64,000 nucleotides of DNA from Exiguobacterium sp. (GTDB lineage: Bacteria > Bacillota > Bacilli > Exiguobacteriales > Exiguobacteriaceae): the NCBI RefSeq assembly GCF_020832205.1, contig NZ_JAFIFD010000013.1:124001-188000 (forward strand), in the 5' to 3' direction. The translations under genes and the position numbers were made by a program. Below, one piece after another: positions 1 through 64,000 of this stretch; position 1 is the stretch's first letter; each line of letters starts with the position of its first letter. The notes beneath the pieces were generated by a model. It did not search any database and was not told the DNA's origin. It saw only the letters and a program-made list of their open reading frames with translations.

Positions 1-1660
1 GATGCGGCAAAAGCTCGCTTTTCACGTCATCGATGGCGAGCTCTCGCCCGACCTTGTCGGCGACAGCCGCCCGGTCCCCCGTCAACATGACGGTTCGATA
101 TCCACGGCGCTTCAACGAAGCGACCGCCTCGACAGCGTCCTGCTTCACTGTATCCATTAACTCGATCCGTCCGAGCCAACGGTCGTTCCTCATTACGTGA
201 ACGTTCGTCCCGACTCTTGCCTCGGTCACTGCATGTCCCAGTTTTTCCATATAGCGGGCACTCCCGACGTAGATTCGGTCCGTCCCGTCAAGCGCCATGA
301 GACCATACCCCGGCTCTTCTCGCACATCGGCGAATGCTGTCGTCTCTCCTGCTCGCGCCACAATCGCTGCGGCAAGCGGGTGCGTCGAAGCGATTTCAAC
401 TCGTGCCGCAAGTTTTAATAACGCTTCTTCTGACATTTGTCCGTCTGTCTCGACTGCGGTCACGTCAAAACGTCCGGTCGTAAGCGTCCCGGTCTTATCG
501 AACACAATCGTGTCGACCTCGGCGAGCGTGTCTAAATACTCGCCGCCTTTCACCAAAATCCCCCGTCTTGAGCCCGCCCCGATGCCGCCGAAATAACCGA
601 GCGGAATCGAGATAACGAGGGCACAAGGACAGCTGATCACAAGGAAAATCAAGGCCCGGTATACCCATTCCTCTAAATTCCCGACGAAAAGAGGCGGTAC
701 GAACGCGACGACGGCAGCCAATCCGACAACGATCGGTGTATACACTTTGGCGAGACGCGTGATCATCTGCTCCGTCTTCGCCTTGTTCGCACTCGCCTGT
801 TCCACGAGCGCAATCATTTTTTGCAGGCTCGACTCTTTCGCGGAACGTTCCACCTCGATTTCAAGGCGCCCGTCTAAGTTCAACATTCCAGCGAGCACGA
901 TATCCCCGGGACCTGTTTGGCGGGGAAGTGATTCACCTGTAAGGGACGCCGTGTCGAGTGAACTTGCTCCCGTCACGATTCTTCCATCCATCGGCACGTG
1001 CTCCCCGGCCCGGACGATGATGACCGTACCGATCTCGACGTCTTCTGGATGACGCTCGATTTCTTTCCCTTCGATAAAGACCCGTGCCTTCGTCGGCTTC
1101 ATGTTCAACAACGACTGGATCGAACGGCGTGAAGCTCTCACGGCCCGACCTTGGACATATTCACCGAGTTGATAAAATAACATGACCGCTACTGCTTCCG
1201 GATATTCCGCGATTGCGAACGCCCCAAGCGTCGCCACGGTCATAAGAAACTTTTCATCAAACCACTCGCGGTTCCAGATGTTACGGACCGCCGTGTAAAC
1301 CACGTCGTATCCGGCAATCACGTAGGCGAGCACGTACAGGAGGAGCGAGTCGGTAAACAAGCCGAAACCGAGCAAGGCGAGCGCGACCCCAAAACGCCAA
1401 AGCAATCGGTCTGCTTTCGTGTCCGCTTCGTCTTTGCGGACGAAGTGGGCACCCGGTTCAATCCGCTCCATCGTCGCCTCGATGGAACGAAGCATTTCTT
1501 CACGATCGGACGGACCGACCCACTCAATCACCATTTGACTCGTGGCAAAGTCGATCCGGCAAGATGCGACACCGTCCTGCTCTGTGACGCGCCGCTCAAT
1601 CTTCGCCGCACAGTTCGTGCAAGTGATCCCTTCGACCGGCAAGACATCTCGTTTTTCCAT
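1..1660 (-). CDS. cadA: Cd/Zn/Pb-type P1B ATPase, C-terminus cut by window edge
   Basis: This encodes a heavy-metal translocating P-type ATPase of the CadA/ZntA family, which exports soft divalent cations (Cd2+, Zn2+, Pb2+) across the membrane. The N-terminus has one HMA domain with GITCTNC (CxxC). After it come membrane helices, the actuator motif TGES, the transmembrane metal site CPC in SCPCALV, and the phosphorylation motif DKTGTLT. About 553 codons are visible; the hinge region and last helices lie outside the window. The ATG at 1660 follows GAGGAGGGG. A promoter and inverted-repeat operator lie just upstream, and the ArsR-type regulator is the next gene upstream on the same strand. CPC followed by ALV fits Cd/Zn rather than Cu specificity, but substrate is inferred. 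Confidence 0.93.
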   Translation of the reverse strand, partial: MEKRDVLPVEGITCTNCAAKIERRVTEQDGVASCRIDFATSQMVIEWVGPSDREEMLRSIEATMERIEPGAHFVRKDEADTKADRLLWRFGVALALLGFGLFTDSLLLYVLAYVIAGYDVVYTAVRNIWNREWFDEKFLMTVATLGAFAIAEYPEAVAVMLFYQLGEYVQGRAVRASRRSIQSLLNMKPTKARVFIEGKEIERHPEDVEIGTVIIVRAGEHVPMDGRIVTGASSLDTASLTGESLPRQTGPGDIVLAGMLNLDGRLEIEVERSAKESSLQKMIALVEQASANKAKTEQMITRLAKVYTPIVVGLAAVVAFVPPLFVGNLEEWVYRALIFLVISCPCALVISIPLGYFGGIGAGSRRGILVKGGEYLDTLAEVDTIVFDKTGTLTTGRFDVTAVETDGQMSEEALLKLAARVEIASTHPLAAAIVARAGETTAFADVREEPGYGLMALDGTDRIYVGSARYMEKLGHAVTEARVGTNVHVMRNDRWLGRIELMDTVKQDAVEAVASLKRRGYRTVMLTGDRAAVADKVGRELAIDDVKSELLPH

Positions 1661-1673
1661 CGTACCCCTCCTC

Positions 1674-1724
1674 ATTCAAACATCCATTTGAATATATGAT
1701 AACGCGTCCGCGCTCATCCCGCAA
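1674..1724 (-). promoter_or_regulatory. cadA promoter with cad-type operator
   Basis: On the minus strand, TTGCGG (1719-1724) and TATCAT (1696-1701) are separated by 17 bases. Immediately downstream is the inverted repeat ATTCAAA-N6-TTTGAAT (1674-1693). It resembles the CadC operator of staphylococcal cad operons, with TCAAA/TTTGA half-sites, and is placed to block transcription start. The regulator gene directly upstream makes it the likely ligand. Confidence 0.7.
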
Positions 1725-1727
1725 TAC

Positions 1728-1760
1728 AAAAAAAGCGCCTCCCGCTACGCAGCGGCAGAC
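1728..1760 (-). terminator. Rho-independent terminator of the cadC-like gene
   Basis: A GC-rich hairpin (core CCGCT-GCGT-AGCGG, with imperfect lower stem) is followed by seven T residues on the minus strand. It separates the regulator from cadA, so cadA relies mainly on its own promoter. Confidence 0.65.
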
Positions 1761-1762
1761 AC

Positions 1763-2161
1763 TCATGATTCGATCGGTCGTTGTTCGGCACTGTGGGCCA
1801 TCGCAATCTCGACGAGGAGACGGACATGGTCGTCATCGAGCGAATAGTAGACGACTTTCCCCTCTTTCCGATATTTGACGAGCCCTTGTTCAAGCAACGT
1901 CCGGAGATGATGGGACGCCGTCGCATTCGAGTGACCGATGACGGCCGCCACATCACAAACGCATAATTCTGCTTCAAGCGTCAATACGTACAGCACTTTT
2001 AAACGTGTCGGATCGGCAAACGCTTTGAATAAACGACTGACTCGAGCCGCATCCAACTTAACGAGGGCCGCTTGCAAAACCGCTACGTCCTCACTTTGAA
2101 TCGCTATCGTTTCACATTGGGGTGCCTTCACCTGTCTCACCTCATTTCTCATTACATACAT
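1763..2161 (-). CDS. cadC: ArsR/SmtB-family metal-sensing repressor, CadC-like
   Basis: A 132-residue winged-helix repressor that should release DNA on binding Cd/Zn/Pb. The DNA-recognition helix region carries ELCVCD, the two-cysteine part of the alpha-3 metal site of CadC proteins, followed by ASHHLRTL. An N-terminal cysteine (APQC) could supply another ligand. The C-terminal DDDHVRLLVEIAMAH resembles the alpha-5 Zn site of SmtB/CzrA proteins, so two metal sites are possible. The ATG at 2161 follows AAAGGGAGG with good spacing; an internal GTG after GAGGTGAGACAG is a weaker alternative. It lies upstream of cadA on the same strand and divergent from a small YhfH-type gene. Confidence 0.9.
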   Translation of the reverse strand: MYVMRNEVRQVKAPQCETIAIQSEDVAVLQAALVKLDAARVSRLFKAFADPTRLKVLYVLTLEAELCVCDVAAVIGHSNATASHHLRTLLEQGLVKYRKEGKVVYYSLDDDHVRLLVEIAMAHSAEQRPIES

Positions 2162-2185
2162 TTTATCAAACCTCCCTTTAAAAAT

Positions 2186-2231
2186 CTGTTATATATTATT
2201 ATTGACTTGTTAACCACTGTTATAATACAAT
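2186..2231. promoter_or_regulatory. Divergent cadC/yhfH promoter region with direct repeats
   Basis: On the plus strand TTGACT (2202-2207) and TACAAT (2226-2231) lie 18 bases apart, upstream of the small gene at 2281. The octamer CTGTTATA occurs at 2186-2193 and again at 2217-2224, 31 bases apart, flanking the -35 region. The repeat could be a shared operator; no binding factor can be named from sequence alone. Confidence 0.45.
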
Positions 2232-2280
2232 CAATACAACCTTAATAACGAATCCACATTTTTGAAGGAGGAGTCTCATC

Positions 2281-2439
2281 ATGAACGAATGGGCAAGCCG
2301 ACTTGAATCGTCGGTCGAATTTTATCGGAAATTACCGGATAAGACGTGTCAAGAATGCGGAAAACATATGGATGAACAATGCGAATCGTACGAGACGACG
2401 TGCTCATCGTGCGCGGAAAAGCTTCAAATCGCCGAATAA
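2281..2439 (+). CDS. yhfH: YhfH-family small zinc-ribbon protein
   Basis: A 52-residue protein, too short for many gene finders. The ATG follows GAAGGAGGAG. It resembles the YhfH family of Bacilli: an N-terminal segment SVEFYRKLPDK, then CQEC and CSSC, two CxxC pairs about 20 residues apart that should bind one zinc. The family's function is not established. It stands alone between a promoter and a strong terminator, divergent from the metal-responsive repressor, which hints at a metal-related role (inference). Confidence 0.8.
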   Translation: MNEWASRLESSVEFYRKLPDKTCQECGKHMDEQCESYETTCSSCAEKLQIAE

Positions 2440-2477
2440 AACAACCCCCGCGGAAAATATCCGCGGGGGTTGTTTCA
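2438..2477. terminator. Bidirectional terminator between yhfH and crcB
   Basis: A near-perfect inverted repeat AACAACCCCCGCGGA / TCCGCGGGGGTTGTT with a short AAATA-type loop and A/T runs on both sides. It serves the convergent yhfH and crcB genes. The crcB stop codon lies inside the stem. Confidence 0.88.
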
Positions 2478-2822
2478 TCCAATGTGGTATCCAATATAGG
2501 CAGCGATCAAACCAAATACATATGTCACCAATAAGTACAGGCCGAAGCGGAGCCAATCTTTCGTCACAAACCGCATCACTTCGAGTTTGAACGTCGAGAA
2601 CGTCGTGAACGATCCAAGGAATCCGACGCCGATGCCGAGTAACAGTTGGTGGTCCACATGGGCTGCATATAAATATCCGAGCCAAAATGACCCGGTGACG
2701 TTGACGAACAATGTCGCCCAAGGGAAGACCGACGTCGTCCACACCTTCACGAGCTGACCGACCCCAAAACGCGCCATCGCCCCAAAAAAGGCACCGATCA
2801 TCACGGTAACGATCATCATCAC
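2475..2822 (-). CDS. crcB: Fluoride ion channel CrcB/Fluc, second subunit
   Basis: A 115-residue, four-helix membrane protein of the CrcB/Fluc family, which exports F- passively as a dual-topology dimer. Family hallmarks are present: GAxxR near the N-terminus (GAMARFG), NVTGSFWLG, and GFLGSFTTFSTF with the pore-lining Phe and Thr residues. The start is GTG at 2822, overlapping the upstream crcB stop as GTGA; a GGGGG tract precedes it, and two ATG codons follow directly. Tandem crcB genes are common in Bacillota, where the two products can form heterodimers. Confidence 0.92.
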   Translation of the reverse strand: MMMIVTVMIGAFFGAMARFGVGQLVKVWTTSVFPWATLFVNVTGSFWLGYLYAAHVDHQLLLGIGVGFLGSFTTFSTFKLEVMRFVTKDWLRFGLYLLVTYVFGLIAAYIGYHIG

Positions 2823-3223
2823 GCTTCCCCCTTTCGCTTCGCAAAACGAAGGAATCGTTTCGTGCCGAGCTTATACCCTAACCACGAGCTGAACAGACCG
2901 AGCACGATACTCAGCGTCACATACGTGAGCGCCCCTGCCAGGTTCCCTGCCTCGATCATCACGATCGTCTCCACACTGAACGTCGAGAACGTCGTGAACG
3001 ACCCGATAAACCCGGTACCGAGCGCCGTGACGACCATCGGCGAGAGCCGTCCGGTCCGGAACAAGTAATGCGTGAGCCAACCGAGCAGAAAACTCCCAAT
3101 CACATTGACCGCAAGCGTCTCGAACGGGAACGTCCCCCCATAAAAGTTATGGACCCCGACCCCGATTTCGTAACGGAGAAGCGCTCCGAACGCGCCGGCT
3201 AGCCCGACATAAATATAGAGCAT
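2819..3223 (-). CDS. crcB: Fluoride ion channel CrcB/Fluc, first subunit
   Basis: A 134-residue CrcB/Fluc membrane protein with GALLRYEIG, NVIGSFLLGW and GFIGSFTTFSTFSVE, the conserved arginine, asparagine and Phe/Thr pore motifs. The ATG at 3223 is preceded by TTAGGGAGGAAACAGGC; an upstream in-frame ATG would put the leader hairpin inside the coding region and lacks a binding site. It is translationally coupled to the second crcB copy by a 4-base overlap. The pair has its own promoter downstream of rocD. Confidence 0.92.
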   Translation of the reverse strand: MLYIYVGLAGAFGALLRYEIGVGVHNFYGGTFPFETLAVNVIGSFLLGWLTHYLFRTGRLSPMVVTALGTGFIGSFTTFSTFSVETIVMIEAGNLAGALTYVTLSIVLGLFSSWLGYKLGTKRFLRFAKRKGEA

Positions 3224-3241
3224 GCCTGTTTCCTCCCTAAC

Positions 3242-3300
3242 GAAAACACCTGCCGGGCAATACATGCGGCAGGTGTCGGATTGCTTCTTAGATTATAACA
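3242..3300 (-). promoter_or_regulatory. crcB promoter and leader hairpin
   Basis: On the minus strand an extended -10, TGTTATAAT (3292-3300), lies just after the rocD stop; no good -35 is visible. The leader then forms a 10-bp stem ACACCTGCCG / CGGCAGGTGT (3246-3276) followed by TTTTC, just before the ribosome binding site. The hairpin could terminate rocD transcripts or attenuate crcB. I do not see the conserved fluoride-riboswitch sequence. Confidence 0.5.
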
Positions 3301-3312
3301 AATCGGTTCCCG

Positions 3313-4515
3313 TTATGAAATAGGGGTTGGCGCGAACACAGCCGCAATCGCCTCGAACGCCGAATCGAGTTCCTCTTTCGTGATGACGAGCGGCGGTGCG
3401 AGACGGATGACCGTTTCGTGCGTCTCCTTACAGAGCAAGCCTCGCTCCTTGAGCGCCTCACAGTAAGGACGAGCGGCTTCCGTCAACTCGATCCCGATGA
3501 ACAGCCCGCGACCGCGCACTTCTTGGATGAGCGGGTTATCGATTGATTTGAGCCGGTCCATGAAGTACGTCCCGAGCTCGAGGGAGCGCTCTGGGAGTTT
3601 CTCTTCTTCAAGCACTTCGAGCGCCGCGATCGAGACGGCCGCCGCGAGCGGGTTACCGCCGAACGTCGACCCGTGCGATCCCGGATTGAACACACTGAGC
3701 ACATCTTCGTTGGCGGCTACGCAAGAGACCGGGAAGACGCCGCCTCCGAGCGCTTTTCCGAGGATATACATGTCCGGTTCGACATTTTCCCATTCGATGG
3801 CGAACCATTTCCCCGAACGTCCGAGCCCTGATTGAATCTCATCCGCGACGAACAAGACGTTATGCTCGCGGCATAACTCGCTCGCCCGTTTTAAATAACC
3901 TGTTGGCGGAATGATGATCCCCGCCTCCCCTTGAATCGGTTCGACGATGAACGCCGCCGTGTTTTCCGTGATGGCCGCTTCGAACGCGTCGATATCACCG
4001 TACGGCACGACTTTAAATCCTGGCAAGAGCGGTCCAAAGCCACGTTGATATTCTGCTTCCGTCGACATGGATACAGCCGCCATCGTCCGTCCGTGGAAGT
4101 TGCCCGAGCAGACGATGATCTCGGCTTGTCCTGGAATGTTCTTCACTTCATACGCCCAACGACGCGACGCCTTCACCGCCGTCTCGACCGCTTCTGCGCC
4201 CGTGTTCATCGGCAACACCATCTGTTTGTTTGTAAGCGTTGCCACTTTTTTGTAGAAACGGCCGAGCTGATCATTGTAAAACGCGCGTGACGTCAACGTA
4301 ATCTTGTCCGCTTGGTCTTTTAACGCTTGAATGATTTTCGGATGACAATGCCCCTGGTTGACAGCCGAATATGCACTCAACATATCCATGTAGCGATTCC
4401 CTTCAGGGTCAGTGACCCAGATCCCTTTCGCCTCCGAGATCACGATTGGAAGTGGATGATAGTTGTGCGCCCCGAACTTCTCTGTCAATTCAATCACATC
4501 TTGTGTCTTTGACAT
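3313..4515 (-). CDS. rocD: Ornithine--oxo-acid aminotransferase
   Basis: A 400-residue class III PLP aminotransferase converting L-ornithine and 2-oxoglutarate to glutamate-5-semialdehyde and glutamate in arginine catabolism. It begins [16 protein letters not shown], has GHCHPKI, the cofactor-binding region [13 protein letters not shown], and the Schiff-base lysine in ILGKALGGG. The length is normal for RocD and distinguishes it from ArgD by the N-terminal HNYHPLP segment. The ATG follows AGGGGGAAATCAA. It is monocistronic. An arginine/ornithine-type antiporter is encoded 2.2 kb away, so the substrates may be linked. Confidence 0.93.
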
Positions 4516-4556
4516 TTGATTTCCCCCTTATTCTAAAAAGTCGATCTTACTCTTTC

Positions 4557-4586
4557 AGTATATGACGACCGTCTTTCTTTTGACAA
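4557..4586 (-). promoter_or_regulatory. rocD promoter, sigma-A type
   Basis: TTGTCA (4581-4586) and TATACT (4557-4562) on the minus strand, separated by 18 bases, lie about 40 bases upstream of the rocD start. The divergent gene at 4675 has a possible -35 (TTGACC, 4595-4600) but no convincing -10. Confidence 0.55.
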
Positions 4587-4674
4587 CGGCGAACTTGACC
4601 ATTCCTCGGGTTGGGAAAATAAGGTACACTGAACGTAGACTATGACTTATTCGACGTAGATTGGAGGAATTCGT

Positions 4675-6729
4675 GTGGCATCATTGCGTGACTTGCCGAT
4701 TGACGCGTTCATCGACGCCTTATCAATCCCATGCTGTTATATCGACCTCGACGGCGACGTCCTCTTATGGAACGAACATGCGACAGCGCTGTTCGGATGG
4801 GAGCGTGACGAGGTGCTCCATCGCGGGCTCCCCGTCGTCCAACATTTAGAAAGCGCGCTCGAGACGTGGTCACCGTTGCTCCTTCAATACCCGTTCTCGA
4901 CGACGGCGATGACGCCATTCCAACATAAAGACGGTTCGCTCGTGTACGCGACCGCCTATTTACAATCGTTCGCCATCCACGATTTTAGCGGCTATTTTCT
5001 CGCTTTCTTACCGAAAGGATTTGGTCCGCTCATCAGCACGGAACAGTTCAATCTGCTGCATCATTTTCAATCGATGATCGAGCAGTCGACGTACTATTTG
5101 TCAGCGGACGCTGAAGGCGTCATTCACGAAATCAACCCGATGCTATGTGAACTGATTGGTGCGCCGAACCACAGCTTCATCGGTCAAAACTGGTTCGAAC
5201 TGATTCATCCGATGTATGAAAATAATCCGATCGCCGAGAAGGTGCGAGGTTCTCTTTTATCCGACCGTATTTGGAACGGTGAGATGCCGATCTCTTCAAA
5301 ACGGCATGCGACGAACGTCTGTTGGCTCAACTTGACGGTCGTTCCGATTTTGAGCGAGGATGGCGACGTCCTTCAATATACGGCGTTCGGCTTTGACGTC
5401 TCTGACAAAAAACGGCTCGAACGTGAAGTCGAATACTTGGCGTACTACAACGATTTGACCGGTTTGTTGAATAAAAAAGGTTGGTTACGCGAATACAAAG
5501 CCATCCTTCAGTCGACCGACAAAACAGAAGGTCTCGTCCATATCGCCCTCTTCGATATCGACCGGTTCAAGATCATCAACGAGTCGTTCGGCTCACGCGT
5601 CGGCAACGAACTGTTGCTCCAAATCAAGGAACGGGCGGCCCGTTACTTGCCTGAATCAAGCGTCATGTTCCATCCTTCCGGCGGCTTGTTCGGCGTCCTC
5701 TTCTTAGAACAGTCAAAAGAAGAAGTGTTCCAGTTGCTGCGTCAATTGCAATACGAGTTGCAGCGGCCGTTCCGGATTTACCACCATTCGATCATGTTGT
5801 CGATTTCAATCGGCTGCGTCTTCTATCCGTCCGCGACGAACTCGTTAGAAGAACTATATACACGGGCGGAAAGTGCCTTGTTCAAAGGAAAACGGATCGG
5901 GGTCGGGACGATCCAATTCGTCACGAAAGACATGGACGACGCCTTTTCGCGGCAAATCCATATCGAGAAGGCACTTTACAAAGCGCTCGAAGAGAAGCAC
6001 TTTTATCTCGAATACCAACCGAAATATGAGTTGAAGACGGATCGGCTTATCGGGTTCGAGGCGTTGCTGCGATGGCATCACGACGAGCTCGGTCAAATCC
6101 CGCCTTCCGAGTTCATCCCGCTCGCCGAAGAAATGGCGCTCATCGTCCCGATCAACAACTGGGTCATCCTCGAGGCAGCCAAACAATTGAAAGCCTGGCA
6201 GCTGCTCGTCGATCAACCGCTGTCGATGGCGGTCAACATCTCGCCGAACCAGTTCCGGAGCGAGAGCTTCATCAACACGTTGCGAAACATTAAACAACAG
6301 CTCAATCTGAACCCGAGCGACGTGATTCTCGAAATCACGGAAAGTCTTGTCATGCAACAGACAGAAGAAATTATCGCCCGGATGAATCAAATCAAGCGTC
6401 TCGATTATCGGTTGTCGATCGATGACTTCGGGACAGGATTCTCGTCACTTCAATACTTGAAATCGTTCCCTGTCGACGAGTTGAAGATTGATAAAGTCTT
6501 TTTGGATGACTGGCTCACATCGAAGTCACACTTGCTCGATGTCATCGTTCATCTCGGGAAGAGTTTGAACCTCCACGTCGTTGCCGAAGGCGTCGAGGAC
6601 AAGGAGATGCTTGACCACTTAAAAACGACAGACTGCGACTCGTTCCAAGGCTTTTTATACGCCAAACCGATGCCGCCGCACCGAATCGTCCACATGCTCA
6701 CGACTCAAGTGGACAACAAAAAACACTGA
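4675..6729 (+). CDS. PAS-PAS-GGDEF(degenerate)-EAL c-di-GMP phosphodiesterase
   Basis: A 684-residue cytosolic signalling protein without obvious membrane helices. Two PAS-like sensor regions (about 10-110 and 130-240) precede a GGDEF domain (about 250-405) and an EAL domain (about 425-670). The GGDEF signature reads SGGLFG, so cyclase activity is unlikely; it may bind GTP allosterically. The EAL domain keeps EALLRW, the Asn of NISPNQF, EITES, DDFGTG, the lysine of LKIDK, AEGVE and QGFLYAKP, so it should hydrolyse c-di-GMP. The start is GTG, placed 8 bases after TTGGAGG. It is a single-gene unit. Confidence 0.9.
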
Positions 6730-6752
6730 CCCCCGACGGGTCAGTGTTTTTT
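6718..6752. terminator. Bidirectional terminator
   Basis: AACACTGACCC-CCGAC-GGGTCAGTGTT with A and T runs on the two sides, shared by the convergent EAL-protein and antiporter genes. Confidence 0.88.
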
Positions 6753-6754
6753 CA

Positions 6755-8158
6755 TTATAGTGTGATCGATGCCGTCGCGAGTCCGTACACCCCGTATGTC
6801 GCCGCGAGCAAAATCAGCACTGCGATCGCATATTGAAGTCGACTGAGAAACGGCCGCCCTTGCTCCCGCTCGGCTAACATGAACACGAAAATGCCCGGCG
6901 CATATAAAATCATCGCAATGAGCATGTATTCAAGCCCTGAAGCGTACAGCAACCACCCGGCGTAAATCGAAGCGATGCTAGATATGACGAGCATCTTCCA
7001 CGAGCTCACCCGTCTCGCCTCTTTCAATCCAAACAAAGCCGAGAAAAGATACGGGACGAGCGCCGCGATCCCGGCGATGCTCGAGAGGACCAAGTACGTC
7101 TGCTCCGAGAACAAGGCGATGACCGTGACGACTTGCGTGAACGCTTGGGTGACGAACAGCGCGTTCACCGGTGTCTCGTTTTCATTTAAACGATTGAACA
7201 GGCGCGGGAAGACCCCATCCCGGCTCGCCACATAGGAAATCTCCGTCGCCAAAATCGTCCAGCCGAGAAGTGCGCCAGCGAGTGAGACGAGCAGCCCGAT
7301 ATTGATGAGCTTCGCCCCGACCGGTCCAACGACCGCCTCCAACACGTACGCCATCGACGGTTCCGGCAACGCGGCGAGCTGCGCTTGTGTCATGACACCG
7401 AACGAGAAAATCGAAATCATCATATAGATGAGGAGTGTACCGACGAGCCCGATGACCGTCGCTCGTCCGACGTCCCGTTTGTTGCGGGCGCGGGAGGACA
7501 AGACGACCGCCCCTTCGATTCCAACGAACGCCCATAACGTCACGAGCATCGTCGATTTCACTTGCGGGAACACGTGCGACCACTTAAATCCTTCTTCGCC
7601 CCAAAAATCAATTTGGAACGTCTCGATACGAAATGCGAACAAGATGAGGAGTATGAACAAGAAAATCGGCACGAGCTTAGCGATCGTCGTGACGATATTG
7701 AGGAGCGCCGCTTCTTTCATCCCTCGTGAGATCAACCAAAACAATCCCCAGATGAGGAGCGCACTCATGAGCAAACGGAACGTCCGATGCTCGGCCGAGA
7801 AAATCGGAAAGAAGTAACTGAGCGTGCTAAAGATGAGCGTAATATTCGCCACCGTCCCGATCCAAGCCGACATCCAATAGCCCCAACCGCTATTGAAACC
7901 GACGAACGTGCCAAACCCTTCCTTAGCGTACGCATAGATCCCGCCCTCTAGCTCGGGACGGGAGTCCGCCAAATATTGAAACACGAACGCGAGCATGATC
8001 ATGCCGACCCCCGTGATAGCCCAACCGATCAAGACGGAACCGACGCCGGCACCTTGTGCCATCGCTCCCGGTAAATTGAACGCCCCGCCGCCAATCATCG
8101 TCCCGACGACCATCGCTGCAAGACCAAAAAAGCCGATTCCGGCTGTTTGTGACTTCAT
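6755..8158 (-). CDS. arcD: APC-family basic amino acid antiporter, ArcD-like
   Basis: A 467-residue protein with about 12 membrane helices, of the APC superfamily basic amino acid/polyamine antiporter group. The start GLAAMVVGTMIGGGAF contains the substrate-binding glycine-rich kink of helix 1; ELEGGIYAYAKEGFG and WGYWMSAWIG are typical of arginine/ornithine antiporters. The ATG follows CGGAGG. No arcABC genes are nearby, so use in the deiminase pathway is not shown; exchange of arginine, ornithine or lysine is the family expectation. The neighbouring rocD supports an ornithine link. The exact substrate is uncertain. Confidence 0.82.
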   Translation of the reverse strand: MKSQTAGIGFFGLAAMVVGTMIGGGAFNLPGAMAQGAGVGSVLIGWAITGVGMIMLAFVFQYLADSRPELEGGIYAYAKEGFGTFVGFNSGWGYWMSAWIGTVANITLIFSTLSYFFPIFSAEHRTFRLLMSALLIWGLFWLISRGMKEAALLNIVTTIAKLVPIFLFILLILFAFRIETFQIDFWGEEGFKWSHVFPQVKSTMLVTLWAFVGIEGAVVLSSRARNKRDVGRATVIGLVGTLLIYMMISIFSFGVMTQAQLAALPEPSMAYVLEAVVGPVGAKLINIGLLVSLAGALLGWTILATEISYVASRDGVFPRLFNRLNENETPVNALFVTQAFTQVVTVIALFSEQTYLVLSSIAGIAALVPYLFSALFGLKEARRVSSWKMLVISSIASIYAGWLLYASGLEYMLIAMILYAPGIFVFMLAEREQGRPFLSRLQYAIAVLILLAATYGVYGLATASITL

Positions 8159-8311
8159 GAAAAAAACCTCCGAACTCCGTTGACGTCTGACGAATAACTA
8201 TACACAAATAACGTATATTCATCCGATGATTTTTTCATTCTACTCAATTCAAGAGCAGTTTGATAGGTATTTCACTAATGTTTATATTTTCGAATAATTA
8301 CAAAAAATAAA

Positions 8312-8340
8312 TTGCGTATTCATTTTATTTGTAGTTTAAT
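8312..8340 (+). promoter_or_regulatory. Candidate oppA promoter
   Basis: TTGCGT (8312-8317) and TTTAAT (8335-8340) have a 17-base spacer, 44 bases upstream of the chosen start. The surrounding 8159-8380 region is AT-rich; I see no riboswitch or other gene in it. Confidence 0.5.
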
Positions 8341-8383
8341 GACATTATATTCGAAAGAATCAGAATTTTCGGGAGGTATGACA

Positions 8384-10012
8384 ATGCGTAACAAGAAATG
8401 GTTAGCTTTATCAGGAGTCGCTTTGCTCGCAACGGCAGCATGTGGCGGAAATGAAGAATCGTCAAGCTCTTCTGAAGGATCTTCGTCGAGTGACGCGAAA
8501 AAAGAAGTCACGTTCGTATCGGCAACCGACTTGCCGCAGCTCGACCCGACACTCACGACAGACTCGACATCGATCATCGTGACGAACAACGTCTTCGAGG
8601 GACTGTATCGTCTAGATGAGAACAACCAACCGACACCGGGAATCGCGGAAGACGTCGAAGTATCGGAAGATGGCCTTACATACACGTTCAAGCTACGTGA
8701 CGCCAACTGGTCGGACGGCTCGCCAATCACAGCTGAAGATTTCGTCTATTCATGGAAACGCGCATTGAACCCAGAGACGGGTGCCGAATACGCGTACATC
8801 CTTCAAGACTTGAAGAACGCCAACAGCATCCTCGCGGGTGAGGCTGCCATTGACGACCTCGGCGTGAAAGCCGTGGATGAGAAGACGCTTGAAGTTCAAC
8901 TTGAAGCGCCAGCTCCTTATTTCCTCGGATTGACTGGTTTCCCGACGTACATGCCGCAAAAGCAAGAGTTCGTCGAAGAGCAAGGCGAAGCGTTCGCAAG
9001 CGCTGTCGACAAGACGCTCTACAACGGTCCTTACGTGCTTGAGAGCTGGCAAGACAACACAGGCTGGGTCTACAAGAAAAACCCGGAATATTGGGATGCT
9101 GACAACGTCAAGATGGAGACGATCAACGTCAAAGTCGTAAAAGACGTATCGACGGGCGTCAACTTGTTTGAGTCTGGCGAAGCGGACTATACGCTCCTCT
9201 CGTCTGAATTTGTCCCTCAGTTCCAAGACAGCGAAGAGTTCAAGACGCGCGCCGATGCCCGCATCAACTTCCTTCGCTTCAACCAAAAGAACGAGGCACT
9301 CCAAAACGTCCACATCCGTGAAGCACTCGCGAAAGGTTTTGACAAACAAGGCGTCACGGACGTCATCTTGACGGACGGTTCGCAACCGGCAAACTTCATC
9401 GTCGCCAAAGACTTCACGTACACGTCTGACGGTGCTGATTTCCGTGAGAAATATCCAGACCTCCTCAGCTACAACGTAGACGAAGCGAAAGCGGCGTGGG
9501 AGAAAGGATTGTCTGAACTCGGCGTCGAGACGGTCGAACTTGAGTTCCTCTCACGTGACGAAGAAGCGTTCAAGAAAGTAAACGAGTTCATCAAAGGCGA
9601 GCTTGAAAAGAACTTGCCAGGACTCACACTTAACATTAAACAACAACCGTTCAAAAACTTCCTTGAGCTTGAAGGCGCGGGCGACTATGACGTCTCCGCT
9701 GCCGGCTGGGGACCTGACTATCAAGATCCGATGACGTATCTCGACATGTGGGTCACGGACGGTCCGTTCAACCGGATGGCTTACTCGAACGACGAGTACG
9801 ACAAGCTCGTTCAAGCAGCCAAGAAAGAAGCCGACGAAATGAAGCGTTGGGAAACGATGCAAGAAGCTGAGCGCATCTTGCTCGAAGAGGACTTCGCAAT
9901 CGCACCGATCTATCAAAAAGGTGAGGCGTACCTCGAACGCTCAAACATCGAAAACATGTACCGTCACCCGTTCGGAGCTGATGCTAGCTTCAAATGGTTG
10001 GACGTGAACTGA
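8384..10012 (+). CDS. oppA: Peptide ABC transporter substrate-binding lipoprotein, OppA family
   Basis: A 542-residue extracytoplasmic solute-binding protein of family 5. The signal peptide MRNKKWLALSGVALLATAAC ends in a lipobox with the acylated cysteine, then a serine-rich linker. The mature part has ATDLPQLDP, VFEGLYRLDENNQPTPGIAE and the later GPYVLESW, all typical of OppA/DppE proteins that bind short peptides. The ATG at 8384 is 7 bases after GGGAGG; the ATG at 8378 is too close to that site. No permease or ATPase genes are adjacent, so it is an orphan binding protein that probably feeds a transporter encoded elsewhere. Confidence 0.9.
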   Translation: MRNKKWLALSGVALLATAACGGNEESSSSSEGSSSSDAKKEVTFVSATDLPQLDPTLTTDSTSIIVTNNVFEGLYRLDENNQPTPGIAEDVEVSEDGLTYTFKLRDANWSDGSPITAEDFVYSWKRALNPETGAEYAYILQDLKNANSILAGEAAIDDLGVKAVDEKTLEVQLEAPAPYFLGLTGFPTYMPQKQEFVEEQGEAFASAVDKTLYNGPYVLESWQDNTGWVYKKNPEYWDADNVKMETINVKVVKDVSTGVNLFESGEADYTLLSSEFVPQFQDSEEFKTRADARINFLRFNQKNEALQNVHIREALAKGFDKQGVTDVILTDGSQPANFIVAKDFTYTSDGADFREKYPDLLSYNVDEAKAAWEKGLSELGVETVELEFLSRDEEAFKKVNEFIKGELEKNLPGLTLNIKQQPFKNFLELEGAGDYDVSAAGWGPDYQDPMTYLDMWVTDGPFNRMAYSNDEYDKLVQAAKKEADEMKRWETMQEAERILLEEDFAIAPIYQKGEAYLERSNIENMYRHPFGADASFKWLDVN

Positions 10013-10019
10013 CCCGACA

Positions 10020-10052
10020 AGCTCTTCCATCACATGATGGAAGGGCTTTTTT
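10020..10052 (+). terminator. oppA terminator
   Basis: Stem AGCTCTTCCATC / GATGGAAGGGCT with loop ACAT and six T residues, eight bases after the stop codon. Confidence 0.85.
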
Positions 10053-10117
10053 ATGGTCGGCAGGCCCTTTCCGCCCAGTGACGACTGCTCGCCTTGAACA
10101 GATCGACTTCTTCCCAT

Positions 10118-10189
10118 AAAAAAAGACGAACTAGATCGCTTCTCGCGGTCTAGTTCGTCTTCCGTTCGAAGCGGTCCGAGGTCCGCTTC
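10118..10189 (-). terminator. Tandem hairpins ending the NhaC transporter gene
   Basis: On the minus strand a first stem (GAAGCGG / CCGCTTC, 10168-10189) is followed by an 11-bp stem GACGAACTAGA / TCTAGTTCGTC and seven T residues (10118-10160). The second is a strong intrinsic terminator. The first also has a T run on the plus strand. Confidence 0.8.
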
Positions 10190-10198
10190 TTTTTTAGA

Positions 10199-11791
10199 TT
10201 ACGCTTCGCGTTCCGCCCGGATTTCTGCCGGGACACGTCCGCGTTTCGAGATGATTTGTGCGACGAAGAGCAAGACGACGAACGTCGCTGCCGCCGCGAA
10301 GAAACCGATCCACATCGACGTCGTGATGCCGAGTACCAAGTAACCGACCGCTGAGACACCCGCCGCAATCGAAGCGTACGGAAGCTGCGTCAACACGTGA
10401 TCGATGTGGTGCGAACCCGCACCCGTCGAACTGAGGATCGTCGTATCCGAAATCGGTGAACAGTGGTCACCGAAGACGGCACCTGCGAGCACGGCTGCGA
10501 GTGTCGGAAGCAACAGCTCCGGCTCGACCGCCATGATCAAATCTGCTCCAATCGGAAGCATGAGACCGAACGTCCCCCAGCTCGTCCCTGTCGAGAACGC
10601 CATCAGGCCGGCGATCGCGAACAAGATGAGTGGCAAGTAAGACGCCGCAATGCGATCCGTGACGAAGCTTGCCAAGTAATCACCCGTTCTCATGTCACCG
10701 ATGACCGCGATGATCGTCCACGCGAACAACAAGATGAGCACTGCCGGCCACATGGCACGGACACCGGCCCAAGCGGCGCGACCGTAGTCAGCAGACGGGA
10801 TTTTACGTCCGATGAGCAACAAGAACGCCGAGATCAAACTGATGACAGCACCAGCAACGAGTGAACGCGTGACATCTGTCGCCTCAAAGGCACCGAGGAG
10901 CGAGAACGCTTGTCCGTCGGCCGCGAGCGCTAGTCCACCCGTGTACAACATGGCCGAGACAGTAGCGACGATCAATACGATGATCGGAACGATCAAGTCA
11001 CGGACTTTCCCGCCGTCATGCTCTTTAATATCTTCGCTCATTCCCATTGGCGCACCTTTCGACACATCGTACAGCTCGCCTTTAAGGGCGCGAAGCTCAT
11101 GTGTGCGCATCGGTCCGATGGCGAGCCCGGTGAACGCGACATATCCTGTCAACAGAAGCGCGAAGATGGCATAAAAGTTCATCGGGATCATTTGAATGAA
11201 CGCCGACAATGACGAATAGCTGTCAATCGAGTATTTCGCTAAAATACCAGCGATGATGGCGATGATGTAGGCGCCCCAACTCGAGAGCGGGCTGATGACA
11301 CAGACCGGTGCGGCCGTTGAGTCAATCGTATAAGCGAGTTTCGCCCGTGAGACTTTTTTCCGGTCCGTGAGCGGACGGCTGATGTTCCCGACAGCGAGAC
11401 TGTTGAAATAGTCATCAATGAAAATCAAAATCCCAAGTCCGAACGAGACGAGGCGGGCGCCGCGTGCCGTCTTGACGTTTGCTGCTGCCCATTCACCGAA
11501 CGCGCGAGCACCGCCCGACGTTTGAATGATCGATGACAAAATACCGAGTAAGAGCAAGAACGCGATCAACAGGACGTTCCATTCGTTCAATTCACCGTCA
11601 GACCAGAACAAGGCGACGATGTTCGACCATAAGTATGAGATCGAGTCGATCGGGTTGAAGCTGTGCAGGAGCAATACCCCTGCGATAATCCCGACGCCGA
11701 GTGACGGGATGACTTTCCGTGTTGTGATGGCCATAATGATGGCAAGCAATGCCGGTACGAGTGACAGTACCGAAGTTGAATAATCTACCAT
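10199..11791 (-). CDS. lysW: NhaC-family transporter, probable lysine transporter (LysW type)
   Basis: A 530-residue polytopic protein of the NhaC Na+/H+ antiporter superfamily, with repeated glycine-rich membrane segments such as SLGVGIIAGVLLLHSFNP, GDHCSPISDTTILSSTGAG and FIDDYFNSLAVG. The ATG at 11791 follows GAGGAGG; the frame is open for 65 more codons upstream but these are riboswitch leader. Transcription is preceded by a lysine riboswitch with terminator, so the cell switches it off when lysine is plentiful. NhaC-type proteins under this RNA have been predicted to import lysine and named LysW; that function is applied here by regulatory context. A sodium/malate-lactate antiporter role is less likely. 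Confidence 0.82.
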   Translation of the reverse strand: MVDYSTSVLSLVPALLAIIMAITTRKVIPSLGVGIIAGVLLLHSFNPIDSISYLWSNIVALFWSDGELNEWNVLLIAFLLLLGILSSIIQTSGGARAFGEWAAANVKTARGARLVSFGLGILIFIDDYFNSLAVGNISRPLTDRKKVSRAKLAYTIDSTAAPVCVISPLSSWGAYIIAIIAGILAKYSIDSYSSLSAFIQMIPMNFYAIFALLLTGYVAFTGLAIGPMRTHELRALKGELYDVSKGAPMGMSEDIKEHDGGKVRDLIVPIIVLIVATVSAMLYTGGLALAADGQAFSLLGAFEATDVTRSLVAGAVISLISAFLLLIGRKIPSADYGRAAWAGVRAMWPAVLILLFAWTIIAVIGDMRTGDYLASFVTDRIAASYLPLILFAIAGLMAFSTGTSWGTFGLMLPIGADLIMAVEPELLLPTLAAVLAGAVFGDHCSPISDTTILSSTGAGSHHIDHVLTQLPYASIAAGVSAVGYLVLGITTSMWIGFFAAAATFVVLLFVAQIISKRGRVPAEIRAEREA

Positions 11792-11836
11792 GCTGTTTTC
11801 CTCCTCTTCTGTTTGAGATGAGGCCCCCCTATGCTT

Positions 11837-11884
11837 AAAAAAACGCAAAGCGAGGGCATCGGCAACAAAGCCGACACCCTCGCT
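11837..11884 (-). terminator. Riboswitch-controlled terminator of the lysW leader
   Basis: The stem AGCGAGGG.GTCGGC pairs with GCCGA.GCCCTCGCT, then TTTGCGTTTTTTT follows on the minus strand. It lies between the lysine aptamer and the ribosome binding site, as expected for transcriptional attenuation. Confidence 0.85.
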
Positions 11885-11904
11885 GGATGTTCCGTCTTTC
11901 TTAG

Positions 11905-12083
11905 CCGACTTGGAGCGCTCCATACGTAAATATGTATGGCAGTCTGACGGGTATTTCCCGTCAGCCCAGCATAAAGTCAGAGACATGACTTCACACTTCG
12001 GCGATCTTGCCTTTCTGTAGTCTTCACCGTTGTCATCCTCGGACTACTTACTCATCAGCATCGCACCTCTACCTCATCGATAG
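11905..12083 (-). ncRNA. Lysine riboswitch (L-box) upstream of the NhaC transporter
   Basis: Minus-strand RNA with the conserved L-box elements in order: AGAGGTGCGA, AGTA, the segment GATCGCCGAAG, the P4 hairpin CTGACGGG-AAATA-CCCGTCAG, then ACTGCCA and GGAGCGCT closing the junction. It matches the lysine aptamer of Bacillus lysC leaders and is followed by a strong terminator. Ends are approximate because the P1 helix is short and bulged. Confidence 0.92.
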
Positions 12084-12113
12084 CACGAATATTCATTTAA
12101 AAGTTACGTCTAA

Positions 12114-12141
12114 ATTATCATAAGTGACAATGACTTATCAA
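12114..12141 (-). promoter_or_regulatory. Candidate promoter for the riboswitch-lysW transcript
   Basis: TTGATA (12136-12141) and GATAAT (12114-12119) on the minus strand with 16 bases between, overlapping the start of the intergenic gap after the 92-residue gene. The start point would fall shortly before the aptamer. Confidence 0.55.
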
Positions 12142-12144
12142 CAC

Positions 12145-12423
12145 TTATTTTTCCTCGCGGACAATTTGTTTCAAGACAGCGAGTGCCTCTTTGTCGTCCG
12201 CCTCGACTGCTTTAAAGAAATCACTAAAGAAATGATACAGCACGAACCGTTCAGCGTGCGATGACGTGTGGTCTTTGATCGTCAGTAGGATGAGGCGGCG
12301 CAAACGACGTTTCGTCCGCGTCTCGTCCGGCAATTCTTCACATCGGTCTTGGAAGGCACGATATACAGAATTGATCAAATCCTCATGTTCATCATACGAC
12401 CGGTTGTAAGCAACTTGTTCCAT
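12145..12423 (-). CDS. Uncharacterised small helical protein
   Basis: A 92-residue protein I do not recognise. It is charged, apparently all-helical and soluble, with many Glu/Arg residues and no signal peptide or cysteine-pair motif apart from one Cys in RCEELPDE. The segment RFVLYHFFSDFFKAVEADD is the most hydrophobic. The ATG at 12423 follows AAAGGGGGG; the frame could also begin at a TTG seven codons earlier but that would overlap the binding site. It has its own promoter and lies just upstream of the lysine-riboswitch transporter, with no terminator seen between them, so some read-through into the riboswitch leader is possible. Confidence 0.7.
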   Translation of the reverse strand: MEQVAYNRSYDEHEDLINSVYRAFQDRCEELPDETRTKRRLRRLILLTIKDHTSSHAERFVLYHFFSDFFKAVEADDKEALAVLKQIVREEK

Positions 12424-12468
12424 CTGTGATATCCCCCCTTTCAATTTATACCGATGAAACTTGTTGTA

Positions 12469-12497
12469 ACTATACCAACTTACCAGTGACCGTTCAA
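12469..12497 (-). promoter_or_regulatory. Promoter of the 92-residue gene
   Basis: TTGAAC (12492-12497) and TATAGT (12469-12474) on the minus strand with a 17-base spacer, about 45 bases before the start codon. Confidence 0.6.
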
Positions 12498-12540
12498 TCG
12501 TTTCGGGTCGGTCTTAACAAAAATCATACGTTAGACCGAC

Positions 12541-14250
12541 TCATGATTCGATGAATGAGAACGTCGTCACATCAAACAGTCCCATATCCGTCAACTTCAA
12601 ATCCGGAATGACAGGAAGGGCGAGGAACGACATCGTCAAGTACGGGTTGAAGTGACGATGGGCCCCGACGACGTCGAGGGCGTCATTTAACTGTTCGAGG
12701 ACGTGGGCGACTTCTCTGTATGGACGTTTCGTCATGAGTCCACCGATTTCGAGCGGCAAAACGGCGAGCACTTCCCCTTCCGACACCGCGACGACACCGC
12801 CGCCGACTCTTTCGAGCGTCTCGGATGCGAGCAACATGTCTTCCGGGCTGACTCCCGCGACGACGAGGTTATGACTGTCGTGCGCCACTGTCGCCGCGAG
12901 CGCGCCACGCTTCAAGCCAAAACCGGTCACTGGTGCGAGTGCCATATGACCCGTCCCGTGGTGCCGTTCGATGACAGCGAGCGTCGCGATATCCTGGGCG
13001 ATGTCCGCACCCGATTCGTCCGGATTGAAGATGAGTCGTTCCCGCTTCGTCAACAGGCTGTTCGGCAACACTTGAATCACGTCGACGGGCTCTTCTTTCA
13101 CTGGCAAGCGGAACGAGTCTGCCGTCAAATCTGGAAGTTTAAGCTCCCCTTTCATCGGCTTCGGCACTTCGATGCCTTCGGCTTCGAACGTGGCGTTCCC
13201 TTCCTTCACTACAGGCTCGCCGTTCACGTAAACGGAATCGATCGTTACCGATTCGACGTCTGACAAGATGACAAAGTTCGCTTTCTTGCCGGGCGCAATC
13301 GCCCCCACATCTTTCAATCCATACGCTTCAGCGGCATGAAGGCTGGCGATGGCGTACGCCGTTTCCGGTTTGACCCCTTGCTTGATGGCCATGCGAATGT
13401 TGTAGTCGATCCCGCCTTCGGCGACAAGGTCATCCAAGTGTTTGTCATCGGTACAGAACAAGAAGCGATGCGCATTGCTCTCCGTGATGGCCCGGCTCAC
13501 TTGTTCGACGTTTCGCGCCACGGACCCTTCCCGGATTTGAACGTAAAAACCACGACGGACTCGTTCAAGTGCCTCTTCCGCTGTCGTGCATTCGTGATCG
13601 GTCATGATGCCAGCCGTCCGATACACGTTCAACTGGTCTGGACCAAGCCCTGAGGCGTGACCGTCAACGACTTTACCGACATGCTCGGTCTGGGCGATCT
13701 TTTGGAGCATATCTTCACTCCCGGCTTCGACAGATGGATAATCCATCACTTCGCCGAGACCATGCACGCCCGGGTCGCCTAAGAACGGGGCCAAGTCTTC
13801 CGCATATAGTTTAGCGCCCGCATGCTCGAACGGCGTCGCCGGCACACAACTCGGGAGCATCATCCGTACGTCGAGCGGGAGCCCTTTCGCGTCGGCGAGC
13901 ATGTATTCAATTCCGAGCGCTCCGTTGACGTTGGCAATCTCGTGCGGATCGGCAATGACTGTCGCCACGCCGAGTGGAAGGACCGCTTTCGCAAACTCGT
14001 GCGGCGGGACCATCGACGACTCGATATGGACGTGCGAGTCGATGAACGTCGGTGCGAGCGTCCACGACGGATCGTGATACTCGACCTCCCCTTCATAACC
14101 TTCCCCGATGGCTACGATATATCCTGCGTCGATGGCGACGTCTGTCCGAATCGTCTCCCGACTATAAACATCGATGACCGCCACATCTTTAAAGACGACC
14201 GCCGCTTTCTTTTTCTTGGCGGCGATATCAATCAAATGTTGTTTTTCCAT
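12541..14250 (-). CDS. ade: Adenine deaminase
   Basis: A 569-residue amidohydrolase that deaminates adenine to hypoxanthine in purine salvage. Metal-ligand motifs are complete: DSHVHIESSM, ADPHEIANV, DGHASGLGPDQLNVY, TDHECTT and the catalytic FCTDDKH. The C-terminal Ade-specific domain with GFGLKRGALAATVAHDSHN is present. Length matches Bacillus AdeC. The ATG follows AAAGGAGACACACCACAG. It is divergent from a gamma-carbonic anhydrase gene; no purine riboswitch is visible in the shared 122-base gap. An imperfect inverted repeat without a T run lies at 12511-12542 just after the stop. Confidence 0.95.
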   Translation of the reverse strand: MEKQHLIDIAAKKKKAAVVFKDVAVIDVYSRETIRTDVAIDAGYIVAIGEGYEGEVEYHDPSWTLAPTFIDSHVHIESSMVPPHEFAKAVLPLGVATVIADPHEIANVNGALGIEYMLADAKGLPLDVRMMLPSCVPATPFEHAGAKLYAEDLAPFLGDPGVHGLGEVMDYPSVEAGSEDMLQKIAQTEHVGKVVDGHASGLGPDQLNVYRTAGIMTDHECTTAEEALERVRRGFYVQIREGSVARNVEQVSRAITESNAHRFLFCTDDKHLDDLVAEGGIDYNIRMAIKQGVKPETAYAIASLHAAEAYGLKDVGAIAPGKKANFVILSDVESVTIDSVYVNGEPVVKEGNATFEAEGIEVPKPMKGELKLPDLTADSFRLPVKEEPVDVIQVLPNSLLTKRERLIFNPDESGADIAQDIATLAVIERHHGTGHMALAPVTGFGLKRGALAATVAHDSHNLVVAGVSPEDMLLASETLERVGGGVVAVSEGEVLAVLPLEIGGLMTKRPYREVAHVLEQLNDALDVVGAHRHFNPYLTMSFLALPVIPDLKLTDMGLFDVTTFSFIES

Positions 14251-14372
14251 CTGTGGTGTGTCTCCTTTTTCAACGTATTTTATCTATCTTAACAAGAATA
14301 ATCTTTTTGACGCAATTTCTTTTTCGAGTTGTGCGACAATAAGAGCATATCTGGTTGAAAGGGGTTACACAT

Positions 14373-14909
14373 ATGCAATATCAATTAGGCGAACTCATAC
14401 CACAAGTCGACGAGACCGTGTTCATCGCGCCAGGGGCACACGTCATCGGTGACGTGACGATCGGCGAGCACTCTGGGGTTTGGTTCAATACGGTCATTCG
14501 GGGAGATGAGGGCCCGATTCAAATCGGTTCTTACGTGAACATTCAGGACGGGTCGATGGTTCACCAATACGAAGGATCACCGACGATCATCCATGACCGT
14601 GTCTCGATCGGTCATATGGCGATGATTCACGGTTGTGAGATTGAAGAAGGCTGTCTCATCGGGATGCACGCGACCGTGCTCGACGGAGCCAAAGTCGGAA
14701 GAGGCTCGTTCGTCGCCGCCGGCGCGCTCGTCACGCCGAACATGCAAATCCCTGAAGGGGTCATGGTGATGGGGGTCCCGGCCAAAGTCGTCCGTCCGCT
14801 CAATGACGAAGACCGTTTCATCATGGAACGGACCGTCAACAAGTACGCCAAACGGGCGGAACAGTACCGAACGACGTGTACACCACTCGCCGCCACAGAA
14901 AGTTTGTGA
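14373..14909 (+). CDS. ytoA: Gamma-carbonic anhydrase-family hexapeptide protein, YtoA-like
   Basis: A 178-residue left-handed beta-helix protein. The hexapeptide repeats span most of the chain (VIGDVTIGEHSGVWFNTVIRGDEGPIQIG and onwards), and the three zinc-ligand histidines of gamma-class carbonic anhydrases appear in SMVHQ, IGHM and IHGC. Paralogues of this family (YtoA, YrdA, PaaY) have varied or unknown activity, so CO2 hydration is possible but unproven. The ATG at 14373 lies 8 bases after AAAGGGG; an ATG 18 bases earlier overlaps that site. Its stop codon is inside a cre site. Confidence 0.9.
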   Translation: MQYQLGELIPQVDETVFIAPGAHVIGDVTIGEHSGVWFNTVIRGDEGPIQIGSYVNIQDGSMVHQYEGSPTIIHDRVSIGHMAMIHGCEIEEGCLIGMHATVLDGAKVGRGSFVAAGALVTPNMQIPEGVMVMGVPAKVVRPLNDEDRFIMERTVNKYAKRAEQYRTTCTPLAATESL

Positions 14910-14920
14910 AAGCGTTTACA
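14907..14920 (+). promoter_or_regulatory. Catabolite-responsive element (cre) for CcpA
   Basis: TGAAAGCGTTTACA matches the cre consensus TGWAANCGNTNWCA at every position. It overlaps the ytoA stop codon and lies about 50 bases upstream of a TATACT -10 element (14972-14977) for the small genes that follow. In that upstream position CcpA could activate, or it could act as a roadblock on ytoA read-through. Confidence 0.65.
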
Positions 14921-15018
14921 AGATTCATAAATTGTTAACGATTATCCCGATTTTTCTTCATGTTTCCCTTGTATACTGAGGATGTAGTCAAGCCGACGTG
15001 TCGAAAGGGGCCAATTGT

Positions 15019-15198
15019 ATGCATCTCAACCATGCGCAATTCATGTTAGACTTGTACGCTTCGTCCATCAACCCAAGCTATTGCCTTCATGTCGAGGATT
15101 CATTCGACGAGACGTTACAAGGCACACATCGAGAGGTTTGGGAACGGATGCAATTGGATAATAATATAGAGGAAGAAATTCAAAACGGGGGAACGTGA
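15019..15198 (+). CDS. Small uncharacterised protein, 59 residues
   Basis: I do not recognise this protein. The ATG at 15019 is placed 8 bases after CGAAAGGGG; the frame also contains an upstream GTG at 14998 without a binding site. The product is soluble and acidic, starting MHLNHAQFMLDLYASS and ending in EEEIQNGGT, with one Cys. It is the first gene of a compact unit containing a -10 element, a 17-codon frame starting right after its stop and a bidirectional terminator, all downstream of a cre site. Codon use resembles its neighbours. Function unknown. Confidence 0.55.
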   Translation: MHLNHAQFMLDLYASSINPSYCLHVEDSFDETLQGTHREVWERMQLDNNIEEEIQNGGT

Positions 15199-15203
15199 TC
15201 ACA

Positions 15204-15257
15204 ATGATTCCAACTAACGTCATTCAAGACTGGCTCGCAAATAAATTAAAGAAATAA
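15204..15257 (+). CDS. Possible 17-residue peptide
   Basis: The frame MIPTNVIQDWLANKLKK starts six bases after the previous stop and is preceded by GGGGGAACGTGATCACA. A GTG at 15195 would give a 20-residue form overlapping the previous stop as GTGA. The peptide is short, amphipathic and ends in lysines. Such features fit a translationally coupled microprotein but also occur by chance. Confidence 0.35.
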   Translation: MIPTNVIQDWLANKLKK

Positions 15258-15269
15258 ATCACATAAATC

Positions 15270-15309
15270 AAAAGCTCGAGCGTAGGCACTTGTCCTCGCT
15301 CGAGCTTTT
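15270..15309. terminator. Bidirectional terminator
   Basis: AAAAGCTCGAGCG and CGCTCGAGCTTTT form a 13-bp stem between the small-gene unit and the convergent nitroreductase gene. Confidence 0.88.
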
Positions 15310-15311
15310 CA

Positions 15312-15860
15312 TTATTCAAAAATCGTGAGACAACTGTCGATCGACTGGCGTCGTTTTGTCGGTGGCACGTCCTCGAATCGCCCGAGTTGGAGCAGTCCGA
15401 CGAACGTCTCCCCGTCCGCCCCGATCATTTCTTGCAGACGAGCGTCTTCAAAGATGCCTCCGGTCCGCCAGACGAGACCGATGTCTCGCTCGCTGCAAAG
15501 CAAGTGGAAGTTTTGAATGAACGTCGCTGTCGCGAGCAACGCATCCTTCTTGTCTTTCTCCGTCTCGAACGACTTTGTCGTCACGTATAGGCACGCTGCC
15601 GCGTTCCGAATCCGCCCGGCAACCTTTTCCCGTTTCGCCTCAGGACCGTCCGTAAAAGCAGGTTCAAGTGCGTCTAACAATACTTCTTTCCCGTCACCGT
15701 TGAACAAATAGACGTTCCACGGCTCGATTTTGTTATGGAACGGCGCTTGGTGTGCCGATGCCAACAAGTCATAGAGCTCTTTCGTCTCAATCGTTCCTTC
15801 TGTGAACATGCGAATCGTCCGCCGCGATTCAATCAATCGTTGTCCGTCTGTCTTTTCCAT
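15312..15860 (-). CDS. Nitroreductase-family FMN oxidoreductase
   Basis: A 182-residue single-domain NfsA/Frp-superfamily flavoprotein. The N-terminal IESRRTIRMFTEGTI is the FMN-phosphate binding arginine motif; SAHQAPFHNKIEPWNVYLF and the late GLVWRTGGI plus LGRFEDVPPTKRR fit the YdjA/YfhC-like subgroup of small nitroreductases. These use NAD(P)H to reduce quinones or nitro compounds; the natural substrate is unknown. The ATG follows AGGGGGAAGTGAGTAG. It is a single-gene unit convergent with the upstream small genes. Confidence 0.85.
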   Translation of the reverse strand: MEKTDGQRLIESRRTIRMFTEGTIETKELYDLLASAHQAPFHNKIEPWNVYLFNGDGKEVLLDALEPAFTDGPEAKREKVAGRIRNAAACLYVTTKSFETEKDKKDALLATATFIQNFHLLCSERDIGLVWRTGGIFEDARLQEMIGADGETFVGLLQLGRFEDVPPTKRRQSIDSCLTIFE

Positions 15861-16048
15861 CTACTCACTTCCCCCTCTATTTTCTTTTTCATCATAATTG
15901 AAAACAGTTCTCACGTGTAGCAATTTGACCGATACTAGCGGGAACCTAATGGCTCCCCATCAAGTATATAGAGATGAACGGATGTCACGTTCGTTCGAAT
16001 GAAACTTGTACAACGTTTGAAGACGAAGCGGATAAGGAGAGGATCATC

Positions 16049-16663
16049 GTGCCCACACGTTTCAACTTATTTCTATTATGTACGCTCTCGCTCGTCATCT
16101 TCACAACAGCTTGTCACTCTGCGGCATCGCCACATGCAACGATTCAAATGAAAAGTGAAGAAGAACAACGCCAAATCGTAGACGAGTACACGTTCGACGA
16201 TTATAAGAAAGCATTTGATGAAGTCGTCATCGAAGCAAACCGGCTCGACGTGGAGGAACCGTTACGAAAGTGGGTGATTCGGACATTGGCAGAAGAGAAG
16301 CTGTACTATGAAACGGACTTGACAGATGCCCAAGTCATCGCACTCTCGACGGAAGCGATGAGACAAGATGCCGCATGGAAAACGGTCGCAAAAGAGCAGT
16401 ACAACATTCACGTATCGGCAGAAGAGGTTGATCAATTCATTCAACAAGGCCCGGACCAGAGTGATTTACCAAATCACCTCGCCTATGCGAGCGCCCTCGG
16501 CTTGTCGCTTCACCAACTCAATCACCAGTTCGATCGAGACCTTTATGAAAAGAATACGATTTGGTTAAAGTTGAAACTCGAGTTGGAAAAGAAGTACCGG
16601 ACAGACGACAACAACGAGCTCGTTGATCGCTATGAGGCGGAAGTGAACGCCGAGCTAGATTAA
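16049..16663 (+). CDS. Lipoprotein with SurA_N/PrsA-like chaperone fold
   Basis: A 204-residue exported lipoprotein: GTG start 9 bases after AAGGAG, hydrophobic signal NLFLLCTLSLVIF and lipobox FTTAC. The mature region is helical and charged. The stretch VSAEEVDQFIQQ, then SALGLSLHQLNHQFDRDLYEKNTIW, resembles the N-terminal chaperone domain of SurA/PrsA-type foldases (a helix ending before 'GLSxxQLxxQLxRxL'). No parvulin domain follows. The likely role is a membrane-tethered folding factor or an inactive relative, which is inference. The frame extends upstream but without a binding site. Confidence 0.65.
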   Translation: MPTRFNLFLLCTLSLVIFTTACHSAASPHATIQMKSEEEQRQIVDEYTFDDYKKAFDEVVIEANRLDVEEPLRKWVIRTLAEEKLYYETDLTDAQVIALSTEAMRQDAAWKTVAKEQYNIHVSAEEVDQFIQQGPDQSDLPNHLAYASALGLSLHQLNHQFDRDLYEKNTIWLKLKLELEKKYRTDDNNELVDRYEAEVNAELD

Positions 16664-16696
16664 CCTGACAGGTTGACCCGGTGAAGTCGTTCATAC

Positions 16697-16732
16697 AAAA
16701 AGGGATTCAGTCGCATGACTGAATCCCTTTTT
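16697..16732. terminator. Bidirectional terminator
   Basis: AAAAAGGGATTCAGT-CGCATG-ACTGAATCCCTTTTT closes both the lipoprotein gene and the lysine operon (lysA end). Confidence 0.9.
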
Positions 16733-16741
16733 CGCCTGACA

Positions 16742-18034
16742 TCAAGACGATTGTCCGACAACTTCGCAAACGACCAAGTCTTCGAGCGTCTGTCTGCGGA
16801 CGACGAGACGATGTGTCCCGTTCTTCACGAAGACAACGGCCGGGCGGAGCATCTGGTTATAGTTGCTCGCCATCGAGAAGTTATACGCACCCGTCGCTTT
16901 GACGAGGAGCAAATCCCCTGCTTCGACCTGCGGGATGAGCGAACGGTTCGAGATGATGTCGCCCGACTCGCAACATGCGCCGACGATTTTCGCCTCGAGC
17001 GTTTTTTCTTCATCCATCCGTGTCGCTGCGATGACGTCGTACTCGGCGTCATAGAGGGCGGGACGGATGTTATCCGTCATTCCGCCGTCGACCGAGACGT
17101 ACGTGCGGACCCCGCTCACTTCTTTCACCGTCCCGACTTCATACAGCGTCGCGCCGGCGTTTGCGACGAGCCAACGGCCCGGCTCAATGCCGATTTTCGG
17201 AAGCGGCAAGCCGAAGCGGTTCACTTCCGCGACGAGCGTGTCCATCACTTGCGTCATCGTGTCGGCAAAGTCGAGCGGGTCGTCCGACTCGAGGTAGGCG
17301 ACACCGAAGCCGCCCCCGATGTTCAAGACGTCGGCCGTGAAGCCCGTCTCTTGACGAATCGTCTCGATGAAGTTGACCATCGTCTTGACCGTGTTGATGA
17401 ACAGCGTCGGTTCTTGAATCTGTGAGCCGACATGACAGTGAATCCCCGTCAAGTTCAACCGCTCCGCTTGAAGCGTCGCGCGGACCGCCTCGAGATACGT
17501 CTCGTCGTGCGTCGGGAAACCAAACTTCGTATCGACCCCACCCGTCTGGATCGCCTCATGGGCACCCCCGACGACTTGCGGGACGATACGGAGAAGGACA
17601 TCGACATCGACGCCGTGTTCGACGGCGAGGCCGGATAAAAGTCCGATTTCACGCATGTTGTCAATCGTGAAATGCGTGATGCCGTTCTCAAGCGCGAACG
17701 TGATATCTTGTACCGTCTTGTTCGATCCGTGGACGTGAATCCGGTCCGCCGGTACCCCGGCGTGCAAGGCGACGAACATCTCCCCGCGCGAGACGACATC
17801 GATGCTGAGACCAGACGCCATGACTTTCTCATAGACGGCCGCGATCGACATCGCTTTTGACGCGTAAAGCGCGTACGTGTTCGGATATTTGTCTAAAAAG
17901 GCGCTTCGGACGAGTCCGAGACGACGCTCAAGCTCAGGCTCGCTCATAATATAGAGCGGTGTCCCATACGTCGCTTGAAGTTCACGGACGGACACGCCCT
18001 CGATCATACAAACTGATTGGTTGGTGGTGTACAT
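16742..18034 (-). CDS. lysA: Diaminopimelate decarboxylase
   Basis: A 430-residue fold-III PLP enzyme that decarboxylates meso-diaminopimelate to L-lysine, the last step of the pathway. The PLP lysine is in ALYASKAM; GIHCHVGSQI, NIGGGFGV, EPGRWLVANAG and CCESGDI are the conserved cofactor and active-site motifs, the cysteine being contributed across the dimer. The ATG follows GAAGGAGG. It is the last gene of the operon and overlaps the upstream alr by 31 bases, so translation is likely coupled. Confidence 0.96.
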   Translation of the reverse strand: MYTTNQSVCMIEGVSVRELQATYGTPLYIMSEPELERRLGLVRSAFLDKYPNTYALYASKAMSIAAVYEKVMASGLSIDVVSRGEMFVALHAGVPADRIHVHGSNKTVQDITFALENGITHFTIDNMREIGLLSGLAVEHGVDVDVLLRIVPQVVGGAHEAIQTGGVDTKFGFPTHDETYLEAVRATLQAERLNLTGIHCHVGSQIQEPTLFINTVKTMVNFIETIRQETGFTADVLNIGGGFGVAYLESDDPLDFADTMTQVMDTLVAEVNRFGLPLPKIGIEPGRWLVANAGATLYEVGTVKEVSGVRTYVSVDGGMTDNIRPALYDAEYDVIAATRMDEEKTLEAKIVGACCESGDIISNRSLIPQVEAGDLLLVKATGAYNFSMASNYNQMLRPAVVFVKNGTHRLVVRRQTLEDLVVCEVVGQSS

Positions 18035-19092
18035 ACATTTCCTCCTTCAAAGCGATGCGGGACACGCCATGAACGTGCGCATAGTTGTTCTGAGTTGTTG
18101 GCGTGACCGGTACGCGTCACGTCATCAATTTTGGTCGTATTGCCATATAGCTCGACCACGTCTCCGACTTGAACAGTCGCATCGACGCGGAGGAAGCTGT
18201 GGCTCATGAAGATGTTGCTGATGAACGGGAACGCTCGACCGTTAATGTGGGCCGGCAAATGCCGACGTGCGCGCATCAACCCATCACCGTAACCGACTGA
18301 CAGTACAGCAATCCGTTCTTTCGCCGCTGCCGTGTAACCGGTGCCGTAACCGACGTGCGCCCCGGCTTCGATGTCGTGCACCGCGATGACTTCGGTCTCC
18401 CAACGAAACGCCGGGACGAGCCAATCGACCGGTTCAACCGACGAATAGCCGTACAAGAAAATCCCGACTCGCACGTGCGTGCAGTGCGCAAGGCGGGGGT
18501 CCGCCTGCAGCGTCGCCGCACTGTTCGCCGCATGCACGACTTCGAACGCATGGCGTTCGATGAGCCGCGTCGACCAGTCGGCAAACCGTTCAACGTGGAT
18601 GCTATGTTCGATTTCAGCGTTATCCGCGTCCGCGAGCGGGAAGTGCGTGCATAAACCGACGAGGTCGAGCCCTTCATCCTGGCAAAACGCGACGATGGCA
18701 AGTGCCTCTTCGAACGTCTTGGCGCCAAAACGGTTCATGCCGACATCTAATTTCAAATGGAGCCGGACCCCATCCAGTTGAGCGCGCTCGGCGACCAACC
18801 AGTCATACGACCCGATGGCGACATCGAGCTTTTGTTCCCGGACATCCTGCCATTCATATACAGGGTTCATGACGAGTACACGGGCGTCCGTCGCATACGT
18901 CCGGACCTCCCTTGCCTCCGCAAGCGTCGTCACCATGAAATGACGCACCCCTTCTTCGTACAGTGTCGTCACAACTGGCTCCATTCCTAGGTTATAGGCG
19001 TTGTTTTTCACGACGGCGAACACCGGTCGGCCGAGCGTCTCGATCCGACGTTTGTTCTCACGAATCGCATTCAAGTCAATTGTGACTCCCAT
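18004..19092 (-). CDS. alr: Alanine racemase-family protein in the lysine operon
   Basis: A 362-residue PLP-dependent amino acid racemase. AVVKNNAYNLG carries the PLP lysine; VHAANSAA, the RVGIFLYGYSS strand and GYGTGY with the opposing catalytic tyrosine are present. It should supply D-alanine (or another D-amino acid) for peptidoglycan. The C-terminus (RVPHRFEGG followed by about a dozen residues) is a little longer than usual and runs into lysA. The gene order matches Staphylococcus, where an alr2 copy sits before lysA; a main alr copy may exist elsewhere. Start ATG after AAAGGAG. Confidence 0.9.
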   Translation of the reverse strand: MGVTIDLNAIRENKRRIETLGRPVFAVVKNNAYNLGMEPVVTTLYEEGVRHFMVTTLAEAREVRTYATDARVLVMNPVYEWQDVREQKLDVAIGSYDWLVAERAQLDGVRLHLKLDVGMNRFGAKTFEEALAIVAFCQDEGLDLVGLCTHFPLADADNAEIEHSIHVERFADWSTRLIERHAFEVVHAANSAATLQADPRLAHCTHVRVGIFLYGYSSVEPVDWLVPAFRWETEVIAVHDIEAGAHVGYGTGYTAAAKERIAVLSVGYGDGLMRARRHLPAHINGRAFPFISNIFMSHSFLRVDATVQVGDVVELYGNTTKIDDVTRTGHANNSEQLCARSWRVPHRFEGGNVCTPPTNQFV

Positions 19093-19104
19093 ACAAAAAC
19101 TCCT

Positions 19105-20031
19105 TTATTCTTTGACTGCTGCTTTGACGAACGTGATCCAATCACGATGGTTTTCGATTTTTCCGGTTACGGCTTCACGGTAACGTGTGAGCATGTTCGT
19201 TGCGACCGTCTGAACCCCACCGCCGATGGAGATGTTGTCGACTTCGATGACACTTGTCACTTCAGCCGCCGTACCCGTCAAGAAGATCTCATCTGCTACA
19301 TATAATTCGTCACGCCCGATATGACGCTCAATCACGTCGAACCCTTCTTCACGAGCGAGTTCGATCACGGTTTGCCGCGTGATGCCATCAAGCACCGAAC
19401 AATCGAGTGACGGTGTGAAGATTTTTTTACCTTTGACGAGGAAGATGTTGGCGACGCTCGCCTCGCTGACGTTTCCGTTCATGTCGAGGGCGATCGCTTC
19501 ATCGTATCCGTCGCGCACCGCTTCGCCTTTAAGCAATTGCGAGTTCATGTAGTTCGCTGCCGCTTTTGCCTGCATCGGCATCATCGTCGAAGAGACGCGG
19601 CGATATGACGCGACTTTCGCCCGGATACCGACCGTTTTGCTGAAATATTCACCAAGCGGCCAACATGAGATGGCGACGTGTACTTTTGTTTCCGCAGTCG
19701 GCATGAGTGCCTGCCAAGGTGTGCCGAGGAAAACGAATGGACGGATGTAACAAGCTTCAAACCCATTGCGTTCAATCAATTCGATTGTCGCTTGCTCGAG
19801 CTCGTCGACCGTGTACGGCAAATCTACGTGATAGTAGGCGCATGAGCGTACGAGGCGCTCCAAATGTTCGCGGAGACGGAAAATGGCCGGGCCTTCCTCT
19901 GTGTGGTATGCCCGGATTCCTTCGAAGAACCCGCTCCCGTAATGAATCGCGTGCGTCATGATGCTCGTGTTCGCATCCGTCGGCTCGATCCAAGCCCCGT
20001 CTTTCCACATCCATTGTCCATACTGTTCCAT
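19105..20031 (-). CDS. ilvE: Branched-chain amino acid aminotransferase (group I)
   Basis: A 308-residue fold-IV PLP aminotransferase. It matches the E. coli-type IlvE group: THAIHYGSGFFEGIRAY near the N-terminus, the PLP lysine in QAKAAANYMNS, DMNGNVSEASVANIF and DGITRQTVIELA. It interconverts Leu/Ile/Val and their 2-oxo acids using glutamate/2-oxoglutarate. It is embedded in the lysine/DAP operon between dapH and alr, the place where Staphylococcus has the deacetylase gene hipO. A side role as aminotransferase in the DAP pathway is conceivable but unproven. RBS GGGAGAG before the ATG. Confidence 0.9.
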   Translation of the reverse strand: MEQYGQWMWKDGAWIEPTDANTSIMTHAIHYGSGFFEGIRAYHTEEGPAIFRLREHLERLVRSCAYYHVDLPYTVDELEQATIELIERNGFEACYIRPFVFLGTPWQALMPTAETKVHVAISCWPLGEYFSKTVGIRAKVASYRRVSSTMMPMQAKAAANYMNSQLLKGEAVRDGYDEAIALDMNGNVSEASVANIFLVKGKKIFTPSLDCSVLDGITRQTVIELAREEGFDVIERHIGRDELYVADEIFLTGTAAEVTSVIEVDNISIGGGVQTVATNMLTRYREAVTGKIENHRDWITFVKAAVKE

Positions 20032-20077
20032 AGTTCAACTCTCCCATTCATTTTTGATATTTTCTGTCTATTATACG

Positions 20078-20785
20078 TTAGAGAGAGCGTAAGTCATCAA
20101 CAAGTTGTGTTTTTTCTGCAGTTTTTTCATCTTTTTGCTTGATGATACGGGCTGGGGTACCAGCGACGACGACACCAGGCGGTACGTCTTGCGTGACGAC
20201 GCTTCCTGCCGCGACGACTGCATTTTCCCCGACACGGACGCCTTCTAAAATGACGGCGTTCGCACCGATCATGACACCGTCTTCGATGATGACCGGATCT
20301 TTTGAAGGTGGCTCAAGGACACCTGCGACAACTGCACCGGCGCCGAGGTGGACGTTTTTCCCGAGTGTGCCGCGGGCGCCGATCACAGCGTTCATGTCGA
20401 CCATCGACCCGTCACCGATGACGGCACCGATGTTGACGACGGCTCCCATCATGACGACGGCGTTGTTCCCGATTTGAACGTGGTCGCGGATGAACGAGCC
20501 CGGTTCGATCCGTGCGTTCAACTTCGTCGTATCGAGCATCGGCACGGCACTGTTGCGACGGTCAAACTCGACGTGTGAGTCCGTGATGACCGCGGCGTTC
20601 GCTTCAAGAAAAGCAGCGGCCCGCTCGGCTGTCGTCAAGAACAGTTTTGATTCGTCCGTTCCGAACGCTTTCGCCTCTTCGATCTCAAGGCCGGCCAATT
20701 GACCGTTGACGTACAATTTGACTGGTGTTTCTTTCTTGGCATCTTTAATGTATTGCGCGATTTCATAAGCGTTTGTGAGTAACAT
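20078..20785 (-). CDS. dapH: Tetrahydrodipicolinate N-acetyltransferase
   Basis: A 235-residue enzyme of the acetylase branch of DAP synthesis; it acetylates tetrahydrodipicolinate with acetyl-CoA. The N-terminal alpha domain is followed by a left-handed beta-helix of hexapeptide repeats (from about residue 90, including [20 protein letters not shown]) and the C-terminal coenzyme A region [26 protein letters not shown]. Length matches DapH/YkuQ of Bacillus, also called dapD. The ATG after GAGGAGG overlaps dapB by 23 bases. Confidence 0.95.
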
Positions 20786-21512
20786 GAGTGGCCTCCTCGT
20801 ATAAGTTCGTTAAATTATATAGTCCGGCCGGGCGGTCGAGAATCGTCGCCGCCGCGGCGAGTGCCCCGTTCGCGAAGACGCGTTTTGACAGGGCGGTGTG
20901 TTTCAGTTCTAGCATCTCGTCATCACCGGCAAAGAGCACGGTATGCTCGCCGAAAATCGTTCCTCCGCGCACGGAGTGCATGCCGAGCTCGTTCGCTTCG
21001 CGCGCTTCGCGTCGCGGCGTCCGGTCGTACACCGGAGTCACGTCACGTTTCGCCTCGATGGCTCGGGCGAGCAGTTCAGCTGTTCCGCTCGGCGCATCGA
21101 CTTTCTTACGGTGATGCGCTTCGATCACTTCGATATCATACCCGAGCGTGAGCGGCACGAGCTGGTCGAGCAATTGTTTCAAAAGGGCGATCCCGTACGA
21201 CGTGTTATACGACTGGAAGATCGGGATCTCGTTTGACGCTTCCTCGATTTTCGCAAGCTCTGCCTCCGAAAAGCCGGTCGTCGCGATGACGAGCGGGATT
21301 CGGTTCGCTTTCCCGTAGGCGAGCACGTCATCTAAGAGCGCCGGATTCGAGAAATCGATGACGACATCGACGTCTGCCTCTACGTCTCGCAGCGACGTCG
21401 GATGGTCCCCTCCCGCCGGCGAGACGATCGCTGCGACGTTCAAGTTTTGTGTGTGGGCGACTTCCTCGACAATTTGTCCCATCGCCCCGTAGCCATGAAT
21501 GAGTAAGTTCAC
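20763..21512 (-). CDS. dapB: 4-hydroxy-tetrahydrodipicolinate reductase
   Basis: A 249-residue NAD(P)H-dependent reductase. The Rossmann start [11 protein letters not shown] and the family signature [15 protein letters not shown], which holds the catalytic histidine and lysine, are intact; the C-terminal [13 protein letters not shown] is also typical. The start codon is GTG, overlapping the dapA stop as GTGA. Slightly shorter than the E. coli enzyme, as usual for Bacilli. Confidence 0.96.
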
Positions 21513-22390
21513 TGTCTCACCTCATTGAATTGCTCCATTGCCGACAAAAGTCGGGCCTCGGCCGTCGCGCTCATCGGGACGAGCGGCAGACGTGGTGCGC
21601 CGAACTCGAATCCGCGTGCGTTTAGCGCCGCTTTGACCGGGATCGGGTTCACTTCAGCGAACAGTTCATCGATGACCGGGAGCAAGCGGATTTGCCACTT
21701 GCGCGCCGTCTCCAAATCCCCGGCGAGCAACGCTTCAGCGAGTGCGACCGTCGCACTCGGATAGACGTTCGACAATACCGAGACGACGCCTTGAGCTCCC
21801 CAAGCCATGTACGGTAAGATTTGATCGTCGTTCCCGCAATAGACCGGGAACCCTTCCGGTAAATGGGCCATCATTTGAGCCATCACCGAGATGTCCCCGC
21901 TCGCCTCTTTCAAAGCTGCGATGCGCGGGTGATCGGCGAGTTCACCGACCGTTGCCGGTTCGAGCGCGACACCGGTGCGTGACGGCACGTTGTAAAGCAT
22001 GAGCGGAATCGGTGACGCGTCGGCAATCGCTGTGAAGTGAGCGATGAGACCGGCTTGTGTCGACTTGTTGTAGTACGGCGTGACGACCATCGCCATCTCG
22101 GCCCCGAGTTCAGCGGCACGCTTCGTCTTTTCGATGCTTAGCGCCGTGTTGTTCGAGCCGGTGCCGGCGATGATGACGGCTCGTCCGGCCGCGATCTCAA
22201 TCGCTTTCGTGAGGAGCGTCTCGAACTCTTCATCGGTGATTGTCATCCCTTCACCGGTCGTCCCTCCGATGACGAGTCCGTTCACCCCTTCTTTAATTTG
22301 ATCTTCAACCAACGCTTCCCATGCGGCAAGGTTTAGCGATCCGTCTTGTTGGAACGGTGTGGCAAGTGCTGTAGCGACTCCTGTGAACAT
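21509..22390 (-). CDS. dapA: 4-hydroxy-tetrahydrodipicolinate synthase
   Basis: A 293-residue class I aldolase condensing pyruvate with aspartate semialdehyde. Conserved elements: TALATPF, GTTGEGMTITDEE, the catalytic tyrosine in YNVPSRTG, the Schiff-base lysine in ALKEASGD, and YCGNDDQ. The ATG at 22390 is preceded by AAGGGGGAAATCAC; twelve upstream in-frame codons lack support. It sits 13 bases after asd. Confidence 0.96.
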   Translation of the reverse strand: MFTGVATALATPFQQDGSLNLAAWEALVEDQIKEGVNGLVIGGTTGEGMTITDEEFETLLTKAIEIAAGRAVIIAGTGSNNTALSIEKTKRAAELGAEMAMVVTPYYNKSTQAGLIAHFTAIADASPIPLMLYNVPSRTGVALEPATVGELADHPRIAALKEASGDISVMAQMMAHLPEGFPVYCGNDDQILPYMAWGAQGVVSVLSNVYPSATVALAEALLAGDLETARKWQIRLLPVIDELFAEVNPIPVKAALNARGFEFGAPRLPLVPMSATAEARLLSAMEQFNEVRQ

Positions 22391-22403
22391 GTGATTTCCC
22401 CCT

Positions 22404-23399
22404 TTATTTTGTAGCGGTCTGTCCAATCATGCATTGTGCGATTTGAACGGCGTTCGCGGCCGCGCCTTTTCTGACGTTGTCGGCGACACACCAGAGATGG
22501 AACGTGTTCGGTTGTGACTCATCGACACGGACACGGCCGATGTACACGTCATCCGTCCCGTTCGCATCGAGCGGCGTCGGGTAGACGAGTTCGCCCGGGT
22601 TGTCCATGAGGACGACGCCTGGCGCGTCACTGAGCACGGCTTTCACTTCAGCGAGTGTCGCCTCGCGGTCGAGCGTCACCGTGATCGAGACGGCGTGGCT
22701 GTTTCGGACCGGGACACGAACACATGTCGCTGTCACGCCAAGGTTTGGGGCGTTCAAAATTTTGCGTGTCTCGTCGATCATCTTCTGTTCTTCTTTCGTA
22801 TAGCCGTTCTCGAGGAACACGTCGATGTGCGGCAACACGTTGTCATAAATCGGATACGGATAGTTTTGCGGTTCTTCGCCGCGGGCCCCGCGCTCCAAAT
22901 CTTCAATCCCTTTTTGTCCTGATCCTGAGACGGCTTGATAAGACGTGTAAGCGACGCGAGTCAATCCGTACACTTCAGCAAGCGGGGCGAGCGCGACGAC
23001 CGATTGGATCGTCGAACAGTTCGGATTGGCGATGAGCGGCTTATCCGGGCTCAGCTCGACCCGGTTCACTTCCGGTACGATGAGCGGGATATCCGCTTGC
23101 ATCCGGAACGCGCTCGAGTTGTCGATGACGATGACGCCTTGTTCGCTCAGGCGCGGCGCATACTGTTCACTGATGCTGCCTCCGGCCGAGAAGAGCGCGA
23201 TGTCGATCGGGTCTGCGTAAATCGCATCGGATAGTTCTCGAATGACGACGTCCTGGCCGTTCACAGTGACCGTCTTTCCGGCTGAACGGGCTGATGCGTA
23301 CAACATCAATTCGTTGATCGGAAACTCATATTCTGTCAACACTTCAATCATCTTTTGGCCGACGGCACCGGTCGCACCGACGACGGCTACGTTATACAT
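22404..23399 (-). CDS. asd: Aspartate-semialdehyde dehydrogenase
   Basis: A 331-residue NADPH enzyme reducing aspartyl phosphate to aspartate semialdehyde, the branch point for lysine, DAP, threonine and methionine. N-terminal VAVVGATGAVGQ binds the cofactor; NPNCSTIQ contains the nucleophilic cysteine; AYTSYQAVSGSGQKG and the late VRVPVRNSHAVS with the substrate-binding arginine and histidine are present. RBS AAGGAGG. Second gene of the operon. Confidence 0.96.
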   Translation of the reverse strand: MYNVAVVGATGAVGQKMIEVLTEYEFPINELMLYASARSAGKTVTVNGQDVVIRELSDAIYADPIDIALFSAGGSISEQYAPRLSEQGVIVIDNSSAFRMQADIPLIVPEVNRVELSPDKPLIANPNCSTIQSVVALAPLAEVYGLTRVAYTSYQAVSGSGQKGIEDLERGARGEEPQNYPYPIYDNVLPHIDVFLENGYTKEEQKMIDETRKILNAPNLGVTATCVRVPVRNSHAVSITVTLDREATLAEVKAVLSDAPGVVLMDNPGELVYPTPLDANGTDDVYIGRVRVDESQPNTFHLWCVADNVRKGAAANAVQIAQCMIGQTATK

Positions 23400-23411
23400 G
23401 TGGCGTCCTCC

Positions 23412-24611
23412 TTATAACTTGAAGCGTGTCGCGATTGCCGCGACGGCTGCTTCGACGTCTTGTTCGTTGATCGTGTACGAGATACTGATTTCAGATGTCG
23501 TGACTTGGTAGAACGGGATGCCGCTCTCACGGAACGTCGCGAACAGTTCAGACGCGACACCGGTCGCATCACGCATCCCGATGCCGACGACCGAGATTTT
23601 CGCATGCTCGGTATGGCGATCGATTTTGATTTGCGGGAACGTCTCCGTCAATTCGGCGAGCGCTTCTTCAAGGAACGCTTCCTCGTCAAGCGGACACGTG
23701 AACGACAAGAACACTTCACCGTCAAACGCCGTTTGACTGATCATATCGATATTGACGTGACGCTGTGACAACTTCTCGAAAATATCGGCCACACCTGCCA
23801 CCGAATGCGGAATATGTTTGATTGAAACGCTGAGCACGTTCTTCACGACGCTCACGCTCGTCACCGCTTTTTGTTCCATTGCCTGTGTCATATCCATGAT
23901 CCAAGTTCCTCCTTCGCTCGCAAGCGTCTTTCCTACAAAAATGTTCACGTCATATTTTTTCGCGAGTTCCACGCTGCGCATCTCCATCACTTTCGAACCG
24001 AGCGCGCTCATCTCCATCATCTCGTCGTACGACACCGTCTCTAAGCGGCGCGCTGTCGGGTGAATCCGCGGGTCGGCCGTGTACACACCGGCGACGTCCG
24101 TATAAATCTCGCACCGTTTGCTGAGGACGGCCGCCAAAGCGACGGCTGTCGTATCCGATCCGCCGCGGCCGAGCGTCGTCACGTCGCCGAACTCGTTGAC
24201 ACCTTGGAAACCGGCGACGATGACGACGTCATACGTGCGCAGCTTCTCTTCCAATACTTCTTTTCGAATCGCCTTAATTTTACTTTTCGTATGAATCCCC
24301 ATCGTGTCGATCCCGGCTTGTTGTCCGGTGAGCGAAATGGCGGCGACGCCCCGTGAGTTCAAGGCGATGCTGAGCAGGCTGATCGTCTGTTCTTCCCCGA
24401 CGGCGAGCAAGCGGTCGAGTTCTCGAATCATCGGTCGTTCCGTAATTTGTTTAGCTAGCGACAAGAGCGAGTCGGTCGTCTTTCCCATCGCGGAGACGAC
24501 GACGACGAGCTTTTCGCCCGCCTCGGCCCGCGTTTGTAAATATTCAGAAATTGCCTGTATTTGTTCGATTGTGGCAACGGAGCTGCCTCCAAATTTCAAT
24601 ACGGTTGTCAT
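23412..24611 (-). CDS. lysC: Aspartate kinase
   Basis: A 399-residue monofunctional aspartokinase that phosphorylates aspartate, the committing step. KFGGSSVA at the N-terminus, TTLGRGGSDTTAVALA for substrate binding, and two ACT domains in the last 150 residues (VSIKHIPHSVAGVADIFEKL and HAKISVVGIGM regions), which usually confer feedback inhibition. The ATG at 24611 begins MTTVLKFGG after GTGGGGAACTTG. The open frame continues 90 codons upstream, but that sequence is the lysine riboswitch and its terminator, so it is not coding. First gene of lysC-asd-dapA-dapB-dapH-ilvE-alr-lysA. Confidence 0.95.
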   Translation of the reverse strand: MTTVLKFGGSSVATIEQIQAISEYLQTRAEAGEKLVVVVSAMGKTTDSLLSLAKQITERPMIRELDRLLAVGEEQTISLLSIALNSRGVAAISLTGQQAGIDTMGIHTKSKIKAIRKEVLEEKLRTYDVVIVAGFQGVNEFGDVTTLGRGGSDTTAVALAAVLSKRCEIYTDVAGVYTADPRIHPTARRLETVSYDEMMEMSALGSKVMEMRSVELAKKYDVNIFVGKTLASEGGTWIMDMTQAMEQKAVTSVSVVKNVLSVSIKHIPHSVAGVADIFEKLSQRHVNIDMISQTAFDGEVFLSFTCPLDEEAFLEEALAELTETFPQIKIDRHTEHAKISVVGIGMRDATGVASELFATFRESGIPFYQVTTSEISISYTINEQDVEAAVAAIATRFKL

Positions 24612-24643
24612 CAAGTTCCCCACTTTCATGATGTCCACCAACA

Positions 24644-24692
24644 GAAAAAGCGGCAGACCGGTAGGAAGCACTCTCCCTACGGCCTGCCGCTT
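24644..24692 (-). terminator. Riboswitch-controlled terminator of the lysC leader
   Basis: Stem AAGCGGCAG.CCGTAGG with CCTAC.GG.CTGCCGCTT, followed by TTTTTCTG on the minus strand, placed between the aptamer and lysC. Confidence 0.88.
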
Positions 24693-24726
24693 GTACGCGC
24701 AGTTGAAAAACGATTGAAAAATCGTT

Positions 24727-24906
24727 CCGTAGATAGCGCTCCATGGCATTTCATCCATGGCAGTGTAGGCGTTATTCACGACTACCCCAGCCTTCGTTCG
24801 TACGCACGCGAACGTCGACTTCGGCGAATTTCCCCTTTCGGCCCGATCCGGAATGCGTCCGTTTCGATCAAGCGTACTCATGTCATTCGCAACCTCTATC
24901 TGTCAG
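24727..24906 (-). ncRNA. Lysine riboswitch (L-box) upstream of lysC
   Basis: The minus-strand leader has AGATAGAGGTTGCGA, AGTACG, GGGCCGAAAGGGG, ATTCGCCGAAG, GCTGGGG, CACTGCCATGG and GGAGCGCTATCT. The P1 helix is AGATAG/CTATCT. This is the Bacillus-type lysine aptamer with the junction sequences intact. Lysine binding should favour the terminator that follows and shut down the whole lysC operon. Confidence 0.95.
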
Positions 24907-24918
24907 TTGTTAGTTTTA

Positions 24919-24947
24919 GTTATAACAAATGAAAAACGGCTTGCCAA
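24919..24947 (-). promoter_or_regulatory. Promoter of the lysC operon
   Basis: TTGGCA (24942-24947) and TATAAC (24919-24924) with 17 bases between them, the -10 extended by TG (TGTTATAAC). Transcription would start just before the aptamer. Confidence 0.75.
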
Positions 24948-24982
24948 CCTTTTTTTAGAAAAAAGGAAAATTTCTAAAACAT

Positions 24983-25411
24983 TCACCACGTCTTCTTCAT
25001 CATCCGATGCGGGATATCGGCGTCTAAAAATTCATCGCCGAACGCCTCGTACCCGAGTCGCTCATAAAACGAGAGTGCCGTCAGCTGGGCTCCGAGCTTC
25101 AACTCGGTCAGCCCTTCTCGTTTCGCGACCTGCTCGACTTCAAGCATGATGTCACGCCCATACCCGTTCCCCCGGGCGTCTCGAACCGTCGCGACTCGTT
25201 CGACTTTCGCGACACCTGCCCCGATCGGCCGCAGTCGCGCCGTCGCCACGGGTTCATCGTTCAGTATCCCGACGAAATGGAGGCATTCTGGATCCAAGTC
25301 ATCATATTCAAGAGCCGTATCGATGCCTTGCTCTTGAATGAAGACGAGTTCTCGAACTTGACGCGCTCTTTCAATCAGCATTGGTTCGTTCCCATGTTCA
25401 ATCGTCAGCAT
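24983..25411 (-). CDS. GNAT-family N-acetyltransferase
   Basis: A 142-residue GNAT protein of the ElaA/YjcF-like type. The start RARQVRELVFIQEQGIDTALEYDDLDPECLHFVG matches this subgroup, and the acetyl-CoA loop is RDARGNGYGRDIM, followed by LKLGAQLTALSFYERLGYEAFGDEF. The substrate is unknown; these proteins are often annotated as general acetyltransferases. The ATG follows GAAGGGGTGG and overlaps the alaX-like gene by 7 bases, so the two are co-translated. Confidence 0.85.
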   Translation of the reverse strand: MLTIEHGNEPMLIERARQVRELVFIQEQGIDTALEYDDLDPECLHFVGILNDEPVATARLRPIGAGVAKVERVATVRDARGNGYGRDIMLEVEQVAKREGLTELKLGAQLTALSFYERLGYEAFGDEFLDADIPHRMMKKTW

Positions 25412-26565
25412 GAGACCACCCCTTCCTGAAGCCGTTTCACGACTTCCGTTGTCGCCCGTTCCAAGTCGGCAACGGACTCGAATCGAGCTTGTGCCTGCTT
25501 ATGGCTGCCGCCGCCCCGGCCGATGCCGAGATCGTCGAGCGTCCGTTTTAAAAACGTGCCGATGGCGATGTCGTGGGTGCCGTCATGCATGAGCACGAGT
25601 TTTTGCGCTGTATGGTTGGCGCCGACGGCGATTCGTCCCGTCGCAGCAATCCGCTCAATGATCATCACTGTGAGCGTCTCCGCCTCGGTCTTGCCGATGT
25701 GAGTGATGACATAGTTGTCTTCTTGTAAGAAGGCGGCCACTTTCGCTTTAGCGACTCTCGCTTCGAGCGCTTTCACTTCCTTCTCACGCTCGATCCGGGC
25801 GTTTCGTTCTTCGACGACGCGGGCGGCGACCGTCTCATTCGTCGTCGATAACGTCTGGTGCACTTGCCGGAGCGCGTCGCGTGACGATTGAGCTGCTCGC
25901 AACGCCCTTGTCCCGGCCACATACGTCAAGCGGACGTTGCCCCGTACTTTTTTGACGGAGGTGATATGGACGGTGCCGAGTTGCCCGGTCGAGGCGACAT
26001 GTGTCCCGCCGCAGGCGTTATAGTCGAGACCTGCGATTTCAACGATACGAATCAATCCGGTCCGGTCCGTCGGTTTTCTTAGTCTTGCCTCGTCTACTTC
26101 ACCGTCCGATAACGTGCGCACCGTGATTGGACGATTTTCAAAGATGAGGTGCTGCACATCGCGCTCGAGCGATTCAACGCGAGACCAGTCGAATGCAGTC
26201 GTTCCAATCTCAAGCGAAGACTCTTCCGGACCGATGCCGAAACTGAGCGTCTCGATGCCATACCGGTCTTCGAGCACAGCCGTCAACACGTGTTGTGCCG
26301 TATGTTGGATGGAATGGTCGCGGCGTGACGTTTCGTCGACTTGTCCGGTCACTGCTATACCGACATCAAGCGGTCGCTCGAGCAAATGCCACACGACGCC
26401 GTCGATTTGTTGGACGTCCTGTACCGTTTCGCCCGCGATCGTCCCGGCGTCGCCCGGTTGCCCGCCGCCTTCCGCGTAAAATTGCGTTTCTTGAAGCGCG
26501 ATCCAATGCCCGCGCTCATCTTGACGTTGTGCCGTCACTGTCGTTTCAAATTGCCATCCGGTCAT
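25405..26565 (-). CDS. alaX: Alanyl-tRNA editing protein, AlaX-L type with DHHA1 domain
   Basis: A 386-residue stand-alone relative of the AlaRS editing half. The first part is the editing core with zinc ligands in HSIQHTAQHVL and CGGTHVASTG; a coiled linker around 240-285 follows, and the end carries a DHHA1 domain with GRGGGSHKQAQAR. It should hydrolyse mischarged Ser- or Gly-tRNA(Ala). Length fits the long AlaX-L/YhfX-type class. The ATG is preceded by AGAGGTTCCCCTT. It is divergent from the nagR-type gene and coupled to a GNAT gene. Confidence 0.9.
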   Translation of the reverse strand: MTGWQFETTVTAQRQDERGHWIALQETQFYAEGGGQPGDAGTIAGETVQDVQQIDGVVWHLLERPLDVGIAVTGQVDETSRRDHSIQHTAQHVLTAVLEDRYGIETLSFGIGPEESSLEIGTTAFDWSRVESLERDVQHLIFENRPITVRTLSDGEVDEARLRKPTDRTGLIRIVEIAGLDYNACGGTHVASTGQLGTVHITSVKKVRGNVRLTYVAGTRALRAAQSSRDALRQVHQTLSTTNETVAARVVEERNARIEREKEVKALEARVAKAKVAAFLQEDNYVITHIGKTEAETLTVMIIERIAATGRIAVGANHTAQKLVLMHDGTHDIAIGTFLKRTLDDLGIGRGGGSHKQAQARFESVADLERATTEVVKRLQEGVVSC

Positions 26566-26658
26566 AAGGGGAACCTCTTTTCTCTATGATGTGTTCAGAC
26601 AACTAGTTCGATTTGGTCTATAATAGGACATAATCCTTTTTAGTCAGGAGCGATTGAG

Positions 26659-27387
26659 ATGCTACAGATCGATAAACAATCCCCGCTTCCTATTTATTAT
26701 CAAATCGAATCTTATTTAAAGCAACAAATAGATGCCGGCTTTCTTCAACCCGGCGATTTGATTCCTTCAGAGCGCGAGTTCTCTGAGCAATACGACGTCA
26801 GCCGGATGACCGTCCGCCAAGCCATCAAGAACCTGGTCAATGAAGGGTATTTGCATCGTCAAAAAGGCCGGGGCACGTTCGTCGCGACGAATAAAATCTC
26901 GATGACGCTCTCCGGCCTCACGAGCTTTACTGAGGAAATCAAACATCGAGGCATGCGCCCGTACACGCGCCTGCTCTCGTTCCAAACGATTCCCGCCCCG
27001 TATAAAGTCTCACGCCGTTTAAGCGTTGCCTTAGATACCCCGGTGTACGAGATGAAGCGGCTCCGCCTCGCTGATGAGCAAGTGCTCGCCCTCGAGACGG
27101 CTTACATCCCGGTCTCGTTACTTCCCGATTTGACCGAGGAAGATGCGACGGGATCGATTTACGAATACGCCGAGCAGGCCGGACTCCATTTAAAAAACGC
27201 GACCCAGACGCTCGAGGCCCGAAGCGCTGGTTCAGAAGAAGCGAAGCTTTTGACAATCGAAGCAGGGGCACCGGTGCTCTTGATCGATCAGCGGACGTAT
27301 CTCGACAGCGGTGACATGTTCGAATATAGCCGTGCCCTGTTCCGTGGTGACTCGTACTCGTTCACGGTCGCCATGGAGCGCACGTGA
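26659..27387 (+). CDS. nagR: GntR/HutC-family regulator, NagR (YvoA)-like
   Basis: A 242-residue repressor with an N-terminal winged helix (PIYYQIESYLKQQID, PSEREFSEQYDVSRMTVRQAIKNL) and a C-terminal UTRA effector domain ending in GDSYSFTVAMER. The subgroup is that of NagR/YvoA, which senses phosphorylated amino sugars. A good NagR-type operator precedes nagA 3.3 kb away, which supports the assignment. The ATG follows AGGAGCGATTGAG. A TATAAT (26619-26624) overlapped by TTTGGTCTATA could be the promoter with a weak autoregulatory half-site. Confidence 0.85.
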   Translation: MLQIDKQSPLPIYYQIESYLKQQIDAGFLQPGDLIPSEREFSEQYDVSRMTVRQAIKNLVNEGYLHRQKGRGTFVATNKISMTLSGLTSFTEEIKHRGMRPYTRLLSFQTIPAPYKVSRRLSVALDTPVYEMKRLRLADEQVLALETAYIPVSLLPDLTEEDATGSIYEYAEQAGLHLKNATQTLEARSAGSEEAKLLTIEAGAPVLLIDQRTYLDSGDMFEYSRALFRGDSYSFTVAMERT

Positions 27388-27390
27388 TCA

Positions 27391-27425
27391 AAAAAAACGA
27401 TTTGCCGCGTCGGCAAATCGTTTTT
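27391..27425. terminator. Bidirectional terminator
   Basis: AAAACGATTTGCCG-CGT-CGGCAAATCGTTTT with A and T runs, between nagR and the convergent LCP gene. Confidence 0.9.
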
Positions 27426-28527
27426 ATTGTGCTTCATAGGTGATGCCTGAAGGATCATACATATACGACTCGAGTTCCGACTCGGTCATCCCCTGTACTT
27501 CGTTTCCGGCATCGGCCTGTTGGACGCGGTAGCGGACTTCATCGAGCAACGGTTCGTTCAAGAAGTAGTAGAAATGGCCGTCACTTGCGCGTGCCCCTTC
27601 TCCGGTCAACTGATATTGTACCGTGTTGTTGAGCGCCCCGACATCTTCAATCAAGCGCATGTAGTCGTTCGGACCGAGCGTCGTCTGCATGTTGTCACCG
27701 ACCGCTTTCAACACTTTGTCGTAATTGTTGAGAAGCGACGTGCCGAGTGATTGCTCGAGCACGGCGTTGATGACTTCCATTTGGCGTTGGCCGCGGCCGA
27801 TGTCTCCACGCGGATCGTCGTAACGGTTACGGACGTAGGCAAGCGCTTCTTCACCTGTCAACTGCTGCAAACCAGCCTCGACCTCGACCACTTCACGAGA
27901 AGCGTCATAACTGTTCTGCTTCGATGAGAACGGTACGTCGATTTCAACTCCGCCGACAGCATCGATAAAGTCGACAAAGCCTTGGAAGTTGAGCGAGACG
28001 ACGTGATCGATTTCGATCCCGACGAGGTCTTCGACCGTTTTCGTCGACATCCGCATGCCGTTGTTCGGGTTCGATTCATCCATCGAGCCGAAGTAATAGG
28101 CGTGCGTGATTTTGTCTTGGTCGAGCCCTGTTTTTCCGTACGGGATGTTATACCCTGTATAGTCGATATTGACATACGAATCACGTGGGATGCTGAGCAT
28201 CGTCGTCTGTTTCTCTTTCTTGTTCAAGATGACGACGATCATGACGTCAGAGCGACCGTATTCCCCGCGTGCTTTCTTTTGAGGAGAGAGATCGGTTCCG
28301 AGGACGAGGAAACTTTCGGTGTCTTCTTTATCGAACCGGGTCGGTTCAACCGTCGGGTCGTCTTCGAGCGTCACTTGCGTTCCCGACAACATGTTGTGCG
28401 CTTTGTAAAAAGCAGTCCCATACATGCTGGAGCCGGCGATAATCACAATCAACAACACAGCGCTGAAAAGTTTATAAAACGCAGACGGGCCTTTTCGCCG
28501 TCTACGAGCCTGGGTTCTAGAATTCAT
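27424..28527 (-). CDS. LytR-CpsA-Psr (LCP) family cell-wall glycopolymer ligase
   Basis: A 367-residue single-pass membrane protein with an extracellular LCP domain, which attaches teichoic acids or other anionic polymers to peptidoglycan. The N-terminus is very basic (RTQARRRRKG) before a helix LLIVIIAGSSMYGTAF. The LCP core has SFLVLGTDLS, ARGEYGRSDVMIV with the pyrophosphate-binding arginine and aspartate, SIPRDSYV and ITHAYYFG, and later YVRNRYDDPRGDIGRGQRQ. The ATG at 28527 follows GAAGGAGAAACAG. It sits between nagR and nagB but has its own promoter. Confidence 0.92.
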   Translation of the reverse strand: MNSRTQARRRRKGPSAFYKLFSAVLLIVIIAGSSMYGTAFYKAHNMLSGTQVTLEDDPTVEPTRFDKEDTESFLVLGTDLSPQKKARGEYGRSDVMIVVILNKKEKQTTMLSIPRDSYVNIDYTGYNIPYGKTGLDQDKITHAYYFGSMDESNPNNGMRMSTKTVEDLVGIEIDHVVSLNFQGFVDFIDAVGGVEIDVPFSSKQNSYDASREVVEVEAGLQQLTGEEALAYVRNRYDDPRGDIGRGQRQMEVINAVLEQSLGTSLLNNYDKVLKAVGDNMQTTLGPNDYMRLIEDVGALNNTVQYQLTGEGARASDGHFYYFLNEPLLDEVRYRVQQADAGNEVQGMTESELESYMYDPSGITYEAQ

Positions 28528-28566
28528 CTGTTTCTCCTTCACGGTCGAATGATACGAGCTTCACTT

Positions 28567-28613
28567 ATTATAGAGGAATCCATAACGTTTGTCGAAAACG
28601 TTTTGATGACAAA
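28567..28613 (-). promoter_or_regulatory. LCP gene promoter with upstream inverted repeat
   Basis: TCGACA (28590-28595) and TATAAT (28567-28572) on the minus strand, 17 bases apart. The -35 overlaps an imperfect inverted repeat, TTTGTC at 28588-28593 and GACAAA at 28608-28613 around AAAACGTTTT, which may be an operator. Confidence 0.5.
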
Positions 28614-28647
28614 TTCATTTCTATACAATTTCCCACAAAGCTTCACT

Positions 28648-28676
28648 AAAAAAACCTGCGGATATGAATCCGCAGG
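28648..28676 (-). terminator. nagA-nagB terminator
   Basis: CCTGCGGAT / ATCCGCAGG hairpin followed by seven T residues on the minus strand, just after the nagB stop. Confidence 0.87.
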
Positions 28677-28679
28677 CAG

Positions 28680-29444
28680 TTAGGACCGGATGGAGAAGAA
28701 ACGGGCCGCGGCCTCACTTCCTCGCGCTTGTAAGGCATCGGCGCACTGAGATGCGGCTTCCTGATCGAGGACGACCGTCACACTCGGATGCGCTTGTAAA
28801 ATCGTCGCCGGCCATTCGATCGTCGGGACGCTCTCAATCATGTGATGGACCGCCTCCGCTTTGCGTGTGCCTGTGGCGACGAGTACGATCTCACGGGCGT
28901 TCATGATCGTATCGAGACCCATTGTGATGGCGTCAGTCGGAACGTCGTCGATCGAATCGAAGAAACGTCGGTTCGCTTCTCGCGTCGACTCCGTCAACTC
29001 GGTCACATGCGTCTTGGCGTCGAGCGCCGTTCCCGGCTCATTGAAAGCGATGTGCCCGTTCTCCCCGATGCCGAGCAACTGCAAATCGACGCCGATCGAA
29101 CGGACGAGCGCCTCGTACCTCTCCGCTTCCGCTTTCGGGTCGGCAGCGTCTCCTCGCGGCAAGTGGTTCTCTTTGAATGGGACGTCGTCGAACAACTTCT
29201 CTTCCATGAAGTGATGATAGCTTTGCGGATGGTCCGGAGCGAGGCCGATATATTCGTCTAAATTGACGCTCGTCACGTGACGGCAGTCAAGCCGATCTTC
29301 CTTGAACATCTTATACATCCCGACAGGCGTACTGCCGGTCGCGAGTCCGAGGACGAAGTCGTGTTTTCCGGAGAGTCGTTCTTTAATGAGCGTGTATGCG
29401 ATCTGTTCTGCTTCTTGCGGTGTGTTGGCTACCAATATGTTCAT
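28680..29444 (-). CDS. nagB: Glucosamine-6-phosphate deaminase
   Basis: A 254-residue enzyme converting glucosamine-6-phosphate to fructose-6-phosphate and ammonia. LGLATGSTPVGMYK binds the sugar phosphate; NLDEYIGLAPDHPQSYHHFM contains the catalytic aspartate; LLGIGENGHIAFNEPG has the catalytic histidine pair. It overlaps nagA by 4 bases (ATGA). Length is typical for Bacilli and lacks the C-terminal allosteric extension of the enteric enzyme. Confidence 0.96.
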   Translation of the reverse strand: MNILVANTPQEAEQIAYTLIKERLSGKHDFVLGLATGSTPVGMYKMFKEDRLDCRHVTSVNLDEYIGLAPDHPQSYHHFMEEKLFDDVPFKENHLPRGDAADPKAEAERYEALVRSIGVDLQLLGIGENGHIAFNEPGTALDAKTHVTELTESTREANRRFFDSIDDVPTDAITMGLDTIMNAREIVLVATGTRKAEAVHHMIESVPTIEWPATILQAHPSVTVVLDQEAASQCADALQARGSEAAARFFSIRS

Positions 29445-30586
29445 ACGAGATCCTCCTTCTTAAATGCGACCTGCCCCCGATGAATCGTCTGTTCGACCGA
29501 TAACGCCTCATCCCACACGACGAGGTCCGCATCAAAACCGGCAGCAATTTTTCCTTTATGCATCAACCCAAACTCATGCGCTTGGTTGCTTGACGTCATC
29601 TTCACAGCTTCTTCTAACGTACATCCCGTGAAATCGAGAATGTTTCGGAACGCGGCATCCATCGTCAAGACGCTGCCGGCCAGATTGCCTGCTTCAAGAC
29701 GCGCTGCCCCGTCCTCTACAATGACCGGTTGGCCTCCGAGCTCATAGCGTCCGTCCGGCAATCCTTTCGCCCGCATCGCGTCGGTGATGACGACAAGTCC
29801 GTCAGCCCCTTTTAAGCGATAAGCAAAATCGACCATTTCCCGGCGGCTATGAATCCCGTCCGGAATGATTTCAACCATGACGTCCCGTTCGAGCAAGCAG
29901 TATCCGACCGTCCCGGGCTCCCGATGATGCAGACCGCGCATTTGGTTGTACAAGTGCGTCCCATGTTTGACAGCGGCTTGTTTGTTTTCTGCGTATGTCG
30001 CATTCGTATGCCCGGTCGATCCGATTGCTCCCGTCTCTCGCATGGCACGTTCAAGTTCCCGTGCCCCAGGACGTTCCGGGGCATACGTGACGAGACGAAT
30101 GTGTCCTCCGGCCGCCTCCTGAAAACGCCGGAACTGGTCGGCGTCCGGGTCCGTGATGTGTTCAGCGGGTTGAGCGCCGGCGTTGTCGACGTTGACGTAC
30201 GGGCCTTCTAAGTGAATACCGATGACAGTCGTGTCGCCTGACTCGATGACATGACGGGCAGCTTCAAGCGCTCGTGTAATCTCTGATTTCGATTGCGTAA
30301 TCGTTGTCGCTAAAAATGACGTGACCCCTTCAGCGAGCATGGATGTGGCGAGATGACGCAAACGCGTCTCGTCCGCATCCATCGTATCGACGTCGTAACC
30401 GCCATGCACATGAATGTCGATCATACCTGGCGTCACGAGCGCTCCCGCCACATCGAACACGTCCTCATCCTGCGCGACGTAATCGTCCATCGGTCCGACC
30501 GCCTCGATCGTATGCCCGTTCCATCGAATATACCCGTGTTCCCACGTCTCATCTCCCGAGACGATTCGTGCGTTAATGATCACCAT
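29441..30586 (-). CDS. nagA: N-acetylglucosamine-6-phosphate deacetylase
   Basis: A 381-residue amidohydrolase removing acetate from GlcNAc-6-phosphate, supplying nagB. MIDIHVHGGYDVDTMD, HLEGPYVN with the metal-binding glutamate, STGHTNATY, HLYNQM, and the catalytic aspartate in VVITDAMRAKG are intact. The ATG at 30586 lies about 8 bases after GGTGGAG; a GTG one codon earlier is possible. A NagR-type operator is upstream. Confidence 0.95.
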   Translation of the reverse strand: MVIINARIVSGDETWEHGYIRWNGHTIEAVGPMDDYVAQDEDVFDVAGALVTPGMIDIHVHGGYDVDTMDADETRLRHLATSMLAEGVTSFLATTITQSKSEITRALEAARHVIESGDTTVIGIHLEGPYVNVDNAGAQPAEHITDPDADQFRRFQEAAGGHIRLVTYAPERPGARELERAMRETGAIGSTGHTNATYAENKQAAVKHGTHLYNQMRGLHHREPGTVGYCLLERDVMVEIIPDGIHSRREMVDFAYRLKGADGLVVITDAMRAKGLPDGRYELGGQPVIVEDGAARLEAGNLAGSVLTMDAAFRNILDFTGCTLEEAVKMTSSNQAHEFGLMHKGKIAAGFDADLVVWDEALSVEQTIHRGQVAFKKEDLV

Positions 30587-30651
30587 CACCAGTCTCCACC
30601 TTTCTATCCCTATCCCTATTCTTCCCCATTATGATAACAAATATCTAGTAT

Positions 30652-30667
30652 AGTTGTATATACCAAT
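30652..30667 (-). promoter_or_regulatory. NagR/YvoA-type operator (dre site) upstream of nagA
   Basis: On the minus strand ATTGGTATATACAACT differs at one position from the Bacillus dre-type site ATTGGTATAGACAACT as I recall it. It lies about 65 bases before nagA in an AT-rich promoter region, so NagR bound there would repress nagA-nagB until GlcNAc-6-phosphate or GlcN-6-phosphate is present. Confidence 0.65.
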
Positions 30668-30687
30668 TTTAAAGTAAATCGTCATCT

Positions 30688-30736
30688 AAAAAAACGAGGA
30701 CGAGAAACGTTCGGCACGTCCCTCGTCCTCGCTATT
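30688..30736 (-). terminator. MATE gene terminator
   Basis: CGAGGACGAG / CTCGTCCTCG stem with a GC-containing loop and seven T residues on the minus strand, adjoining the MATE stop codon. Confidence 0.85.
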
Positions 30737-30738
30737 TT

Positions 30739-32103
30739 TTATGATGCCGGTTTTGGTTCCGGTTTATATTGACGCACGATGTACACGAGACGGACGAACA
30801 ACAGCACGGCCCCGGCAGCAAGTCCGGCGATGAGCCCGATCCAATAACCGTCCGGTCCGAAGCCGAACGGCTCGGCGAGCAAATAACCGAGCGGAAGCCC
30901 GATCACCCAATAGGCGATGAGTGAGAGGACGAGCGTCACGTTCACATCTTTGAAGCCGCGCAATATTCCTTGGATCGGCGCCGCAACGGCATCCGACAGT
31001 TGGAAGAACACCGCAAAGATCATGAAATGGGCCGCTAGTTCAACGACAGCTGCATCGTTCGTATAGATGGCCGCCACCCGCTCATTTTGCCAAAAGAGGA
31101 GGCCTCCGGAAAACATCGATACCGCCAAGCAAAGGGCAAGGCCGATTTTGGCGTAGCGGACCGCATCTTTTAAGCGGCGTGCCCCGAGCTCATAACCGAC
31201 GACGATCGTCAAGGCGCTCGATGCCGACAGCGGAAGCATGTAGACGAACGAGGCGAAGTTGATGGCCGCTTGGTGGGCGGCGACGATATTGTCCCCGTAC
31301 GAGCTGAGAAGCAATGTCACAGCTGCAAAAATACTGACCTCGGCAAAGATGGCCAGGCCGATCGGTGTCCCGAGCTTCAACAGCTCACGCTGTCTTGGCC
31401 AGAGCAGACGTTCAAACGAGCGAAGGAAACGATACTCCAAGAACGGCTTCCCGCTCCGGACAAAGGCGAGCGCCATGAAAAAGAGGAGCCAGTACGTGAT
31501 GGCCGAGGCGATGCCTGCCCCGATGCCCCCGTAGGCCGGCACGCCGAGTTTTCCAAAAATGAAGATGTAGTTTAAACCGACGTTAATGGGTAACCCTAAC
31601 AGTATAAGGAGCATCGAGACGCGGGTTTTACCGAGCGAGTCCATGAGCGTGCGCAGCACGTTGAACAAAAACATCGGTAAGACGCCGAAACCGAGGGCGA
31701 GCAAATACCCTTTGGCGATGCGTTTCCCTTCCTCGCTCAGCCCCATCCCATCGACGGCGGTCGGGACGAGGATGGCCCCGAGGATGAGCGTCGCGATGCT
31801 CAGCCCGACCGCTAAGTAAATCCCTTGAAACAACGTCCGTTGAATCTGCTGGATATTTCTCGCCCCGAGCGCTTGTGCGACAATCGGCGCGACGGCGAGC
31901 AAAATCCCGCTCAGTCCCGTGTAGACCGGCATCCACAAACTCGAACCGACACCGACACCGGCCAAGTCGACCGCTCCTGCGCGACCCGACATGACCGTGT
32001 CAAAAAAGCTGATTAAGTAAAACGATACTTGTGTCACCAAAATCGGGAAGAAGATGGTGAAGAACAGTTTGATTTTTTCTTGAAGCGTATGTGTTTGGTA
32101 CAT
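30739..32103 (-). CDS. norM: MATE-family multidrug/sodium antiporter, NorM type
   Basis: A 454-residue protein with 12 predicted membrane helices in two homologous halves. ILVTQVSFYLISFFDTVMSGRAG and the internally repeated second-half segment LSASSALTIVVGYELGARR fit the NorM branch of MATE exporters, driven by Na+ or H+. The substrate range is not predictable. The ATG at 32103 follows GATGAGGG; the frame begins two codons earlier with TTG. It is divergent from the CHAD gene, the two starts being only 38 bases apart. Confidence 0.9.
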   Translation of the reverse strand: MYQTHTLQEKIKLFFTIFFPILVTQVSFYLISFFDTVMSGRAGAVDLAGVGVGSSLWMPVYTGLSGILLAVAPIVAQALGARNIQQIQRTLFQGIYLAVGLSIATLILGAILVPTAVDGMGLSEEGKRIAKGYLLALGFGVLPMFLFNVLRTLMDSLGKTRVSMLLILLGLPINVGLNYIFIFGKLGVPAYGGIGAGIASAITYWLLFFMALAFVRSGKPFLEYRFLRSFERLLWPRQRELLKLGTPIGLAIFAEVSIFAAVTLLLSSYGDNIVAAHQAAINFASFVYMLPLSASSALTIVVGYELGARRLKDAVRYAKIGLALCLAVSMFSGGLLFWQNERVAAIYTNDAAVVELAAHFMIFAVFFQLSDAVAAPIQGILRGFKDVNVTLVLSLIAYWVIGLPLGYLLAEPFGFGPDGYWIGLIAGLAAGAVLLFVRLVYIVRQYKPEPKPAS

Positions 32104-32141
32104 GGACAACCCTCATCTCATTTCTGAAAGGAAACAATAGC

Positions 32142-32915
32142 ATGAATCAACGGAATGCGGAAAAGTTAAAATATGAATTGCTCGAAACATGGAACACGTT
32201 TAACCATTATATAACCGAAGCGCTCACGTTTCAAAATAGCGAAGACGTCCATCAGGCGCGCGTCCATTTGCGAAAGCTGTTGACGTTCATGCAGCTGTAC
32301 GAGACGAAACCGTCCACATATCGACAACTGAAACAGCTCATGGAAGCGCTCGGTTCGGTGCGCGACGGTGATGTGCTCATCGAAGGGCTCGAGGCGGACA
32401 CCGAGCTCGACGAAGCTTTTCTTGATTACATGGAACAAAAACGCGCCGTCGACCGGACGGTGCTCGCGACGCGAGTGAGCGAAAAGATGACGCCGTCGCT
32501 CGATCAGCAAGTACGTCGTTTCCTAGGCGGACAATTGTTGCGCGCGTTCAAAAAACGAGATGCGGCTACTTTTATTGAGAAAGCCAAATCTGAACGAAAG
32601 CGCCGTATCGATACTCACAAAGAAGCGTCACATATGGCCGACCGGCTCGAGACGCTCCACAAAATACGGCTCGCCGTCAAACGCGAGCGCTATTTACATG
32701 AGTATTTATTGAACTACGAAGACGCAGCTTCAAAAGATCACGTCCATAAATTGAAACGGCTCCAGACCGAGCTCGGCAACATGAACGATCACCATCAGTT
32801 GCTGTTGCGATGGACGGATTTTTCACCGCCCGACGAACTCAAGACAGCCTATGCGGCGAAACTTCGTCAGCTCGAGGCCGAACTCGACGAAGCGGTCGCT
32901 GCCGTCTCGCTTTAA
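32142..32915 (+). CDS. CHAD-domain protein
   Basis: A 257-residue all-helical protein with one CHAD domain, a family with conserved histidines and basic residues that binds inorganic polyphosphate. Motifs: EDVHQARVHLRKLLTFMQLY, HKIRLAVKRERYLHEYLLNYED and HVHKLKRLQTELGNMNDHH. No CYTH triphosphatase domain is fused or adjacent. The ATG at 32142 follows GAAAGGAAACAATAGC; an earlier frame opening lacks a site. It converges on glsA, the two stop codons sharing TTAA. Confidence 0.88.
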   Translation: MNQRNAEKLKYELLETWNTFNHYITEALTFQNSEDVHQARVHLRKLLTFMQLYETKPSTYRQLKQLMEALGSVRDGDVLIEGLEADTELDEAFLDYMEQKRAVDRTVLATRVSEKMTPSLDQQVRRFLGGQLLRAFKKRDAATFIEKAKSERKRRIDTHKEASHMADRLETLHKIRLAVKRERYLHEYLLNYEDAASKDHVHKLKRLQTELGNMNDHHQLLLRWTDFSPPDELKTAYAAKLRQLEAELDEAVAAVSL

Positions 32916-33853
32916 CGCGACGTGTAGCGTTCGACGAGCAGCTCAAGCAGTTTCATCCCGGCAATCGAGTTCCCTTTTGAATCGAGGGCGGGACCGAAAA
33001 TGCCAAATCCGACATCGCTCAGTCCGAGCTCATGTTTGCCGGTCGCGAGAATCGCGCCTGACACACCACTCTTACCGGGAAGACCGACCCGAACGGCAAA
33101 TTCGCCGGATGCGTCATACATGCCGCACGTCGTCATGATCGCCTTGACGATTCGGACGACACGCCGCGGGATCAACTCGTCCCCCGTCACCGGATCTTCT
33201 CCGTTCCCGGACAGGATCCGACCGATGCGCGCCAAGTCGAAACAGTCGATCTCGATGGCGCACTGTTTCGTGTACACATCGATGATCTCATCGACGTCGC
33301 CTTCGACAATGCCGTGGTGACGCATAAAGTACAGCAAGGCCCGATTCAAGTCGGTCGTCTCGTATTCCGAGCGGGCGACTTTTTCGTTGTAGCGTACTTC
33401 TTCGACCGGTACACCTAACAGCGTCGCCAAAAACTGACGGAACTGATAAATCTTCAACTCGGCGGTATCGCCTAAAATCATGCTCGTGACAGCGAGCGCC
33501 CCGGCGTTGATCATCGGGTTGAGCGGTTTGGAAGGGACCGTCTCCTCGAGCTTCGCGATCGAGTTGAACGCGTCCCCCGTCGGTTCCATCCCAACTTTCG
33601 AGAACACGTAGTCTTCCCCGAACTCCATCAAGACGTAGCAAAGCGCAAGCGCTTTGGATACACTTTGAATCGTGAATTTATGATGGACGTCACCCGCATG
33701 GATGTAAGAACCGTCAGGCAGACAAATCGCCACACCGAGTAAATCGTCTTTCACATGAGCGAGCTCCGGGATGTAATCGGCCACTTTCCCTTGAGCCGTA
33801 TACGGACGACACTCGTCGACCAAATGCGCCAACTGTTGTTCTAATACGTTCAT
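32912..33853 (-). CDS. glsA: Glutaminase A
   Basis: A 313-residue serine-dependent beta-lactamase-like glutaminase converting glutamine to glutamate and ammonia. The Ser-x-x-Lys motif is in FTIQSVSKALAL; KPLNPMINAGALAV, the tyrosine-containing VYTKQCAIEID, and SGVSGAILA are conserved. Three ATG codons follow GAGGTG; the last (33853) has the best spacing. The stop codon overlaps that of the convergent CHAD gene, with no terminator visible between them. Confidence 0.93.
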   Translation of the reverse strand: MNVLEQQLAHLVDECRPYTAQGKVADYIPELAHVKDDLLGVAICLPDGSYIHAGDVHHKFTIQSVSKALALCYVLMEFGEDYVFSKVGMEPTGDAFNSIAKLEETVPSKPLNPMINAGALAVTSMILGDTAELKIYQFRQFLATLLGVPVEEVRYNEKVARSEYETTDLNRALLYFMRHHGIVEGDVDEIIDVYTKQCAIEIDCFDLARIGRILSGNGEDPVTGDELIPRRVVRIVKAIMTTCGMYDASGEFAVRVGLPGKSGVSGAILATGKHELGLSDVGFGIFGPALDSKGNSIAGMKLLELLVERYTSR

Positions 33854-33912
33854 CATCATCACCTCATATCCGATAGTTTACAACCGGGTCATCTTACCAT
33901 ATCTTCTCGCGC

Positions 33913-34077
33913 TTATCCATCCGGCGGCCCGTCGTCTTTATACCACTTGTCATCAGCCCATAAGATCGGCGGGCTTTCCTCGTCCCCTTCTAGCTTCTCC
34001 CCGTGGCGATTCATGATCAAAACGAACGTGACGACACTGCCGACGACGACGAACGCCATCATCCAAAACGAGAGCAT
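33913..34077 (-). CDS. Small single-pass membrane protein, 54 residues
   Basis: A short gene with a strong site, AAAGGAGGGGCCGCG, before ATG. The product has one N-terminal membrane helix (LSFWMMAFVVVGSVVTFVLIM), a basic stop-transfer NRHGEK and an acidic, aromatic cytosolic or external tail (PPILWADDKWYKDD). I do not recognise a family. It lies between glsA and hemY, divergent from hemY. Codon use is like the neighbours and the binding site is convincing, so expression is likely. Confidence 0.7.
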   Translation of the reverse strand: MLSFWMMAFVVVGSVVTFVLIMNRHGEKLEGDEESPPILWADDKWYKDDGPPDG

Positions 34078-34107
34078 CGCGGCCCCTCCTTTGCAATCGT
34101 GACAATT

Positions 34108-34136
34108 TTGTCTAACAACGGCGTGATACTTATCCT
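34108..34136 (+). promoter_or_regulatory. Candidate hemY operon promoter
   Basis: TTGTCT (34108-34113) and TATCCT (34131-34136) with 17 bases between them, about 60 bases before the hemY start. Confidence 0.5.
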
Positions 34137-34197
34137 ATGTCTCGTTGCCAATTCTCGGTACCGTTAAGAGTAGACTAAACGGAAATGGGTGAATCGA

Positions 34198-35553
34198 TTG
34201 AACAACATCGCAATTATCGGCGGCGGTATCACCGGCATGGCGGCCGCCTACTATGCCAAACAAACCGGGGCACACGTCACACTTTATGAGGCAAGTGACC
34301 GAATCGGAGGGAAGATCAAGACGATCTATCGGGATGGGTTCGTCCTAGAGTGTGGACCAGACGGCTATATGGCACGCAAGCCCACACTCACCGAACTGAT
34401 CACAGAACTCGGTCTCGATGAACAGCTCGTCCGCTCGAAGACCGGCACGTCTTACATATTCGTCCGCAACAAGTTGCGTCAAATGCCGGCAGGGTCGGTC
34501 ATGGGGATCCCGACAAAATTCTGGCCGATGGTGAAGACCGACCTGTTCACGTGGCGCGGGAAGTTCCGGGCCGGGATGGACCTTGTGCTCCCTCGTGTTT
34601 ACGCGGGCGAAGATATCTCACTCGATACGTTCTTTCGTACCCGCCTCGGCTCTGAAGTCGTCGAGTCGATGATCGAGCCACTCTTGTCGGGCATTTATAA
34701 CGGAACGCTCGAAGATATGAGCATCGAGTCTACTTTCCCTCAGTTTATCACGATTGAACAGAAAAGACGTAGCCTCATCCTCGGCATGAAAGCACTCACA
34801 CCGCCCGTTCAGGCCGGAGTGAAACCGCAGGAGGCCGGGAAGTTCCTGTCCCTTCAAAACGGACTCGGTACGTTGATCGAGGCACTCCGTCCGTCGGTTG
34901 ACCGGCTCTATACAGATGCGTCCGTCACGGCGATCCGACCGCACGAAGTCGAGCTCGCAGACGGCACGGTCGAGCGGTTTGACGGTGTCATCCTCGCCAC
35001 GTCACCGCACGCCCTCGGTCCGATGCTCGGCATCGAAGCAGCCCGTCAACTGTCATCGCTCAAACGGACGTCTTCATTGACGGTACTTGCGGCTTTTAAA
35101 GACGAAGACGTCGACGCCCTCGACGGCACTGGCTACGTCATCGCTAAATCGGAAGGCAACGCCTTGACCGCTTGCAGTTGGATGCATAAAAAGTGGCCGC
35201 ATATGGCACCGAAAGGGACGGCGCTTCTACGCGTATATGTCGGGTCTGACTTCGTCCCTGACCTGCTCCTCGAGTCGGATGATGCCGTTGCCGCATTTGC
35301 GTTGGACGAACTCCGGAAAATCCAACACGTCGGGACGCCGCTCTTCACGAAAGTCGAGCGACACATCGACTCGATGCCGCAGTACGAAGTCGGTCACAAA
35401 CAATACGTGCGGTCGTTTGAAGACGCTGTCTCTCGACTCGAAGGCGTCGAAGCGTGCGGGGCGATTCTCCATGGAGTCGGCCTCCCAGACTGTGTCGACT
35501 CCGCGAAGCGTGCCGTCGAACGGCTGATGAAAAAGCAGGAGGTGCCGGTATGA
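34198..35553 (+). CDS. hemY: Coproporphyrinogen III/protoporphyrinogen oxidase
   Basis: A 451-residue FAD enzyme that oxidises coproporphyrinogen III to coproporphyrin III in Gram-positive haem synthesis (also called cgoX). The FAD-binding start is AIIGGGITGMAAAYY, with YEASDRIGGKIKTIYRDGFVLECGPDGYM following, and the C-terminus has HGVGLPDCVDSAKRAVERL. The start is uncertain: TTG at 34198 (after GGGTGA) gives the usual N-terminus; GTG at 34189 adds three residues. Other haem genes (hemE, hemH) are not here. It is coupled to a radical SAM gene by ATGA. Confidence 0.92.
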   Translation: MNNIAIIGGGITGMAAAYYAKQTGAHVTLYEASDRIGGKIKTIYRDGFVLECGPDGYMARKPTLTELITELGLDEQLVRSKTGTSYIFVRNKLRQMPAGSVMGIPTKFWPMVKTDLFTWRGKFRAGMDLVLPRVYAGEDISLDTFFRTRLGSEVVESMIEPLLSGIYNGTLEDMSIESTFPQFITIEQKRRSLILGMKALTPPVQAGVKPQEAGKFLSLQNGLGTLIEALRPSVDRLYTDASVTAIRPHEVELADGTVERFDGVILATSPHALGPMLGIEAARQLSSLKRTSSLTVLAAFKDEDVDALDGTGYVIAKSEGNALTACSWMHKKWPHMAPKGTALLRVYVGSDFVPDLLLESDDAVAAFALDELRKIQHVGTPLFTKVERHIDSMPQYEVGHKQYVRSFEDAVSRLEGVEACGAILHGVGLPDCVDSAKRAVERLMKKQEVPV

Positions 35554-36617
35554 GACAAGTCGACTACAATGAAAATCCGTTCATCGTCATTTGGGAAGTG
35601 ACCCGGGCCTGCGCCTTGTCCTGTGTCCATTGCCGGGCGGAAGCGCAGTATCATCGATATCCGGACGAGCTTGATACGTCGCAAGGAAAAGCACTCATTC
35701 GGGACATCTACGCGATGAATAATCCGATCCTCGTCTTCACTGGCGGAGACCCGCTCATGCGTGAGGACTTGTTCGAACTGACCCGCTACGCTTCTTCCCT
35801 CGGCATGCGCGTCTCCATGACGCCATCGGCGACGCCGCGCGTCACGCATGACGCCGTGAGACGTGCGAAAGAAGCCGGATTGACACGCTGGGCGTTCTCG
35901 CTCGATGGGCCGGACGCCAAATCACACGACTATTTCCGCGGGACGCGCGGCAGTTTCGAGCGGACTATCCGAGGTATCTCGTATTTCCGCGAAGAAGGGA
36001 TGTCGTTTCAAATCAATACGACCGTCACCGAGTACAACGTCGACCGCTTGCCCGAGATCGCCAAACTCGTCGGGGAGCTCGGTGTCTCGGTGTGGACGCT
36101 GTTCTTTCTCGTCCCGACCGGTCGCGGTTCGCTCCTCCAGCCGATTTCTCCGGAACGACATGAGGACGTATTGCGCTGGGCGTTCGCGCTTCAAGAAGAG
36201 GTCCCGTTCATCATCTCGACGACCGAGGCCCAGTTCTACCGGCGTGTCGCGAGACAAGAGAACCAGCGACGGAAAGACGAGGGACGGCCGCCGATCGGTC
36301 ACCCGCACGACGATCTCGCGAAAGCACCGCGCGGCACGAATGACGGCAACGGTTTCGTCTTTATCTCACATACAGGCGACGTCCAACCGTCGGGCTTCCT
36401 CCCTATCAAGTGCGGCAACGTCAAACAGACCCCGCTCGCCGAAATCTATCGCCATCATCCCGTGTTCAAGTCACTTCGGGACCCGGACACGCACGGCGGC
36501 AAGTGTGGCTATTGCGAATATCGCTACGTATGCGGCGGGTCCCGTGCCCGTGCTTACGCCGTAACGGGCGATTATAAAGCGGAAGAACCGTACTGTGTGT
36601 ATCAACCATCCACGTAA
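35550..36617 (+). CDS. Radical SAM/SPASM-domain protein (TIGR04053-like)
   Basis: A 355-residue radical SAM enzyme. Cysteines 21, 25 and 28 (CALSCVHC) bind the [4Fe-4S] cluster; VFTGGDPLMREDLFEL and SLDGPDAKSHDYFRG are SAM and core motifs. The C-terminal SPASM domain has KCGYCEYRYVCGGSRARAYA and a final PYCVYQP for auxiliary clusters. The N-terminal NPFIVIWEVTRAC fits the family TIGR04053, whose activity is unknown to me. It starts by ATG after AGGAGGTGCCGGT, overlapping hemY by 4 bases, so a role in haem or tetrapyrrole modification is plausible (inference; compare AhbC/AhbD, NirJ). Confidence 0.88.
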   Translation: MRQVDYNENPFIVIWEVTRACALSCVHCRAEAQYHRYPDELDTSQGKALIRDIYAMNNPILVFTGGDPLMREDLFELTRYASSLGMRVSMTPSATPRVTHDAVRRAKEAGLTRWAFSLDGPDAKSHDYFRGTRGSFERTIRGISYFREEGMSFQINTTVTEYNVDRLPEIAKLVGELGVSVWTLFFLVPTGRGSLLQPISPERHEDVLRWAFALQEEVPFIISTTEAQFYRRVARQENQRRKDEGRPPIGHPHDDLAKAPRGTNDGNGFVFISHTGDVQPSGFLPIKCGNVKQTPLAEIYRHHPVFKSLRDPDTHGGKCGYCEYRYVCGGSRARAYAVTGDYKAEEPYCVYQPST

Positions 36618-36628
36618 AAAGAATCATT

Positions 36629-36667
36629 TTACATTTTTTTGTTTTATCGTATGATAAATGTAAATAT
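36629..36667 (+). promoter_or_regulatory. Inverted-repeat promoter region before the 105-residue membrane protein
   Basis: TTTACATTT (36629-36637) and AAATGTAAA (36657-36665) form an outer inverted repeat, and TTTATC-GTAT-GATAAA (36644-36659) an inner one. A possible promoter, TTGTTT (36640-36645) and TAAATA (36662-36667) with 16 bases between, lies inside. A weak AT-rich hairpin with a T run at 36615-36640 may also end the radical SAM transcript. Confidence 0.45.
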
Positions 36668-36705
36668 ATTGAATTCACATTTCATACGATGAAGGTGGAG
36701 ATGAC

Positions 36706-37023
36706 ATGTTCGTGTACATCCCGATTGACGGCTTGTTTTATATCGGCTTCGCACTTATCGTTTTAATCAGCTATCCGATCGACCATCTCGTCATGCGGGT
36801 CGGAAAGACGGTCAATGGCGCATTTTACTCGCTCGTCGCGGTCAGTCTCGGTCTGTTCTTTTGGCTTGTGATTTGGTTTGACGAAGCAGCGCGACAGCGT
36901 GATATGGGGACAATCCCGGTCGTCTTCAATTTTGCGTTCGCCGTCCTGTTGTATGCCGCGTTTCTCGCAGTCAGTTATTTCGTGTTACGTGCCGTCCACA
37001 GACGCACACAAGTGAATCGCTAA
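36706..37023 (+). CDS. Small integral membrane protein, 105 residues
   Basis: I do not recognise this protein. Three hydrophobic segments are visible: about 7-25 (DGLFYIGFALIVLISYPI), 40-60 (FYSLVAVSLGLFFWLVIWF) and 72-94 (VVFNFAFAVLLYAAFLAVSYFVL), with a basic C-terminus. The ATG follows GAAGGTGGAG. It is separated from the upstream radical SAM gene by 88 bases containing a repeat-rich promoter region, so it is probably transcribed separately. A terminator follows immediately. Confidence 0.75.
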   Translation: MFVYIPIDGLFYIGFALIVLISYPIDHLVMRVGKTVNGAFYSLVAVSLGLFFWLVIWFDEAARQRDMGTIPVVFNFAFAVLLYAAFLAVSYFVLRAVHRRTQVNR

Positions 37024-37059
37024 AAAAGGAGCGCCAGCATCTGCTAGCGCTCCTTCTTT
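37024..37059. terminator. Bidirectional terminator
   Basis: GGAGCGCCAGCATCTGCTAGCGCTCC hairpin core (GGAGCGC / GCGCTCC plus inner AGC/GCT) with A and T runs, between the membrane protein and clpB. Confidence 0.85.
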
Positions 37060-37060
37060 G

Positions 37061-39652
37061 TTAATAAGTCACGGTCGTCGGACGGAGCGTCAATTCTCCG
37101 TTCTCAACGTCGATCATGACCGTTTGACCATCCTCGACGTCTCCGGCGAGGATGCTACGGGCGAGCTTCGTCTCGATCGTCCGTTGCACGTAGCGATTGA
37201 TTGGACGAGCCCCGAACTGTGGTTCGTACGCCTCGTCCGCGATGAACGTTTTCGCCGCTTCCGAAATCTCGATGTGAATCGAACGGGCCGTCAAGCGGCT
37301 TCCCATCCGGGCGACCGCCTTCTCGACGATTTGTCCGATTTGAGCGCGCGTGAGCGGATGGAACAAAATCGTCTCATCGACCCGGTTCAAGAACTCCGGT
37401 CGGAAGTGACGACGGAGCCGTTCGATGACTTGGCGCTCTTCTTCCTCATCGATGACGCCGTCTTTCGCGGCCTCGAGCAAGATGTCGGCCCCGATGTTTG
37501 AAGTCATGATGACAATCGTGTTCTTGAAGTCGACGACCCGCCCGTGCGAGTCGGTGAGACGACCGTCATCGAGCAGTTGCAGCAAGATGTTGAACACATC
37601 GGCATGCGCTTTTTCGACTTCATCCAACAACAGCACCGAGTAAGGGTTGCGACGCACCGCTTCGGTCAACTGGCCGCCTTCTTCATATCCGATATAGCCT
37701 GGAGGCGCCCCGACGAGACGTGACACGGCATGTTTTTCCATATATTCGCTCATATCGAGACGGACGATATGGTCTTCCGAATCGAACATCGCCTCGGCGA
37801 GCGCTTTGCCAAGCTCGGTTTTCCCGACCCCGGTCGGTCCGAGGAAGAGGAAGGAGCCGATCGGGCGGTTCGGGTCTTTAATGCCGGCCCGAGCCCGGAT
37901 GACCGCATCGCTGACGAGACGGATCGCATCGTCTTGCCCGAAGACACGTTTGTGCAGCACCGTCTCAAGATTCAGCAACTTATCACGCTCGCCTTCGGTC
38001 AACTTCGTCACCGGGATGCCGGTCCATTTCGAGACGACTTCAGCGATTTCTTCTTCGGTCACTTCTTCCCGGACGAGTTCGCGCGTCACCGCACCGGCGA
38101 GACGCTCTGCCTCGGCAAGTTCACGTTCGAGCTCCGGGATGCGCCCATATTTCAGCTCGGAAGCGCGGTTCAAGTCGTAACGGCTCTCGGCCTCTTGCAG
38201 TTCAAGCTTCACTTTCTCCAAGTCTCCGCGGATGTGCTGGACGCGGTGTGTCGACTCTTTCTCGTTCTCCCAGCGCAAGCGGAGCGCGTCGGACTGCTCC
38301 CGAGACGAGGCGAGCTCTTGTTGAAGCGCTTCTAACCGTTTCTTCGAAGCATCGTCGCTCTCTTTTTTAAGCGCCGCTTCCTCGATTTCGAGCTGCATGA
38401 CGCGGCGGACGAGTTCATCGAGTTCGGCCGGCATCGATTCCATCTCGGTCCGAATCATCGCACATGACTCATCGACGAGGTCAATCGCCTTGTCCGGCAT
38501 GAACCGGTCGGTGATGTAGCGGTTCGACAACACGGCCGCCGCGACGAGCGCGTTGTCGTGAATGCGGACACCGTGGTGAATCTCGAAACGCTCTTTCAAA
38601 CCGCGCAAGATCGAGACCGTGTCTTCGACGTCTGGTTCGTCGACGAGCACTTGTTGGAACCGGCGTTCGAGCGCCGGGTCTTTCTCGATGTATTGGCGAT
38701 ACTCATCGAGAGTCGTCGCACCGATACAGTGCAACTCTCCGCGGGCGAGCATCGGTTTCAACATATTGCCGGCGTCCATCGCCCCTTCCGATTTACCGGC
38801 GCCGACGATCGTGTGCAACTCATCGATGAAGAGGATGATTTTCCCTTCCGCCTCTTTCACTTCGTTCAACACGGCTTGAAGCCGCTCTTCAAACTCCCCG
38901 CGATATTTGGCCCCGGCGACGAGCGAGCTCATGTCGAGACTGAAGATCGTCTTGTCTTTCAAGCTTTCCGGTACGTCGCCCCGAACGATCCGTTGGGCGA
39001 GACCTTCGACGATCGCCGTCTTCCCGACCCCCGGTTCTCCGATCAAGACGGGATTGTTTTTCGTTTTTCGGCTCAAGATGCGGATGACGCGGCGAATCTC
39101 ACTGTCACGACCGATGACAGGATCGATTTTTCCGGTCTTCACTTCTTGAATCAAGTCGCGGCCGTATTTCGTCAACACGTCATACGTCGCTTCTGGTGAT
39201 TTCGATGTGATGCGCCGATTCCCGCGGACGGCGATGAGCGCTTCCCGCAACTTTTCTTCCGTCACACCTTTACGTTCGAGCATGCTTTGTGCTTGGCTCT
39301 TGTTCAGTAAAATTCCGAGCAAGACGTGCTCGACCGAGACGTACTCGTCATTCATGCCGGTCGCTTCACGTTCAGCCGTCGTCAATACGTTCAAGAGCGA
39401 CGCCGAAATCATCGGTGTCGTCGGATTTTGTAATTTCGGTGCCTGTTTGAGCGCCATCGCGACTTCTGCCTCGATCTCCCCGACATTCAATTCCATCTTC
39501 TGCAACAAAAGCGGAATGATGCCATCCGTTTGTGAAATCATCGAGGCGAGCACGTGCCATTCGTTCATCTCGCTATGATGATACTGCTTGGCAAGTGCTT
39601 GTGAACTGACAATACTTTCATGGGCTTTATCGGTAAATCGATTGAAATCCAT
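37061..39652 (-). CDS. clpB: ClpB protein disaggregase
   Basis: An 863-residue HSP100 ATPase that rescues aggregated proteins with DnaK. The N-terminal Clp repeats are followed by AAA-1 (Walker [14 protein letters not shown]), the coiled-coil middle domain (about 400-525) that separates it from ClpC, and AAA-2 ([18 protein letters not shown]). The conserved C-terminal arginine and dimer region close the chain. The ATG is 8 bases after GGAGG; a GTG directly upstream is possible. It follows the J-domain gene by 18 bases and shares its CtsR-controlled promoter. Confidence 0.97.
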
Positions 39653-39670
39653 CACGTTTCCTCCTTATGC

Positions 39671-40537
39671 TCAGCGTTCGAGTTGTTCATAAACAGATCG
39701 GTGGGCAGCATCGAGCGGTAAATCGACTTCAAGCTGGACGAACAAGTCAGAGCGGACTTTCGCCGCTGTCATGAAGCCACGTCCGGGGATTCGCATCCGC
39801 TGTCCGGGACGCGATCCTGGTTTGACCTTCAATTTGACACGACCGCCGTCGAGCGTCGCAACGACGACTTCAGTGCCGTCGAGGAACGCGAGCGGACGCA
39901 ACCGTTTGACGGTGATGACGTTCGCACCTTCTCGACGGTACGTGTCGTCATCCGTGAAATGAAGTTCGACGTAGACGTCTCCCCGGTCTCCGGCCTGTCC
40001 GACTTTGCTGCTCTTGCCTTTCAAACGCAGCTTCTGGCCCTCGTGCGCCCCTTTTGGAATCTTCACGTTGACCGTGCCCGTCTGAAGTCGCAAACTCACT
40101 TTCGAATCAGATGTCAGTTGACTGAGCGGCACGTTGACACGGACCGTCTCATCTAAATCCTCTTCGACCGCCTGATCGAAGAAGCTGCCAAACATATCCT
40201 CGAAGCCGAACGTGCGCGACGTCGTCCGCGAACCGCCTCCAAATTGACGGAACAAGTCCTCGAACTGGGCCGAACCTTCGCCGTACCCGTCGCCGCTGTA
40301 AGTCCCGCCGCCGAACGTCGGGCCCTCGGCACTTCCATATCGGTCATAATTCGCTTTTTTCTCTGGGTCGCTCAACACGTCAAACGCTTCTTGAATCGCT
40401 TTGAACTTGTCTTGCGCGCCCGGATCTTTATTGACGTCCGGATGGTATTGTTTGGCCAACTTTCGATAAGCTCGTTTAATGTCCTGGTCTGATGCCTGTT
40501 TCGACACCCCGAGGACGTCATAATAATTTTTTGCCAT
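39671..40537 (-). CDS. cbpA: J-domain co-chaperone, class II DnaJ (CbpA-like)
   Basis: A 288-residue type II J protein. The J domain carries the HPD motif in [13 protein letters not shown], a G/F-rich linker ([17 protein letters not shown]) follows, and the C-terminal substrate-binding domains ([10 protein letters not shown] to the end) are present. There is no cysteine-rich zinc finger, so it is not the main DnaJ. It should deliver substrates to DnaK for ClpB-assisted disaggregation. The ATG follows GGTGAGGTGAAACGAG. First gene of the CtsR-controlled operon with clpB. Confidence 0.93.
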
Positions 40538-40580
40538 CTCGTTTCACCTCACCTATCCCTTTCCCGATTCTGATAAGTCT

Positions 40581-40610
40581 ATTCTACCCAATTGGTCAAA
40601 GAAGGTCAAA
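40581..40610 (-). promoter_or_regulatory. CtsR box with cbpA-clpB promoter
   Basis: On the plus strand GGTCAAA-GAA-GGTCAAA (40594-40610) is a perfect CtsR heptad repeat with the usual 3-base spacer. In the minus-strand promoter, TTGACC (40604-40609) is the -35 and TAGAAT (40581-40586) the -10, spacer 17 bases. The operator therefore covers the -35 and spacer, giving class III heat-shock control. Confidence 0.9.
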
Positions 40611-40635
40611 GAATACCCTCGCTATTATGTGTACG

Positions 40636-40672
40636 AAAAAAAGAAGGACTTCGTTTCATCACGAAGTCCTTT
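40636..40672 (-). terminator. camS terminator
   Basis: AAGGACTTCGT / ACGAAGTCCTT stem with TTCATC loop and seven T residues on the minus strand. Confidence 0.87.
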
Positions 40673-40675
40673 CCA

Positions 40676-41854
40676 TTAGAAATATACTTTTGGCGCAGGC
40701 ATGCCTTCTTCGAACACGATCGTCACTTCGTGGTTCCCGCCAAGCGATGTGACGTTGATGCGGACCGGTACGCTGCGGTTGTACTCCCACCGGTTCTCAA
40801 GCAATCCGACGATATGTTGCGTGAAGCCGACGAGTTCGGCTCGGCTGTAGAATTGGATCGGGATATCAATCTCAAGGCGCGACAAGTCGCCATTTTGATA
40901 AAACCCTTTGCCGATCATTCCGCTGAAGTCCGGGAACACATCCGCGATCCGGTCACTGAACAACGTGAACTTCTGGGCATCGTCCCGCACTTCGTTCGTC
41001 GCCGTGCCCGATGGGAAGTAATAATACTTCTCATCGATGGCTTTCCAGTCCCCGGCGGCGACGCCGTCTCCTTTTCCGACGAACGCCGACTTGATGTAGT
41101 TGCCCGGCGTCGGCGAGCCTTGAGCCGATTTCATATAAAGCGCGACGTTGATGTCGAGGTCTTTGAAGTCTTCCCGTTCACGCAGTTGCGTCACGAGTTC
41201 GTTCGCCATCCGTTCTCCCTCCGCGATGACTTTTTTCTCATCCAACCGTTCCGTATACGTCGGGCCGAAGTTCGGGGCTTGGAAGACGTATTCACGGTTC
41301 AAGATGAGAGCGAACGACACGCCGCCGAGCTCGTAGCCGTTGTCGGCTTTTCGCATGTAATTTTGTTCGACGAGCGAAGCCAAGTAGAGCGGTGATTCTT
41401 TATTGGCATCGACGAAGTCAGCGTCTGACACTTCTGCCGTCCCGTTCGCATACGACGGGTTGAGCGGGACGAGCGCGCCTTCTTCTTGACTCTTGTCTTT
41501 TCGACCGAGCAAGCGTGACATGTCGCCGCTGTTTAACAGCTGTCCTTCTTGATATGCGAACTGGTCCGGGTTGAACGCCCCTGTCGAGTGGCGCATCAAT
41601 CCGAGCTCGACTTCTTCGAGTTCGAGCGACGAACTGACTTGCCGTTGGGCGAGACCGCGCGCTGCGGCTGATTTAAACGGGATGACCATCTGATAGTAAG
41701 AATCCCGCGCCTCGATTGCCGGCGTGACACCTTCAGACGTCGTCTCGTTCCCGGTCGGCGTCACTTCTTCCTCCCCCATCGGGATTTTCATTGAACATCC
41801 GCTAAGCAACAGACTGGCGGCCACAGCGGGAATGATGAGTTGCTTCCATTTCAT
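40676..41854 (-). CDS. camS: CamS-family sex pheromone-type lipoprotein
   Basis: A 392-residue lipoprotein: signal WKQLIIPAVAASLLLSGC with the lipobox cysteine, then the CamS family domain (YYQMVIPFKSAAARGL, DMSRLLGRKDKSQEEGALVPLN, ENRWEYNRSVPVRINVTSLGG). In enterococci and staphylococci the signal peptide yields a pheromone; in Bacilli (YerH) the function is unknown. Its place downstream of ligA is conserved, although here an LPXTG gene intervenes. The gene has its own extended -10 promoter. Confidence 0.92.
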   Translation of the reverse strand: MKWKQLIIPAVAASLLLSGCSMKIPMGEEEVTPTGNETTSEGVTPAIEARDSYYQMVIPFKSAAARGLAQRQVSSSLELEEVELGLMRHSTGAFNPDQFAYQEGQLLNSGDMSRLLGRKDKSQEEGALVPLNPSYANGTAEVSDADFVDANKESPLYLASLVEQNYMRKADNGYELGGVSFALILNREYVFQAPNFGPTYTERLDEKKVIAEGERMANELVTQLREREDFKDLDINVALYMKSAQGSPTPGNYIKSAFVGKGDGVAAGDWKAIDEKYYYFPSGTATNEVRDDAQKFTLFSDRIADVFPDFSGMIGKGFYQNGDLSRLEIDIPIQFYSRAELVGFTQHIVGLLENRWEYNRSVPVRINVTSLGGNHEVTIVFEEGMPAPKVYF

Positions 41855-41901
41855 CTATGTCTAAACTCCTTTGATAAATCGATTCATCGTACACTTCGTC
41901 C

Positions 41902-41910
41902 ATTATAACA
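41902..41910 (-). promoter_or_regulatory. Extended -10 promoter of camS
   Basis: TGTTATAAT on the minus strand about 48 bases before the camS start; no clear -35, as allowed for extended -10 promoters. Confidence 0.55.
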
Positions 41911-41961
41911 AAATCGTCGGATGAAAAAAGTGTCGAACCGGAATCAGTCCAGCAACATGTG

Positions 41962-41993
41962 AAAACGCCCTTCGACATGACAGTCGAAGAGCG
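41962..41993 (-). terminator. Terminator after the LPXTG gene
   Basis: CGC.CTTCGAC / GTCGAAG.GCG hairpin with loop ATGACA and a short TTTTC tail on the minus strand, directly after the LPXTG stop. Confidence 0.65.
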
Positions 41994-41998
41994 TCGAG

Positions 41999-43894
41999 TC
42001 AAGCTTTTCTAGAAGGGCGGCGCCAGTGCGTCAACGCGAACAATCCGAGGATGATCAAGACGAGTCCGAGCGCCGTCACCCACGTGCCGGTTGAGCCGGT
42101 CAATGGAAGTGTTCCTTGGTCAGGCGTGACAGGTGTCGTCGGTTCCGGGACGTACACCGAATCATCTTCTCGTTCCGGGATCGCTTGTTTGACGTGGACC
42201 GTCGCTTCAGCCGAGCGGGAGACACGGTTTCCGCTCACTTCGAACGTGAACGTGACACGGTTCGTAAGTGTACCGCCAGCCCGTACGTCGTAGGACGGGA
42301 GCAACACTTTCTCCATCTCCAGCACGATCTCTTCGCCCGGTATGAGTCCGTTCTCCACTTCGGCAAGTGCCCGCATGCCGTCACGGAGCGTCTCCGTCGT
42401 CTCTTGCTGTTCGGTCTCGGTCAACGCGCCGCTCGTCCACTGCTCCATCACATCGACGAAATAAAGAGTGACGTTCGACGTATTCGTAATCGTATACGTG
42501 TAGACGATCGTGTCGCCCGGGTGAACCGTGTTTGGGTTCGCCACTTTCGTCACCGTGAAGTCGATGCGGTTCAACAAGACGATTTGTTGACTCTCGGCAT
42601 CGATGACGCGTCCGAACTCGTCGCTCGCCGCGACACGGAACACGTTCCCAATCTCGGGATGAACGGTATCATCATAGTCGCTCGGGACTTCAAGATTGAC
42701 CGTCGTTTCGACTCGTTCTCCCGGGGCGAGACCGTCCGTCCCGATGAGGTCCGTCAATCTCGTGTTCACCGTCTCGTTGAAAGCCGCCACCGCTTCGGTG
42801 CCGATCCCGCCGCTGAAGAACTCGTCTTCAATCGACGTGATGGTGAGCGTCGTCTCTCCTGTGTTCTCGATCACGAACGTATACGGGATCATCCCGCCGA
42901 CGACGGCTTGGTCAATATTTGCTTCCTTGCCGACTTCAAGTCCAATCGTCTTGTCTGGAACGACCGTCACCGTCACATCGGTACAGTCAGCCGGAATCGC
43001 TTCATCCGGTCCTTCCACACCGGTGCAAAACGTGTTCGTCACGTCCGTCTCCATGTCCACGTCCGGGGCGAACGTATCAAATTGGATCGTCGTCGTGCCG
43101 ACCGGGATGACGGGGAACGTCCAGTAGAAAGCAGGCGGTCCGCTCACAACGGTCGGGACAGGTGTTTCGACCCCGTCCGGTCCGAGCACTTCCACGGAAT
43201 CGGCGACGACCGTCAACGCTTCCGGGACCGTGTCAGATACCGAGAAATTCTCAATCGGAGCACCGTCCACGTTGATGACGAGACGATACGTCAACAAGTC
43301 GCCGGCGAGCACTTCCATGATTTCTCCGTCGGCACCGAGTGCGAGTTTTTCAATCGTGACCGTCGGAGCGACCGTCGTCGCGGCCACTTCTTCCAACATC
43401 GTCTCGACTTCAGCAACCGGTTGTTCCGTTGCTTCTTCGGCCTCGACGGTTTGTTCTGCCGTCACTTCGACCGCTTCCTCAGCTTCAACGACATCAATCA
43501 CCGGTTCGGATTCGTCTTCATTTCCGACCGGTTCCGCTTCAGACGGCAAGACGACCGCTTCTTCTGCCGGTTCGGTTGTGATCGTGAAAGCGGTGAACGA
43601 ATAGGGGACGCGGTCTTCATTGTATAGCGTGATCGTCTCGATCATCGCCGAATCGACGTGCGCGGCGTCAATCATGAAACGCCAGCTGTCGGCCGTTTCA
43701 CGGACACCGTAGTACGTCACGTCCTCATAGACGAGGCTCGCCTCATACAGACTGTTCGCCTCTTCTGCCGTCAGTTCGACTTGCGCGAAGATCGTGCTCG
43801 TCTCCTCTGCGTGCAGGACGTTCGGTGTGAGCATGCCGATGAGTAAAACGAATAAAGCGATGAGTGCTGTCACTTGACGTTTGGCGCTTCCCAT
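41999..43894 (-). CDS. LPXTG cell-wall-anchored surface protein with DUF11-like repeats
   Basis: A 631-residue exported protein. The signal peptide ends near VLHAEE. An acidic, low-complexity stretch (about 120-170, many Glu/Ala/Val) precedes at least three DUF11-like immunoglobulin-type repeats starting near VTIEKLALGADGEI, IGLEVGKEANIDQA and FTVTKVANPNTVHPGD. The sorting signal LPLTG is at 596-600, then a membrane helix and RRPSRKA. Sortase should link it to peptidoglycan. Role unknown; adhesion or wall structure is possible. The ATG follows GAGGAGGGGACCACC. It interrupts the usual ligA-camS neighbourhood. Confidence 0.9.
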   Translation of the reverse strand: MGSAKRQVTALIALFVLLIGMLTPNVLHAEETSTIFAQVELTAEEANSLYEASLVYEDVTYYGVRETADSWRFMIDAAHVDSAMIETITLYNEDRVPYSFTAFTITTEPAEEAVVLPSEAEPVGNEDESEPVIDVVEAEEAVEVTAEQTVEAEEATEQPVAEVETMLEEVAATTVAPTVTIEKLALGADGEIMEVLAGDLLTYRLVINVDGAPIENFSVSDTVPEALTVVADSVEVLGPDGVETPVPTVVSGPPAFYWTFPVIPVGTTTIQFDTFAPDVDMETDVTNTFCTGVEGPDEAIPADCTDVTVTVVPDKTIGLEVGKEANIDQAVVGGMIPYTFVIENTGETTLTITSIEDEFFSGGIGTEAVAAFNETVNTRLTDLIGTDGLAPGERVETTVNLEVPSDYDDTVHPEIGNVFRVAASDEFGRVIDAESQQIVLLNRIDFTVTKVANPNTVHPGDTIVYTYTITNTSNVTLYFVDVMEQWTSGALTETEQQETTETLRDGMRALAEVENGLIPGEEIVLEMEKVLLPSYDVRAGGTLTNRVTFTFEVSGNRVSRSAEATVHVKQAIPEREDDSVYVPEPTTPVTPDQGTLPLTGSTGTWVTALGLVLIILGLFALTHWRRPSRKA

Positions 43895-44115
43895 GGTGGT
43901 CCCCTCCTCTAAGATGAATGCCTGTCTGCGACACAGCTATCCGATGACAGCATCGGGCACGGAGGGGGAAGAGAGGATGATTGTGCGCGAGTCGTGGTGT
44001 CAAAGGGTCCTCTAATTCAGGAATATTTTCCAAATGGTTTGGATACTATTCATTACCCTTCCCACGTTTCAGCGAACCCGTCGAAACCCCGAATCTTTTG
44101 AACGTTAGGTCAATG
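43895..44115 (-). promoter_or_regulatory. Leader region of the LPXTG gene
   Basis: A 220-base non-coding stretch between the LPXTG gene and the ligA terminator. The minus-strand leader contains the perfect hairpin CCGATG-CTGT-CATCGG near the start codon, and a TTGACA (43999-44004) without a well-spaced -10. It does not match a riboswitch I know. Confidence 0.35.
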
Positions 44116-44168
44116 AAAAAAAGCCCTCGATTGGCACAGACCACCATTTGGTCCATTCCAATCGAGGA
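44116..44168 (-). terminator. ligA terminator
   Basis: CCTCGATTGG / CCAATCGAGG outer stem with inner GACC/GGTC hairpin and seven T residues on the minus strand. Confidence 0.88.
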
Positions 44169-44176
44169 CAAACGCA

Positions 44177-46180
<2,004 letters not shown>

Positions 46181-48397
46181 TCACGCTTTTTCAATCGGGG
46201 CGAACTTGGCGAGCAGACGTTTGATTCCGACCGATGGGAAAGCGATGTCGAGTTCGAGCTGGTCCCCTTCGCCGCGTGTCTGCACGACCGTTCCTTGACC
46301 CCATTTTTTATGGTTCGCTTTATCGCCGACGTTCCAGCCGATCGATTCAGCGCCTGACGACTGGGCGAGCTTCGGTTTCGGTTTCGAGCTGAAACCGTTC
46401 ACCGGCAGTTTACCCGGTGATTCGACCGGGTTCCACGGCATCGCCTTCTTCGCTTTTCCTGAGCGCTCGAGGAGCGTCTCCGGCAGTTCGTGCAAGAAGC
46501 GGGATTCCGGGTTGTTTTGGAAGCGACCGTACAGCATGCGCGACTGGGCCCGCGTCAAATAGAGCCGCTTCTCTGCGCGGGTAATACCGACGTAGGCGAG
46601 ACGGCGCTCTTCTTCCATCTCTTCCGGGTCGTTCAAAGACCGGCTATGCGGGAACAATCCTTCTTCCATCCCAATCAAGAAGACGACCGGGAATTCGAGT
46701 CCTTTCGCCGAGTGGAGCGTCATGAGCGTCACTTGGTGCAATTCGTCGACTTCCTCGAGCGAATCGAGGTCCGAGACGAGCGTCAAGTCCGTGAGGAAGG
46801 CGACGAGCGTCTGTTCGTCGCTTTCTTTCTCGAAGTTCTGAGCGACCGATAAGAATTCTTGCAAGTTCTCGAGTCGGCTCTCCGCTTCGAGCGTCTTCTC
46901 GATTTTGAGCATCTCTTCATAGCCTGACTTCTTCAACACTTCTTCAATCAACTCTGAAATCGATAAGTAATCCGCCATTTGACGAAGATCGATCATGAGT
47001 TTGCGGAACTCGGCGAGTTTCGTCGCCGTCCGCGGTGCGATGCCGGACAGTTCGATATCGCGAATCGCTTCCATGAGCGAGACGCCTTGCATCGATGCGA
47101 AATCACCGAGCTTGTCGACCGTCGCCGCACCGATTCCACGCTTCGGTTCATTCACGACTCGGACGAACGAGATGTCTTCATCCGGGTTGGCGATCAAGCG
47201 CAAATACGCTAACACGTCTTTAATTTCTTTCCGTTCATAGAACTTCGTCCCGCCGACCATCTTGTACGGGATGTTCGACTTGAGAAGCATCTCCTCGAGA
47301 CCACGTGATTGGGCGTTCGTTCGGTACAAAACGGCCATCTCGCCGTAATCGATGCCTTCTTGACGCAGTTCTTTCATCTGATTGATGATGAAGAACGCCT
47401 CGTCGCGGTCGTCCGAAGCGACATGGAGCAACAATTTCTCACCTTCAGCGTTGTCCGTCCACAAGTTCTTGTCTTTACGCGACGAGTTGTTTTTAATGAC
47501 ACCGTTCGCCGCCTCCAAAATTCGTTTCGTCGAGCGATAGTTTTGTTCGAGCAAGATGACGTGCGCGCTCGGATAGTCTTTCTCGAACGTCAAGATGTTC
47601 GCGATGTCCGCCCCGCGCCAACGGTAAATCGACTGGTCCGAGTCCCCGACGACGCACAAGTTCTCGTGAGCGGCCGCGAGCATTTTAACGAGCGTGTATT
47701 GAGCCCGGTTCGTATCTTGGTACTCGTCGACGTGAATGTATTGGAACTTCTTCTGATAAAACGCGAGCACGTCCGGTGCTTGTTCGAACAATTGAATCGT
47801 CTTCATGATCAAGTCATCGAAATCAAGGACGTTGTTGTGCTTCAGTTTTTTCTCGTACGCCGTGTACACGTCCGAGATGACTTTCTCATACGGGTTGTTC
47901 CCGACGAGACCGGCCGCGTCGGACGCGGTCCGCAGTTCGTTCTTATGGTTTGAGATCATCCCGAGCAGCGTTCGCGGCTCATACTTCTTCGGATCCAAGT
48001 TCAATTCTTTCAACACTTGCTTGATCGCCGTCAGCTGGTCCGACGCATCTAAAATTGAAAAGCTGCGATCGTAACGGATGCGGTCGATATCACGGCGCAA
48101 AATCCGCACGCACATCGAGTGGAACGTCGAGATCCAAATATCATCCGCCACACCGCCGACGAGACGGGCGATCCGGTCTTTCATCTCACGGGACGCCTTG
48201 TTCGTAAACGTGATGGCGAGAATATTCCACGGCGCGATTTGTTTAGACGCCATCAAATAAGCGACGCGGTGCGTCAACACGCGTGTCTTCCCTGACCCGG
48301 CCCCGGCCATGATGAGGAGCGGTCCGTCCGTGTATTTGACGGCCTCTGCCTGCTCGGGGTTCATGCCTTTGACCAATTCTTCACTCAAGTTATACAT
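46181..48397 (-). CDS. pcrA: ATP-dependent 3'-5' DNA helicase PcrA
   Basis: A 738-residue superfamily 1A helicase for repair and rolling-circle replication. Walker A is [17 protein letters not shown]; motif II DEYQDTN, motif [17 protein letters not shown], motif [24 protein letters not shown] and [13 protein letters not shown] complete the helicase set. The C-terminal tail with a Tudor-like segment ([14 protein letters not shown]) that binds RNA polymerase is present. The ATG at 48397 follows AGAAAGGAAACGATT; the open frame extends 8 codons further without a site. Confidence 0.97.
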
Positions 48398-48436
48398 AAT
48401 CGTTTCCTTTCTTCGTTCCAAACGTTTGTTCTTATT

Positions 48437-49132
48437 TTATCGGAGTGCCGCCACAGTCGCAAGCGCTCCGTCGAGATTCTCGTAAATGACGTTTCCGACG
48501 ACAATCGTGTCGACGTAGGCAGCCATTTGCATCGCTGTTGCCGCCCCGTCGATCCCGCCCCCATAAAACAAATGAGCGTCCGGGACGGCGAGGCGCACTT
48601 CTTTGACGACGTCCGGCGAACCGAACGTGCCGCTATATTCAAGGTAAAGGGATGGCAAACGGAACAGATAGTGGCCGGTCTCGGCATAAGCGACGACTTG
48701 CTCGAGGGAGAGCTCGGTTCGCGCCTCGGTCACTTCGGCGACTTTCGCCGCCCCGTTCAAGACGATGTAGCCTTGTCCGGTCACGTGACTCGGTTCAAAC
48801 AAATGCCCGTGCCGTTCGAACGCCCGAGCTTGATGACCGATGACCCAGTCGACCGTCCCGGCGTTCAACACGGTTGGAATGAAATAATGGTCGAATCCAC
48901 GTATCGTCTGATCCGGGTGACTCAACTCAAGTGCGACCGGAACACCGCATCCGTTCAACCGTTCGAACAACGTGAACGTGTTCTCGGCATCGATGCCGTC
49001 CGTACCGCCGATGAGAAAGGCATCCGTCCCCGATTGAATGAGCGCCGACAGCGCCTCATCCTCCAGTCGTTTGTTCGGGTCTAGTTTAAATACGTGGCGC
49101 CAGCCGTGAAAATCCATTCGAAGTCCCTCCAT
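48437..49132 (-). CDS. pcrB: Heptaprenylglyceryl phosphate synthase
   Basis: A 231-residue TIM-barrel prenyltransferase joining a heptaprenyl chain to glycerol-1-phosphate, making an ether lipid in Bacillales. VFKLDPNKRLEDE, FLIGGTDGI, PDQTIRGFDHYFIPTVLN, YLEYSGTFGSPDVV and LFYGGGIDG are the phosphate-binding and active-site loops. Two starts are plausible: ATG 49132 after AGGAGGTATCGA, and ATG 49117 after GGAGGGACTTCGA, which gives the usual N-terminus. Next gene upstream of pcrA, as in Bacillus. Confidence 0.93.
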   Translation of the reverse strand: MEGLRMDFHGWRHVFKLDPNKRLEDEALSALIQSGTDAFLIGGTDGIDAENTFTLFERLNGCGVPVALELSHPDQTIRGFDHYFIPTVLNAGTVDWVIGHQARAFERHGHLFEPSHVTGQGYIVLNGAAKVAEVTEARTELSLEQVVAYAETGHYLFRLPSLYLEYSGTFGSPDVVKEVRLAVPDAHLFYGGGIDGAATAMQMAAYVDTIVVGNVIYENLDGALATVAALR

Positions 49133-49184
49133 TCGATACCTCCTCTAGTGTAGCGATTTTTTTAGTCGGTTGCATCTGTTGACG

Positions 49185-49210
49185 AAAAAAAGACTTGCCG
49201 AAGCAAGTCT
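49185..49210 (-). terminator. Terminator after the ktrB-small protein pair
   Basis: GACTTGC-TTCG-GCAAGTC hairpin with a stable TTCG-type loop and seven T residues on the minus strand, overlapping the small gene's stop. Confidence 0.87.
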
Positions 49211-49446
49211 TAAGCACGTCGGGACTCGGCCCGTCGTTCCCGATCCGTCAACCATTTTGCGACGAGAAGCGCGAACGCACCGTACACCGGGACGAACCAG
49301 AGCGGGTTGGCGAGAAAGAAACCGAGCACCGGGATATCGAGCAGCGGCGAATCCGGTGAACAGAGCGCCGTCCCGTTGACGATCGCAATGAACGGTAAGA
49401 CGGGAACGACGAACACGTACCCGAAGTTGATCCAAAATGCCTTCAT
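49210..49446 (-). CDS. Small membrane protein linked to KtrB, 78 residues
   Basis: I do not recognise a family. Two membrane helices are visible (NFGYVFVVPVLPFIAIVNG and PLWFVPVYGAFALLVAKWL) joined by a loop with one Cys and several prolines, and a strongly basic C-terminus (DRERRAESRR). The ATG follows TAAGGAGACAAGACC. It lies 12 bases after ktrB and before that pair's terminator, so it is co-transcribed with the K+ transporter gene. An accessory role in potassium transport is possible but not shown. Confidence 0.75.
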   Translation of the reverse strand: MKAFWINFGYVFVVPVLPFIAIVNGTALCSPDSPLLDIPVLGFFLANPLWFVPVYGAFALLVAKWLTDRERRAESRRA

Positions 49447-49458
49447 GGTCTTGTCTCC

Positions 49459-50841
49459 TTAACCTAAGATAATCGATTCTTTCGGATAGTTATACATCCG
49501 TTTCGGCTGTCTCCGCTGCAAGATCAAGATGAAGGCGATGACCCCGATCCGACCGATGAACATCAAGATGGTGAGCACCCATTTGCCGACGTTCGAAAAC
49601 TCAGAAGAAAGCCCGACCGAGAGTCCGGTCGTCCCGAACGCCGAGCACGCCTCGAACAAGATTCGAGTGAGCGAAGCGTCTTCAAAGAACGTGAGCACCA
49701 TGACACCCGAGAGCAAGACGGCGAGCGAGACGGTAATGATGACGAACGCCTTCCAAATGTCCTCGAGCACGATCTCGCGCCCGAAAATCTTGATCGACGA
49801 GTCCCCGCGGATGAACGCGATGACCCCGAGCACGGCGACGGCGAACGTCGTCGTCCGGATCCCTCCACCGACCGAAGACGGGGAAGCGCCGATGAACATG
49901 AGGATCGATAAGAGCAACATGCTCCCTTCCGAGAACAAGTTCACGTCGACAGTCGACAGTCCGCCGTTACGCGTCGTCACGGACTGGAACAGCGAGTCCG
50001 ATAGCGCGAGCCAAAGCGGTAACTCTTTGAACGCATTGTTGTATTCGAACATGAACAACCCGACCGTTCCGACGGCAATCAAAATGAAGAACGTCGACAC
50101 CGTCAACTTCGTGAACAAAGAGAAGCGGCGCGGGAAATTCTCGCGTTTTCGCATGATCCGGCTCATCAAATACGTCCGAATCTCGATGAGCACCGGGAAA
50201 CCGATGGCTCCGCCGGTCATGAGCGCGATTTGGGTGAAGATGACGAACGGGTCTTCCCGGAACGGCGCGAGCGAGCTGCCGGTAATATCAAACCCGGCGT
50301 TCGTCGTCGCACTGACCGCTCCGAACAGCCCTTGCAGGAACGCTTCCCCGGCCGTGTCAAAGTAGTTTAAGTAGTGGACTCCAAGCAACACCGCCCCGAC
50401 CGCCTCAATCGCGATAACGGTAAGGACGATTTCCGTAATGTATTTGATAATGCCAGACATCGATGTCTGGTTTTGGTCACGCAAAATGAGTTGACGCTCA
50501 CGGAAGCCGATACGCTTCCCGAGCAAAATCCACATAATGACGTGAAGACTGATCAACCCGACACCGCTCACTTGAACGATGAACAAGATGATAAATAGGC
50601 CGAACGTCGAGAACGTGTCCGCGACGACGATCGGGGTGAGTCCGGTGACACTGACGCAACTGACCGCGAAAAAGACGAGGTCGGTGAACGTGATCGTCAC
50701 CCCGGGCTTATGCGCAATCGGCAGAGCGAGCAGGATGATCGATAAAATCGCAGCCGCGCTGTAAATCAACACGAGCGTTTGGACCGGTGTCAGCTTTCGA
50801 AAAAATAGCTGTAAATTTCGTTTCATAAACTTGTCTTTCAT
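49459..50841 (-). CDS. ktrB: KtrB/TrkH-family K+ transporter membrane subunit
   Basis: A 460-residue channel-like transporter built from four M1-P-M2 repeats. Each pore loop retains its selectivity glycine: VSCVSVTGLTP, VSATTNAGFD, SVTTRNGGLS and SAFGTTGLSVG; the intramembrane gate region GASPSSVGGGIRTTTFA is also intact. Uptake is normally gated by a cytosolic KtrA RCK subunit, which is not encoded here. The ATG at 50841 follows GAAAGGAGGGGCACG. It is inserted, with a small partner gene, between yerC and pcrB. Confidence 0.93.
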   Translation of the reverse strand: MKDKFMKRNLQLFFRKLTPVQTLVLIYSAAAILSIILLALPIAHKPGVTITFTDLVFFAVSCVSVTGLTPIVVADTFSTFGLFIILFIVQVSGVGLISLHVIMWILLGKRIGFRERQLILRDQNQTSMSGIIKYITEIVLTVIAIEAVGAVLLGVHYLNYFDTAGEAFLQGLFGAVSATTNAGFDITGSSLAPFREDPFVIFTQIALMTGGAIGFPVLIEIRTYLMSRIMRKRENFPRRFSLFTKLTVSTFFILIAVGTVGLFMFEYNNAFKELPLWLALSDSLFQSVTTRNGGLSTVDVNLFSEGSMLLLSILMFIGASPSSVGGGIRTTTFAVAVLGVIAFIRGDSSIKIFGREIVLEDIWKAFVIITVSLAVLLSGVMVLTFFEDASLTRILFEACSAFGTTGLSVGLSSEFSNVGKWVLTILMFIGRIGVIAFILILQRRQPKRMYNYPKESIILG

Positions 50842-50860
50842 CGTGCCCCTCCTTTCCATC

Positions 50861-50889
50861 AAAAACAAGATGACTCTTACGAGTCACCT
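50861..50889 (-). terminator. Probable yerC terminator
   Basis: GGTGACTC-GTAA-GAGTCATC hairpin followed by TTGTTTTTG on the minus strand, overlapping the yerC stop. The T tract is interrupted, so termination may be partial. Confidence 0.55.
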
Positions 50890-51185
50890 TTGTCTGATTG
50901 GTTTAGGCGTTCAAGGGCAAGGTCATAGCCACCTGACCCGTAGTTCAAGCAACGCTTGACACGGGAAATCGTAGCCGTCGAAGCACCTGTCGCTTCTTCA
51001 ATTTTATGATATGTGCTGCCTTCACGAATTTGGCGCGCCACTTCTAACCGTTGGGCTAACGCTTGAACTTCGTTGACGGTCGCTAAGTCTTCGAACAATT
51101 GATAGCAGTCTTCGAGCGTGTCGAGCTTCAAGATCGCCTCAAACAGCTGATCAAGTTCACGCCCTCTTAATTTATCGAGTTGCAT
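50877..51185 (-). CDS. yerC: YerC/YecD-family TrpR-like DNA-binding protein
   Basis: A 102-residue helical protein of the Trp-repressor-like fold. LFEDLATVNEVQALAQRLEVARQI and the helix-turn-helix STYHKIEEATGASTATISRVKRCL are the family hallmarks, ending in LNYGSGGYDLAL. The family (YerC in Bacillus) is conserved in Bacillota beside yerA and pcrB; its target is not established to my knowledge. The ATG at 51185 follows GAGAGGATGC; the frame is open seven codons further. It sits downstream of the YerA-type gene. Confidence 0.9.
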   Translation of the reverse strand: MQLDKLRGRELDQLFEAILKLDTLEDCYQLFEDLATVNEVQALAQRLEVARQIREGSTYHKIEEATGASTATISRVKRCLNYGSGGYDLALERLNQSDKGDS

Positions 51186-51253
51186 CCGCAAGCATCCTCT
51201 CTCCATCGTACTTCTTTATCATTCTAAAGCACGACCGCCTCGGACTCAACTGT

Positions 51254-52996
51254 TCATCGCAAAATCGCTGGAAATAGTATTTGTTTTTTCATCACTTCGT
51301 AAATCCCGAGCGGTGTCGCACGCACGTATGGCAAATGCGTCGAAGCGAGGAACAGGAGCGTGTAAATCGGATCTTCGAAGTGGTAACCGCGCGCCACCAG
51401 TTCATTGCGCAGCTGCTTCTCTTGATGAATCAGACGCTCGACCGGCTCGATCGACGTCATGCCGCAGAGCGGGAGCGGGATTTCAGCGATGATTTCGCCT
51501 CGGTCGACGAGAACGATGCCGCCGCCAAGTTCCTTCATACGCGCGAACGCCGTCAACATATCCTGTTTACACTTGCCGAGAATCAAATAGTCGCCGCTGA
51601 TCGAGTATGAACTGACGAGACCGCCGAAGTCGTTAGCGAACCCTTTCAATACCGTGTTAAGGCGCCATTTTCCTTCTTTATCGAGCAACATGAGAAACGA
51701 CTCGTCCCCGTCGCGCGGCAGTTCGTCTTGGCCGGTGTCGTGTGTGATCTTGAACAGTTTCATGATGACCGAGTTGACCATGTCGAGCCCGACCGGCATG
51801 CTGAACGACAGATCGGTTGGCGTCAACTCGATGTCGACGTCCGTCGCCGGCATGAGTGCGAGCGACGCCTCGATCAACTCGTCCGGGAAGAGCGACACCC
51901 CGTCACGAACAATCCACTGTCCTTTCGCGATGACACTCGATGGACGAGGGGCATCAATCGCATCCAAAATGTTGAGATGGGCGATGCGGCCCGGAGCGAC
52001 CGACCCGAGGACGTGATCGAGCCCAAAATGACGGGCCACGTTCAACGACACGATGCGATACGCCTCGACCGGGTCTAATCCGGCCTCGATCATGATTTTC
52101 ACGAGCGCATCTTGCATCCCGTCCTCATAAAATCCCGGGGTCGACCCGTCTGTCGTCACCATGAGATGGTCGAACGCCGATAGGCCCGCCTCAAGCAACC
52201 CGCGCATCATGTGCGGCAAGTCCGGTCGAATCGAGGAATGACGTAGCGTCGTCGTATACCCATGCTCGAGACGGCATAGCGCTTCTTCGGCTGTCATCGC
52301 TTCGTGGTCGCTGTGGACACCCATCAGCGCCATTTTTGTGAGCGTCTTCGCCGATGCCCCCGGGAAGTGCCCTTCGACCGGAAGGCCGCACGTCTCGGCG
52401 TCGAGCATCCACTGGAGCATCTCGTCGTCTCCTTTTAACGTGCGCGGCCACGCTGTCAACTCACCGGCCATGATGACGTCCGGATGGTTGAACCAGTCGT
52501 GGATGCGTTCCGTGTCGACGAGGACGCTATCACGGTCAAGCTCGGTCTGCGTATCGAGCCGCGCCCACCAGTACGTGCTCGTCGGGAATTGTTGGATTGC
52601 TTCCAATTGCGCAAACGCTTGCTCCCTCTCTTGTAAAAAAAGAAGCATGTTGTCGTTCACGAGCGTCGTCGTTCCCCGCTCGCCTGCATACTTCGACAGC
52701 GTCGCCGGGTTATACAGTTGAAACGGATGCGCATGCGGCTCGATGTAGCCTGGAACGACAAACTTTCCGGAGACATCGACCGTCTCGACCGCCTCTTTCG
52801 GCAAGTCCGGTCCGACATAGACGATGCGGTCATGCTCCATCCAAATGTTCGCTTGTTTCCATTGTTTCACGTACACGTTCAAATAAGTCGCATTCGTCAA
52901 GACGAGCGAAGGCGGCCGCACTTGGTCTACGACCTCAAGTTGTGAGCGAATCATCGTTTTTGACCACGGTGCCCGCGCCGATCGTTTAGTTGGCAT
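51254..52996 (-). CDS. yerA: YerA-type adenine deaminase-family amidohydrolase, divergent
   Basis: A 580-residue paralogue of Ade. The HxH pair is kept (VPGYIEPHAHPFQLYNP), as are EGHFPGASAKTL and SDHEAMTAEEAL, but the Ade motif ADPHEIAN is replaced by LVNDNMLLF and the catalytic TDD reads TTDGSTPG. The C-terminal Ade-type domain (VLVDRGEIIAEIPLPLCGM) is intact. Adenine deamination is therefore doubtful; it may use another ring substrate or one metal. The ATG follows GGGAGGACTGGG. A cre site and promoter lie upstream. Bacillus YerA occupies the same genomic place. Confidence 0.88.
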   Translation of the reverse strand: MPTKRSARAPWSKTMIRSQLEVVDQVRPPSLVLTNATYLNVYVKQWKQANIWMEHDRIVYVGPDLPKEAVETVDVSGKFVVPGYIEPHAHPFQLYNPATLSKYAGERGTTTLVNDNMLLFLQEREQAFAQLEAIQQFPTSTYWWARLDTQTELDRDSVLVDTERIHDWFNHPDVIMAGELTAWPRTLKGDDEMLQWMLDAETCGLPVEGHFPGASAKTLTKMALMGVHSDHEAMTAEEALCRLEHGYTTTLRHSSIRPDLPHMMRGLLEAGLSAFDHLMVTTDGSTPGFYEDGMQDALVKIMIEAGLDPVEAYRIVSLNVARHFGLDHVLGSVAPGRIAHLNILDAIDAPRPSSVIAKGQWIVRDGVSLFPDELIEASLALMPATDVDIELTPTDLSFSMPVGLDMVNSVIMKLFKITHDTGQDELPRDGDESFLMLLDKEGKWRLNTVLKGFANDFGGLVSSYSISGDYLILGKCKQDMLTAFARMKELGGGIVLVDRGEIIAEIPLPLCGMTSIEPVERLIHQEKQLRNELVARGYHFEDPIYTLLFLASTHLPYVRATPLGIYEVMKKQILFPAILR

Positions 52997-53045
52997 CGAA
53001 CCCAGTCCTCCCTTAATCGCTTCAGTTATTATCAGAAGATAACTT

Positions 53046-53101
53046 TGTAAGCGTTTTCTTTATACTGCTTCAAGTTTACCTTTTCTCTGAAACCGTAGCA
53101 A
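53046..53101 (-). promoter_or_regulatory. yerA promoter with downstream cre site
   Basis: On the minus strand TTGCTA (53096-53101) and TAAACT (53073-53078) have a 17-base spacer. TGTAAGCGTTTTCT (plus strand 53046-53059) matches the cre consensus TGWAANCGNTNWCA except at the last base. It covers roughly +8 to +21 of the transcript, a repressing position for CcpA. Confidence 0.5.
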
Positions 53102-53143
53102 GTTATGTTCACCATTGTAACGAAATTCACACAAAGTTTACAC

Positions 53144-53173
53144 AAATAAAGACGCCTCTGCGAGAAGCGTCTT
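53144..53173 (-). terminator. Terminator of the CHASE4-GGDEF-EAL gene
   Basis: AAGACGC / GCGTCTT stem with a CTTCTCGCAGAG-type loop and TTTATTT tail on the minus strand, abutting the stop codon. Confidence 0.8.
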
Positions 53174-55458
53174 CACCAGTCATACAACGTGACCGTTTTC
53201 TTTAAATAATGCTCGAGTTGAGCAAGCGGAACCGGCTTGCTGTAATGGTAGCCTTGAATGAGCGAACTGCTATGTTCGAGCACGAAGGCAAGTTGCTCCG
53301 GACGTTCGACCCCTTCGGTGACGATGTCGAGACCGAGCGTATGGAACGTTTGATAGAGCCCTTCGAGCAGTGCCCGGTCGAACGTGTTCTCCGGGATGCC
53401 TTTCACGAAGTTTTGGTCGATTTTGATCAAGTCGAGTTGGAGCGATTGCAGGAACGACAGCGAAGACGTCCCGACACCGAAATCATCCAGTGAGATTTTG
53501 ACACCGAGCGTTTTCAACGACTGGATGAACTGCTGCAATTCATATAAGTTACCGCCGACGTCGCTCTCCGTAATTTCGACATGAAGCAGATGCGGATCAA
53601 ACGAAGATTCTGCGAGCACGTCTTCGAGTTCCGCTAAAAATGACCCATCTGCGATTTGTCGCTTGGACACGTTGACCGATAAGAACAAATGGTGGCGCAT
53701 GGCGTGCCCTTTCATCTCGGACATCGCTTGACGGAGCACCCAGCGGCCCAAGTCAGAAATCAAGCCGAGTTGCTCCGCGATCGGGATGAACAGTCCTGGC
53801 GACACTTGACCTTTCACCGGATGGTTCCATCGGATGAGTGCTTCGACTCCGCGCACGGCGAACGGATGCGGCGACACGATCGGTTGATAGTACAGCTCGA
53901 ACTCATCGTTTTCGAGCGCCCGTCTCAAATCACGTTCCATCTCAAGCGTTTGCAAGTAGTGGCTGCCATCTTCAATCTCCTGGAATGCCAAGATTCGATT
54001 TTTTCCGGACAGCTTCGCCTCATGCAAGACGACGTCAAGCCGTCCCATCATGACTTCATACGTATGATGCGGATGCAGTGAAGCGAAGACGTCCAATCCA
54101 ATCGTCGACGTCAACCCTTTCACCCCGTTCATCTCGGACCAGTCGCTCAAATCTCTCATGAGCCGGCGAGCGACCGGGCGCAATTCGTCGAGCGTCCATT
54201 TCGGATGAAGGAACATGAATTCATCGGCACCGATGCGAGCGACGAACCCGTCTTCTTTATAAAAGTTCAATCGGGACGCGATGTAAATCAAAACGGCATC
54301 ACCTGTGCGATGACCGAACTGGTCGTTGATGCGGCGGAAATTGTCCAAGTCGAGGCCGATGACGCCGATTTGATTGTGGTCGCCACGGACGCTTGAAAAA
54401 TAGTCCTCGATCGCCAACCGGTTGGGCAGTTGAGTGAGTGCGTCCCGATACGCCTTATCGAGCACTTCCGCTCTCGTGTCTTCGAGCGCGGCGAGCACTT
54501 CGTTCATGCTGGCGGCCATTTGTTCAATCTCGTCTTGGCTCTGTTCGTTTAAACTGACGCGCAGTCGACTATCTCGCTCGATCGTGATCTGTTTCAACTC
54601 GCCGACGATTTTCATCAAGCGACGAATGACGACGTGATAAATCGTCCAGAACAAGGACAAGAACAATCCGACGCCGAGAACGAGCAACGCCACCATGCCG
54701 AGGCGGAGCATCGTCACTGTGTTTCGGTAATGCGTCGGTTCGACGACGAACGTGACCCCGAACTCCGCTTCCTCGAACACGAGATCTAGCGGAATCAAGA
54801 CGCGCGTCCATCCGTCTTGCGTCGACGTTTTCGTTTCCCCCGCTTCGCTCGGTCCGATGGCTAGGGGGAGCTTCGTCTGCGCGCTCAAGTCCGCGATGAA
54901 ATCGGCACTGATGAACTCGAGCATGACGAGCGTCCCTTGGGCTGGCCCACTCGTGTCACTTCTTAAAATCGGATGTGCCGCATAGAGCACCGGCCCATAT
55001 TCACTCGCATAGACGGCGTCTTGCTTCCCGTCCCGCCCTTTAACACGAGTAGCGATTTCCGAGATGAACGCCTCTTGCTCCGAAGCGGACAACGCCAGGC
55101 TCGCTTTTTGGAACTTCGAATAGTGGACGTTCCCGTCACGGTCCAAAAACATTATCGCGTTGACGTTCAAATTGTCGAGTGACGCTTCGCTGATGTTGCT
55201 GCTGACGAACGAATCGTTCTTCCCTTGGATGAACGCATAGGCATCGTTCCACACTGCCCAATCGACGAGTGTGCGTTCGAGCATATGTTTCCGATTCGCG
55301 AGCGTCTCTTTCACACTGGCGATTTGGCTCTCGACCGTTTGACGATCTTGCTCCATACTCTTTTCAATAAAATACGGCCGGACGACAAAGAAGATGACGC
55401 CGACAAACACGAGTATATTCAAGGCCATCGCAATCATGAGTTTCGTCCGAATGCGCAT
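53173..55458 (-). CDS. CHASE4-HAMP-GGDEF-EAL membrane c-di-GMP enzyme
   Basis: A 761-residue membrane receptor. Helix 1 (about 6-25) and helix 2 (about 245-268) flank an extracellular CHASE4 domain with LVDWAVWNDAYAFI; a HAMP linker (270-325), GGDEF (340-500) and EAL (515-755) follow. The GGDEF signature reads GADEF with DLDNFRRINDQFGH intact, so cyclase activity is possible but may be weak. The EAL part has EALIRWNHP, SVNVSKRQ, VEITES, DDFGVG, IKIDQNF and TEGVE, so it should be an active phosphodiesterase. ATG 55458 is chosen; a GTG three codons earlier is possible. It separates yerA from the purine operon. Confidence 0.92.
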   Translation of the reverse strand: MRIRTKLMIAMALNILVFVGVIFFVVRPYFIEKSMEQDRQTVESQIASVKETLANRKHMLERTLVDWAVWNDAYAFIQGKNDSFVSSNISEASLDNLNVNAIMFLDRDGNVHYSKFQKASLALSASEQEAFISEIATRVKGRDGKQDAVYASEYGPVLYAAHPILRSDTSGPAQGTLVMLEFISADFIADLSAQTKLPLAIGPSEAGETKTSTQDGWTRVLIPLDLVFEEAEFGVTFVVEPTHYRNTVTMLRLGMVALLVLGVGLFLSLFWTIYHVVIRRLMKIVGELKQITIERDSRLRVSLNEQSQDEIEQMAASMNEVLAALEDTRAEVLDKAYRDALTQLPNRLAIEDYFSSVRGDHNQIGVIGLDLDNFRRINDQFGHRTGDAVLIYIASRLNFYKEDGFVARIGADEFMFLHPKWTLDELRPVARRLMRDLSDWSEMNGVKGLTSTIGLDVFASLHPHHTYEVMMGRLDVVLHEAKLSGKNRILAFQEIEDGSHYLQTLEMERDLRRALENDEFELYYQPIVSPHPFAVRGVEALIRWNHPVKGQVSPGLFIPIAEQLGLISDLGRWVLRQAMSEMKGHAMRHHLFLSVNVSKRQIADGSFLAELEDVLAESSFDPHLLHVEITESDVGGNLYELQQFIQSLKTLGVKISLDDFGVGTSSLSFLQSLQLDLIKIDQNFVKGIPENTFDRALLEGLYQTFHTLGLDIVTEGVERPEQLAFVLEHSSSLIQGYHYSKPVPLAQLEHYLKKTVTLYDW

Positions 55459-55531
55459 GCCGACCACCTTCTTCCTTCAATCTACCCCATTATTGTAGAG
55501 CAGGAAGCGGGGATTCCCTTCTTTTCGCATG

Positions 55532-55560
55532 AAAAAAAGGATGGGTTGACCCATCCTTTA
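55532..55560 (-). terminator. Terminator of the purine operon
   Basis: AAAGGATGGGT-CA-ACCCATCCTTT with seven T residues on the minus strand, overlapping the purD stop codon. Confidence 0.9.
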
Positions 55561-56811
55561 AAAAATACGAGCAAGTGCCCGGCCAGCGATATCGGTTCGA
55601 TAAAACGTCTCCGGCAGCTCGAGCGTCTCGAGCGCCGCATACGCCGTACGTTTCGCTTCAAGCAACGTCGGTTTTGTTGAGGTGATGACGAAGAGCCGAC
55701 CTCCGTTGCCGATCACTCGGTTCATGTCGCGCGTCGTCCCGGCATGGAACACGAGCACGTCGTCCGGTAATTGATCAAAACCGGAGAGCACTTGACCGCT
55801 TACCGCCTGCCCCGGATAGCCGGCCGCGGCGACGACGATTCCAATCGTATATTCATCGCGCCATTCGATCGGATACGGCTCTTTCGCGACGACCGCCTCG
55901 ATGACGTCAAGAAGCGGCGACGCCAAGTTCGGCAGGATGACTTCTGTTTCCGGGTCGCCGAAACGGGCGTTGAACTCGATCACTTTCGGTCCGTCCTCCG
56001 TCAAAATGAGTCCCGCATATAAGAACCCTTCAAACGGCGTCCCCCGCTCGACCATCGTCTTAGCGAGCGGGAAGAGCACACGCTCGACCGCCTCTTTGTA
56101 AACAGCCTCTTTTAAATGAGGCATCGGGCTGTACGCACCCATCCCGCCGGTGTTCGGTCCTGCGTCGCCGTCAAAGGCACGTTTATGGTCTTGGGATGTG
56201 ATCATCGGAATGACATGTTCTCCTGAGACGAACGCCATAAGCGAGAACTCTTCGCCTTCTAAAAATTCCTCGATGACGACACGCGACTGAGCACCGAACT
56301 TATCGGTCGTGAAAATATCGATGATGGCCGCTCGCGCCTCCTCGAGTGTGAACGCGACAGTCACGCCTTTTCCGGCGGCAAGGCCGTCCGCCTTGACGAC
56401 GAGGGGAGCGCCTTGTGCCTCGATATAAGCGAGCGCTTCGTCCTTGTCGTTGAACGTCTCATACCCCGCTGTCGGGATGTTCGCCTCTCGCATCACTTCT
56501 TTCGCGAACGCCTTGCTCCCTTCGAGCAGGGCGGCCGCTTTCGCCGGACCGAAGATGCGGTGTCCGTTTGCTGCGAACACATCGACGACCCCAGCCATGA
56601 GCGCCGATTCGGGACCGACGATCGTCCAGTCGATCTGTTCGGTCTCAGCGAAGCGGACGAGCGCCACGACGTCCGTCTCTTCGATTGGCACGCACGTCAT
56701 CCCATCCATATTGAGGTTGCCTGGAGCCACGAAAACTTCATGCCCATCTTGTTTCAACTTCCAAGCGAGCGCATGTTCACGGCCGCCGCGTCCAATGACG
56801 AGTACATTCAT
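55558..56811 (-). CDS. purD: Phosphoribosylamine--glycine ligase
   Basis: A 417-residue ATP-grasp enzyme making glycinamide ribonucleotide. VLVIGRGGREHALAWKL opens the PurD N domain; VVKADGLAAGKGVTVA is the ATP-grasp core; SFMSGE-type LMAFVSGEHVIPM, DHKRAFDGDAGPNTGGMGAY and EFNARFGDPETEV complete the active site. The ATG at 56811 follows GAGAGGAGCGATACG; the open frame runs 76 codons further upstream into purH and is not coding. Last gene of the operon. Confidence 0.96.
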   Translation of the reverse strand: MNVLVIGRGGREHALAWKLKQDGHEVFVAPGNLNMDGMTCVPIEETDVVALVRFAETEQIDWTIVGPESALMAGVVDVFAANGHRIFGPAKAAALLEGSKAFAKEVMREANIPTAGYETFNDKDEALAYIEAQGAPLVVKADGLAAGKGVTVAFTLEEARAAIIDIFTTDKFGAQSRVVIEEFLEGEEFSLMAFVSGEHVIPMITSQDHKRAFDGDAGPNTGGMGAYSPMPHLKEAVYKEAVERVLFPLAKTMVERGTPFEGFLYAGLILTEDGPKVIEFNARFGDPETEVILPNLASPLLDVIEAVVAKEPYPIEWRDEYTIGIVVAAAGYPGQAVSGQVLSGFDQLPDDVLVFHAGTTRDMNRVIGNGGRLFVITSTKPTLLEAKRTAYAALETLELPETFYRTDIAGRALARIF

Positions 56812-56824
56812 CGTATCGCTCCTC

Positions 56825-58345
56825 TCAATGTTTGAAGTGTCGAACTGACGTGAACACCATCGTGATGCCGTGACGGTTCGCCGCTTCAATCGACTCCTCG
56901 TCGCGAATCGAACCGCCTGGTTGAATGATGGCCGTAATTCCTGCTGCCGCTGCCGCTTCGACCGTATCCCCCATCGGGAAGAACGCGTCACTGCCGAGCG
57001 CGGCACCGCTTGCCCGCTCACCCGCTTGTTCGAAAGCAATTTTCGCCGCCCCGACCCGGTTCATCTGTCCGGCACCGATGCCGATCGTCGTCTCATCTTT
57101 CGCCACGACGATCGCGTTCGATTTCACATGTTTGACGACACGCCAAGCGAGCTTCAAGTCTTCCCATTCCGCTGCTGTCGGCCGACGGTCGGTCACGATT
57201 TGGCACGAGGCGTCGTCGAGTGTCATGTCATCGCCGTCTTGAACGAGCAGTCCGCCGGCGACGGCCGTCAACCGTGAACCGGTCATTTGCCCCATCTCGA
57301 GCGTCAATAGACGTAAATTCTTTTTCTCTTTCAATCGGTCAAGTGCTGCCTCGCTAAAGGATGGGGCAATGACGATTTCGAGGAAGATGTTCCGAAGCGC
57401 TTCTGCCGTCTCCAAATCAACTTCACGGTTCAATGCGACGATGCCACCAAAGATCGAGACCGGGTCGGCCGCATGGGCCCGGGCGAACGCTTGGCTGATC
57501 GTTTTTCCGACCGCGACTCCGCACGGGTTCATATGTTTGACGACGACCGCTGCCGGCTCCGTCAATTCCGTGAGCGCTTCGAGCGCCGCATTCGTGTCTT
57601 GGATGTTGTTGTACGAGAGTTCTTTCCCGTGGAGTTGCGTCGCGTTCGCGAGTGTCATTCCGTTATAGAGCGGTGTCTTATAAAACGCGGCTTGTTGGTG
57701 CGGATTTTCCCCGTAGCGAAGGTCTTGTACTTTTTCGTACGTGACCGTGAGTTGCTCTGGGAACGTCTCACCGATTTGTTGACCTAAATAGTCGGCAATC
57801 AACGCGTCATAAGCCGCCGTATGGCGAAACGCTTTCGTCGCCAGGCGTTGTCTCGTCTCAAACGACGTCCCGCCGTTCTGAACTTCTTGTGCGACAGACA
57901 TGTAGTCGGCCGGGTCGACGACGACCGTCACGCTCGCATGGTTTTTGGCCGCAGAGCGCAACATGCTCGGTCCGCCGATATCGATGTTTTCAATCGCTTC
58001 GTCATACGTCGCGTTCTCTTTCGCGATCGTCTCTTTGAACGGATACAAGTTGACGACGACGTAATCGATCGGTTCGATGGCGTGGTCTTTCATCTGCTCG
58101 ACGTGCGAGTCTAAATCGCGCCGTCCGAGAAGTCCGCCATGGACGAGCGGATGGAGCGTCTTCACACGCCCATCGAGCATCTCTGGGAACGATGTCACTT
58201 CTGAGATGTTCTTCACCGGGAGGCCGGCCGCGACGAGTGCCGCTTCCGTTCCGCCGGTTGAGATGAGTTCAATGCCAGCCTCATGTAACACGCTCGCAAG
58301 TTCAATGATTCCTGTCTTATCTGACACACTAAGTAATGCTCTCAC
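56825..58345 (-). CDS. purH: AICAR transformylase / IMP cyclohydrolase
   Basis: A 506-residue bifunctional enzyme catalysing the last two steps to IMP. The N-terminal cyclohydrolase has [14 protein letters not shown] and [14 protein letters not shown]; the C-terminal transformylase has the catalytic Lys-His in [13 protein letters not shown] and [18 protein letters not shown]. It overlaps purN by 4 bases. Length is normal. Confidence 0.97.
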
Positions 58346-58920
58346 TTGAAGACCTCCTGTTGAATGAACACTTGATGTAATACGTGCGGATAGAGCGCAT
58401 GCTCGACCGCTTGAATCCGTCTTGTCGCTTCCACGGCATCACAGTCCGTAATCTCTACTTCGCGTTGGGCGATGATTGGGCCCGTGTCCATCCCGGCATC
58501 GACGTAATGGACGGTGGCCCCGCTCGTTGGCACGTTCGCCGCGAGCGCTTGTCCAATGGCGTCTTTTCCAGGGAAGGCCGGCAGGAGCGACGGATGGATG
58601 TTGATGATTTGGTTTGGATACGCGGTAAGCAATACGTCCCCAATCAATCGCATATACCCGGCCAAGACGATATAGTCAGCGCCGAGCGCCTGTAACAGGA
58701 CGAGAATCTCCTGTTCAAATTCAGCTTTTGATGCGTAAGCCTTAGGCTCAAACGAGAAACTCGGGATGTTGAACCGATCCGCCCGCTCGAGCACTTTCGC
58801 CTCCGGTTTGTCCGAGACGAGCAGAACGCACTCCCCAGACAAATCACCGCGTTCGATCGCTTGCCAAATCGCTTCGGCGTTGCTGCCCGAGCCAGAGGCG
58901 AAGATGGCGAACCGCTTCAC
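58342..58920 (-). CDS. purN: GAR transformylase, formyltetrahydrofolate-dependent
   Basis: A 192-residue formyltransferase converting glycinamide ribonucleotide to its formyl form. [12 protein letters not shown] binds the nucleotide; the catalytic triad elements are in [13 protein letters not shown] (Asn, His) and [11 protein letters not shown] (Asp). It overlaps both neighbours by 4 bases, a translationally coupled arrangement. Confidence 0.96.
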
Positions 58921-59951
58921 TGGTCAACCCCCATGACGCGGACGCCGGGCTTCGCTTCGACTTTCCCAATCCGGTGCGACGTCTCGCCGGCGCGTTCCAA
59001 TGCTGCTTCTACCGTCGCGACATCCTCCGGGCGGACTGCGATCATGAAACCGATCCCCATATTAAAGACGTTGAACATCTCTTGTTTCGAGACGTGTCCG
59101 ACTTGTTCGAGCCAATCGAAGACCGGGAGGCTTGGCCAACTTGATGCGTCAAACGTGACACCAAGACCTTCAGGCAACATGCGCGGTACGTTCTCATAGA
59201 ACCCGCCGCCGGTGATGTGCGCCATCCCTTGGACGAGTCCGGTCGAAATCGCTGCTTTCGCCGCCTCTGAATAGATGCGTGTCGGCAAGAGTAACGCGTT
59301 GCCGAGCGTCGTATCGAGCATTGCGATCTCATCCGTGTAGGCGAGTCCTTGCGCTTCAACGATATGGCGGACGAGTGAGAAACCGTTCGAATGGACGCCG
59401 GACGACGCTAACCCTAGCACGATGTTCCCGGCTTCGATCGTCCGTCCGTCGATGAGTGCTTCTTTCTCGACGACACCGACAGCGAATCCTGCGATGTCGT
59501 ATTCCCCGTCCGGATACATGCCCGGCATTTCGGCCGTCTCGCCGCCGACGAGGGCGCAACCGGCTTGGACGCAGCCTTCGGCCACACCTGCGACGATCCG
59601 CTCGAGCTTCGCCGGATCGGCTTTTCCGGTCGCGATATAGTCTAAGAAATAGAGCGGTTCGGCACCATGGACGAGGCAGTCGTTGACACACATCGCCACA
59701 CAGTCAATTCCAATCGTATCATGTTGATCGAGCGCGAACGCGAGTTTCAGCTTCGTGCCGACCCCGTCCGTGCCGCTCACTAAAATCGGATGCTTCATCT
59801 GCATCGATCCGAGATCGATCATCGCACCGAAGCTGCCAAGCCCTGTCATCACTTCGGGACGCATCGTCCGCGCGACGTGACGCTTCATGCGCGACACCGC
59901 CTCATAGCCTGCCTCTAAATTCACACCCGCTTGTTCATATCTTAAACTCAT
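58917..59951 (-). CDS. purM: Phosphoribosylformylglycinamidine cyclo-ligase
   Basis: A 344-residue AIR synthetase. The substrate and ATP motifs LVSGTDGVGTKLKLA, DCVAMCVNDCLVHGAEPLYFLDY, GCALVGGETAEMPGMY, GLASSGVHSNGFSLVR and HITGGGFYENVPRMLP are complete. Start ATG at 59951 beside GGGGGACTGACG; 12 bases follow purF. Confidence 0.97.
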   Translation of the reverse strand: MSLRYEQAGVNLEAGYEAVSRMKRHVARTMRPEVMTGLGSFGAMIDLGSMQMKHPILVSGTDGVGTKLKLAFALDQHDTIGIDCVAMCVNDCLVHGAEPLYFLDYIATGKADPAKLERIVAGVAEGCVQAGCALVGGETAEMPGMYPDGEYDIAGFAVGVVEKEALIDGRTIEAGNIVLGLASSGVHSNGFSLVRHIVEAQGLAYTDEIAMLDTTLGNALLLPTRIYSEAAKAAISTGLVQGMAHITGGGFYENVPRMLPEGLGVTFDASSWPSLPVFDWLEQVGHVSKQEMFNVFNMGIGFMIAVRPEDVATVEAALERAGETSHRIGKVEAKPGVRVMGVDQ

Positions 59952-59963
59952 CGTCAGTCCCCC

Positions 59964-61373
59964 TCAAGCTTTTGTCTCTGTCACAAGTTCCGCCAGTTCT
60001 GTCGGATAAAGTCCGGTGAAGCAAGCGGCGCACTGCCCGCGCAAGTTCCCTTCGAACGGTCGGTCGATCGCCTCGACCGTACCTTCTAACGAGAGAAATG
60101 CAAGTGAGTCGGCCCCAATCTCTTCTTTGATCTCTTTGATGGATTTGGTGGCCGCAATCAACTCTTCCTTTGATGACGTATCGATGCCGTAATAACACGG
60201 ATGCTTGATTGGAGGTGACGTGATCCGTACGTGCACTTCTGTCGCCCCGGCTTCTCGAAGCATCTTCACGATTCGTCGGCTCGTCGTGCCGCGGACGATG
60301 GAATCATCGACCATGATCACGCGTTTACCGTTCACGACGCCTCGGAGCGCCGATAGTTTCATTTTGACGCCTCGTTCACGGAGCTCTTGCGACGGTTGGA
60401 TGAACGTCCGCCCGACGTAACGGTTTTTGATGAGCCCCATCTCATACGGGATTCCGCTCGCCTCGGCATAGCCGATCGCTGCCGAGATGCTAGAGTCTGG
60501 GACTCCGGTCACGACGTCCGCCTCGACAGGCGCCTCGTCGAACATCTTTTTCCCCATCGCTTTACGTGCCGTATGAACGTTGACCCCGTCGATAATCGAG
60601 TCCGGTCGTGAGAAATAAATGTACTCCATCGAACACATCGCCCGGACCGCGGCTTCACTGTAACGCTCGGATGTGATCCCGTCCGTTGTGATCATAAGCA
60701 GTTCTCCTGGCTCGACGTCACGCACGTACGTCGCCCCCACGACGTCGAACGCACACGTCTCTGAGGCGAACACATACGCCCCGTCCTCGGTCTGTCCGAG
60801 CGAGAGCGGTCGAAGTCCATGGACGTCGACTGCGACGTAAAGGGCGTCTTCCGTCAAGAAGAGGAAAGCGAACGCCCCGACGAGGCGGGCCAAGCTGTCC
60901 GAGATTCGTTCTTTGAGTGACGTGCCCCGGCTCCGTTTGATCAAGTGGGCGACGACTTCCGTATCGGACGTCGTTTGAAAGATCGCCCCTTCCGCCTCGA
61001 GCATATGTTTCAACTCGTTGGCATTGACGAGATTGCCGTTATGCGCCATCGCCAAGTCACCCGTGAGCGATTTGAAATGGAGCGGTTGGACGTTCTCGAG
61101 CGTATTGCCGCCCGCCGTCGAGTATCGGACGTGTCCGATGGCATGATGTCCAGTGAGCGCATCGAGTGACGGCTCATCGAACACTTCGGCCACGAGACCG
61201 AGACCGCGCTTCGCATTCAAGCGCTCGCCGTCGGCTGTGACGATGCCCGTCCCTTCTTGGCCGCGGTGTTGCAGACTATGGAGGCCGTAATAGGCGAGAT
61301 GAGACGCGTCGATGTGTCCGTAGACGCCGAACACACCGCACTCCTCATTCATGCCTCGGATGTCATATAACAT
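59964..61373 (-). CDS. purF: Amidophosphoribosyltransferase
   Basis: A 469-residue enzyme committing PRPP to purine synthesis. An 11-residue propeptide precedes the catalytic Cys 12 (CGVFGVYG), as in the Bacillus enzyme. Ntn-glutaminase motifs [14 protein letters not shown] and the PRPP loop [18 protein letters not shown] are present. Cysteines for the regulatory [4Fe-4S] cluster appear to be present (for example [24 protein letters not shown] and QCAACFTG). The ATG at 61373 follows AAGGAGC; it overlaps purL by 25 bases. Confidence 0.95.
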
Positions 61374-63568
61374 GGAATAGCTCCTTCCCATACACGTTCA
61401 AGCTCGGTGACATTCATTTCAATGAGACGATCGCTCGCCCGGATTGTGAGAAGCGACGTGTCGGTCACATGCCCGATTTGTGTCGCATTCGTCAGCTTGG
61501 CGAACGCCTCCGCCTGTGCCGGTGGGACGGTGACGAGGAAGCGTGACTGGGACTCACTGAACAGTGTCGTCACGAGATCCGTATCGACCGTGACGTCTAA
61601 ACCGAAGCCAGTCCCGAACACGAGTTCAGGGAGTGCTGCGGCGAGCCCGCCTTCCGACACGTCGTGGGCGGCCGTGACGAGCCCTGCACGAATGGCCGAA
61701 AGGAGCGCTTGCTGATTCGTACGTTCTGTCGCCAAATCGAGCGTCGGTGCGTGCCCGCTCACTTTCCCGTCTTGCAGCATTTGGAGGGCGCTCCCGCCGA
61801 ACTCACGTTTCGTCTCACCGAGCAAGAAGACGACGTCGTCTGCTGTCTTGGCGAATGAAGTCGTGATATGTTCCGGCTTTTCGATCAAACCGACCATGCC
61901 GACGACCGGTGTCGGATAGATGGCCGTGCCGTTCGATTCGTTGTAAAGTGAGACGTTCCCGCCGATGACCGGTGTGTCGAGCGTCCGGCACGCCTCGGCC
62001 ATGCCTTCGACGGCTTGATCGAGTTGCCAGAACCCTTCCGGTTTATCCGGGCTTCCGAAGTTCAAGCAGTCGGTCAACGCAAGCGGTTCGGCTCCGCTCG
62101 CGACGATGTTGCGCGCCGCCTCGGCGACCGCGATCGCACCGCCGACACGCGGATCGAGGTAGACGTATTTCGCGTTACAATCCGTCGTCATCGCAAGTGA
62201 CTTGTCGGTGTCACGAATCCGGATGACGGCTGCGTCGCTACCAGGTGCGACGACGGTCGACGTTTGGACCATATGGTCGTATTGCTCATACACCCAACGT
62301 TTCGAGGCGATCGTCGGCATGGCGAGGACGTCTTTCCACGTCGCGAGCACATCCGTCACGACCGGTTGCACCGGCGCCATCGCTTGGAACGTTTCGTAAT
62401 AAGCCGGAACTTTTGACGGCTTATGGTAGACAGGTGCGTCTTCAGCGAGCGCATCGACCGGTACTTCGGCCGCAACTTCGCCGTGATGGACGAGACGGAG
62501 CACTTTCTCTTCGATGACTTCGCCGACTTTGATCGCATGAAGTCCCCACTTCGTGACGATCGCTTCGATTTCGTCTTCGTGTCCTGCTTTGACGACGAGG
62601 AGCATACGCTCTTGTGACTCCGACAACATCATCTCGTAAGGTGTCATTCCTGACTCACGTTGCGGGACGAGGTCGAGGTTCATCTCGATGCCCATGCCTG
62701 CTTTTGATGCCATCTCAGCCGAAGACGAGGTGAGACCGGCCGCTCCCATGTCTTGGATGCCGACTAGGGCCGGATGCTTGATGACCTCGAGGCACGCCTC
62801 GATCAGCAATTTCTCCATGAACGGATCGCCGACTTGGACCGCGGGACGCTTCTCGTCTGCGTCTTCCCCGAGTTCTTCAGAAGCGAACGTCGCCCCGTGA
62901 ATGCCGTCGCGTCCTGTCGTGGCCCCGACGTACATGACCGAATTGCCGACACCTTCCGCGATTCCTTTTTGAATGTCTTCGTGGCGGATGAGCCCGACAC
63001 ACATCGCGTTGACGAGCGGGTTACCCGAATAGGCTGGATCGAATGCGACTTCCCCGCCGACTGTCGGGATGCCGACACAGTTGCCGTACCCGGCGATCCC
63101 AGAGACGACATGTCCGAATAAATGTTTCACACGTGATTCGTTCAAATCTCCGAAGCGGAGCGAGTTGAGCAGAGCGACGGGACGCGCGCCCATCGAGAAG
63201 ATGTCGCGAATGATGCCGCCGACCCCTGTCGCCGCTCCTTGGTACGGTTCGATCGCTGACGGATGGTTATGGCTCTCGATCTTGAAAGCGACCGCTTGGC
63301 CGTCACCGATGTCGACGATTCCTGCTCCTTCACCAGGTCCTTGGAGGACGTGTTTCCCGGTCGTCGGGAATTTACGGAGCACAGGCTTCGAGTTTTTGTA
63401 CGAACAGTGTTCTGACCACATGACCGAGAACAAGCCGATCTCTGTATAGTTCGGGTCGCGGCCCAAGAGTGAGACGACGAGTCCGTATTCGTCGTCTGTG
63501 AGCCCCATCGTCGCGTAAAGTCGTTGTTCCCGGATGTGTGTCGCAGTCGGTTCAGTTGTAACTAGCAT
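61349..63568 (-). CDS. purL: FGAM synthase subunit PurL (small type)
   Basis: A 739-residue ATP-dependent subunit that works with PurQ and Pur[57 protein letters not shown] and [17 protein letters not shown] are family signatures. Its size shows the three-subunit Gram-positive type, without the fused glutaminase. It overlaps purQ upstream by 17 bases and purF downstream by 25, typical of this operon. Confidence 0.97.
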
Positions 63569-64000
63569 GTCGTGTCCCCCATTTCACCATCGAAGTGAAT
63601 AATCGTTTTCCGTCTTCTCCACCTAAGAGTGCCTCGACCGCCCGTTCCGGGTGCGGCATCATGCCGAGCACGTTGCCTTGTGCGTTCGTGATACCCGCAA
63701 TGTTGGCGACCGATCCGTTCGGGTTGTCCGTATACGTGAAGGCGATTTGTCCGTTTGTGCGAAGCGTCTCGAGCGTCTCGTCATCACAGTAGTAATTGCC
63801 TTCCCCGTGTGCGATTGGGACCCGAATCGTTTCTCCGACCGTATAATCGTTCGTGAACATCGTCTCGTTGTTTTCGACTTTCAACTCGATCGTCTTACAC
63901 ATGAACTTCAAGTCACGATTTCGCATCAACACACCTGGCAATAACCCCGTCTCGACGAGTACTTGAAATCCGTTGCATATACCGAGCACCGGGCGCCCTT
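63552..64000 (-). CDS. purQ: FGAM synthase glutaminase subunit PurQ, N-terminus cut by window edge
   Basis: The C-terminal 149 or so codons of PurQ, a class I glutamine amidotransferase supplying ammonia to PurL. The nucleophilic cysteine is in [11 protein letters not shown] right at the window edge; [12 protein letters not shown] and the catalytic His-Glu pair [10 protein letters not shown] are intact. The first ~80 residues, and presumably purS, purC, purB, purK and purE, lie beyond the edge. Confidence 0.95.

Follow-up and report, generated by a model that had tools for sequence, protein, structure and literature searches.

In the 64,000-nucleotide stretch of Exiguobacterium DNA that was analysed (the window), the gene at 10199 to 11791 on the (-) strand very probably encodes LysW, a secondary transporter from the NhaC branch of the ion-transporter superfamily that imports lysine. 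The carrier would be cation-coupled and of the elevator type, would be turned off by lysine through transcription termination, and has a candidate substrate site at D126, N130 and S170. The Na+/H+ antiporter label that the gene attracts is in our reading a mislabelling, and its most likely role is lysine import. The lysine-transporter reading of an L-box-controlled lysW is already published, for Exiguobacterium too. According to the available parts of PMC5584792 and PMC545781, LysW behind an L-box is a candidate lysine transporter of the NhaC superfamily in Firmicutes and gammaproteobacteria, and in E. chiriqhucha N139 the LYS riboswitch of one NhaC protein and the SAM riboswitch of a second led to their annotation as lysine transporter and methionine transporter, respectively (PMC5399880, available text). 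What the present analysis adds is a test of the association by clade, the exchange of LysP and LysW between genera, the anatomy of the antiterminator, the signature residues and the predicted fold.

The lysW gene and its leader

The initial annotation had placed a full L-box with a terminator ahead of a gene that automated annotation would call a Na+/H+ antiporter, in the interval 10199-12141. The L-box, the terminator and the gene are all real, but the interval spans the leader plus the gene, the open reading frame itself running from 11791 to 10199. The features referred to below are the following:

10199–11791 (-): lysW, encoding a 530-aa NhaC-superfamily transporter, predicted lysine importer (PF03553; L-box clade; AlphaFold2)
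11800–11806 (-): ribosome binding site GAGGAGG, read from the sequence
11836–11884 (-): intrinsic terminator hairpin with U tract, found by scan, exclusive with the antiterminator, -30.3 kcal/mol
11858–11909 (-): predicted antiterminator hairpin, -22.1 kcal/mol, with its 5' foot GUCGG overlapping the aptamer 3' end (P1 side)
11905–12079 (-): lysine riboswitch aptamer (L-box) of lysW, RF00168, 122 bits
12114–12141 (-): promoter-like TTGATA-16-GATAAT upstream of the lysW leader, from a consensus scan
16742–24629 (-): lysine synthesis cluster, NCBIfam models over cut-off for all eight genes
24726–24906 (-): lysine riboswitch aptamer of the lysC operon, RF00168, 99.3 bits

The lysW product matches PF03553, whose Pfam name is indeed Na_H_antiporter, with 264.7 bits, which places it in the NhaC superfamily (COG1757/PF03553); with TIGR00931, the model of NhaC proper, it scores 43.6 bits, far below the equivalog cut-off of 370. 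Its closest relative in Exiguobacterium is 96% identical. The best start is the ATG at 11791 behind GAGGAGG, giving 530 aa, and the GGAGG of this ribosome binding site is conserved in an alignment of 19 leaders. A 595-aa frame opening at 11986 was also considered; it is a mechanical extension into the leader and is not the preferred start. In the neighbourhood, a basic amino acid/polyamine antiporter of the arginine-ornithine type (6755-8158, (-) strand; TIGR00905, 531.6 bits) is found without an L-box.

The covariance-model score that had been suggested as a check for 11905-12083 bears the aptamer out: RF00168 matched 11905-12079 (-), complete over model positions 1-182, with 122 bits and an E of 4e-32, where the gathering score is 30; a terminator of 15 pairs with a T-rich tail follows, as had been claimed. 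A scan of the whole 2.78-Mb genome returned exactly two L-boxes, one in the lysW leader and one before the lysC operon, the latter also complete (model 1-182) and above the gathering score. The earlier statement that two L-boxes in the window tie synthesis to transport was supported, the second standing at the head of a cluster with the order lysC-asd-dapA-dapB-dapH-aminotransferase (branched-chain-type)-alr-lysA. Each of the 19 genomes of the genus carries exactly two L-boxes, one of them always before lysW; the GATAAT of the promoter-like element is kept in 18 of the 19 species.

The expression platform

Between the aptamer 3' end and the U tract (11831-11925 on the (-) strand) a run of about 95 alignment columns is invariant across all 19 species, so that the expression platform is more conserved than the aptamer, whose helices vary among the same species. 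The sister genus has almost the same block, with a 3-base deletion. The terminator hairpin (11884-11849 (-), 15 pairs before the T-rich tail) is predicted at -30.3 kcal/mol in the window and at about -24.6 to -24.9 kcal/mol in the sister genus, and the antiterminator at -22.1 and -20.1 kcal/mol, respectively. The terminator also shows a compensatory change in the sister genus, where a G-C pair has become A-U in seven of nine species and G-U in the other two. For 28 of 28 species in the family, the leader is predicted to form a terminator and an antiterminator that exclude each other; this count shows the presence of the block and no independent discovery, since the search pattern was derived from the conserved block itself.

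The antiterminator is built from the spacer, the 5' strand of the terminator and the terminator loop, which means that nearly every base is needed twice, and this exclusive pairing explains why the platform, even including the terminator loop, is so conserved. An alternative explanation by a leader peptide was tried, because the lysW frame is open through the leader (ORFs of 595-614 aa, the peptide starting MERSKSAKKD with three lysines). It was rejected, as most changes between the two genera alter residues and hairpin pairing accounts for the conservation.

Since the 5' foot of the antiterminator consists of the last aptamer bases, a P1 closed by lysine should favour termination, and the anatomy of the leader thus suggests an OFF switch. 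When lysine is scarce, the nascent leader would form the antiterminator (11909-11858) and RNA polymerase would read into lysW; when lysine is bound, the closed P1 would take the antiterminator foot, and the terminator (11884-11849 plus the U tract) would keep lysW off. With the lysC operon under its own L-box, synthesis and uptake would be expected to fall together.

L-box distribution among NhaC-type proteins

NhaC-type matches were ranked in 299 genomes of the class, and 100 loci in Bacilli were scanned with Rfam. An L-box was found at 46 of 55 scanned loci of the LysW clade and at three of five in a second small NhaC clade, in which L105 has none and L108 cannot be judged, having only 215 bases upstream before the contig end. 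The other NhaC branches (groups B and D, the far group and the single rows L104 and L135) gave none at 40 scanned loci. The L-box thus tracks one protein clade and a second small one, which supports the proposal of the initial annotation that the substrate is lysine.

The clades were defined on a 180-row FastTree. There the LysW clade has support 100 and comprises 131 rows, 105 of them with an L-box and 26 without. For contig-derived rows the labels were assigned by a sequence pattern, and by Rfam where it was run; the pattern recovered 63 of 65 Rfam positives with zero false positives in 120 loci. That the 26 L-box-free LysW rows nevertheless keep the signature residues described below counts against the lysine reading. 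The L-box label requires 19 changes on the 180-row tree, showing that losses or gains are frequent, and nearly every LysW subclade contains L-box members.

Outside Bacilli, 24 gammaproteobacterial LysW loci were found, of which 20 were scanned and 16 had an L-box; the four scanned loci without one belong to Psychromonas (three) and Onishia (one). The Psychromonas proteins L163, L164, L165 and L176 lack the L-box (three by Rfam, L176 by the pattern only) and keep the signature residues. Two further LysW, L063 and L064, 56% identical, come from genomes (G072 and G086) without any L-box at E <= 0.001. In a 49-row mixture-model tree LysW of the Exiguobacterium family groups with that of marine gammaproteobacteria (SH-aLRT 100), inside Bacilli, and the larger 180-row tree shows the same grouping (rows L039, L047, L053 and L060 against L153-L197). 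This points to a transfer of LysW between phyla, in either direction.

L107, L110 and L111, the members of the second small clade with L-boxes, are about 35% identical and carry D126, N130 and S170; this clade is possibly a second lineage of lysine carriers. The genome of the window (G000) also holds another NhaC-superfamily gene, L007 (contig C18:91233-92474), behind a SAM riboswitch (79.9 bits), which parallels the report on E. chiriqhucha N139 and would be expected if the superfamily carries amino acids.

Exchange of LysP and LysW between sister genera

Thirteen genomes of the sister genus were sampled; the nine with lysW have three L-boxes and the four without it have two. Inspection of eight of these genomes placed one L-box before lysC and one before a LysP-like permease in all eight, and the third, where present (four of four), precedes lysW. 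The one permease that was scored reached 770 bits with NF008094 (PRK10836), which we take to be the LysP model, against a cut-off of 735, and the remaining permeases were recognised by their near-identical N-terminal sequence. In the window's genus no LysP orthologue was found in any of the 19 genomes, the best match having 41-42% identity, which makes lysW its only L-box transporter. Where a genus lacks LysP, LysW thus stands behind an L-box in all genomes, and where a genus has an L-box LysP, LysW can be omitted, hinting that both import lysine. This exchange is the strongest pointer to lysine besides the riboswitch, and it again favours the substrate proposed initially. LysP is described as lysine-specific (PMC12764776, available text).

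Predicted fold and candidate substrate residues

The AlphaFold2 model of the lysW product has a mean pLDDT of 89.6 and a pTM of 0.88. Its closest fold is the MleN integrative model (VIA-align Z 25.0, 3.6 A, 410 residues), and NaS1, LaINDY and NaDC3 follow with Z of about 20-22 over about 410 residues. A search of the P0001 sequence against solved structures gave no match at E <= 10. Four conserved stretches, IFIDDYFN, SPLSSWG, TGTSWG and GDHCSPISDT, sit at helix breaks according to sequence and DSSP, which would match the pair of hairpins and the pair of broken helices in INDY. LysW would then be a cation-coupled carrier of the elevator type, in which the two re-entrant hairpins and the two broken helices probably form the substrate site.

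Within the LysW clade D126 and S170 are present in 131 of 131 rows and N130 in 126, and in the second L-box clade each of the three is found in five of five. Group B has S, T and I in their place and group D has S, S and T; of the three, the far group retains D126 alone, and that in 6 of 30. Two deep rows that have no L-box, L104 and L135, carry D126 and N130, with S170 as well in L104, which means that genes outside the L-box set can show the signature too. A residue scan gave six columns common to the L-box clades, compared with three and two in control scans, which is a modest excess. The foremost candidates for recognising lysine are D126, N130 and S170, and their sharing by both L-box clades, together with their difference in groups B, D and far, is a further argument for lysine as the substrate. 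The window gene offers testable residues (D126, N130, S170) as well as a testable switch.

Substrate and direction of transport

The analysis shows the L-box, the terminator, the conservation, the association with a clade and the predicted fold, and from there we infer the OFF polarity, lysine as the substrate, import as the direction and a cation as the coupling ion; an uptake assay of LysW was not found in the literature searched. The gene could instead encode a true Na+/H+ antiporter, one that serves pH or sodium homeostasis and is turned off when lysine is plentiful because lysine decarboxylation then consumes protons. Such a function agrees with the Pfam name Na_H_antiporter and is listed as an alternative in PMC11477304 and repeated in PMC5584792 (available parts of both). 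Genes of the decarboxylase type that it would need are also present: an argument against it from the absence of lysine decarboxylase failed, as PF01276 genes of the ornithine/lysine/arginine-decarboxylase type occur in 19 of 19 genomes. We consider it unlikely all the same, given the 43.6 bits with TIGR00931 against 370, the exchange of LysP and LysW behind L-boxes in the sister genus, the residues that L-box carriers have in common but that groups B, D and far, which have no L-box, lack, and a predicted fold whose matches include, besides the MleN antiporter model, carriers of anions both organic and inorganic.

Slightly less probable still is another cationic substrate, such as diaminopimelate, ornithine, arginine or cadaverine, or an exchange of lysine for one of these. 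An arginine-ornithine-type antiporter does lie nearby at 6755-8158, and the available text of PMC545781 links lysW to lysine through regulation only; against this, an L-box occurs in nearly every subclade, which fits lysine itself best, and the apparent substitute LysP is described as lysine-specific (PMC12764776, available text). As to direction, which sequence cannot reveal, export of lysine by LysW is very improbable, since a terminator formed with lysine bound would close an exporter exactly when it is required, and the antiterminator foot on P1 follows the logic of an OFF switch. Lysine import by LysW is retained as the preferred reading.

Tet(35) of vibrios

The NCBIfam model that the window protein matches best is Tet(35) (NF000013), aligned from residue 163 with 409 bits, which falls short of the cut-off of 750. 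This NCBI model corresponds to the final two thirds of Vibrio LysW, and tet(35) itself is catalogued as ubiquitous in Vibrio. Four Vibrio LysW score 597-671 bits with the same model over the same stretch. A match of at least 430 bits is present in 97 of 99 Vibrio genomes, and 14 reach the NCBI cut-off; of the two others, G322 shows no more than a trace and G361 no match. The matches lie nearly all within open frames of about 520-600 aa, those in G347, G366 and G404 being shorter or split. Of the 97 genes with at least 430 bits, 95 have an L-box upstream in the same orientation, at a median of 606 bases before the first model position (range 568-794), including all 14 genes over the NCBI cut-off; six of six second copies have one as well. 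None was found upstream of the two remaining genes, which belong to G336 and to G334 (a genome record of 1.0 Mb).

Position 163 is a methionine in all 30 Vibrio loci that were fetched (L235-L264), and all 30 keep D126, D127, N130, S170 and S171. Residues 1-162 are 89% conserved among vibrios, compared with 87% for the rest, and 53% identical to the window protein. Because Met163 is constant and the N-terminal part is equally conserved, the start of the reference Tet(35) appears to be internal and the gene to be lysW. It is in our judgement highly likely that tet(35) is the L-box-controlled lysine importer lysW read from the internal Met163, and that it is uninformative on tetracycline resistance. 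Teo et al. are said to have originally reported tet(35) in 2002 as an efflux determinant; the present reading does not contradict that report, as an indirect effect on tetracycline is conceivable for a fragment in multicopy.

In resistance surveys, tet(35) of vibrios is scored as a determinant of tetracycline resistance (PMC11921324 and PMC7520990, available parts). In the first of these, tet35-carrying vibrios from sea otters were susceptible, a discord called unexplained in the available text, and in the second all 116 Norwegian isolates were susceptible to tetracycline, with tet35 in all V. alginolyticus genomes examined. Identity with lysW would explain such tet35-positive, susceptible vibrios, and should tet(35) be lysW annotated from an internal start, the tet(35) counts of resistance surveys would be false positives. 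Tet(35)-like genes on plasmids gave 63 records, each less than 60% identical to Vibrio LysW, and none of the matches listed (30 of the 63 records) was an annotated tet(35). A limited open-access text search did not find tet35 linked to lysine or a riboswitch; its one co-mention was in unrelated passages.

Comparison with known systems

With NhaC of alkaliphilic Bacillus (TIGR00931) the lysW product has the superfamily in common, but at 43.6 bits it lies far under the cut-off of 370. MleN and the INDY/DASS carriers have a fold akin to the LysW prediction at 7-13% sequence identity, a likeness of fold that shows no substrate. Tet(35) (NF000013), the Vibrio tetracycline efflux protein, is represented by a 369-position model that aligns to LysW from residue 163 on and is without the first 162 residues, which hold D126 and N130 and half of the predicted site. 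With the published LysW (COG1757) the window gene shares both the superfamily and the L-box control, and between these two we see no essential difference.
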